Shown here: piece by piece, positions 1-42,148 of the stretch
Layout of the letters: each line of letters opens with the position of its first letter
Numbering within the stretch: position 1 is the stretch's first letter
Source: Candidatus Edwardsiibacteriota bacterium
Lineage (GTDB): Bacteria; Edwardsbacteria; AC1; EtOH8
Length of the DNA: 42,148 bases
NCBI GenBank assembly: GCA_025453955.1
Contig: JALOPJ010000055.1
Span: 1-42,148 of the forward strand
Direction of reading: 5' to 3'
Translations under genes and position numbers: made by a program
Notes under the pieces: model-generated
Told to the model about the DNA's origin: nothing
What the model saw: only the letters and a program-made list of their open reading frames with translations
The model's database searches: none

Positions 1-1
1 C

Positions 2-241
2 GGCATCAAGCACGACTACGGTTTCATCACCCCGCTGGACCTGGGCAAGCGCGCGGTGTTCGAGTACGACTACTATCTCGACCATACCGACCCGGCGCAG
101 ATCGCCGTGATGCGGGACGCCGTGATGGCCGCCGGCGCCATGATCGAGGGGTTTTCCGCCGCGCATCCCGGTGTGAAATGGATACGGTACACCCTGTACC
201 AGGGATTCGCGCGCAAGGAACACATCCTGTACATCGACTGA
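2..241 (+). CDS. C-terminal fragment of a protein truncated by the window edge; possibly FAD-linked oxidoreductase C-terminus
   Basis: Open frame from base 2 (GIKHDYGFITPLDLGKRAVFEYDYYLDHTDPAQ...HILYID) to TGA at 239-241; family assignment is only a weak impression. Confidence 0.5.
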   Translation, partial: GIKHDYGFITPLDLGKRAVFEYDYYLDHTDPAQIAVMRDAVMAAGAMIEGFSAAHPGVKWIRYTLYQGFARKEHILYID

Positions 242-250
242 ACGCGCCCG

Positions 251-1465
251 ATGAGGGACGGTGTCCACACCCTCGGCACGCGGAGGGCGGAGCGGAGAAC
301 ACGCTTCCTGGTGACCGGCGCCACCGGGTTCCTGGGAAGCCACCTGTTCATCGCGCTGTGCGAACGGGGCCATCGCGTCACCCTGCTCTGTCGCCCCGGC
401 AAGCACGCGCCGGTCCGTGACCGGGTGAATGAGATCCTTGCATGGTTTGGCAAAACGCCCGCCTGCTACCCGCACTTGGCCGTTGTCGAGGGGCGCATCG
501 AGGTGCCGCGGTTCGGCCTGCCCGATGCGGCATACCGGCGGCTGGCCGCCGGCACCGACGAGATCATCCACTGCGCCGGCAGCACCGATTTCTCCCGGCG
601 CAACCATCCGGCGACCTCGGCCACGAACATCGGCGCCCTGGGCAATGTGCTCGACCTCGCCGCGGCCGGCCGCTGCGTTTTCTTCCACCACATCAGCACC
701 GCCTACGCCGCGGGCGCGTCCCCGGGGCCGTGCCGGGAGCAATTGGTCGATACCGCGACGTTCTGCAACGCCTACGAGGAGACGAAGAACGGCGCCGAGC
801 ACCTGGCGAGTGGGTTCTGCGCGGCCCGCGGCATCCGCCTCTCCATCTATCGGCCGTCGATCGTCTACGGCGACTCGCGGACCGGGCGCAGCCGCAAGTT
901 CAACGCGCTCTACTTCCCGGTGAAGACCATCATCTTCCTGCGCGACGTCCTGGCCGGCGACATCCGGGACAACGGGGGCGCCCGGGCCCGGGCCATGGGC
1001 GTCCGGGTCGCGGCCGACGGCCGGGTGCACCTGCCGATCCGCCTGCCGGTGCGGCCCGGCGGCACCATCAACCTGATCCCGGTCGACTTCTTCACGGCCG
1101 CCGTCATGGCCCTGGTCGAGGAGGACCTGGCGGGCGGCATCCATCACATCGTCAATCACCGCCCCAACACCCTGGACGACCTCGTCGAGTACACCAACCG
1201 CTTCGCCGGCATCGCCGGTCCGACGGTGGCGAACGAGCGCGCGCTGGCGGCCGGCGGCAGGAACCCGCTGGAGCAGCTGTTCGAGTCGTACATCGCGATG
1301 TACCTGCCGTACCTCAGCGACCTGCGGCGGTTCTCGACGGAGCATACCGCCGCCATCCTCGACAAACGGTCCGTGGCCTGCCCCGCCTTCACCTACGAGG
1401 TTTTCCGGCGGTGCATCGAGTATGCCCTGGCCGTCGATTGGGGGAAGAACCTGACGGCAGCATGA
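251..1465 (+). CDS. NAD(P)-binding extended SDR / thioester-reductase (Male sterility)-like protein
   Basis: N-terminal Rossmann motif VTGATGFLGSHLF, YxxxK-like YEETKNGAEHL, long ORF. Confidence 0.8.
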   Translation: MRDGVHTLGTRRAERRTRFLVTGATGFLGSHLFIALCERGHRVTLLCRPGKHAPVRDRVNEILAWFGKTPACYPHLAVVEGRIEVPRFGLPDAAYRRLAAGTDEIIHCAGSTDFSRRNHPATSATNIGALGNVLDLAAAGRCVFFHHISTAYAAGASPGPCREQLVDTATFCNAYEETKNGAEHLASGFCAARGIRLSIYRPSIVYGDSRTGRSRKFNALYFPVKTIIFLRDVLAGDIRDNGGARARAMGVRVAADGRVHLPIRLPVRPGGTINLIPVDFFTAAVMALVEEDLAGGIHHIVNHRPNTLDDLVEYTNRFAGIAGPTVANERALAAGGRNPLEQLFESYIAMYLPYLSDLRRFSTEHTAAILDKRSVACPAFTYEVFRRCIEYALAVDWGKNLTAA

Positions 1466-1580
1466 GTTGATCGCGGGCATCCCGGCTGGGTTCTCCGCAT
1501 CGGTGTCTACGCATCCGGTCATTTCGCGATCAAGGCCGGGGCTGCGACTCGTCTTAAAGCAATCAAGCCAAAGGACCACG

Positions 1581-3065
1581 ATGAACAAGAAGATCGTCAT
1601 CATCGGCGCCGGGCCCGGCGGGCTGACCGCCGGCATGCTGCTGGCCCACCGCGGTTTCCAGGTCGACATCTACGAGAAGGACGCCCGCGTCGGCGGCCGC
1701 AACGCCGCCATCAAACTGGGCGACTACACCTTCGACACCGGCCCCACCTTCCTGATGCTGCTGGAGACGCTGGAGCAGACCTTCCGCGACGCCGGCCGCG
1801 ACATGAACAAGCTGCTCGACCTGCGGCGGCTGGAGCCGATGTACCGCCTGCGGTTCCACGGCAGCGGCGACTTCTTCCCGGTCAGCGACGAACGCAAGAT
1901 GGTCGAGGAGGTCGAGCGCGCCTTCCCGGGCGACGGCAAGAACTACCTGCGGTTCCGCGAGCAGGAGGGCAGGAAGTTCCAGCGGGTCTACCCCTGCCTG
2001 AAAGTGCCCTACGACAGCCTGCTCTCCTACCTCAAGCCCCGCTTCCTGAAGGCGATCCCTCGGCTCGACCCCTTCGCCTCGGTCTACGGCCGGCTGGCGT
2101 CGTACTTCACGCACGACGACCTGCGCATCGCCATGACCTTCCAGGCCAAGTACCTGGGGATGTCGCCCTGGGAGTGTCCGGCCACCTTCACCATCCTCTC
2201 GGTGATCGAGCACACCTACGGCATCTACCATCCGATCGGTGGCCTCAACCGGATATCGGAGGTGATGGCCGACTGCATCGCCCAGGACGGCGGGAAGGTC
2301 CATTTGAACGCGCCAGTCAGGCAATTGATCGTCAAGGATCGCGTCGCCACCGGCGTGCTGCTGGAGAACGGCGAAACGGTCGAGGCCGACGCGGTGATCG
2401 TCAACCCGGACTTCGCCTGGGCCATGAGCCACATCGTCAAGCCGGAGGACCGCAGGAAATACACCGACGCCAAACTGAAAAGGATGGACTATTCGTGTTC
2501 CACCTTCATGCTCTACCTCGGCGTCGACAAGAAATACGACATCCCCCACCACAACATCATCTTCGCCCGGAGCTACCGGGACAACGTGGACACCATCGTC
2601 AGGACCAAGACCCTGCCCGCCGATCCGTCGGTCTACATCCAGAACGCCAGCATCACCGATCCCACCCTGGCGCCCGCCGGCAAGTCGGCGATCTACGTCC
2701 TGGTGCCAATCGCCAACCAGACCTCGGGGATAGATTGGAATAAGGAAAAGAAGGCCTTCCGCGACCTGGTGATCCGGACCATCGTCGAGAAGACGGAGCT
2801 GAAGGACCTGGAACAACACATCGAGGTCGAGCAGGTGATCACGCCGGCCGACTGGCAGCGCGACTACCACATCTACCACGGCGCCACCTTCAACCTCAGC
2901 CACAAGATCTCGCAGATGCTCTCGTTCCGGCCCCACAACCGGTTCGAGGAGTTCGGCAACTGCTACCTGGTGGGCGGCGGCACCCACCCCGGCTCCGGCC
3001 TGCCGACCATCTACCAGTCGGGCCGGATCGCGGCGGGGATGATCAGCGGCCGGCCCGTGGACTGA
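1581..3065 (+). CDS. Phytoene desaturase (CrtI-like) family FAD-dependent oxidoreductase
   Basis: MNKKIVIIGAGPGGLTAGMLLAHRGFQVDIYEKDARVGGR (dinucleotide-binding motif) and C-terminal YLVGGGTHPGSGLPTIYQSGRIAA, typical of CrtI; start set to internal ATG rather than ORF start 1467. Confidence 0.88.
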   Translation: MNKKIVIIGAGPGGLTAGMLLAHRGFQVDIYEKDARVGGRNAAIKLGDYTFDTGPTFLMLLETLEQTFRDAGRDMNKLLDLRRLEPMYRLRFHGSGDFFPVSDERKMVEEVERAFPGDGKNYLRFREQEGRKFQRVYPCLKVPYDSLLSYLKPRFLKAIPRLDPFASVYGRLASYFTHDDLRIAMTFQAKYLGMSPWECPATFTILSVIEHTYGIYHPIGGLNRISEVMADCIAQDGGKVHLNAPVRQLIVKDRVATGVLLENGETVEADAVIVNPDFAWAMSHIVKPEDRRKYTDAKLKRMDYSCSTFMLYLGVDKKYDIPHHNIIFARSYRDNVDTIVRTKTLPADPSVYIQNASITDPTLAPAGKSAIYVLVPIANQTSGIDWNKEKKAFRDLVIRTIVEKTELKDLEQHIEVEQVITPADWQRDYHIYHGATFNLSHKISQMLSFRPHNRFEEFGNCYLVGGGTHPGSGLPTIYQSGRIAAGMISGRPVD

Positions 3066-4504
3066 TGGCCGGCCCCCGCCGGGCCGCGCAGCGGCTGTGG
3101 TTGGCCCTGCCGGACGGCGGCGGCGCTCCGCGCTACCTGCCGCTCGACATCGAGCTGCGAGCGGCCGACCTGCTGACGGTGGCCGGCCGCTGGGACCGCG
3201 TCGACGCTTGCTACCGGAGGTTCCTCGACCTGCTGGCCGGGGACGGTTTCCCGCGCGAACGGGCGCGCGTCGAGTCGTTCTACGGGATGTTCCTGGAGAC
3301 GCGGGGCGACCACCCCGGGGCGCTGCGTCACTCCGCTGCGGCCGTCACTCTCTACCAACAACTCGGCGATGACGCCGGGCTGGCCTACGCGCTTGGCAAC
3401 ACCGGCGCGGTCTATCTGGAGCTGAGCCGCTTCGCCGAGGCCCAGGACTGCTTCGAACGCCAGCGCGACCTCTGCAGCCGCGCCGGGGATGAGATCGGTC
3501 TGTCACGGGCGTATGGCAACAACGGCATCGTCTGCACCGACACCGGCCGCTACGACGAGGCCCTGGAGCACCTGGGGAGGCAGCGTGAGCTGTGCGAACG
3601 GCTGGGTGACAAACGCGGGCTGGCTCGGGCCGAGGGCAACATCGGCCTGGTATGCTGGCACCGAGAGGACTACCGGCGGGCCCGCGAGCAATTCGAGCTG
3701 ACGATGCGCCTGGCCCGCGAGGTGGGCGACGTGCGGATGATGGCCATTACCGTCGGCAACATCGGGCTGATCCAGGGCGAGACCGGAGACCTGCAGGGTG
3801 CGATCGACAGCTACCGCCAGCAGCTGGACCTGGCGCTGCGGCTGGGCGAGCGTTCGATGGCGCCGCTGGCTCGCGAGAACATCGCCAACGAGCTCATCCG
3901 GCTGGGGCAATTCACCGAGGCAGCGGCGCTGCTGGACCAGGCCGGGCAGGGACACCGCGCCCAGGGCGACTCCTACGGCGAGGCGCGGGTCATGCGGCTA
4001 CGGGCTGACTGGCACAAAGGGCAGGGCGAGCATGCCGCTGCCGGCCAGGCGATGGAGCGTGCGCTGGCCCTGCTGCGGCCGCTGGGCATCGGTCACGACC
4101 TGGGCGACTTCCTGCTGGACGACGCCGAGATCCTGTCGCTGCTGGGGAAACCGTCAGAGGCGCTGGCCGCTGCTGCCGAGGCCGAAGGCCTGTACCGCGA
4201 ACAGCAGCGCCCCGGACCATTGCTGCTGGCCTGGCTTTGGAGGCTCAAGCTGTCGTTCGAGATCGAACCGGCGCGACGTGCCGACCTCGCCGGGCAGATC
4301 GAAGCCCTGCTGGAACGCGATCCCGACCCGGGGTTCCAGGCACAGGTCCTGTACGAGCTGTGCGCCATGCAGCGAGCGCTGGGAAGACCATGGCGCGAGA
4401 CGCGTGACCGGGCGCTGACGATCTACCGTGATCTCTACGAGGCCGTCTCCAAACACGCATACCGCCGGCGGATCGACATCCTGATGTCAATGAACTCAGA
4501 ATGA
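3065..4504 (+). CDS. Tetratricopeptide repeat protein
   Basis: Repeated TPR units (LAYALGNTGAVYLELSRFAEAQDCFERQ; LSRAYGNNGIVCTDTGRYDEALEHLGRQ); ATGA overlap with upstream gene. Confidence 0.85.
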   Translation: MAGPRRAAQRLWLALPDGGGAPRYLPLDIELRAADLLTVAGRWDRVDACYRRFLDLLAGDGFPRERARVESFYGMFLETRGDHPGALRHSAAAVTLYQQLGDDAGLAYALGNTGAVYLELSRFAEAQDCFERQRDLCSRAGDEIGLSRAYGNNGIVCTDTGRYDEALEHLGRQRELCERLGDKRGLARAEGNIGLVCWHREDYRRAREQFELTMRLAREVGDVRMMAITVGNIGLIQGETGDLQGAIDSYRQQLDLALRLGERSMAPLARENIANELIRLGQFTEAAALLDQAGQGHRAQGDSYGEARVMRLRADWHKGQGEHAAAGQAMERALALLRPLGIGHDLGDFLLDDAEILSLLGKPSEALAAAAEAEGLYREQQRPGPLLLAWLWRLKLSFEIEPARRADLAGQIEALLERDPDPGFQAQVLYELCAMQRALGRPWRETRDRALTIYRDLYEAVSKHAYRRRIDILMSMNSE

Positions 4505-4523
4505 ATCAATGGAGGACTCGACC

Positions 4524-5594
4524 ATGAATATCAAACAGACCCTGCTGCCGCAGGACCAGCTCAAGCCGCTCTACGCCGACCCGCTGAAACTGGTGTTCGG
4601 CCGCCAGTTCACCGACCACATGTTCACCATGTGGTGGGACAAGGCGCGCGGCTGGCACGATCCCGAGATCAGGCCCTACGGCCCGCTGCCGCTGGACCCG
4701 GCCGCCATGGTGCTGCACTACGGCCAGGAGGTGTTCGAGGGCATGAAGGCCTACCAGTCGGCGGCGGGCGGGGTGCTGCTGTTCCGCCCCGACGAGAACG
4801 CCCGCCGCTTCAACAGTTCGCTGCGCCGGATCTGCATGCCCGAGGTGCCGGCCGAGGACTTCATCCAGGCGGTGTCCGAGCTGGTCAAGCTGGAGCGGCG
4901 CTGGATCCCCACGGCAGAGGGCTGCTCGCTCTACATCCGGCCGGCGGCCATCGGCACCGAGGCCGCGCTGGGCGTGCGGCCGGCCGAGCAGTACCTGTTC
5001 TTCGTGATCCTCTCGCCGGTCGGTCCCTACTTCCCCGAGGGCTTCAACCCGGTGGGGCTGTGGGTCAGCGATAACTACGTGCGGGCCGCGCTGGGCGGCA
5101 CCGGCGAGGCCAAGACCGGCGGCAACTACGCGGCCTCCCTGTTCGCCTCGCAGCAGGCCAAGGAGCGCGGCTACAGCCAGGTGCTGTGGCTGGACGCCAA
5201 GGAGCACCGCTACATCGAGGAGGTCGGCGCGATGAACATCTTCTTCGTGATCGACGACGTGCTGGTGACGCCGCCGCTGTCGGGCAGCATCCTCAACGGC
5301 GTCACCCGGCGCTCGGTGCTGAAGCTGGCCGACGACGTCGGCATCCGCGCCGAGCAGCGCCAGATCTCGATCGACGAGGTGCTGGACGGCATCACCCACC
5401 GCAACCTGACCGAGTGCTTCGGGGCCGGCACCGCCGCGGTGATCAGCCCGGTGGGGAAGATCAGCTACAAGGGCCAGGAGTACGTCATCGGCTCCGAGGC
5501 CGGTCCGTGGTCCACCAAGCTCTACCAGACGCTGACCGGCATCCAGACCGGCCGGCTGCCCGACACGCACAACTGGGTCCACACGATCAAGTAG
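4524..5594 (+). CDS. ilvE: Branched-chain amino acid aminotransferase
   Basis: LHYGQEVFEGMKAYQ, RPDENARRFNSSLRRICMP, GGNYAASLFASQQAKERGYSQVLWLDAKEHRYIEEVGAMNIFFV are class IV PLP aminotransferase signatures; internal ATG with upstream GGAGG. Confidence 0.93.
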   Translation: MNIKQTLLPQDQLKPLYADPLKLVFGRQFTDHMFTMWWDKARGWHDPEIRPYGPLPLDPAAMVLHYGQEVFEGMKAYQSAAGGVLLFRPDENARRFNSSLRRICMPEVPAEDFIQAVSELVKLERRWIPTAEGCSLYIRPAAIGTEAALGVRPAEQYLFFVILSPVGPYFPEGFNPVGLWVSDNYVRAALGGTGEAKTGGNYAASLFASQQAKERGYSQVLWLDAKEHRYIEEVGAMNIFFVIDDVLVTPPLSGSILNGVTRRSVLKLADDVGIRAEQRQISIDEVLDGITHRNLTECFGAGTAAVISPVGKISYKGQEYVIGSEAGPWSTKLYQTLTGIQTGRLPDTHNWVHTIK

Positions 5595-5657
5595 CACTTC
5601 CGGCCCCGCCCTCTCCGCACCAGAACGCGGCGCCGGGCCGGACCAACGGAGGGAACC

Positions 5658-5906
5658 ATGCCCGAACCGATCATCGAGGAGATCAAGGTAACCGGCGAGC
5701 AGCTGCTGGCCAAGGTCCGGGAGCTGATCCGGGAAGGCAACATCCGGCGCATCACCATCGCCGACAAGGACGGCAAGGTGCTGATGACGCTGCCGCTGAC
5801 CATCGGCGTGGTGGGCGCGATCCTGGCCCCGTCGCTGGCGGCGATCGGCGCCATCGCCGCGCTGGTCGCCGAATGCACCGTCAAGGTGGAGCGCGAGACG
5901 CAGTAG
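5658..5906 (+). CDS. DUF4342-type small membrane-associated protein
   Basis: EEIKVTGEQLLAKVRELIREGNIRRITIADKDGKVLMTLPLTIGVVGAILAPSLAAIGAIAALVAECTVKVE. Confidence 0.8.
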   Translation: MPEPIIEEIKVTGEQLLAKVRELIREGNIRRITIADKDGKVLMTLPLTIGVVGAILAPSLAAIGAIAALVAECTVKVERETQ

Positions 5907-5907
5907 C

Positions 5908-6339
5908 GTGCGGCTCTGGTCGCTGCATCCGAGATACCTCGACGCGCGGGGGCTGGTCGCGCTGTGGCGCGAGGCCCTGCTGGCCCAGGCCGTGCTGCGC
6001 GGCCGGACCAAGGGCTACCGGCACCATCCGCAGCTGGGGCGGTTCCGGGCGCAGCGCGACCCGGCCGCGGCCATCGGCGGGTATTTGCGGACCGTTTCCG
6101 ACGAGGCCGCCGCGCGCGGATACCGCTTCGACCGGTCGAAGATCTCCCGGGCCGGGAAGGGGATCCGGATGCGGACGACCCGCGGCCAGCTGGCCTACGA
6201 GTTCCGCCACTTGTTGGGAAAACTGCGGCTGCGCGACCCCGCACGCCACCGATCGCTGCGTGCGATAGAACGGATCGTCCCGAATCCATTGTTCACGGCC
6301 GTCCCCGGCCCGGTCGAACCGTGGGAACGGCCCATCTGA
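5908..6339 (+). CDS. Pyrimidine dimer DNA glycosylase/endonuclease V-like (Pyr_excise family)
   Basis: MRLWSLHPRYLDARGLVALWREALLAQAVLRGRTKGYRHHPQLGRF; GTG start. Confidence 0.82.
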   Translation: MRLWSLHPRYLDARGLVALWREALLAQAVLRGRTKGYRHHPQLGRFRAQRDPAAAIGGYLRTVSDEAAARGYRFDRSKISRAGKGIRMRTTRGQLAYEFRHLLGKLRLRDPARHRSLRAIERIVPNPLFTAVPGPVEPWERPI

Positions 6340-6390
6340 CGACGATTCATGGATTCCCCTATTCACGGGAATGACGATAGAGAGCAACCA

Positions 6391-7365
6391 GTGCGCAGCT
6401 TCCCCCGCCCGGTCGTCGCCGCCAGCAAGTGCCTGGGGTTCGCGGCCTGCCGCTACGACGGGCAGACCATCGATTGCCCCACGGTGCGTCTGCTGCAGGG
6501 CCTGGTCGACTTCCGGCCCGTCTGCCCGGAAGTGGCAATCGGGCTGGGCGTGCCGCGCGAGCCGATCCGGGTCATCGAGTCCGGCGGCGAACGCCGCCTG
6601 TACCAGCCGGCCACCGGCCGCGACCTGACCGCGGACATGGCGGCGTTCGCATCCCGTCACCTCGGCACGCTGGGCGACGCCGACGGCTTCATCCTCAAGT
6701 CACACTCGCCGTCCTGCGGCGTCAAGGACGTCAAGGCCTATCCCGGCACGGATCCCCGGCACGCGCCGGTGACGGGTAAGAGCGCCGGGTTCTTCGGCGG
6801 CGCGGTGCTGGAGCGGTTCCCCCACCTGGCGGTCGAGGACGACGGGCGGCTGGAGAACTACCAGGTACGGGAGCATTTCTACACCCGCCTCTACGCCGTG
6901 GCCGATTTCCGGCAGGTCCGCGCCAGCGGCGAGATGCGGAAGCTGGTCGATTTCCAGTCGCGCCACAAGCTGCTGCTGATGGCCTGCAGCCAGAAGGAGA
7001 TGCACGCGCTGGGCCGGATCACCGCCAACGGGGAGCGCCGGCCCTGGGACGAGCTGACCGCGGAGTACGGCGCGCACCTGGGGGCGGCGCTGTCGCGCCT
7101 GCCCCGGGCCGCGGCCAACGTCAACGTGCTGCAGCACGCGCTGGGGTACTTCAAGGACGGGCTCTCTCCGGCCGAGAAGGAGTTCTTCCTGGACGAGCTG
7201 GTGCGCTACCGCCGGGGCAAGGTCCCGCTGGGCGCGGTCGTCGCCGTGATGCGCTCGTGGGTCGCACGATTCGGCGACGACTACCTGCGCATCCAGTCGT
7301 ACTTCCAGCCGTACCCGGAGGAGTTGTCGTCGGTCAGCGACTCGGGCCAGGGCCGCGAGCTCTGA
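6391..7365 (+). CDS. DUF523 (TudS-like) - DUF1722 (YbgA-like) fusion protein
   Basis: AASKCLGFAACRYDGQTIDC...VCPEVAIGLGVPREPIR; KSHSPSCGVKDV; C-terminal DUF1722 region (FQSRHKLLLMACSQKEMHALGRI). GTG at 6391 preferred over ATG 6349, which lies in a REP-like palindrome. Confidence 0.85.
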   Translation: MRSFPRPVVAASKCLGFAACRYDGQTIDCPTVRLLQGLVDFRPVCPEVAIGLGVPREPIRVIESGGERRLYQPATGRDLTADMAAFASRHLGTLGDADGFILKSHSPSCGVKDVKAYPGTDPRHAPVTGKSAGFFGGAVLERFPHLAVEDDGRLENYQVREHFYTRLYAVADFRQVRASGEMRKLVDFQSRHKLLLMACSQKEMHALGRITANGERRPWDELTAEYGAHLGAALSRLPRAAANVNVLQHALGYFKDGLSPAEKEFFLDELVRYRRGKVPLGAVVAVMRSWVARFGDDYLRIQSYFQPYPEELSSVSDSGQGREL

Positions 7366-7970
7366 TGCTGATCGCGTTCAACAAGCCCTACGGGGTGCTG
7401 TCGCAATTCACCAGGCCGACCGATGCCGGACGACCCGTCCCCACGGCGCATCGCACCTTGTCGCAGTTCGGGTTCCCCCGGGGCGTCTACCCGGTCGGCC
7501 GGCTGGACGCCGACAGCGAGGGTTTGCTGCTGCTGAGCGACGAACCGGGGTTGAACTCGAAGCTGCTCGACCCGGTCCGCGGGCATGCCCGCGCCTACTG
7601 GGCGCAGGTGGAGGACGTCCCCGGGCGCGCGGACCTCGACCGATTGGAACGCGGGACCGTCATCGGCGGCCGCCGGACCCTCCCGGCGCGGGCGCGCCTG
7701 CTCGACCCCCAGCCTGACCTGCCGGACCGGGTGCCGCCCATCCGCGTCCGCACGGCCATCCCCACCTGCTGGATCGAGCTGGTGCTCACCGAGGGCAGGA
7801 ACCGACAGGTGCGGCGGATGACCGCGGCCGTCGGGTTCCCCACCCTGCGGCTGGTCCGGGTGCGGATCGGCGCGTTCGCCCTGGCGGGGGTCGCCCCCGG
7901 CGAGTGGCGAGTGCTGGGTCAGCGCGACCGGCGGCTCGTCATGGACCGGCCGGACCGGAATACCTGTTGA
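7365..7970 (+). CDS. rluE: RluE/RsuA-family pseudouridine synthase
   Basis: MLIAFNKPYGVLSQFT, YPVGRLDADSEGLLLLSDEPGLNSKLLDP, LVLTEGRNRQVRRMTAAVGFPTLRLVRVRIG; ATGA-type overlap with upstream stop. Confidence 0.88.
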   Translation: MLIAFNKPYGVLSQFTRPTDAGRPVPTAHRTLSQFGFPRGVYPVGRLDADSEGLLLLSDEPGLNSKLLDPVRGHARAYWAQVEDVPGRADLDRLERGTVIGGRRTLPARARLLDPQPDLPDRVPPIRVRTAIPTCWIELVLTEGRNRQVRRMTAAVGFPTLRLVRVRIGAFALAGVAPGEWRVLGQRDRRLVMDRPDRNTC

Positions 7971-7995
7971 CTTCTCCCGGCGTCTCGGGTACAGT
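7967..7995 (+). promoter_or_regulatory. Candidate sigma70-like promoter for the downstream MBL-fold gene
   Basis: TTGACT - 17 nt - TACAGT. Confidence 0.4.
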
Positions 7996-8052
7996 ATCGT
8001 CATCCCGCCCCAGGACCACACCGCCACGCAACAGATACAACGGGGGTGCCGT

Positions 8053-8814
8053 ATGAAGCTCCGGGTGCTCGGCTCGTCTGGTTCCCAACTGCCGGGACTG
8101 AACCTCACCAGCTTCCTGCTGGACCGGACCGTGCTGATCGACACCGGCAGCGCGGCCTCGATGCTGGATTTCGACGAACAGAAGCGGGTCGAGCTGGTGC
8201 TGCTCTCGCACATCCACATCGACCACAGCATGGGCCTGCTGCTGATGGCCGACAACCTGGTGGGCCAGACCAAGAGGCCAATCAAGGTCCTCAGCATCCC
8301 CGAGGTGCTGGACGGGCTGCGCGGACACCTCTTCAACAACCAAGTCTGGCCCGATTTCACGTCGATCCCCAGCACCAGGAGCGCGGTCTTCGCGCTGCAG
8401 GCCCTGCGGGAGGGCAATCCGACGCGCGCCGGCAAGTACACGGTAACCGCGGTCAAGGTCAGCCATGCCGTGCCCACGACCGGCTTCATCATCGGCGATG
8501 GCAGGTCAAGCCTGCTGTACACCGGCGACACCCGGTCCACCGACCGCATCTGGCAGGTGGCCCGCAAGGTCGGGGACATCCGGGGCGTGGTGATCGAGAC
8601 CTCGTTCCCCAACCAGCTGCAGGAGCTGGCCTGTCTCTCCGGCCACCTCACCCCGCAGACCCTGCGGTCGGAGATCGAAAAATCGGGCCTGAAAGTGCCG
8701 TTCTATGTCTACCACCTCAAGGCGCTTTACATGGGACAGGTGCAGAAGGAGATCGCCGCGCTCAAGAACCCGCAGATCCGGTTCGCCGCCGAGGGCGCGA
8801 CCTACACGTTCTGA
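8053..8814 (+). CDS. MBL-fold metallohydrolase, class II cyclic-nucleotide phosphodiesterase-like
   Basis: VLLSHIHIDHSMGLLLMADN (HxHxDH), VIIGDG..LLYTGDT, late His motif regions. Confidence 0.78.
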   Translation: MKLRVLGSSGSQLPGLNLTSFLLDRTVLIDTGSAASMLDFDEQKRVELVLLSHIHIDHSMGLLLMADNLVGQTKRPIKVLSIPEVLDGLRGHLFNNQVWPDFTSIPSTRSAVFALQALREGNPTRAGKYTVTAVKVSHAVPTTGFIIGDGRSSLLYTGDTRSTDRIWQVARKVGDIRGVVIETSFPNQLQELACLSGHLTPQTLRSEIEKSGLKVPFYVYHLKALYMGQVQKEIAALKNPQIRFAAEGATYTF

Positions 8815-8838
8815 ACGGATCCCTGTCCGCTGACACGA

Positions 8839-10524
8839 ATGAATAGAACAAAGTACAACCATACCCTGCGGGCCCTCGCGGCCGCCTGTTGCCTGGCACT
8901 GGCGGTCTCCTGCGCCCAGCGCCCGGCGCTGGACCGGCCCTCGGCCGAGCAGTCGGCGCTGGACCTGGTGGGCCTGGCCACGCTGCGGGCCGAGAACGGG
9001 GACCTGGCCGGGGCCATCGCCCAGCTCAAGCGGGCCCGGTCGTTGGATCCCGGTTCGCCGCTGATCCACCTGATGATCGCCCAGCATTACTACGAGCTGG
9101 GCAACGACACCCTGGCCGGTCTCTACGCCGGCCGCGCGGTCAGGCTCGATCCCGGCAACGCCGACGGCCGGCTGGTGCTGGGCAACAGCCACCTGCTGGC
9201 CCGCCGTTACGACGAGGCGCTGCAGCAGTACCTGGTCGCCGCCCGGCTCCGGCCGCAGTCGGCCGAGATCTCGGTGACCCTGGCCCAGCTCTACGAGGCG
9301 ACCGACCGGCCCGACTCGGCCCTGGCGGTGCTGCGCCGCGAGGTCGACCGCTCGGGCGAGCAGGCCGCCCGCCAGGGGCTGGCCGGCCTGCTGACCCGGC
9401 TGCGGCGGTGGCCGGAAGCCCTGCACCAGTACCGCGGGATCCTGGACGCGGACTCGACCGACCTCAAGGCCCTGTACTCGGCCGGCCTGCTGTTCGAGGT
9501 CACCGAGCAGCCGGACTCGGCCGTCGCCTACTTCGAACGGGCCTCGGCCCAGCAGCCCGCCAATGCCGCCATCAGGCGGCGGATCTTCAACGCCCTGCTG
9601 GGCCGCAAGGACTACGCCGCGGCCGCCCGGGAGGCCGAGGGCGTCCTCGACCTCGAGCCCGGCGACGCCGGCATGCGGCTGCAGCTGGCGCGGATCCGCT
9701 ACCGCCAGGGAGAGATGGATGAGGCCGCCGCCGCGTTCGCGGCGCTGCTGGCGGCCGACAGCGCCAACACCGAGGCGCTCTACACGCTGGCCCGGCTGCG
9801 GCTGCAGCAGAAGCGCTACGAGGAGGCCGCGGCGTACTTCCGTCGGACCCTGCGGATACTGCCGCGCGTGGGCGAGGCGTGGATCAACCTCGGGGTCTGC
9901 CAGCTGCAGCTGGGGCAGCGCGACTCCGCGGAACACAGCTTCAAGCGGGCGCGGCGCCACGGCAGCCGGATGGAGATCGACTACCTGTTCGGCTTCGCCT
10001 ACGCCCAGCTGGACCGCCACGCCGAGGCCCTGCCCCATTACCTCAGGGTACTGCCGCAGCACCGCACGGACCCGGCGTTCCTGTTCAACCTGGCGGCGGC
10101 CTGCGAGCGCAGCGGCGACTTCGCCGCCGCCGAGCGGTGGTTCAAGGAACTGCTGGCGCGCGATCCGGACCACGCCTCGGCCCAGAACTACCTGGGGTAC
10201 ATGTACGCCGAGCGCGGCATCAAGCTGGACGAGGCCGAGGCGCTGATCGCCCGGGCCCTGGCCCAGGAGCCGGACAACGCCTACTACATCGACAGCATGG
10301 GCTGGGTGCACTTCCGGCTGGGGCGGCTGGACGAGGCCCGCGCCAGCATCGAGCGGGCCGTGGCCCTGCTGCCGCGCGACGCCACCCTGCGCGAGCACCT
10401 GGGCGACATCTACCTGGCCCAGGGCGACCGGGAGCGCGCGGTCCAACAGTGGCGGATCGCGCTGGAGATCGACCCCGCCAAGGCGGCGCTGAAGGACAAG
10501 ATCGCCGGGGCGCCGGGCCAGTGA
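8839..10524 (+). CDS. TPR repeat lipoprotein
   Basis: Signal peptide with Cys (ALAVSCAQ), many TPR units ([29 protein letters not shown]). Confidence 0.88.
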   Translation: [561 protein letters not shown]

Positions 10525-10525
10525 A

Positions 10526-11290
10526 ATGAAACAGCCTGCTGTTTTCCTGCTGCTCCTTGTAGCGGCCCTGGCCCTGCGCTGCAGCCACGCGCCGGTCGTC
10601 CCCCCCGGTGACCCCGCCGCCCTGTGGCGCACGGTGCAGGCGGGCTACGACCGTCCCGACGTTCCCTTCGTGGCCGAGGGTACCGCCGGCATCGAGTCGC
10701 GCAACGCCAGCCATTCGGTCGACTTCGCCCTGCGCTGGGAAAGCGCCTCCCGCTTCCGCATCGACCTGACCGGCCCGTTCGGGATCGCGCTGGCCTCGGC
10801 CGCGCTGGTGGACACCCTGGCCTGGGTCAGCGTCCCGTTGCGCGGCACCTACCTGGCCGGTCCGCTGGCGCTGGCCGACTCCGCCGCCGCCGCGTCGCTC
10901 AACCTGTCGCTGGACCGGATCGTGCGCGCGGTGTCCGGCCTGCCGCCCCGCCAGGACGGCGAGTTCCTGAGGGCCGAGCGGGGGCTGAAGGCCTTCGACT
11001 TCCAGTTCCGGAACGGCGACACCATCCGGACGTTCACCGTCGACGGCCGCTGCGCCGATATCACCGGCTACCGGGTGCGGATCTCCGACTCGATATGGGC
11101 CGAGCTGCACTACGGCGACTTCCGTGTCGTCGACGGCGCGCGCCGCCCCCATCGCGTCAAGCTCTCCAGCCCGACCGCGGGAATGGCGCTGGACCTGGCG
11201 TTCGACCGCATCGAGCCGGCCAAGCCGTTCCCCGCCGGCGTCTGGCGGCAGTCCGTGCCCGACGGGCTTTCCCCGCAGCGGTTCAAGTGA
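10526..11290 (+). CDS. LolB/DUF4292-like outer-membrane lipoprotein
   Basis: Lipobox-like ALALRCSHAP followed by a LolB/DUF4292-like fold pattern (FRIDLTGPFGIALASAALVDTLAWVSVPLRGTYLAG). Confidence 0.6.
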   Translation: MKQPAVFLLLLVAALALRCSHAPVVPPGDPAALWRTVQAGYDRPDVPFVAEGTAGIESRNASHSVDFALRWESASRFRIDLTGPFGIALASAALVDTLAWVSVPLRGTYLAGPLALADSAAAASLNLSLDRIVRAVSGLPPRQDGEFLRAERGLKAFDFQFRNGDTIRTFTVDGRCADITGYRVRISDSIWAELHYGDFRVVDGARRPHRVKLSSPTAGMALDLAFDRIEPAKPFPAGVWRQSVPDGLSPQRFK

Positions 11291-11294
11291 GGCC

Positions 11295-11807
11295 ATGAAC
11301 CGGCCGCGCGACCGCCACGGCTGGCGCACCACCGGCGCCCGCACCGTGTACCGCAACCGCTGGCTGGCGCTGCGGGAGTACCGCATCGCCTACCCCGGCG
11401 GCCGGCCCGGCATCTACGGGATGGTGCACAAGCCGCCCGGCGTGGCCTACACGGTCGGCCGCGATTTCCTGGAACTGCCGGCCGGCGCGATCTCGCGGCG
11501 CGAGACGCCGCTGGCAGCCGCCCGGCGCGAGCTGTTCGAGGAGACCGGCCTGCGGGCGAAACGCTGGGCCAGGCTCGGCAGTTTCTTCACCGCGCTGGGG
11601 CACGAGGACGCCGAGATCATCGTATACCTGGCCCGGGACCTGGACGATTCAGCGCTCTCCCACGCCAACAAGGAGCACGACGAGGGCATCTTGGGCATCT
11701 ACGCGCTGCCGATCATCCGGGTGAAGCGGCTGGTCAAGACGGACCGCATCAACTGCGGCATCACGCTGGCCTCCCTCCACCTGTTCTTCTCGCATCAAGG
11801 GAAATGA
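11295..11807 (+). CDS. Nudix hydrolase (ADP-ribose pyrophosphatase-like)
   Basis: Nudix box variant GAISRRETPLAAARRELFEETGLRA. Confidence 0.85.
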   Translation: MNRPRDRHGWRTTGARTVYRNRWLALREYRIAYPGGRPGIYGMVHKPPGVAYTVGRDFLELPAGAISRRETPLAAARRELFEETGLRAKRWARLGSFFTALGHEDAEIIVYLARDLDDSALSHANKEHDEGILGIYALPIIRVKRLVKTDRINCGITLASLHLFFSHQGK

Positions 11808-11808
11808 C

Positions 11809-12129
11809 ATGAACTGCATCCTGATCTACTCGACCTTCCCGGACAAGGCAACGGCCGTCGCGGCGGCCCGCGCCCTGCTGGAGGAACAGCTGGCGGCCGG
11901 CGCCAACCTCTGGCCGCTGGAATCGCACTTCCGCTGGCAGGGCAAGATCGAAATACGCCAGGAGTGCGCGGCGCTGTTCCAGGCCGAGCGCCGGTTCTAC
12001 CAGCGGATCGAGGCCCGGCTCAGTGGATCATGGACGAGACCGTGCGGCCGGTGGAGCGGCGCGAGCGCAGGGAACGGGTCAAGGATAGCAAGGCAGCAAA
12101 GCAATCAATACTGTCGCGCAGAAAGTGAT
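11809..12129 (+). pseudogene. cutA: CutA1-like divalent-cation tolerance gene with internal out-of-frame deletion
   Basis: In-frame CutA N-terminus (CILIYSTFPDKATAVAAARALLEEQLAAGANLWPLESHFRWQGKIEIRQECAALFQAERRFYQRIEARL) followed, in another frame, by QWIMDETVRPVERRERRERVKDSKAAKQSILSRRK*. Confidence 0.75.
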
Positions 12130-12132
12130 CGC

Positions 12133-12624
12133 ATGCACAAGGTGGATCGGACAATGGCTCGATCTATCATCATTGTCCTTTTTGTCGCGCTACTATTCTC
12201 TTTAATTGATTATCGGTTCAATGTTATTGGCATGCCTTACATACCCCATCTCACATTACTAATCGGTATTGTCATTCTCACTATCTATCTCTACGTGTCA
12301 AATACAGTCTTGAGCATTGAACATGACAGGCTTAGGGTAACCCTTGGTCTAATCCTAGTCGATGATATTTCGTATGATAGCATATTGAATTGCGAGCGGG
12401 TTCTCCACTATCCCGGCTCACACAGACCAGTTATCGACCCTATTGACAACATCATTTTTACAAGATACGTCTTCACCGGTAGGCCCTGGCTCGCCGTGCA
12501 TCATGCAAACGGTGACACGCGGTACATCCCCGTCAAGGATTCAATCGATTCACTGAACATCCTCGTGAAAGCAATTGAAGCATATAAAAAGGAACGCCGT
12601 GGATTGCCGGAAAGAATCAAATAA
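12133..12624 (+). CDS. Hypothetical membrane protein with PH-like C-terminal region
   Basis: Two hydrophobic segments at N-terminus, AT-rich composition unlike neighbours, ATG at 12133 (alternative ATG at 12154). Confidence 0.6.
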   Translation: MHKVDRTMARSIIIVLFVALLFSLIDYRFNVIGMPYIPHLTLLIGIVILTIYLYVSNTVLSIEHDRLRVTLGLILVDDISYDSILNCERVLHYPGSHRPVIDPIDNIIFTRYVFTGRPWLAVHHANGDTRYIPVKDSIDSLNILVKAIEAYKKERRGLPERIK

Positions 12625-12793
12625 AACCTCCTGCACCTGCACCTACGAGCCCTGCCCCCGCAAGGGCGTGTGCTGCGAGTGCGTGGCCTACCACCGGAAG
12701 AACGGCGAAGTACCCGGCTGTTTCTTCTCGCAGGCCGGGGAGGCCAGCTACGACCGCAGCGTGCGGTCGTTCATCAAGGATCAGTCGCGTTGA
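12599..12793 (+). CDS. DUF6485-like Cys-rich small cytosolic protein
   Basis: CTCTYEPCPRKGVCCECVAYHRKNGEVPGCFF; GTG start overlapping the previous ORF end. Confidence 0.75.
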   Translation: MDCRKESNKTSCTCTYEPCPRKGVCCECVAYHRKNGEVPGCFFSQAGEASYDRSVRSFIKDQSR

Positions 12794-12807
12794 CGCTGGG
12801 GAACACC

Positions 12808-13380
12808 GTGCGGTACGGCACATGGTCCCTGGCGGTCGGTCTTCAGATACTGGTCCTGACCGGGTGTGCCACGACCGGCAGGGTCGCCGACAACACGTTC
12901 CGCGACGCGCGCCACGGCATCCGCATCACCTTCCCGAGCGACTACTCCGTCAAGCCGGCTTCGGACCGCAACTCCCGGTACCGGGTGAAGGCCGTCCGCC
13001 GGGTCCCGCCCAGCGACAAGCGTTCGGAAGCGATCGTTCCTTCCTACGGGTTATACGTCGCACCGAAAAGCGCATTGCAGCGTCGCGCCAATACCAACGA
13101 CGAATTGTTCGAGGACTTCGTCTCGCTCGAGAGCGACAATTACTGCGCGCGTCTGTACCGCATCGTCGCCCGCCCGCACGGTGACCGGACGGTGAAGCTG
13201 CCGACCGGCGTCACCGCGCTCATCCGGCACTTCAACTCATCCGTCCTGTTGCCGGGCGATACCACGGCCTACGGCAATGGCATGGCGGCGTTCCTGGACG
13301 GGGGCGATTGCTTCGTCAAGCTGGAATACGTCGCGGACAGCGCGTCGTTCGACACCGCCGAGTTCCTCGGCATCCTGTAG
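12808..13380 (+). CDS. Hypothetical lipoprotein
   Basis: Signal peptide with lipobox (LQILVLTGCATT) from GTG 12808. Confidence 0.65.
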   Translation: MRYGTWSLAVGLQILVLTGCATTGRVADNTFRDARHGIRITFPSDYSVKPASDRNSRYRVKAVRRVPPSDKRSEAIVPSYGLYVAPKSALQRRANTNDELFEDFVSLESDNYCARLYRIVARPHGDRTVKLPTGVTALIRHFNSSVLLPGDTTAYGNGMAAFLDGGDCFVKLEYVADSASFDTAEFLGIL

Positions 13381-13395
13381 CGAGCATCGAACCGT

Positions 13396-14862
13396 ATGCC
13401 AGCGCAACCGCTGCTGATCGCCAAGAGCGACACGGACCTGTTCCTGCTGCCCCGGATGGCCAACCGCCACGGCCTGGTGGCCGGGGCCACCGGCACCGGC
13501 AAGACCGTCACGCTTCAGACATTGGCCGAGAACTTCTCCCGCGCCGGCGTCCCGGTGTTCATGGCCGACGTCAAGGGCGACCTGGCCGGGTTGTCGCAGC
13601 CCGGCGGGGCCAACCCCAAGATCGCCGAGCGGATCACGCTGCTGAAGCTGGCCGACCACGCCTACCAGGCCTGCCCGACGGCGTTCTGGGACGTGTTCGG
13701 CGAGCAGGGCCACCCGGTGCGGTCCACCATCTCCGAGATGGGCCCGCTGCTGCTGTCACGGCTGCTGAACCTCAACGAGGTCCAGGGAGGCGTGCTGGCC
13801 CTGGTCTTCAAGATCGCCGACGACGACGGCCTGCTGCTCTTGGACCTCAAGGACCTGCGGGCCATGCTGCAGCACGTGGGAGACAACGCCGACCGGTTCC
13901 AGACGGAGTACGGCAACATCTCCAAGGCCAGCATCGGCGCCATCCAGCGCGGCCTGCTGGCGCTGGAGCAGCAGGGCGCCGACCGGCTGTTCGCCGAGCC
14001 GGCGCTCAACCTGGACGACCTGATGCAGACCGATCCCCAGGGCCGCGGCGTAGTCAACATCCTGGCCGCGGACAAGCTGCTGCAGTCGCCGAAGATGTAC
14101 GCCTCGCTGCTGCTGTGGCTGCTGTCCGAGCTGTTCGAGCGGCTGCCCGAGGTGGGCGACCCCGACAAGCCCAGGCTGGTGTTCTTCTTCGACGAGGCCC
14201 ATCTGCTGTTCGACGACGCGCCCGACGCCCTGCTGCAGAAGATCGAGCAGGTGGTGCGGCTGATCCGCTCCAAGGGCGTGGGCGTCTACTTCGTCACCCA
14301 GAACCCGCTGGACATCCCGGACCGGATCCTGGGACAGCTGGGCAACCGCGTCCAGCACGCCCTGCGGGCCTTCACCCCGCGCGACCAGAAGGCGGTCAAC
14401 GCGGCGGCGGAGACCTTCCGCTCGAACCCCACGCTCAAGGTCGAGCAGGTGATCACCGAGCTGCAGGTGGGCGAGGCGCTGGTCTCGTTCCTGGACGAGA
14501 AGGGCGCGCCCGGCGTGGTCGAGCGGGCCTACGTGCTGCCGCCGCGCAGCCAGGTGGGCCCGGTCCAGCCCGGCCAGCGCCAGGAGACGATCAAGGCCTC
14601 GGCGGTGTACGGCGCATACGAGAAGACCGTCGACCGCGAGTCGGCCTACGAGATCCTCAAAGCGCGGACGGAGAAAGCCGGGGCCGCGGCGCCCGCGCCG
14701 CAGGCGCGGCCGGCCACGCCCAAGGGCCGGGCGGCGCCGCAGCGCCAGGGCGTGGCCGAGGCCGTGCTCAAGAGCGCGGCCCGCGCCGCGGCCACCCAGG
14801 CCGGGCGGTCCATCATGCGGGGCGTGCTGGGCACCATCTTCGGCGGCCGGGCCCGGTTCTGA
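13396..14862 (+). CDS. HerA-like / DUF853 (YjgR-type) ATPase
   Basis: Walker [23 protein letters not shown], Walker [14 protein letters not shown]-terminal [19 protein letters not shown]. Confidence 0.88.
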
Positions 14863-14873
14863 CCCGCCGGCCC

Positions 14874-15749
14874 ATGCAGCTGCTGTTGGCGCTGGCCATC
14901 GGCCTGGCCGTGTTCTTCAACCTCCGGGCGCTGGCGGGAAATCATCGCGATGCCTGGTGGGCCCGCCTGCTGTTCCGCCCGCACGGCCCCCGCACCGACG
15001 TCCGCTACCTGACGCGGCGCGAGCTGCTGCGGTCCGGGCTGCTGTCCTGCTGCCTGGCGGCGGGCCTGGGAGCCCTGCAGGTACTGGCCGTGCTGGTCCC
15101 GCAGCGATCTTTCGACCGGCATCCCGCCCTGTTCGCGGCCTGGCTTTCCCTGTCGTTCCTGCTCACGTTCCTTTGCCTGCTGTTCGCACTGTCGGGCATC
15201 ATCCTGGTCGTCCGCGGCCTGTGCCGCAGTTCAAGGTATGTCCCGCCGGTCCCGAAGGAGAAGGAGATCGAGCATACGCCCTACCTGGCGATCGACGACA
15301 GCTGGTACCGCAAGCCCGCCGGCGTCCCCGAGCACGTCTCCTGCGGCGGCGTGGTGGCGCGGGTCGAGCGGGGCACCGTCCTGATCGCGCTGCTCAAGGA
15401 GGACGGATTCCTCCGCCTGGTCCTGCCGAAGGGGCATCTGGAGCGCGGCGAGTCGCTGGAACAGGCGGCCCGCCGCGAGATCGCCGAGGAATCGGGCCTC
15501 ACCGACCTGCGATTGCTCTGCGAGATCGGGGTGCGCGAACGGCTGGACCTGAAGAAACGGTCCTGGAAGACCACCCACTACTTCCTGTTCTCCACGACGC
15601 AGCGGTCCGGGCACCCCACGGACGCACACCACACCTACGTCTTGGAGTGGTCCCCCCTCGACCGCCTGCCCGACATGTTCTGGCCCGAACAGGAGGAACT
15701 GGTGCGCACCAACACCGCGATGATCAAGAGCGCGCTGTTCCGGCCATGA
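14874..15749 (+). CDS. Membrane-anchored Nudix hydrolase
   Basis: About three hydrophobic N-terminal segments then Nudix box GHLERGESLEQAARREIAEESGL. Confidence 0.75.
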   Translation: MQLLLALAIGLAVFFNLRALAGNHRDAWWARLLFRPHGPRTDVRYLTRRELLRSGLLSCCLAAGLGALQVLAVLVPQRSFDRHPALFAAWLSLSFLLTFLCLLFALSGIILVVRGLCRSSRYVPPVPKEKEIEHTPYLAIDDSWYRKPAGVPEHVSCGGVVARVERGTVLIALLKEDGFLRLVLPKGHLERGESLEQAARREIAEESGLTDLRLLCEIGVRERLDLKKRSWKTTHYFLFSTTQRSGHPTDAHHTYVLEWSPLDRLPDMFWPEQEELVRTNTAMIKSALFRP

Positions 15750-16423
15750 ACGGGGCGACGATGGAAGAGCACACCGAAGCGCTCGGGCGCATCGCCGCCG
15801 ATCGCGGGATGGCCGTGTTCGGCGTGGCGGAGCTGGCGCCGGTCCGCGGGACGTTCCGCCCCGAGATCGTCCCCGCGGCGCAGGGCCTGACGCACGGGAT
15901 CAGCATGGGCTACCGGCTGTCCGATCCCGTGCTCGACGGCATCTCCGACCGGCCGACGCTGATCTACAAGCACCACTACAAGGTCGCCAATTACATGCTG
16001 GACCAGGCCGCCGCCCACGTCGCCGCATACATCCATCGGCAACGGAAGCGGGCGCTGCCGGTCCCGGCCTCGCAGGTGATCGACTGGAAGGACAACTACG
16101 GCCACCTGTCGCACAAGGCGATCGCGGCGCAGGCCGGCCTGGGGTGGATCGGCCGCTCGGCGCTGTTCCTCCACCCCGTCCACCGCGGCCGGCTGCGGTT
16201 GGTCACCGTGCTGACCGACCTGCCGCTGGTGCCCGGCATTCCGCTGCCCGAGCTCGACCGCTGCGGGACCTGCCGTGCCTGCATCGACGCCTGCCCGGCC
16301 GGCGCGATCTCCGAGGCGGGGTACGACCGCATCCGGTGCGCCGGGAAGCTGAAGGAGTTCTCCCGCATGCCGGGCATCGGGCAGTCGATCTGCGGCGTCT
16401 GCGTCAGGGTCTGCCCGAGATGA
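15746..16423 (+). CDS. QueG-like epoxyqueuosine reductase family 4Fe-4S protein
   Basis: CGTCRACIDACPAGAI and CGVCVRVCPR ferredoxin motifs; GLGWIGRSALFL; overlaps previous stop (ATGA). Confidence 0.75.
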   Translation: MNGATMEEHTEALGRIAADRGMAVFGVAELAPVRGTFRPEIVPAAQGLTHGISMGYRLSDPVLDGISDRPTLIYKHHYKVANYMLDQAAAHVAAYIHRQRKRALPVPASQVIDWKDNYGHLSHKAIAAQAGLGWIGRSALFLHPVHRGRLRLVTVLTDLPLVPGIPLPELDRCGTCRACIDACPAGAISEAGYDRIRCAGKLKEFSRMPGIGQSICGVCVRVCPR

Positions 16424-16427
16424 CGAA

Positions 16428-17018
16428 ATGAAACACATGACGCCGCTCATCGCGGCGCTCGCCGTTATGGCAGGGCCGTGCCTCGCCGAGATCGCACTGA
16501 CCGGAGGCCCATCCTGGCTGTGGTCGGACGCGCGATCCGGAGCGACCGGACCCGGCATGTCCGTCTCAATACGCCAGTGTGGAGCCCCAATATTCGGTTC
16601 AGATCGGCTGGGGTTCCGGCTGTTCTACGCCCGCATGCCATACCTCTCTTCCAGTCAGTGCCGTGAACGCATTCATATCGGAACGGCATCATTTCACGCA
16701 GGTTTCCATGCCGAGATCGGCCGGTTCACGCTCTCGCTGTTCCCCGGCGTCGGACTCGGCCTGCAAAAGACATGGAAAGATGAGTTTGCGCCAACGGATC
16801 TCGTGGTTTTCGGCGGTGGTGACCGCTGGGGCGATCGTATTTACGCCATCGCGGAGCTTTCGCTTTCACTGCAATACCCTGTCACTCGACATCTGTTCGC
16901 CGGCTGCGAGTTGACTGAACGCGGATATCTGAATCTTCTGGGTAGGATGATCGACCGCTACTCCGGCCCAGAACTGGTCTGCGGCACGAGCCCCTCCCTG
17001 GTGTTCGGATACCGATAG
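16428..17018 (+). CDS. Hypothetical exported protein, possible outer-membrane barrel
   Basis: N-terminal signal peptide, alternating beta-like segments; no recognised family. Confidence 0.5.
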   Translation: MKHMTPLIAALAVMAGPCLAEIALTGGPSWLWSDARSGATGPGMSVSIRQCGAPIFGSDRLGFRLFYARMPYLSSSQCRERIHIGTASFHAGFHAEIGRFTLSLFPGVGLGLQKTWKDEFAPTDLVVFGGGDRWGDRIYAIAELSLSLQYPVTRHLFAGCELTERGYLNLLGRMIDRYSGPELVCGTSPSLVFGYR

Positions 17019-17066
17019 AGTGGACATTGTCGTGTTCAACAGGACCCGCCGCCAAGGCGCCAACGA

Positions 17067-17612
17067 ATGACTATGCCCCGACCACCGATGCCGGTCAAGT
17101 ACTTCCTCGGCCTGATCTACTCGCCGCTGGTCAGCCTCTGGCAGCTGGAGCGCGACCTGCTGTCCCGGTTCGACTTCATCGACCAGCGCAGTCCCGTGCT
17201 GGAGTTCGACGCCTTCACGGACTACTACGCCGCGGAGATGGGCCCGCGCCTCTACCGCGCCTGGTGGAGCCTGCACCGGCTGCTGCCCCCCGACCGGCTG
17301 GCTGAGTTCAAGCTGCTCGCCCACGAGCTGGAACAGCGGTACGTCCTGCCGGGCGGCGGCGGCCGCGGCGTCAACATCGACCCCGGCTACCTCAACGAAT
17401 CGCGGCTGGTGCTGGCCTCCTGCAAGGACTTCGCCCACCGCGTCTACCTGGGGCAGGGCGTGTACGCCGAGGTGTCGCTGGTCTACCGCAAGGACGGCTT
17501 CGCCCCGCTGGAATGGACCTACGGCGACTACCAGGCGCCCGAGGCCCTGCGTTTCTTCCAGGCCATGAGGCAGGATTACCGCAAACAGCTGAAAGAGATC
17601 GAACATGACTGA
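17067..17612 (+). CDS. DUF4416 family protein
   Basis: PVKYFLGLIYSP...FTDYYAAEMG..LYR; NIDPGYL; typical DUF4416 signatures. Confidence 0.82.
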   Translation: MTMPRPPMPVKYFLGLIYSPLVSLWQLERDLLSRFDFIDQRSPVLEFDAFTDYYAAEMGPRLYRAWWSLHRLLPPDRLAEFKLLAHELEQRYVLPGGGGRGVNIDPGYLNESRLVLASCKDFAHRVYLGQGVYAEVSLVYRKDGFAPLEWTYGDYQAPEALRFFQAMRQDYRKQLKEIEHD

Positions 17613-18036
17613 TCCCGCAGCCGACCACGTATTCGAGTGGACGGTCCACCCGGTCCGGGAATCGATGCCCAAGGCCGTCATCGCCATCGTCTTCCCGGTC
17701 GCGGTCTCGGCGCTGGTGCTGCTGTGGACCCGCTCGGCGTTCTGGTCCGGACTGGGGTTCGTCCTGTTGTTCGCCTCTGAGTTCCCCTTCTTCATCCGGA
17801 CCGTCTACCGGTTCGACGGCGACGGCGTCACCATGAAGCGCGGCGGGGTGACGATCGCCAGGAAATGGGAGCAGGTCCGCAGCTACTATCCCGACCGTAA
17901 CGGGGTCCAGCTCTCGCCCTACTTGAAACCATCCTGGATGGAGAATTTCCGCGGCGTGTATCTGCAGTACGGCAGGCACAAGGAGGAGATACTGGAACAA
18001 CTGGAACAGCGATTGCCACAACCCGCGAAACAATGA
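17605..18036 (+). CDS. Hypothetical membrane protein
   Basis: Two predicted TM segments; overlap with upstream CDS. Confidence 0.6.
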   Translation: MTDPAADHVFEWTVHPVRESMPKAVIAIVFPVAVSALVLLWTRSAFWSGLGFVLLFASEFPFFIRTVYRFDGDGVTMKRGGVTIARKWEQVRSYYPDRNGVQLSPYLKPSWMENFRGVYLQYGRHKEEILEQLEQRLPQPAKQ

Positions 18037-18082
18037 ATGTCATCCCGAGAATGCCCTCTTGCCTTACCAACCGAGGGATGGC
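18037..18082. repeat. REP-like palindromic repeat copy 1 (ATGTCATCCCGAGAATGC...CGAGGGATGGC)
   Basis: 46-nt ungapped similarity to 18104-18149 (about 36/46 identical) with CATCCC/GGGATG arms. Confidence 0.7.
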
Positions 18083-18103
18083 ACTGCAACAACCCATGAT
18101 AAA

Positions 18104-18149
18104 ATGTCATCCCGGGATTGCATTCCCGCCCTGCGAACTGAGGGATGGC
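18104..18149. repeat. REP-like palindromic repeat copy 2, overlapping the annotated GIY-YIG start
   Basis: ATGTCATCCCGGGATTGC...CTGAGGGATGGC; same spacing of CATCCC/GGGATG arms. Confidence 0.7.
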
Positions 18150-18435
18150 TCATCAAGATATGCATGATTATTATGCCTACATCCACGCCAACAATGACGA
18201 AGTCCTCTACATTGGCGTGACCAATGATCTGCGGCGCAGGATTTACGAGCACAAGACCAAGCTTATTCCCGGTTTTAGCAAAACACATACCTGCGATAGA
18301 TTGATCCACTTCGAGCATTTCACTGACATTAAGTATGCCATCGCTCGCGAAATACAACTAAAGCGGTGGCGTCATTCCAAGAAAGTGGTATTGATCGAAC
18401 TGAATAACAAACAATGGCGTGAAATACCTGTATGA
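18145..18435 (+). CDS. GIY-YIG (YhbQ/UvrC-N-like) single-domain nuclease
   Basis: YYAYIHANNDEVLYIGVTNDLRRRIYEHK...AIAREIQLKRWRHSKKVVLIELNNKQWREI; alternative start ATG 18160 (MHDYYAYI). Confidence 0.85.
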   Translation: MAHQDMHDYYAYIHANNDEVLYIGVTNDLRRRIYEHKTKLIPGFSKTHTCDRLIHFEHFTDIKYAIAREIQLKRWRHSKKVVLIELNNKQWREIPV

Positions 18436-18437
18436 TG

Positions 18438-18484
18438 CATCACCCTTCTATTTGACAGGCATGCTGCTTTTCTCAGGGTGACAT
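18438..18484. repeat. REP-like repeat downstream of GIY-YIG gene, inverted relative to the upstream copies
   Basis: CATCACCCTT...AGGGTGACAT hairpin; reverse complement begins ATGTCACCCTGAGAA, close to ATGTCATCCCGAGAA at 18037. Confidence 0.6.
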
Positions 18485-18507
18485 TCATAAGGTTCGTTAG
18501 GAGATCC

Positions 18508-21252
18508 ATGAAGAATCTGTTTTCCCTTATCGCTTCCTGCCTTCTGCTTTCCTCACTCGGTTTTGCCTGGCAGCAGCGCGTGGCCTACGACATCGACGTC
18601 ACGCTGGACACAACGGCCCACTGGCTGCACGGCAGCGAGCGGCTGACCTACTGGAACAACTCACCGGACACGCTGCGCTCCGTGTGGTTCCACCTCTATC
18701 CCAACGCCTACAAGGACCTGGGCACCGCCCTGGCCGTCGAGGCCGAGGCCTTCCATGATTACCGCGGCCGCCGCCTGGCGGATCGTGACCGGGGGTTCAT
18801 CGAGATCAGCGCCATCCGCGCCGGCGGCGCGGCGCTGGCCCTGCGGCCCGGTGCCGACATCACCTCGGCCTGCTGCGACCTGCCGGCCCCGCTGGCCCCC
18901 GGCGACTCGCTGACGTTCGACATCGTTTTCGGCGTCAAGCTGCCGGCAATCGTCTCGAGGCTTGGCCACCAGGGCACGCACTATGAGATCTCCCAGTGGT
19001 ATCCCAAGATCGCCGTCTACGACGAGCTGGGCTGGCACGCCGACGGATACCACTACATCGGCGAGTTCTACGGCGAGTACGGGTCGTTCTCCGTCGGCAT
19101 CACGGCGCCGCGGGGCACGGTGATCGGCGCCACCGGCGACGAGATCGGCGGCACCGCCGACAGCGATTCCACAAACAACGGATCAACAAGCAATGACCCA
19201 ACCGAGTATTTTCTCTTCTGTGCCGAGAATGTCCACGACTTCGCCTGGTGCGCCGACGCCAAGTACGTCGTGACCGAGGAACTGCACCACGGCGTGCAGG
19301 TCAGGGTGCTGGCCCTGCCGCGCGACACGGTCAAATGGAAGAACGTGATGCAGTACGCCAAGGACGCCCTGGACTACTACGGCAAATGGTACGGTCCCTA
19401 TCCCTATGCGACCCTGACGGTCTGCGACGGGTCGATGCGGGCCGGCGGCGGCATGGAGTACCCAAATCTGGTGATCGTCTCCTCGGGCGAGGACAAGTTC
19501 ACCCGGTCGCTGGAGAACGTGGTGATGCACGAGATCGGCCACCAGTGGTTCTACGGCGTGCTGGGCAACGACGAGATGGACGAGGCCTGGCTGGACGAGG
19601 GCATCAAGCATCAACAGCTTCTCCGAGGAGCGCTATTTCGAGGAGAAGTACGGCCCCGAGGGCAACCTGCTGGCCAAGCCGCGGGCCCGCCGCTGGCTGC
19701 CGGAGCTGACCGACCGCTACGTCGGACGGATGCTGTACCACCTGTTCTCCGCCAGCCGGATGGAGCAGCCGGTGCTGACCCGCGCCTGCGAGGTGCGCGA
19801 ACCGGCCCTCTACGCCGCCATCGCCTACAAGAAACCGGCGATGATGATGTGGTGGTGGGGGTCATCGACAGCGTGGCGAAAAGGGATGTCCGGCCGTATT
19901 TCATGCCGATGCTCACCACCGCCGATCGCTGCGACTACGCCATCGCCTCGGTGGAGCGGGTCGAGCAACAGCGTGACCTCTACCGGGTCCGCCTCCAGCG
20001 GCAGGACAGCCTGGCGCTGCCGGTGTCGCTGCGGCTGACCGACGCCATCGCCAAGACCTACGACGTCCGCTGGAGCGGTACGCAGCGCGACACCGCGTTC
20101 TACCTGCAGACCGACGGCGCGCTGAACGCCGCCGTGCTGGACCCCGACGGGACGCTGCCCGAGACCGAACGCTTCGACAATCACTGGCCGAGGCGGTATT
20201 CCTTCACCCTGCTGCCCCGCCTGCCGTCGTTCGATTCATATCAGATGTGGGCCGTGCCGCTGCCGTGGTACGACGCGGTCAACGGGTTCCGGCTGGGCGC
20301 CATCCTGCACGGCGGCTACCTGGCCGACGGCGGCCCAATGACTGGCCGGCACCAGTGGACGGTGGTCCCCTACTGGGGCTTCAAGTCGCGGCAACTGAGC
20401 TTCAGCGCCGACTACCAGACGCCGGTCACCTCGCTGCCGATGCCGCCGCGGGTCTACGTTTCGGCCGGCAAGGCGTTCGACCTGGGCTGGGCCCGGCTGG
20501 GGCTGCGCCGGGCCTGGGGCCGGGCGTTGATGGCCCCGGAGCAGCGGTTCGACCTGCGGCTGTCCTACGACCGGGTGATCGACACGGCGCGGTTCTGGGA
20601 CTGGCGCGACATCGAGCCCGGGGAGTGCTGGATCGCGTCGGCCGAGCGCGGCTTCGTCCACTCGGAGTGGCTGCTGGGGTCGGACCTGCGGCTGGCCGCG
20701 GCCGCGGGTCTGAGCAACACGCCCGGCGCCGGCATGCGGAACTTCATGCGGACCGAGGCCGAGGAGCGGGCCTACCTGCGGTTCGGCAGGTACGTGCGGG
20801 TCGATCTGCGGGCCATCATCGGCCAGCTGGCCGGCGACCCGCCGGCCCAGGAGCAGTACTTCCTGTCCGGCGGCTTTCGCACCACGGGTTTCGACGACAT
20901 GATCGTCTCCTACCGGGGCTGGTGGTCGGCCCAGCAGCGGTACCACGTCGACGGCGGCGCCAACCTGCCGGGATACGCCGGCCGCCATATCCGCGGCACC
21001 ACGGTGGTGGCTGCGACCGTGTCGCTGCCGGTCCACCGGACCCCGGTCAGCCTTTTCGCCGGCGCCGGGCAGGTGCTGGACGACTGGACGGAGTTCAACC
21101 CCGGCGCGGTCATGGCCAACGCCGGTCTGGACCTGCGGTTGCCCGGCGTCCGGCTGCTGCTGCCGCTGTGGATCAACCGTCCGGAACCCGGCCAACGGCG
21201 GTTCGACTGGCGCTGGAAGATCGGCATCGGCGGGGCGATCAAGATCGGATGA
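18508..21252 (+). pseudogene. M1 family aminopeptidase with C-terminal beta-barrel-like region, interrupted by frameshift(s)
   Basis: HEIGHQWFYGVLGNDEMDEAWLDEG (HExxH-x18-E) then loss of frame at a 7-bp tandem duplication (19601-19614); original family sequence continues in another frame (FSEERYFEEKYG..., LFSASRMEQPVLTRA...YAAIAYKKPAM) and returns to the first frame near 19855. Confidence 0.75.
19601..19614 (+). repeat. 7-bp tandem duplication GCATCAA x2 causing frameshift
   Basis: gagGGCATCAAGCATCAACAGC; deleting one copy restores EGINSFSEERYFEEKYG. Confidence 0.85.
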
Positions 21253-21269
21253 GCGATCGTGATGGCTGG

Positions 21270-21313
21270 ACAATAGAAACGGGCGGTCAGCAATGACCGC
21301 CCGTTTCTATTGT
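21270..21313. terminator. Bidirectional intrinsic terminator between convergent genes
   Basis: Perfect 20-bp arms ACAATAGAAACGGGCGGTCA - GCAA - TGACCGCCCGTTTCTATTGT. Confidence 0.9.
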
Positions 21314-21359
21314 ATGCCGAAAATGCTCCGTGTCTCCGTGCCTCCGTGGCAAAACAGTA

Positions 21360-22637
21360 TTACAAGCTCCGCTCGATGAAGTGCTTGGTCTTGAGGTCCT
21401 TCATCCAGCTGTTGTACTCGTCCTGCATCTTCTTGTTCTTGAGGTACTCGGTGAGCTGCTCCTTGACGCTCTCGAACGTGGCCTCCCGGGCCGGCTCGCG
21501 CTTCAGCAGCTTGATCAGATGGTAGCCGGTCTCGGTCTCGATCACGTCCGAGATGTCGCCCTCCTTCAGCACCGCCAGCTCGTCCTTGACCTGCGGCGGG
21601 AAGGCGTCCACCGGCACCAGCCCCAGGTCGCCGCCCTTGGCCTTGGAGTCGGTGTCGTCGGAATAGGTCTTGGCCACCTGGCCGAAGTCCTCCTTGCCGT
21701 CCACGATCCGGCCGCGCAGGCCGGCGGCGGTCTTGCTGGCCTTGGCGATGTCGGCGTCGCCCGGCGTCACCCGGATCAGGATGTGGGCGGCGTGCACCTG
21801 GTCGTCCTTCCGCTCCAGCAGCTTGATGATGTGGAAGCCGAACGGCGACAGGAACGGGTCGGACACCTGGCCCGGCTTCAGCGAGAACGCCACCTGCTCG
21901 AACTGCGGCACCATGGCGTTGCGGCCGAACCAGCCCAGGTCGCCGCCGCGAGCGGCCGACTGGGGGTCCTGCGAATACTTGGCGGCCACGTCGGCGAACC
22001 TCTTCTTGGCCCGCAGTTGGGCCAGCACGGTGCGCATCTTGGCCTGGGCGGCGCCCTGGGCGGCCGCGCCCGGCTTGACCGCGATCAGGATGTGCTGGAG
22101 CTGGACTTTCTCCGGCTCGTTGGGGATCGAATCCTTGTGCGAAGCGAAGAACGCCGCCACCTCCTTGGAGGTGGGGTTGGTCACCCGGGGCCGGATCTTC
22201 AGGTCGATCAGCCGCTGGATGGTCATTCGCTCGCGGGTGTCGCCGCGGTATTTCTCCTTCAGTTTGTCCAGCGTGGTGCCCTCGCGCCGCAGTACTGCCT
22301 TGAAGCTGTCCTCGCTGGGAAAATTGCGCCGCAGGTTCTCGATCGCCTGGCCGATCTGCTCCTCGACCTCGGCCTCGGATACTTTCACCGACTCGCGCTG
22401 GGCCTCCAGCACCATCAGCTTGCCCTCGATCAGGTTCTCCAGCGCCGCCGTGCGCAGCGAGTCGTCCGGCGTCGGGTCGCCCGGGGCCTGCAGCCGGTAG
22501 AGCTGGACCTGGCGCTCGACCTCGCTCTTCATGATGATGTCCTCGCCCACCTTGCCCACGATGGTGTCCAGGGGATCGGCGGCGAACAGGGTGCCCGCCA
22601 GGGCCAGGATGATCGAGGCGGTTCTCAGCAATTTCAT
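21360..22637 (-). CDS. surA: Periplasmic SurA-like peptidyl-prolyl cis-trans isomerase (two parvulin domains)
   Basis: Signal peptide, SurA N-terminal region, two parvulin repeats (LQHILIAVK..., [13 protein letters not shown]...). Confidence 0.87.
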
Positions 22638-22695
22638 GGATGTCCTTCCTGGTTGCGTTCCGCTCCCGGCCGCGTCCGGCGGCCGGGCAGCGCGG

Positions 22696-23547
22696 TCATT
22701 TCAGCAGTTCGGGGTGCTTGACCACGGCGGCCTTGGCCTGCAGGCTGTCGAACAGCTGCTCCAGCAGCCGCCGCTGGCGGGCGATGGTCAGGCCGCCGAT
22801 CAGGTCCTCCTTGATGTCGTCGAACTTGACCGTCTGCCAGGCCGGGCGGCGGTCCACCGCCTTGATCACCTGGTAGGCGTTGGCGATCTTGACCGGCTCG
22901 CTGACCTTGCCCTTGGCCAGCGCGAAGATCTTCTCCTCCAGCTCGAAGTCGATCCGCTTGTCGCCGCGCAGCAGGTAGGCCGGCAGCTCGCCGCCGCTGG
23001 CCGCCGTGTTCCGGGCCAGTGACCGCTCGCGGGCCAGCTTGGCGAAATCGGCCCCGTTGTCCAGCGCGGCCTTGACGGCGTCGGCATCGGCCTTGGTGGC
23101 CACCACGATCTCGGCCAGCTTGACCTCGGTCTGGTACTCCTGCTCGTGGGCCGTGAAGTACTCCCTGGCCTCGGCCTCGGTCACCGCCACGTCGGCCAGC
23201 GCGCGCTTCTCCATTTCGTTCATCAGGATGATCTTGGGCCACTCCTTCAGCACCTTGGCGATCTTGGGCTCCTTGTGGACGCCGCGCTTGAGGGCCTCCT
23301 GGTAGAGCAGCTCGGTGCGCACCCACTGCTTGATGGCCTCGTCCTTGTTGGCGGCGATCCAGGCCTCCTTGTAGGCGGGCTGCATCCCGGCGAACTCCTG
23401 GGGCAGCATGTCGTAGAAATCCTGGTCGGTCAGCGCCGCCTTGTTGACCCGGGCGATCACCTGTCCCTTGGACCCTGTCTTGCCGCAGCCTGCCAGCGCC
23501 ACCGCGCTGGCGGCGACCAGCGCCGCGATGACGAGCCGCTTCATCAT
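22696..23547 (-). CDS. Parvulin-type PPIase lipoprotein (PrsA-like)
   Basis: Lipobox [11 protein letters not shown]; parvulin pattern [52 protein letters not shown]. Confidence 0.85.
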
Positions 23548-25382
23548 TCCGCTTCCTTCTGTTGCCCGGCGGCCGCCAGCAGCCGCTGGTCGACCGTGAC
23601 CGGGTATTTCCCCTTGAGCTCGGCGATCAGCTGCTGGAACAGCTGATCGTGCTGGCGCTGCATCAGCATGCTGCGCGCCTGGTCCTTGACCTCGTCGAAC
23701 CGGGGCTGGCGCGCCGCGTCGCGCTTGGAAACCTTGATCACGGCGTAGCCGCCCCGGGACGGGAACGGCTGGGAGACCGTGTTCAGCGGCAGCGCGAAGG
23801 CGCGGGCCGCCACCTCCGGCGCCGGCGGGAAATCGCGGGGGATCGGCCCCACGTAGCCGCCGGCCTGCCGCGACTCGTCGATCGAGCGCTCCCGGGCCAC
23901 CGCCCCGAAGTTCGCCCCCTGCCGCACCGCGGCGGCGGCCGCGGCGGCCTCGGCCTCGGTCCTGGTCACGATCAGGTCGACGTAGGCCAGGGCCGGCCGG
24001 TAGAACTCCTTGTCGTTCTGCTTGAAGTACTGCGCCACCTCGTCGTCGCCGACGCCGACCTTGTCCTGCACCTGGCGCTGGTAGACCATGCCGGCCAGCT
24101 TGTCGGTGCGCTTCAGCAGCAGGTGCCGCTTGACCTTGGGCAGGCGCTCCAGGCCCAGGCTGCGGGCCCGGTCCGCCAGCAGCCGGCGCGACACGATCCG
24201 CTCGGCGTACTTCAGCACGCTGTCGGCGCTGGCGAGGTCCATCCCGTTGCGGAAGAAGAACACCGCACCGTCGGCCAGGTCGGCGCTGGTGAGCGTCCCG
24301 CCCTTGTAGCTGGCCGCGGCGCGCGTCATCTCGTCCGGCGACAGGGCCGGGAACGGCTGGACGCCCCCGCCGTACTGGCTGCGTTGCCGCTCGGCCAGCA
24401 GCGCCACGGTCCCGCTGTCGACGGTGATCCTGGCCTTGGCCAGCAGGTCGGACACGTACTGCTTGGCCTGCTCGCCGGCCTTGGCGTAGGACTGCTGGTC
24501 CAGCTGCATCTTCAGCCGGTCCTTGATCTGGTCGAACGGCGGCAGCTCGGTCTTCTTGGTGGAATCGACGAAGATGATGTGGTAGCCGTAGGGTGTCTTC
24601 ACCGGCGCGCTCATCTGTCCCGGCTTGAGGCCGAAGGCGGCGTCCTGGAACGGCTCGAACCCGGGCGCCACCTGGCCCCAGCCGAACCAGTAGAGGTCGC
24701 CGCCCTTGGCCGCGGTCATTGCCTCCTGCGACCGCTGGTTGGCGACGATCATGAACCGCTCGCGCAGCGTGGCGCCGGACACGGTCCGTTTCTCCAGTTT
24801 GGTCCCCGCCGGGATCTGGTTGGGTTCGGACGGCGCGGCCTGGCCCGGTGCCTGGGCCGGATCGGGCACCAGCACCTCCTCATCGAAGGTCTTGCCCGCG
24901 AACTGGCGTTCGAACATTTTCCGGTCGCGCACCGCCGCGGCCAGCTCCTTGGCCTCGGCCTCGGTCTTGGTCACGATGTGCCGAGCCCGCACCTGCACGC
25001 CCAGCTTGGCGTAGAGGTCCTTCACCGCGCGGTCGCTGGCCCGGTTCTTCTTGAGGAACTCCTCGCGGTACAGCCAGTCGAGCAGCACGTTGTTGGCGAT
25101 CTCGGCCAGCTCGCGGGCGGTCTGGGGGTCCTTGTCGTAGCCCCGGGCCAGCGCCTCGCAGTACATCAGCTTCTCGTCCACCAGCTGGTCCAGCAGCTTG
25201 CGCTTGGCGGACGACACCTCCGCGGTGTCCTTGGCCATGGCCGGCGCCTGGTAATATTGCTCGAACTCGGCGACGGTCACCTTCTGTTTCCCCACCCGGG
25301 CGATCGCGCGGTCGCCGCGGGAACAGGAAACCGCCGCCACGGCCAGACCGACGGCCACGGCGGCAATCAGCATGCGTTTCAT
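23544..25382 (-). CDS. Large parvulin-type PPIase lipoprotein with two parvulin domains
   Basis: Lipobox LAVAAVSCSRG; RARHIVTKTEAEAKELAAAVR and VDLIVTRTEAEAAAAAAAVRQGANFGAVARERSIDESRQAGGYVGPI. Confidence 0.85.
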   Translation of the reverse strand: MKRMLIAAVAVGLAVAAVSCSRGDRAIARVGKQKVTVAEFEQYYQAPAMAKDTAEVSSAKRKLLDQLVDEKLMYCEALARGYDKDPQTARELAEIANNVLLDWLYREEFLKKNRASDRAVKDLYAKLGVQVRARHIVTKTEAEAKELAAAVRDRKMFERQFAGKTFDEEVLVPDPAQAPGQAAPSEPNQIPAGTKLEKRTVSGATLRERFMIVANQRSQEAMTAAKGGDLYWFGWGQVAPGFEPFQDAAFGLKPGQMSAPVKTPYGYHIIFVDSTKKTELPPFDQIKDRLKMQLDQQSYAKAGEQAKQYVSDLLAKARITVDSGTVALLAERQRSQYGGGVQPFPALSPDEMTRAAASYKGGTLTSADLADGAVFFFRNGMDLASADSVLKYAERIVSRRLLADRARSLGLERLPKVKRHLLLKRTDKLAGMVYQRQVQDKVGVGDDEVAQYFKQNDKEFYRPALAYVDLIVTRTEAEAAAAAAAVRQGANFGAVARERSIDESRQAGGYVGPIPRDFPPAPEVAARAFALPLNTVSQPFPSRGGYAVIKVSKRDAARQPRFDEVKDQARSMLMQRQHDQLFQQLIAELKGKYPVTVDQRLLAAAGQQKEAE

Positions 25383-25432
25383 TCGTTCGATCCCCTGCTT
25401 GAGTTATCGTTAAAAAACAACCGCAAGCAGTA

Positions 25433-25461
25433 AGTTTAACACATATATATGTGGTTTTCAA
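25433..25461 (-). promoter_or_regulatory. Candidate promoter of the PPIase operon with a 14-bp palindrome in the spacer
   Basis: Minus strand TTGAAA - 17 nt - TAAACT; spacer contains perfect palindrome CACATATATATGTG (25440-25453). Confidence 0.45.
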
Positions 25462-25563
25462 TACAATTCTATATTAGCGGAATCGTTTGAATGCCAATGG
25501 GTTAGCATTTATCGACCCCTTGGGTGATCTACTGTCGCCCCGCTGACGCATATACATACGGCG

Positions 25564-26325
25564 TCACGACCGGTTATGTTTCGTCCCCCAGGGCAGGTAA
25601 GCAGGCTTGGGGTTGGAGAGCGCCTGCAGGATGTTGGCCTTGACCGGCGACCCGTCCCGTTGCCAGCGCGCCAGCTGCCGGCGGATCGCAGCCCGCTTGG
25701 AAGCCGCGCCGCCGGGGCACCGGAACCGCCGGATGGGCGGGAACCGCTGGGCGGCGTAGGCATCGATCTGGTCCTTCCAGACGTACGCCAGCGGCCTGAT
25801 GACGGTGACCGCCCCCTGCAACAGCGGTTGGTTGGGGTGCAGCGCCGCGAAATGACCGGCGTAGATGATGTTGAGCAGTGCGGTCTCGACCATGTCGTCG
25901 GCGTTGTGGCCCAGCGCGATTGTGCCGCAGCGGCATTCCCTGGCCAGCTCGAACAGCGCGGCGCGGCGGGCCCGGGCGCAGGCGAAGCAGTCGCGGAAGG
26001 TTTCTTCGGGCAACTCGCGGGCCGCGGTGCGCAGCTCGATCCCCAGCCCGGCGCAGATGCTTGCCAGCCGCGGGACCGATGCGATCGACCGGCCCCGGTA
26101 ACGGCCCGGCACGTGGCCGGCGATCAGCGTCAGCCCCAGCGCTGGGCCGGCGGCGCGCGCTTGGTGGGCCAGCAGGTCGAGCAGCACCATGCTGTCTGCG
26201 CCGCCCGAGAGGGCGACCAGTACGCGGTCGCCCCGCCCCAGCATGCCGAACCGCCGTTCCGCCCGCAGTAGGCGGGAGTAGACGGTGTTCCAATTGGCCG
26301 GCCGCCGCTTCAGATGGATCGTCAT
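25564..26325 (-). CDS. TtcA/TilS-like PP-loop ATPase (tRNA thiolation family)
   Basis: VLVALSGGADSMVLLDLLAH PP-loop, CFACARARR, LGHNADDMVETALLNI; start set to ATG at 26325. Confidence 0.83.
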   Translation of the reverse strand: MTIHLKRRPANWNTVYSRLLRAERRFGMLGRGDRVLVALSGGADSMVLLDLLAHQARAAGPALGLTLIAGHVPGRYRGRSIASVPRLASICAGLGIELRTAARELPEETFRDCFACARARRAALFELARECRCGTIALGHNADDMVETALLNIIYAGHFAALHPNQPLLQGAVTVIRPLAYVWKDQIDAYAAQRFPPIRRFRCPGGAASKRAAIRRQLARWQRDGSPVKANILQALSNPKPAYLPWGTKHNRS

Positions 26326-26370
26326 GACCAGTATTAAATCACGCCGCCGCGTCGAAGTCAAGCGCAAACG

Positions 26371-26403
26371 CCAAGGGGCCGGGCGGTAAGCCCGGCCCCT
26401 TGG
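26371..26403. terminator. Intrinsic terminator-type hairpin
   Basis: Perfect 14-bp arms CCAAGGGGCCGGGC - GGTAA - GCCCGGCCCCTTGG. Confidence 0.8.
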
Positions 26404-26415
26404 CCCCGTACGCCG

Positions 26416-28881
26416 TTACCTGACCAGCAGCAACTTATGCCGGGCCGTGCCCGCCGCGGTCGTCAGCCGGCAGATGTAGACGCCGGCCGCCAGCGCCCGC
26501 CCGCCGTCATCCCTGCCGTTCCACTCCGCACGGTTCGTCCCGCGCTGGCCCACTGCGTCGCCGAGCGTCCGCACCAGCTGCCCCGCCGCGTTGTAGATCC
26601 GCAGCGTCACCCGGCCGGGCGCGGCCAGCTGGTAGCTGATGGTGGTCCGCTCCCGGAACGGGTTGGGGTGCGCGGCCGATGCCAGCACCCGCGCCGTCCC
26701 GGCCGGGACCGTCACGCTCACCGGGCCGTAGTGGGCGACCTCGCCCGACAGGTCCAGCTCCGCAAGGCGATAGTAGTAGGTATGCCCGGGCTGGATATCG
26801 CCGTCCGACCAGGCGTAGCACCGCGGCGCGGCGCTGTTGCCGGCCGCGTCCAGCCGCCCGATCTCGCGGTAGGGGCCGGTATCGGCCTCGGCCCGCGAGA
26901 CCGCCCAGCGGTAGGAGTCGCTCTCGCTCTCGGTGCGCCAGGTCAACCGGACCGCGCCGCCGTCAAGTCCGCAGCTGAACGACGACATCTCCACTCCCAG
27001 CGGGTTCGCGCCGCCGGGCGTCCCGTAGGTGGCGCTGGTGCCGTTGGCGGCGTCGCCGACCCAGCTGGCGGGCAGCGTGCCGAGTTCGAGCGGTTGAGTC
27101 CGGTACTGGCACCAATAGCTGCTGGCGAAGGTGATCGTGGAATCGACCAGTACGCCGCCGCCGTCGTGAAGGCTGAACGTCTCGCCGCCGTTCATCGTCA
27201 GGGATCCAACCACGTTGTAGGGAATGCCGTAGAAATTCGACCAGTTCCCGGTCGACGTCCGGGCCACCACGAAATAGCCGCCGGCCGGGATCGCGTCGCC
27301 GGTCCCGAAGGTGGTCACGTACGCGGCTCCGTCCTGTCGCAGCTGCCAGCCGTTCAGGCTGATGGAACCGCCGGTGCAGTTGTACAGTTCGACATATTCG
27401 TTGGTGTAGAGCGGCAGTGATGAGCGCTGCTCGTTGACCTCGTTGATTACCACGGTGAAGCTGCCGGCCGCCGCCGTCGTGAAGGTGTTGTCCCCGGAAT
27501 ACGTCGGCCCGTTGTCCATCGGATCGGTGGACGACACCTTGTAATGGTAGGTGGTCGATCCCGTCAGCTCCGACAGCCCGATGGAATGGCCGGTGACGTC
27601 GTTCTCGTTCATGAAGGTGTCGCTGTACGCCGTGGTCAACCCGTAGTAGACCCATGAGTTCGATATCTCGTTGGTCGTCCAGGTGATCGTGGCCGAGCTC
27701 GAGGTGATGCCCGTCGCGGCCGGTCCGGCCGTGATGCTGGGCGCGGTCGCGTCGTCGTTGTCCGTCAGCGTCAGCGTCAGCACGCTGTCGCTGCCGGCCG
27801 CCGCGCTGCTGCCGCCCGTGACGTTGCGCAGCCGGAGCACCAGGGTCTCGGTCCCCTCCTCGCCGGCGTCGTCGGTGATGGTCACCGTGTCGTTCCGGCT
27901 GGCCGTGCTGCCGGCTGGGAACGTCAGGGTCCTGGTGACGTAGTTGCCGATGTCGGCGGCGGTGCCGGTGCCGCCGGTGAGGACGACATCGACCGTCGTC
28001 GCCGCCGAGCCGCTGGGGTTGGCGATGCTGACCACCAGGATGGCCGTGCCGTCGCCCTCGCTTTTCGTGACCGATGTCGACGCGAAATTGACCGTGGTGC
28101 TGGTCGGCATCGACGGGAAGAAGGCGCGTCGGATCAGCGTGCTGTCCAGCACGTAGGGGTTGACCTTGCCCTGCTGGTAGGTGGCGATCTTCCTGGTCCG
28201 CGCGATCTCGGCGGCGTCGGCGGGGTCGTTGGCGTGCCAGGCGTAGAGCGTGTTCTTCTGCCCGGTCCACCACGCCAGGTCGGTGTCGCCCAGCTGCCAC
28301 ATGGTCAGCATGTAATACAGCGACCGGGCGGTGTTGCCCTTCTGTATTTCCCGCGGCTCGAAGGTGCCGGAGGCCTCCTCGGCGTAGAGGTCGATGTTCG
28401 AGGACGGGATCGAGGACGTTTCCGTGTTGTTGTAGTACCAGGTGACGGTCTGGGCGTCCGGGATGTCAGAGAAGGGGTCGTTGTCGCGGGCGCCGTTGAC
28501 CTCGATGTCGGTCGGGTAGAGGTGGTGCAGGTCCGCCACGGCGGTGTTGGAATTCAGCATGCTCTGCGGCCACGAGTGCTCGCAGTTGAAATCATGGTCG
28601 TAGGCCCAGCTGCTGGGATCCTGCCCCGGCTGCATGTAGATCTTGTAGCTGCTGTAGACGCACTCCAGGCTGTCGTTCTTCTTGTCGATCACGCCGTACA
28701 TCGTGTCGCGGCCCCGGTCGTATCCGAGGTTGGATGTCGACTTGTACGCCGCGACCAGCGACGAGATCAGCTGCGATCCCGTCTGACCCGCGAATATCGT
28801 CGAATCCGGCGGCACCGTGCCGGCGAAAAGCTCGGGCGCGCTCATCATCGCGACCATGAGAAAAAGGGTGGCTTTTTTCAT
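26416..28881 (-). CDS. Secreted EndoI/NucM-type endonuclease with Calx-beta, FN3-like, lamin-tail and C-terminal FlgD-like/sorting domains
   Basis: NCEHSWPQSMLNSNTAVADLHHLYPTDIEVNGARDNDPF; Calx-beta-like repeat; VVINEVNEQRSS...EYVELYNCTGGSISLNGWQL (lamin tail); HPNPFRERTTISYQL...LRIYNAAGQLVRTL. Confidence 0.87.
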   Translation of the reverse strand: MKKATLFLMVAMMSAPELFAGTVPPDSTIFAGQTGSQLISSLVAAYKSTSNLGYDRGRDTMYGVIDKKNDSLECVYSSYKIYMQPGQDPSSWAYDHDFNCEHSWPQSMLNSNTAVADLHHLYPTDIEVNGARDNDPFSDIPDAQTVTWYYNNTETSSIPSSNIDLYAEEASGTFEPREIQKGNTARSLYYMLTMWQLGDTDLAWWTGQKNTLYAWHANDPADAAEIARTRKIATYQQGKVNPYVLDSTLIRRAFFPSMPTSTTVNFASTSVTKSEGDGTAILVVSIANPSGSAATTVDVVLTGGTGTAADIGNYVTRTLTFPAGSTASRNDTVTITDDAGEEGTETLVLRLRNVTGGSSAAAGSDSVLTLTLTDNDDATAPSITAGPAATGITSSSATITWTTNEISNSWVYYGLTTAYSDTFMNENDVTGHSIGLSELTGSTTYHYKVSSTDPMDNGPTYSGDNTFTTAAAGSFTVVINEVNEQRSSLPLYTNEYVELYNCTGGSISLNGWQLRQDGAAYVTTFGTGDAIPAGGYFVVARTSTGNWSNFYGIPYNVVGSLTMNGGETFSLHDGGGVLVDSTITFASSYWCQYRTQPLELGTLPASWVGDAANGTSATYGTPGGANPLGVEMSSFSCGLDGGAVRLTWRTESESDSYRWAVSRAEADTGPYREIGRLDAAGNSAAPRCYAWSDGDIQPGHTYYYRLAELDLSGEVAHYGPVSVTVPAGTARVLASAAHPNPFRERTTISYQLAAPGRVTLRIYNAAGQLVRTLGDAVGQRGTNRAEWNGRDDGGRALAAGVYICRLTTAAGTARHKLLLVR

Positions 28882-29128
28882 TATCGTTCCCCGCAGTGGT
28901 TTCGTGTCATCTGGTTTATGCAAGTTTTACGCCAGCGACGGCAAGCAACACGATAATGCTTTGCCCGGCAATATTATACGGCATGACAATTTTCCGGCAC
29001 CGGTCGTATGACGTCATGGATCACTGAAAAACCTGCATGCCGTTCATACCATTATTCCGATAATCGAACGCCTATCAACAGGTAACGAAAGAGACGCCCC
29101 TAAAGATAAACGCAATAATTGCGCGAGA

Positions 29129-29145
29129 GCGGCGCCCAGCGCCGC
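29129..29145. terminator. Candidate hairpin downstream of rpoD
   Basis: GCGGCGC - CCA - GCGCCGC; position just after rpoD stop on the minus strand. Confidence 0.4.
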
Positions 29146-29179
29146 CCTCCCCATTATACTGGTTTCAATGTCATCCGGA

Positions 29180-30841
29180 TCACAGGATGTCCGAGAAACC
29201 CTCCAGCCGCTTGCTGCGCGAGGGATGCCGCAGCTTGCGCAGGGCCTTGACCTCGATCTGCCGCACCCGCTCCCGCGTGACGTTGAAGATGGCGCCGACC
29301 TCCTCCAGGGTCCGGGGGCAGCCGTCGTTCAGGCCGAACCGCAGCCGCACGATCGACTCCTCGCGCTTGGACAGCGTCGACAGCACCTTCTCGATCTGGT
29401 CGCGCAGCATCAGGAAGTTGGCGTTGCGGGGCTTGTCCAGCGAGATCGGCTCCTGCGCCACCTTGATGATCGAGCGCACCTTCTCGAACGGGATCTCCAT
29501 GTGCGAGGCGATCTCCTCGCTGGTGGGCTCGCGGCCGTAGTCCTGCACCAGCTTGCGGGTGGCCTTGGACACCTTGTTGATGGCCTCGATCATGTGCACC
29601 GGCACCCTGATGGTGCGGGCCTGGTCGGCGATGGCCCGGGTGATGGCCTGGCGGATCCACCAGGTGGCGTAGGTCGAGAACTTGTAGCCCTTGCGGTAGT
29701 CGAACTTCTCCACCGCCCGCATCAGGCCGGAGTTGCCCTCCTGGATCAGGTCCAGGAACTCCAGGCCGCGGTTGATGTAGCGCTTGGCCGTGCTGATCAC
29801 CAGCCGGACGTTGGCCTCCACCATCTCCTTCTTGGCCAGGTCCTTCTCCTCCTGGGAGCTGATCATCCGGTTGGCCAGGTCCACCACGCCCTCGGCGGTC
29901 ATGCCGATCTCGGCCGCCACGCGGTCGGCCTGCTTCTGCGCGGTGCGGACGTCCTGCCACAGCGCCAGGAACTTGTCCTTGGGCAGGCGGACGGCCTTCT
30001 TCTCCTCGGCGGTCAGCTTGCGGGCCTTGATCACCCGGGCGTAGCGCTCCATCTCGGGCAGCGACAGCTTGGCCCGGGCCAGCGCCTTGTCGCGGGCCTC
30101 GGTGTGGAACCGCACCCGCACCGCAGTGTCCAGGATGCGGTGGACCATCGAACGCAGCAGCTCGGGGTTGAGCTTCAGCGCCTGGAGGTTGACCACCACC
30201 TTCTCCTGCAGCGCCGTGATCTTGGGCGCGGCCTTGTCCTGGTCCTTGAGCTTGGCCAGGTGGACGACCTTCTTGTAGTCGTCCTGGATCTTGCGCACCA
30301 GCTGCAGGATCTTGGCGCGCTCGCGGCTGGGCGAGAACAGCGGCATCCAGCCGTCGATGTCGGTCTGGACCAGCTCCTCCATCGCGATCTCCTCCTTGCG
30401 GAAGCGCTCGGCGACGATCAGGAACTCCTTCATGTTGGGCGCGGCCGAGAACGACAGCGCCAGGATCTCGCGCTGGCAGGCCTCGATCCGCTTGGCGATC
30501 TCGATCTCGCGCTCCCGGTCCAGCAGCGAGATGCGGCCGATCTCGTGCAGGTACATCCGCACCGGGTCGTCGTAGCGCAGGCCCACCGGCGGCTCGATCT
30601 CGACCGCAGCCTCCTTGGCCTTGGCCTTGTCGCGGGCCTCCTTGATCTGGTGCCACTCCTCCTCGGAGTTGACCACCTCCACGCCCATCTGGGCCAGCAT
30701 CATGATGAAGTTCTCCATCTCGTCCGCCGAGACCACGTCCTCGGGCAGCATCTCGTTGAGCTTCTGGTAGGTCATGTAGCCCGCGGCCTTGCCGGCGGTG
30801 ACGATCTGCTTGATGACCTTCTTGAGGTTCTTGTTCTCCAT
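29180..30841 (-). CDS. rpoD: RNA polymerase primary sigma factor
   Basis: [67 protein letters not shown] and C-terminal [39 protein letters not shown]. Confidence 0.97.
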
Positions 30842-30851
30842 GGGACTCCTG

Positions 30852-32624
30852 CTATGTGATTGGGCGGGAGGGTTTGCGCAGCTGGAACTCCTGCAGCAGG
30901 GCGTTGACCCTGGCCGGTTCGCCGGCCTTCTCGGCGTCCCGGATCTGCTCCTGCAGGTCGGCCAACCGGGGCTTGAGGTTCTGCTGGCGCAGCTTGGCGA
31001 TGTAGCCGTCCAGGTCGGCCCGGTCCTGCTCCAGGTTGTCCAGGGTGTCGTCCGGCAGCCTGGCCCGCGCCATGGCCTCGGTCAGCATCATGCGGGCCTG
31101 GGCGTCCTCGAACTTCTCCACCAGCTTGGCCTCGTCGATCACGCCGTGCTCCTGCACCAGGTGGTCCAGCTTGATCAGCGTCTTGGACAGGCCCGTGGAG
31201 ATCAGGCTGAGGGCCTGGACCCTGGACAGCGTCTCGGCGATCAGCTGGGGCCGCCGCAAGAGGATGGTGAAGATCTCGGTCTCCCAGTCCGGCAGCCGCC
31301 CGCCGTCGCCGGCCTCGGCCGCCGGCCGCGGCGCCAGCCCCTTGCGCTTGCGGGCCAGGTCCATCACGAACGACTCCTCCAGCCCGGAGGACTCGGCCAG
31401 CTGCTTGATGTACAGCAGGCGCCGCACCGGGTCGTCGACCTTGGCCAGCAGCGACAGCATCGAGTTGACCATGTCGCTCTTCTCCGACACCTGTGCCAGG
31501 TCATGCTGCTCGCGGGCCCGCATCACCTTGAACTCGATGAACGACAGCGCCTCGGCCAGCATCGTCTTGAAGAACTCCGGGCCCCGTTCGCGCACCACCT
31601 GGTCGGGGTCGGTGCCGGCCGGCGGGATGGCGATCCTGACGTCCAGCCCAGCCTCCAGCAGCAGCTCGATGGCCCGCTCGGCCGCGTTCTGGCCGGCGCT
31701 GTCCGCGTCGTAGCAGACCACGACCCGCCTGGCGTAGCGCGCCAGCAGCTTGCACTGGTCGGCGGTCAGCGCGGTGCCGGCAGTGGCGGCCAGGTTCCCG
31801 AACCCGGCCTGGAACGGCACGATCAGGTCCAGGTTGCCCTCCACCAGCACCGCCTCGCGCGCCTCCGCCACGTGGTTCTTGGCCTGGAAGAAGCCGTAGA
31901 ACCCGCGCCCCTTGTGGTAGATCGGCGTCTCCGAGGAGTTGAGGTACTTGGCGGTCGGCGTCTCCTCCAGGCTGCGGCCGCCGAAGCCGATCACCCGCCC
32001 GCCCAGCGAGAAGAACGGGAACATCACCCGGTGGCGGAAGCGGTCGTAGTGGCTGGTCTCGCGCTCGTTGGGCACGATCAGCCCGGCCTCCTTCAGCAGC
32101 GGCACGGACAGGCCGGCCCTGGCGGCCGCCTTGATCAGCTCATCCCAGGCGTTGGGCGCGTAACCCAGCCGGAATAATTCCACGGTGGCCTGTTCCACGC
32201 CGCGTTTCTTCAGGTACTCGCGGGCGATCTGCCCGGCGGGCCCGGCCAGCCGCTCCTGGAAGAACTTGGCCGCGAACTCGTTGGCCTGGTATAATAGATC
32301 GTGGCCGCCGGGCTGGTATTCCTGCGAGGCCGCCGGCAGGGCGATGCCGGCGCGCTTGGCCAGCGTCCGCACCGCCTCGATGAACGACACCTTCTCGTAC
32401 TCCATCAGGAAGGTGTAGACGTTGCCGCCCTTGCCGCAGCCGAAGCAGTGCCAGATCTGCTTCTGGACGTTGACGTTGAACGACGGCGTCTTCTCCTGGT
32501 GGAACGGGCAGCGCGCCTTCCAGCTGGCGCCCATCTTCTTCAGGGGAATGTACGAGCCGACCACGGCCACGATGTCGCTGGCCTGGCGGACCTCGTCGAT
32601 TATCTCATCGGGGATGCGGGGCAT
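30852..32624 (-). CDS. dnaG: DNA primase
   Basis: CHC2 zinc finger ([36 protein letters not shown]), Toprim ([10 protein letters not shown]), adjacent to rpoD. Confidence 0.97.
32565..32624. repeat. Direct repeat: native dnaG 5' end (copy A)
   Basis: 60 nt matching 33778-33834 with one substitution and one 3-nt indel; homology ends exactly at the start codon. Confidence 0.9.
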
Positions 32625-32666
32625 CTATCTTGAAGACCATCGTTAGCCAGGGTCATCGCAACACCA

Positions 32667-33143
32667 TCACCGTTTCTTTTCGCCAGCTGCCGTGCGCTGA
32701 TCCGGCAGAAGTTTCGGATGTCTTGCTTTTAGCCATTGCCGGGCGATGCGCTCCAATCCGATCACGAATTCGATCAGTTCCTCGGCGTCTGCATCGGTGG
32801 CGCCGCCGACGCAGTCGTATTCCGCTGTATTGCGCTTGGCCCGGCAGGTGTCAAGATACTTCGCATCCTCTTCATGCTCTTTGCCCAATATCAGCGGCAG
32901 CGCCTGAAGGGTGCGGTAATGCGCCAGGTTCTGCGCCGGGCGATAGCCTTCGGCGTAGAGCAGGATCGTGCACAGCTTCAGCGCCGCATTGTAGGCCATC
33001 CCGAACCGCCAATCGGCCGACACGGCTTTCTGCCCGGCATCGGCCAGATCGCGGCGCACGATCGCCAGGAGATTGCCGACCTCCTGGGAGCTGGTGCGGT
33101 GGGCCTTGAGCCAGCCGTCAGCGGCCCATTGCTGCAAGCTCAT
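32667..33143 (-). CDS. HEPN-domain protein (putative toxin partner)
   Basis: Helical HEPN-like protein (AYNAALKLCTILLYAEGYRP...CRAKRNTAEYDCVGGATDADAEELIEFVIGLERI); overlaps the MNT gene (longer start at 33155 possible). Confidence 0.75.
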   Translation of the reverse strand: MSLQQWAADGWLKAHRTSSQEVGNLLAIVRRDLADAGQKAVSADWRFGMAYNAALKLCTILLYAEGYRPAQNLAHYRTLQALPLILGKEHEEDAKYLDTCRAKRNTAEYDCVGGATDADAEELIEFVIGLERIARQWLKARHPKLLPDQRTAAGEKKR

Positions 33144-33705
33144 CGTCCGACCCAATAATCCATATCTTCGGCGCGGCCATCACCGACGCGACAAAGTGCT
33201 CCTTGCCGGCCAGCCGTTTGTCAAACTCCTCGCGCGTCATTACGTGGGGATTGATCTCCCGCCCGATGCGTTCGGCTATCCCGGCAAGCAATGACGACAG
33301 CTTGCGCAGGCCAATATCGCCGACCACCATCAGGTCCAGGTCGCTGGCCGGCCCTTCCTCGTCCCGGGCCACCGAGCCGAAGATGAACGCCGCGTGTATT
33401 CCCTTGGCCCGCAACGCGTGCTTGACGACATCGGCCAGCCCGCTGGTCTTCAGCACCAGGCCGCGGATGTCGGGATACAGCGGGTGGTTTTCGTTGGCCG
33501 CGAAGCAGACCCGGTTGCCGTCCCGGGTGCGCAGGACCAGGCCCAGCTTGACCAGTTTGCCGATGTCCTGCCTGACGGCGCCCAGCGAAAAACCCGTGCG
33601 TCGCTGCAGTTCGTGGAGATGCGGGCGCTGCGGCGTCAACCCGAACAGGACGCGGAAGATTTCCGCCCGCACCCGCGAGCTCAATATCAGCGACAAGCTA
33701 TTCAT
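33118..33705 (-). CDS. Winged-HTH fused to MNT-type minimal nucleotidyltransferase (putative antitoxin)
   Basis: N-terminal wHTH (HELQRRTGFSLGAVRQDIGKLVKLGLV); NTase motif FIFGSVARDEEGPASDLDLMVVG. Confidence 0.85.
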   Translation of the reverse strand: MNSLSLILSSRVRAEIFRVLFGLTPQRPHLHELQRRTGFSLGAVRQDIGKLVKLGLVLRTRDGNRVCFAANENHPLYPDIRGLVLKTSGLADVVKHALRAKGIHAAFIFGSVARDEEGPASDLDLMVVGDIGLRKLSSLLAGIAERIGREINPHVMTREEFDKRLAGKEHFVASVMAAPKIWIIGSDDELAAMGR

Positions 33706-33713
33706 GATGTGCT

Positions 33714-33743
33714 GTTATACCATACAAACGTGCTGTTTGGCAA
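33714..33743 (-). promoter_or_regulatory. Candidate promoter for the MNT/HEPN operon
   Basis: Minus strand TTGCCA - 18 nt - TATAAC, only 8 nt before the MNT ATG; overlaps 21-bp direct repeats. Confidence 0.5.
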
Positions 33744-33777
33744 TACATTTGTTTATTCCGGAAGAGCCGCTCATCTC

Positions 33778-33834
33778 GGCCACGTCGCTGGCCTGGCGGA
33801 CCTGGTCGATTATCTCATCGGGGATGCGGGGCAT
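33778..33834. repeat. Direct repeat: second copy of dnaG 5' end (copy B)
   Basis: Encodes [19 protein letters not shown] in a 39-aa mini-ORF (33715-33834, minus) ending before the MNT gene. Confidence 0.9.
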
Positions 33835-33893
33835 GGGTCAGTGCGCGATCGCTGGGATAGGGAATGAATGGAATTGCAGGAAAATGAAATTAG

Positions 33894-34757
33894 TTACACT
33901 TTCGCCGCCGGCATGTACTGCGCCACGAAGCCCCTCGCGTGCTCCCATCCCGAGAACCGGTGGACGGCCAGCAGCACCACGAGGAAGATCGGCGCGGCCA
34001 TCAGCTCGGCCTTGCCGTGGGCAGCGACCAGCGTCGACAGGATGAAGATGACCAGGAACAGCTCCGCCATCACGTTCAGCACGCCGAACCAGACGTGCCC
34101 GGTGAGGAAATACGCGGCGCCCGGCACCAGCAGGGCCAGCTTCGCCGCCTGCGCCATGGTCCGGAACTGCAGGCGGCACGAGGGGCAGGCGTAGACGCCC
34201 TTGGTCAGCGGCTTGACGCAGCGCGGGCACAGGAAGTGGCGGTCGCGGCGGTCGGTGGGCTCGCCACCGGGGACCAGCTTCGGCAGGAAGGCGTTGATCT
34301 TCTTCCACTCGCCCATGGCCTGGATCGTGAACTTCTCCTTGCGGCCGCCCTTGTAGGCGAGCTCCAGATGCCCGGACAGCATGCCCTTGGCCGTGAACGA
34401 GGCGATGTCGCCGTAGCGGGCCTGCGCCAGGCTCTGCCGCGGCTTGCCGCCGGCATCCGTCGGGATGTAGAGGATGCGCTTGGAGGTGAACACCAGCGCG
34501 CAGGCCTTGAGGTAATAGACGTGCCAGCCCTTGATGAACTGCTCCAGCGCGGACATCGGCGCCACGGCCGGCAGCGCGTACAGGATGCGCTCGTCCGGCT
34601 CCAGGAACTTCCTGACGAAGGGGCCCAGCTTGGCCAGCAGCTTGGTCTGTTGTTTGCGTATCTTGTCGGACTGCTCGCCCTTGTCGTTGGCAAAGCAGAC
34701 CGCACGGTCGACCGGCAGCTGGTTGAGGATGGCGTCGTTGTCCATTACAGCACTCAT
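33894..34757 (-). CDS. Zinc-ribbon membrane protein of unknown function
   Basis: PH-like N-terminal region, zinc ribbon CPRCVKPLTKGVYACPSC, C-terminal TM segments. Confidence 0.7.
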   Translation of the reverse strand: MSAVMDNDAILNQLPVDRAVCFANDKGEQSDKIRKQQTKLLAKLGPFVRKFLEPDERILYALPAVAPMSALEQFIKGWHVYYLKACALVFTSKRILYIPTDAGGKPRQSLAQARYGDIASFTAKGMLSGHLELAYKGGRKEKFTIQAMGEWKKINAFLPKLVPGGEPTDRRDRHFLCPRCVKPLTKGVYACPSCRLQFRTMAQAAKLALLVPGAAYFLTGHVWFGVLNVMAELFLVIFILSTLVAAHGKAELMAAPIFLVVLLAVHRFSGWEHARGFVAQYMPAAKV

Positions 34758-34821
34758 GTCCTATTCGCATCCCTCTCCGTTGCGGGGAGGGACAAAGGGA
34801 GGGGTCAGCGAGACGGTATCG

Positions 34822-35109
34822 TCACTTCCCCGCCGCCGACTCCCAGTCGATGAACTTGTCCACGTCCTTCTTGATCCACGACATCAGGAAGCCGAACACC
34901 GCCCCGTCGTCGACGAATCCCAGCACCGGCGCCAGGAAGTCCGGGATCAGATCGAACGGGCTGACGATGTAGGCCGCGGTGAACAACGCGCCGCCGATGG
35001 TGCGCCAGGGGAACGTCCGGTAGCTGCGCTTGCCGAACGCGCCCCACATCCGGCCGAACCCCCGGACGTAGCCGAACAGGCCCGGGCCCTTTTTCTTCTC
35101 GTCCGCCAT
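34822..35109 (-). CDS. DUF1232 (YkvA-like) membrane protein
   Basis: ALFTAAYIVSPFDLIPDFLAPVLGFVDDGAVFGFLM; start trimmed to ATG 35109 because the longer ORF runs into a repeat. Confidence 0.85.
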   Translation of the reverse strand: MADEKKKGPGLFGYVRGFGRMWGAFGKRSYRTFPWRTIGGALFTAAYIVSPFDLIPDFLAPVLGFVDDGAVFGFLMSWIKKDVDKFIDWESAAGK

Positions 35110-35127
35110 GGTGACCTCCTTGCTGTT

Positions 35128-35229
35128 CGTCATCCTGAGTATGGCATCCCGCCCGGCAAGACGAAGGATCTGTCCCCGGGCTCGTGGGATTCTTCGCGCG
35201 CAAGGCACGGAGTGTTTTTCAGAATGACG
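35128..35229. repeat. 102-bp repeat element copy 1 with terminal inverted repeats
   Basis: CGTCATCCTGAG...TTTCAGAATGACG; tandem to the copy at 35241. Confidence 0.85.
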
Positions 35230-35240
35230 GGTCCACTGTT

Positions 35241-35342
35241 CGTCATCCTGAGTATGGCATCCCGCCCGGCAAATCGAAGGATCTGTCCCCGGGCTCGTGA
35301 GATTATTCGCGTGCGGGGCACGGGGCGTTTCTCAGAATGACG
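35241..35342. repeat. 102-bp repeat element copy 2 with terminal inverted repeats
   Basis: CGTCATCCTGAG...TCTCAGAATGACG; highly similar to copy 1 along its full length. Confidence 0.85.
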
Positions 35343-35350
35343 TATCGCTG

Positions 35351-35935
35351 TTACTTCAGCTTGTCCGCGAACTCCTTCAGCTTGGCCGCATGCGCGCCCT
35401 TCTTGACATCGCGCTGCAGCAGCGTCAGCTGCGTCGCCGGCTCCAGGCCGGTGAGCTCCTTCATGTCCGCGAAGGTGCCCGCGTCGCCCGAGCCGCCCAT
35501 GGTGCAGAGGAACGCGGCCCTTTTGATCTTGCCCTTGTGCTGCGCCAGGTAGGTCCGCAGCGCCGGCGCGATGTGCGCGCCCCATACCGGCGAGGCCAGC
35601 ACCACCAGGTCGTACTGCGCCGGATCGTGCTTGAGCGGCCCGATCACGGTCTGGGACTTGCGCACGGCGTCGCGGCCGCCGCCCAGGTAGCCGAAGACGC
35701 CGGACCGCTTCTTGGTGTCGGTGATCTGCTCGATGTCCGCGCCGACAGCCGCGGCCAGCTCCTCGCAGACCCGCTTGGTGGTGCCGGTGCGGGAATAGTA
35801 GGCGACCAGGATCTTCATGGGCTTTCCTTGCGTGGTTGTATCGTTGGTTGCTGGTTTGACGGCGGTCTTCTGCTGGGCGAGGGCCGGGGCGAACGCGATC
35901 GCCAGCAGTGACAGGATCGTTGCGAGTCCGGTCAT
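35351..35935 (-). CDS. Flavodoxin family protein, possibly exported
   Basis: MKILVAYYSRTGTTKRVCEELAAAVG FMN-binding motif; preceded by signal-peptide-like MTGLATILSLLAIAFAPALAQQ (alternative start at 35818). Confidence 0.8.
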   Translation of the reverse strand: MTGLATILSLLAIAFAPALAQQKTAVKPATNDTTTQGKPMKILVAYYSRTGTTKRVCEELAAAVGADIEQITDTKKRSGVFGYLGGGRDAVRKSQTVIGPLKHDPAQYDLVVLASPVWGAHIAPALRTYLAQHKGKIKRAAFLCTMGGSGDAGTFADMKELTGLEPATQLTLLQRDVKKGAHAAKLKEFADKLK

Positions 35936-35984
35936 CTTCGTTCTCCAGTGTATTGATAGGACGTTATTGGTCCTGTTAACCGGC

Positions 35985-36611
35985 TCAGTAGGGGATGAAG
36001 CTGATGGCGCAGGCCGACATCTTGTCGTAGAACTCCAGGTCGCTGCGCAGGTGCGACGGCATGAAGAACAGCCGGTCGAACCCGTTCCAGATGGTGAACC
36101 AGCCGCCCGGTTCCAGCACCACCAGGAAGAAGTTCATCAGGAACGAGGCGTGCTCCATCGAGCGCAGCCAGGCGCCGGCCAGCAGCAGCACCAGCGCCAG
36201 CCCCACCAGACGCAGGCCGGTGCGGCGGTTCGCCGCGATCGCCGAGTGCGTCAGCCGCCGGTTGTCCGCGAAGAACTCGTGCAGCCGCTTGACGATCACC
36301 TCCTCCTGCGCCGTGTCCTGCAGCTTGTGGGGCACCAGCAGCACCAGCTCGAACTGGCCGCCGCGCTTTTCCTTGCCGAAGGCCTTGGCCTCGCGCAGGA
36401 AGTCGTCGGAGACGACGCGCTCCTCGTAGGGCCGCGGGTCGAAGTCCGAGAACAGGTCGTCGTAGGTGTCCAGCCAGACGCTGATCTCGGCGATCTTGGG
36501 CAGGCGCAGCTTGGCGGCCGGCTTGGTGGTCACCTTGATCCCGGCGGCGGGCTTCTCCAGCCCGGCGGCCTTCTGGATCTCCTGCTTGATGTCGCGCGGT
36601 TCGTCGGGCAT
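35985..36611 (-). CDS. Hypothetical membrane protein
   Basis: Single ORF with central TM segment, no recognised family. Confidence 0.65.
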   Translation of the reverse strand: MPDEPRDIKQEIQKAAGLEKPAAGIKVTTKPAAKLRLPKIAEISVWLDTYDDLFSDFDPRPYEERVVSDDFLREAKAFGKEKRGGQFELVLLVPHKLQDTAQEEVIVKRLHEFFADNRRLTHSAIAANRRTGLRLVGLALVLLLAGAWLRSMEHASFLMNFFLVVLEPGGWFTIWNGFDRLFFMPSHLRSDLEFYDKMSACAISFIPY

Positions 36612-36612
36612 A

Positions 36613-37389
36613 TCAGTCGTGAAGTATCTCTTCGATTCTGACCGGCTTGTACCGCTCGTACCTGTCCTTGGAGTAGTACAGCGCCTTCTCCGGGCAGTAG
36701 GACACGCAGCGCAGGCACCACTGGCACTTGCCGTTGAGGACGACCTCCTGGTTGAGCTCGATGGCGTCGGCCGGGCACAGCTCCACGCACAGCGCGCACT
36801 TGGTGCACTTGTCGCGGTCGATCCGGACGTAGTCCGGCGCGCTGGACCACATTTTCTTGCTGGTCAGCAGCGGGTGCAGCAGCCGCCCCAGCAGCGGGAA
36901 CGTCCGCCAGCGGGCCTTGCGGTCGGCCAGATCGTTGGCGAAGCGGCGGGCGTGGGCCAGGCCCTGCTCCGTGCGCTTGCTGGTCTTGTCCGGGTCGTAC
37001 CGCTTGGACCACAGGTTGGTCGGCATGCTGATCTGCGTGGCGCCCAGCAAGTGATAACCCTTGGAGTCCAGGATGCGACCCAGCGGGCCCATCGCGGCGA
37101 AGGCCATGCCGCCCATGGTGGCGAAGGCGAAGGCCGGCGCGCCCTGCGACCGCGGCAGCTTCTCGATGAACGTCCACACCAGGGGATACGTGGTGAACCC
37201 GGCGATGGGGAAGCCCAGCCCCAGGACATGGGTCGGGTCGACCGCGGCGGGGTCTGATGTCTCGATCCGGTGCAGCGCGCATTGCCGGCCGCGCCCGATC
37301 AGCGTTTTCTGGACCTCGCGTGCGGCCAGCAGGGTGTTGCCGGTGCCGGTGAAGTAGTAGAGGTCGACCGGGGCGTTCAACGTGCTCAT
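36613..37389 (-). CDS. EFR1-like flavodoxin / 4Fe-4S ferredoxin protein
   Basis: DLYYFTGTGNTLLAAREV; CTKCALCVELCPADAI and CQWCLRCVSYCPEKAL. Confidence 0.87.
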   Translation of the reverse strand: MSTLNAPVDLYYFTGTGNTLLAAREVQKTLIGRGRQCALHRIETSDPAAVDPTHVLGLGFPIAGFTTYPLVWTFIEKLPRSQGAPAFAFATMGGMAFAAMGPLGRILDSKGYHLLGATQISMPTNLWSKRYDPDKTSKRTEQGLAHARRFANDLADRKARWRTFPLLGRLLHPLLTSKKMWSSAPDYVRIDRDKCTKCALCVELCPADAIELNQEVVLNGKCQWCLRCVSYCPEKALYYSKDRYERYKPVRIEEILHD

Positions 37390-37404
37390 GACGCACCCAC
37401 TCGC

Positions 37405-40400
37405 TTATCTCGCCAATGCCCCGGCCAGCGCCTGCAGCAGGGCGTGCAGGTTGTAGGGTTTCGGCAGGAAGGCGTAGTCCAGCTCGCGGATGCGCTGCAG
37501 CCGCTCGTCGTCGCCCGTGAAGCCGCTGGTCAGCACGACCTTGAGCCCCGGCTTGGCGGCCGCCAGCTCCTGCACCAGGTCCAGGCCGTTGCCGTCCGGC
37601 AGCAGCACATCGCTGAACACCAGGTCGATCCCCGCCGCCTGGGCCGCGAAGTGGGCCCGGGCGGCGGCCACGTCGGCGGCTTCGAGCACCTGGAAGCCCT
37701 TCATCCGCAGGATGGAGGCGAACACCTTCATGATGCCGGGCTCGTCCTCGACCATCAGCACCAGCTGCTGCCGGCCGGGCGCCTCCATGACCGGCGCCGG
37801 CGCCGCGGGCCGCGGCTCGGCGGCGACGTGCTCCGGCAGGTAGACCGAGAACTCGGCGCCCTTGCCCGGTTCGCTGGCGAAGGCGATCCAGCCGCCGAAC
37901 TGCTTGGCGATACCGTAGGCCGCCGGCAGCCCCAGCCCGCGGCCCGGCCCCTTTGTGGAGAAGAACGGCTCGAAGATGCGGGCGGCGGCCTGCGGCGGGA
38001 TGCCCGGACCGCTGTCGGTCACGGCCAGCCGCACGAACCGGCCGGGGCGCCCTTCCGGCATCGCCGCGGCAGCCGGCTCGTCCAGTTCGACGTTCCCGCC
38101 GGCCAGCACCACCCGGCCGCCCCCGTCCACCGCCTCCAGCGCGTTCGCCAGCATCGCCTCCAGCACCTGGGCCACGCCGGCGGCCTGGGCCTGGGCCGGC
38201 CACAGTCCCTCCGCCAGTTGCGTTTCCAGCCGGACCCCGGCCGGGGTCTGATCCCGGGCCCTTTGCGCGGCCTGGGCGGCGACCGGCATGACGTTGCAGG
38301 CCGCCAGGTCCAGCGGCTGGCGCTGCGAGAACTGCAGCAGCTGGCGGGTCAGCGCCGCCGCCCGGGACGCCGCCCGGCCGATGCGCTCGGCGTCGGCCAG
38401 CAGCGGGTCGTCGTTGGGCAGTTTGATGTGCAGCAGCTCGGCGCCGCCCTGGATCACGGTCAGCAGGTTGTTGAAGTCGTGGGCAACGCCGCCGGCCATG
38501 GTGCCCATCGCCTCGAGCTTGCTCGACTGCAGCATCGCATCGCGCAGCTTTTCCCGCTGGGCCTCGGCCCGCTTCTCCTCGGTGATGTCGCGGGCCACGC
38601 CGATCAGCGCCAGCGGCGACCCCTGTTCGTCGCGCACCACGGCGGTCGAGAGGTGGACCGGGAATTCGCTGCCGTCCTTGCGCCGGTCGAGCAGCTCGCC
38701 CTGCCAGCCGCCCTCCCGGGTGCGCTGCAGCACGTCCGCCAGTGCCTCCCGGGGCTGCCGCGGCGACAGCACCATGCCGATGTGCCGGCCGATCAGCTCG
38801 GAACGGTCGTAGCCGTAGGTGCGGCAGAAGGCGTCGTTGACGAACAGCAGGACGTCGCGGTCGTCGGTGATGGAGATGCACTCCGAGGCGCTCTTGACGG
38901 CCTGGGCCAGGACGGTGATCTCCTGCAGCGTCTGCCGCCGCTCGGTGATGTCCTGGCTGATCACCACCACCCGGTCGACCGCGCCGCCGGCGCCGGGGAG
39001 GGCGTAGAAGTACTGGGCGATGTAGCGGTCGCCGCCGAACGCCGGCTTGGAGACCTTCAGCTCGGGGATGAACAGCATCCCTCCCGTCCGGTAGACCTGC
39101 TCGACCCGGGGCAGCCAGTCCCGCAGGTAGTTGTCCCTGGTGTCGAACGTCAGCTCGGGCCGTTCGGTGTCCCGGTCGCGCCGGATGTCGTCGTCGGTCA
39201 TCGCCCACAGCTCCTGCCAGGCCCGGTTCCAGGCCAGCAGCCGGCCGGTGCGGCTGCGCACCGAGATGCCGATCGGCGAGTGCTCGATCACCGCCCGGCT
39301 GAGGGCCTCGCTGGCCCGCAGCTCCTGCTCGGCGCGCTTGCGCGCGGTGATGTCGCGGGCCACGCCCAGCAGGCCCGTCACCGCGCCGTCCTTGAGTTGC
39401 GGCGTGACCTGGAACTCGAAGGTCAGGCCGCCGCCCTGCCGCGTCACCACCCGGGCCTCGAACGGCGGCGGGACCTCGCCCCGCAGGCCGGCGGCGGACC
39501 GTTCGCCGACGATTGCCATGTCGTCGGGGTGCACCAGCGCCACCAGCTGCCGGCCGATCATGCCGTCGCAGGGCCAGCCGGTCGCGGCCTCGTAGGCCGG
39601 GTTGAGCGAGGTGATCGTCCCGGAGGAATGGCAGGTGAACACGATGTCCCGGACGGCGTCGATCAGGGTGCGGAACCGCTGCTCGCTTTCGCGCAGGGTC
39701 TGCTCCGCCAGCTTGCGGGCGGTGATGTCGATGAAGTACCCGGCCATCTCCGGCGGCCCGGCGGCCGGGCCCGGGATCGGCTTCGACTCCTCCGCCAGCC
39801 AGCGGTAGATGCCGTCGGCGTGGCGGAACCGGTATTCCTTCACTGCGGCCCGGGCCGCGGGGAACGGCAGGCCGGTGGCCGCCATGGCGGCGCGCTCCTC
39901 GGGATGGACCCGTTCCTGCCAGAACGCCGGATCGGCCAGCCATTCGTCGGCGGAGTAGCCCAGCTCCTGCCGGACGTTGCCGCTGATGAAGGTGGTGGCG
40001 CCGTCGTCGGTCCGGCAGCTGAAGATCACCGCCGGCGTCGACCGCAGCAGGTCCTCCAGCCGGGCCCGGGCGGTGTCCAGCGCCAGTTCCGCCCGCTTGC
40101 GGGCCGAGATGTCCTGGGTCAGCGTCACCACCTGTTCCACCCCGCCCTGGGCGTCGCGGATGGGGTAGAAATGGAACGACACCCAGTCGGCCGATCGCGG
40201 CGAGTAGTCCTCCAGCGACAGCTCGGGCACGAACACCTCGCGGCCGTGCTCGAAGGCCTGGCGCACCTGCTCCGTCCACTGGCCGAGGTAGCCGTAGCGC
40301 CGCTCGATCGGCTGCCCCTCGGTCTCGCGGTCCAGCGCCCGGGCCTGCGCCGCGGTCAGGCCCCAGATCCGCAGCCAGGCGTCGTTGAACAGCAGCAGCT

Positions 40401-40599
40401 GGCCCGCCGGGCTGCGCACCGTGATCCCGATCGGCGAGTTCTCGATGACGGCGCGGGTCAGCGGCCCGGTCCGCCACAGCTGGTCCTCGACCGTGGCCCG
40501 TTCCCGGTCGTCGGTCTCGGACTGGGCCACGATCTGGCGGAAGAGCATCAGTTTCCTGACGATCTCGTCGCGCGAAGGCCGTTCCTGCTGGTCGCTCAT
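37405..40599 (-). CDS. Multi-PAS hybrid sensor histidine kinase with C-terminal receiver
   Basis: About five PAS domains, H-box GTMAGGVAHDFNNLLTVIQGG, HATPase motifs DSGPGIPP/GRGLGL, receiver LMVEDEPGIMKVFASILR...LVFSDVLLPDGNGLDLV. Confidence 0.93.
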   Translation of the reverse strand: MSDQQERPSRDEIVRKLMLFRQIVAQSETDDRERATVEDQLWRTGPLTRAVIENSPIGITVRSPAGQLLLFNDAWLRIWGLTAAQARALDRETEGQPIERRYGYLGQWTEQVRQAFEHGREVFVPELSLEDYSPRSADWVSFHFYPIRDAQGGVEQVVTLTQDISARKRAELALDTARARLEDLLRSTPAVIFSCRTDDGATTFISGNVRQELGYSADEWLADPAFWQERVHPEERAAMAATGLPFPAARAAVKEYRFRHADGIYRWLAEESKPIPGPAAGPPEMAGYFIDITARKLAEQTLRESEQRFRTLIDAVRDIVFTCHSSGTITSLNPAYEAATGWPCDGMIGRQLVALVHPDDMAIVGERSAAGLRGEVPPPFEARVVTRQGGGLTFEFQVTPQLKDGAVTGLLGVARDITARKRAEQELRASEALSRAVIEHSPIGISVRSRTGRLLAWNRAWQELWAMTDDDIRRDRDTERPELTFDTRDNYLRDWLPRVEQVYRTGGMLFIPELKVSKPAFGGDRYIAQYFYALPGAGGAVDRVVVISQDITERRQTLQEITVLAQAVKSASECISITDDRDVLLFVNDAFCRTYGYDRSELIGRHIGMVLSPRQPREALADVLQRTREGGWQGELLDRRKDGSEFPVHLSTAVVRDEQGSPLALIGVARDITEEKRAEAQREKLRDAMLQSSKLEAMGTMAGGVAHDFNNLLTVIQGGAELLHIKLPNDDPLLADAERIGRAASRAAALTRQLLQFSQRQPLDLAACNVMPVAAQAAQRARDQTPAGVRLETQLAEGLWPAQAQAAGVAQVLEAMLANALEAVDGGGRVVLAGGNVELDEPAAAAMPEGRPGRFVRLAVTDSGPGIPPQAAARIFEPFFSTKGPGRGLGLPAAYGIAKQFGGWIAFASEPGKGAEFSVYLPEHVAAEPRPAAPAPVMEAPGRQQLVLMVEDEPGIMKVFASILRMKGFQVLEAADVAAARAHFAAQAAGIDLVFSDVLLPDGNGLDLVQELAAAKPGLKVVLTSGFTGDDERLQRIRELDYAFLPKPYNLHALLQALAGALAR

Positions 40600-40615
40600 G
40601 GGTGTGGCGATGCGG

Positions 40616-42148
40616 TCAGGGTTGGACGGCTGTCCGTTCCAGCCGCTCGATCTGCGCGGCGACCAGGTCGATCGCCCCCTTGAGGGTGGCGGCGTCGAAG
40701 GCGAAGCGCGCCCCGGCGGCGGCGAACAGCTCCGGCAGCGGCCGGCTCCCGCCCAGCCGCAGGGCGCGGCGGTAGGCCGCCAGCGCCGCGGCCGGGTCCG
40801 CCAGCGAGTTCCCCCAGAGCTGCACCGCGCCCAGCTGGGCCAGGCCGTACTCCACGTAGTAGAAGGGATGGATGAAGATGTGCAGCCGGCGGTGCCAGCC
40901 GGTCATCCGCGCCTCGTCCAGTCCGCGCCAGTCGGTGCCGGTCTCGAACCGCCGCGACTGGCGCAGCCATTCGTCGTCGCACCGCGCCGGGTCGGCCGCC
41001 TCCTCCGGGTGCAGGTAGGCCCAGTGCTGGAAGGCGTCGACCACGGCCATCGACGGCCAGAACAGGATGATGCCTTCCAGGTGGTCGATCAGCGCCCGGG
41101 CCGCGTCGGCCGCCGGGTAGAACGCTCCCAAATGCGGCCCGGCCAGCAGCTCCATCCCCATCGACGCCACCTCGGCGAACTCCATCGGCGGCTCGGTCTG
41201 CTGGACGTAGGGCAGGGCCGCGCTCTCGAAGACGTTGAAGCAATGGCCGCTCTCGTGCAGCAGGGTCTGGACATCGCCCTGGACCCCGACCGCGTTGGCG
41301 AAGATGAAGGGCCGGTGCGCCGCGGCGAAGGTGGTGCAGTACCCGCCGGGGCGCTTGTTGGGACGGTTCTCCAGGTCCAGCAGCCGCTCCGCGACCATGG
41401 TGCCGAAGTACCCGCCCAGCGCCGGATCGAGCGCCGCGAAGATCCTGGCGGTTTTGGCGGTCAGTTCGTCCATCGAGGTGAAGGGCTTGAGCGGCGGCCG
41501 TCGCTGCGGGTCGACCGCGCCGTCCCAGGGCCGCAGCGCCGGCAGTCCCAATTGGCCGGCCTTCTTCCTCAGCAGGGCCGCCGCGGCAGGCACCGCCACC
41601 TCGGCGATGGCGTCGTGGAACCGCAGGCAATCGTCGGGCGTGTAGTCGAACCGGGCCAGCGACCGCCAGCGGTAGTCGCGGTAGTTCGCCAGACCGGCGT
41701 TGGCCGCGATCCGCTGCCGCAGCGGGAAGTACTCCCGCCACAGGTCGTTGAGCGCGGCGCGGTCCTGCAGCTGGCGCTGGGCGACCAGGCGCCAGGCCCG
41801 TTCCCGCCGCTCGCGGTCCTGCTCCTGGTACACCGGCTTGAGCTGGGTGACGGTGCGCTCCGTCCCGTCCCACTGCACGGTCTGGGCGCCGGTGATGGCG
41901 CCGTAGCGCTGGCGGAGCTTCTGCTCCTGGGCCTGCAGCGGCAGGTTCTCGGTCCGGAAGATCTCGGCCTCCACCCGCATCCGCTTCAGCGGCAGCTCGA
42001 ACCCCGCCGGGCAGTGCCCGCTGGCCAGCAGCTTCTGCTTGAGCCGCTGCTCGGCCTGCTTGAACTGCGGCTGGACCTCGTCCAGGTAGGCGTCGAACAG
42101 CGCCTTGGCGTCCTGGTCGGCGGTGTCGACCGTGGACATCACGTACAG
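40616..42148 (-). CDS. M3 family oligoendopeptidase-like metallopeptidase, 5' end truncated by window
   Basis: HESGHCFNVFESAALPYVQQTEPPMEFAEVASMGMELLAG; frame remains open through the window edge. Confidence 0.87.
   Translation of the reverse strand: MYVMSTVDTADQDAKALFDAYLDEVQPQFKQAEQRLKQKLLASGHCPAGFELPLKRMRVEAEIFRTENLPLQAQEQKLRQRYGAITGAQTVQWDGTERTVTQLKPVYQEQDRERRERAWRLVAQRQLQDRAALNDLWREYFPLRQRIAANAGLANYRDYRWRSLARFDYTPDDCLRFHDAIAEVAVPAAAALLRKKAGQLGLPALRPWDGAVDPQRRPPLKPFTSMDELTAKTARIFAALDPALGGYFGTMVAERLLDLENRPNKRPGGYCTTFAAAHRPFIFANAVGVQGDVQTLLHESGHCFNVFESAALPYVQQTEPPMEFAEVASMGMELLAGPHLGAFYPAADAARALIDHLEGIILFWPSMAVVDAFQHWAYLHPEEAADPARCDDEWLRQSRRFETGTDWRGLDEARMTGWHRRLHIFIHPFYYVEYGLAQLGAVQLWGNSLADPAAALAAYRRALRLGGSRPLPELFAAAGARFAFDAATLKGAIDLVAAQIERLERTAVQP

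Follow-up and report, generated by a model that had tools for sequence, protein, structure and literature searches.

A small GIY-YIG nuclease gene enclosed by inverted [CT]GTC-headed palindromes: a candidate mobile repeat-nuclease element

The window, that is, the whole stretch of 42,148 nt that was analysed (contig JALOPJ010000055.1 of a Candidatus Edwardsiibacteriota bacterium), belongs to an assembly of 2.52 Mb that is 88% complete. A small GIY-YIG nuclease gene lies in it between palindromic repeats (REPs), and the features considered here are as follows.

17605..18036, plus strand: left flank, a conserved ORF of 143 aa behind a DUF4416 gene; in relatives it adjoins the M1-peptidase gene
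18037..18083, plus strand: REP copy L1, head TGTCATCCCGAGA, 3' arm GAGGGATGGC
18104..18150, plus strand: REP copy L2, head TGTCATCCCGGGA, its 3' arm lying over the annotated ATG at 18145
18160..18435, plus strand: small GIY-YIG nuclease gene, 91 aa from the ATG at 18160
18438..18484, minus strand: REP copy R, inverted, head TGTCACCCTGAGA on the minus strand, closing the heads-out pair
18508..21252, plus strand: right flank, M1-peptidase-like gene
35129..35229: two REPs, heads-out and without a gene between them, of a related subtype, GTCATCCTGAGT ... CAGAATGAC
35242..35342: the preceding pair once more, in tandem

The two left copies are direct repeats (18036-18089 and 18103-18156; 54 nt, 76% identical), which agrees with the head-to-tail repeats 67 bp apart that the sequence-only reading had placed before the ORF, and the third repeat, past the stop codon at about 18438-18484 and with a reverse complement that begins ATGTCACCCTGAGAA, is inverted relative to them as that reading had stated. 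The start at 18160 (MHDYYAYI), which it had suggested in place of the ATG at 18145, also agrees with the homologues, most of which start 2-4 residues ahead of the YYVYI motif, and the gene is indeed richer in AT than its neighbours (GC 43.8% for the gene and 46.5% for the unit, versus 61.6% and 67.7% for the neighbours and 67.2% for the window). The minimal unit of ~450 bp which had been proposed is real, but it is best seen as a gene enclosed by a heads-out REP pair whose left REP is doubled. As for the proposed hairpins, the palindromes recur throughout the genome, but the focal copies folded alone were only weakly better than shuffled sequences (z -0.3 to -0.95); because isolated folding is weak, the hairpin claim for these copies rests on recurrence and not on folding energy. 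The 3' arm of L2 (GAGGGATGGC, 18139-18150) lies across the probable ribosome-binding region as well as the alternative start, ATG 18145, and a hairpin there could therefore limit translation of the nuclease.

Recurrence of the repeat in the source genome, which the sequence-only reading had proposed as a check, is pronounced: with at most one mismatch, GTCAYCCYGAGA has 66 genome sites versus 10 for the reversed pattern. Close repeat pairs are heads-out in 12 cases and of the opposite orientation in 2, and the 12 consist of 11 gene-less pairs (69-121 bp), including the two in tandem inside the window at 35129-35342, and the focal pair which encloses the gene. One pair, at C13:46139-46248, bears the subtypes CCCTGAGA and CCCGAGA, which the focal unit carries at its right and left end. 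Seven GIY-YIG matches were found in this genome. UvrC and a UPF0213-like gene behind tRNA-Ser are without REPs on both flanks, whereas each of the remaining five, i.e. the focal gene and four paralogues of the kind that the sequence-only reading had proposed to search for, lies between inward-reading palindromes of differing types (ATTCCCGCG-, ATTCCGAC- and ATCCCGGC-like at two genes, ATTGCGAGC-like at two, and the focal type). Moreover, the nearest family relatives of the focal gene (55-58%) are at other loci, beside the same REP subtype.

The focal ORF matches the GIY-YIG domain (PF01541, E 8.9e-13), and residues of catalytic type, Y7, Y17, G19, R27, H31, E64 and N83, are invariant in 48 homologues. 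The AlphaFold2 model of the protein has a pLDDT of 90.7; its nearest folds are UPF0213, Slx1 (of Slx1-Slx4) and UvrC, and the nearest PDB sequences are of the UPF0213/YhbQ type (1zg2 and 1ywl, E 4e-8), while no NCBIfam model fitted the protein. It thus belongs to the GIY-YIG superfamily, and is predicted to cleave DNA. Domain matches are to GIY-YIG and T5orf172 alone, and a Y1/HUH transposase domain is absent; hence the RAYT-like arrangement suggested at first holds only as an analogy, for neither is the protein a HUH/Y1 transposase nor are the repeats of the GTAG type. GIY-YIG enzymes are not known to pass through a covalent intermediate with DNA, and therefore mobilisation by such an enzyme would need host replication or repair, unlike that by RAYTs. 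Other affiliations were searched for and rejected: a phage origin (no match among 50,697 phage records at E 1e-5), a defence system (a single weak PADLOC match, E 0.006) and a known RNA family (no Rfam match).

GTDB genomes were searched with four paralogues from the source genome, which gave 80 loci in many phyla. Flank-to-flank inverted repeats (score of at least 28, motif-free) occur at 67% of loci, compared with 0.2% among 544 distant windows and 5.9% when flanks of different loci were paired. Palindromes that could be typed are present on both sides of 66 of 108 genes, versus none of 620 distant windows on the same contigs and none of 16 other GIY-YIG genes; one side or both have them at 86 of 108, versus 23 of 620 and 1 of 16, which bears out the clustering around GIY-YIG homologues that had been suspected. 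These lower-scoring other genes, which lack two-sided REPs, include L003 of the source genome. Small GIY-YIG proteins of the UPF0213/YhbQ type are the closest solved relatives of the focal protein in both sequence and fold. Copies in relatives, taken by coordinates, have REPs on both flanks in 22 of 33 cases. A typed REP is absent at 22 of the 108 genes, a figure that includes misses of the regular patterns used for typing, which undercount (L030 and L033, with CGTCTTT heads); the REP heads flanking L030, L033, L138 and L211 are CGTCTTT or CGTCG instead of [CT]GTCAT, and in the Rhizobium tumorigenes copy no clear REP was seen beside the gene. Judging by such heads, only [CT]GTC seems to be fixed. 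This head is near constant, whereas stems vary widely between loci with the complement kept; stem complementarity was not counted as covariation, because the P class described below is defined by its pairing. Taken together, we regard the association of this nuclease with REPs, and its specificity, as practically certain.

Two structural classes of REP are frequent. The P class has a perfect 8-bp stem, a 3-6-nt loop and usually a CCA tail, and its consensus folds strongly as DNA (z -4.6); the GA class has a stem of 5 bp with GA behind it, GC-GAA-GC being a frequent core, and its consensus DNA fold shows this shape weakly (z -0.8). The two flanks carry the same class at 64 of 66 genes. In a protein tree of 84 genes, built on 91 columns and with many forks unresolved, the class changes only twice, versus a mean of 26.5 and a minimum of 20 after shuffling, and in 76 of 77 cases a protein agrees in class with its closest counterpart from a different phylum (shuffled mean 38.8, maximum 54); these figures come from the fourth of four labelling schemes, with definitions made after looking at the data, the third having been discarded for a faulty pattern. 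With labels from automatic heads, a single switch between the two main classes was counted in 49 genes, and labels from stems only, which miss most of the GA class, gave 2 changes over 28 genes. Host relatedness does not explain this match, because the same phyla hold both classes and so does the focal genome, each class beside its own protein lineage. In GA-class REPs such as TGTCATCCTGAGCGAAGCGAAGGATCT, the core GCGAAGC lies between tandem G-A mismatches; this sequence forms a DNA mini-hairpin of unusual stability, a hint that the recognised form is single-stranded DNA and not RNA.

The link also appears between genomes. Over 59 genomes, with P-class presence taken as at least three heads, P-class heads are present in 11 of 11 genomes with a P-class gene versus 9 of 48 without one (p 6e-7), and outside the focal family in 4 of 4 versus 7 of 45 (p 0.0016); likewise, the excess of GA-class REPs is higher in genomes with a GA-class gene (p 2.5e-5). 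Exceptions exist: 31 P-class heads were counted in genome G001, which lacks a gene of the GIY-YIG subfamily, and its REPs could be relics left without their enzyme, or the gene could lie in an assembly gap.

Repeats of this kind have been described as CGTC REPs by Di Nocera et al. (2013, PMC3733652), in which CGTC is often TGTC, which are mostly HH dimers and include dRS3 of Neisseria and RPE-4 and RPE-6 of Rickettsia, and which 'apparently lack a dedicated transposase', no link to a transposase having been found. The four published families CGTC-1 to CGTC-4 have an 8-9-bp stem, a 4-5-nt loop and a CCA tail (PMC3733652). The repeats studied here resemble them in the CGTC/TGTC head, in the stem mostly starting with AT and in the paired elements, and the P class further has the stem, short loop and CCA tail (L001, L002, L137 and L144); they differ in that each is here paired with a GIY-YIG gene. 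The focal repeats show a [CT]GTC head with a palindromic stem, many copies and mostly inverted pairs, but the ~46-nt focal REP, of the GA class, lacks the published stem, loop and tail and therefore falls outside the four families and extends the description, as does the GA class with its 5-bp stem, tandem G-A mismatches and GC-GAA-GC tip. Relatives of the focal protein occur in S. meliloti, Azospirillum lipoferum 4B, Novosphingobium aromaticivorans DSM 12444, Sphingobium and Neisseria gonorrhoeae, and further in Bradyrhizobium, all of them CGTC-REP carriers or carrier genera (PMC3733652). In every inspected record of the first five taxa the gene is flanked by palindromes on both sides (CGTCATTCCCGCGCAGGCGGGAATC in N. 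gonorrhoeae, CGTCATCCTCGGGCTTGACCCGAGGATCCA in S. meliloti and CGTCGCCCCGTGCTTGACACGGGGC in N. aromaticivorans); hence, as independently predicted, species in which CGTC REPs were defined bear the gene flanked by their own REP, that of Neisseria being dRS3. The 'S. chlorophenolicum' of that survey we take to be Sphingobium. Among the open-access papers searched, none was found that ties a GIY-YIG gene to these repeats; subscription papers and preprints lay outside the search, and priority is thus unproven.

Comparisons of related genomes revealed insertion polymorphism. All nine family members compared keep the order DUF4416-orf143-M1 without the unit; the empty sites that the sequence-only reading proposed to look for in relatives therefore exist, and the unit is not an old, vertically kept locus. 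A genome of the same genus aligns up to 18015 and resumes at 18508, with an unrelated palindrome pair between. On Azospirillum plasmids, the unit of A. lipoferum 4B splits sufB-sufC, where A. oryzae and A. ramasamyi (~94.7% identical) have neither gene nor REP and Azospirillum B510 has a different palindrome. In Sphingobium, the site that carries the unit in TomMM7A is occupied in TomTYG64 and TYG74 by a single palindrome, which is perfect in TYG64 and could equally be an earlier REP or the remnant of a deletion. A 50-kb Sphingobium stretch contains gene-less and gene-bearing pairs (82, 85 and 380 bp) with common ends; the closest Sphingobium pair showed no presence/absence difference. Base-exact junctions and target duplications were unreadable in the Sphingobium, Azospirillum and G000/G001 pairs because these relatives are too diverged. 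Stops or frameshifts occur in the subfamily copies at L004, L041, L085, L091 and L153. Paralogues inside one genome are 36-75% identical, so that recent copying of the gene was not seen, and related genomes have near-identical orthologues, with one divergent gene per REP subtype; the gene itself seldom multiplies whereas the REPs do, as is known for RAYTs. At five loci (L126 in G001, L150, L154, L189 and L190) the unit or pair is absent and unrelated palindrome pairs are often found at the same intergenic spot, such as TGACCTAACCCC...GGGGTTAGGTCA and CCGTTCGGGCTGAGCTTGTCGAAG..., as if one palindrome family were replacing another.

We interpret the unit as a small mobile repeat-nuclease element in which the nuclease would be the dedicated mobiliser of its REPs, and give this reading a rough probability of 0.68. 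It draws on co-location, orientation, class match, genome co-occurrence, insertion polymorphism and conserved catalytic residues, from which we infer REP cleavage, the mobilising role and the route of copying. Most likely, the nuclease would recognise its own REP class by the [CT]GTC head and the hairpin in single-stranded or cruciform DNA, and would make a nick or cut at the head or close to it. From there, replication and repair by the host would place copies of the REP pair at other intergenic positions, in most cases lacking the gene and only seldom including it. This would resemble the working of RAYTs and REPtrons, except that the part of the HUH transposase is taken by an unrelated nuclease that acts non-covalently. 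The REPtron (RAYT/TnpA-REP with GTAG REPs; Nunvar 2010, PMC2817692; PMC8266576) likewise has a small nuclease gene between inverted, genome-wide palindromes, a head tetranucleotide that is conserved, non-autonomous pairs that lack the gene, and for each REP class one enzyme with few copies of its gene, but the present system is not homologous to it: the fold is GIY-YIG without HUH/Y1, and the head is [CT]GTC (TGTC at the focal locus) and not GTAG. Points that count against the proposed element are the divergence of the paralogues, REP-rich genomes without the gene such as G001, the 22 genes without a typed REP and the shortness of the alignment behind the tree.

The first of two main rivals, which we consider unlikely, is homing: the nuclease would cut solitary REPs or gene-less pairs and its gene would be copied in by repair, with the REPs spreading by other means. 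In its favour, GIY-YIG nucleases are a classical type of homing endonuclease (PMC1564403), pairs end alike with and without the gene, and the single palindrome of the two Sphingobium strains could be read as a target. It could equally be a deletion product, however; no such REP is present where the unit is missing, either at the focal locus or in A. oryzae and A. ramasamyi, and homing accounts neither for how the REPs spread nor for their class specificity. Homing endonucleases of the I-TevI type share the catalytic domain and possibly copying via repair; the focal protein is a domain of ~91 aa only, with no added DNA-binding modules, intron or single homing site.

The second main rival, a housekeeping or tamed nuclease that serves the host by resolving or trimming REP hairpins or cruciforms, its linkage to REPs reflecting regulation or maintenance instead of mobility, would fit the pattern of one divergent gene per REP subtype with near-identical orthologues, which recalls vertically kept RAYTs, and the presence of the branched-DNA nuclease Slx1 among the nearest folds; nevertheless, patchy presence, empty sites, decayed copies and two-sided flanking like that of mobile elements make such a role rather improbable. 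It is more improbable still that a RAYT/IS200-type transposase or an IS mobilises the REPs while the GIY-YIG gene rides along. Y1 transposase matches do occur in 6 of 7 REP-bearing genomes searched, but these REPs lie on both sides of none of 15 Y1/RAYT-type genes and G009 is rich in REPs without any Y1 gene, so that a RAYT-type gene as linked mobiliser was rejected; tracking of REP class across phyla would be unexpected for a passenger, and Di Nocera et al. likewise found no transposase link (PMC3733652). Finally, a common gathering of REPs and GIY-YIG genes in permissive intergenic gaps, which the unrelated palindromes at some empty sites show can attract palindromes, has next to no weight given the absence from all 620 control windows, the fixed inward orientation, the same class at 64 of 66 genes and its tracking of the protein tree, and simple chance proximity is ruled out by the controls with distant windows and other families.

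If the mobile repeat-nuclease element is real, REP systems arose at least twice, with unrelated enzymes, and a function would be at hand for a subfamily annotated as 'GIY-YIG nuclease family protein' or 'excinuclease ABC subunit C'. The CGTC REPs, such as Neisseria dRS3 and Rickettsia RPE, which were enzyme-less when defined (PMC3733652), gain a candidate gene, and this gene is present in easily grown, well-studied bacteria. The wider proposal, to which we give even odds, is that such minimal elements are spread throughout bacteria: a stand-alone GIY-YIG protein of ~90 aa would mobilise CGTC/TGTC palindromes without a covalent intermediate, would have an origin separate from that of RAYTs, and would explain dRS3, RPE and, in many phyla, the GTCATYCYGAGC-type repeats.

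Two minor observations concern neighbouring genes. At L143, on plasmid p1 of Planktothrix agardhii, a subfamily GIY-YIG gene that has such repeats in its vicinity is bordered by an MmeI-type restriction gene and by drmA, the helicase gene of DISARM. In the M1-peptidase-like ORF of the window, a Gly/Arg/Pro-rich stretch of low complexity at ~19690-19860 follows the HEIGH motif and runs for ~100 residues, and its composition suggests two compensating frameshifts, through either assembly error or decay.
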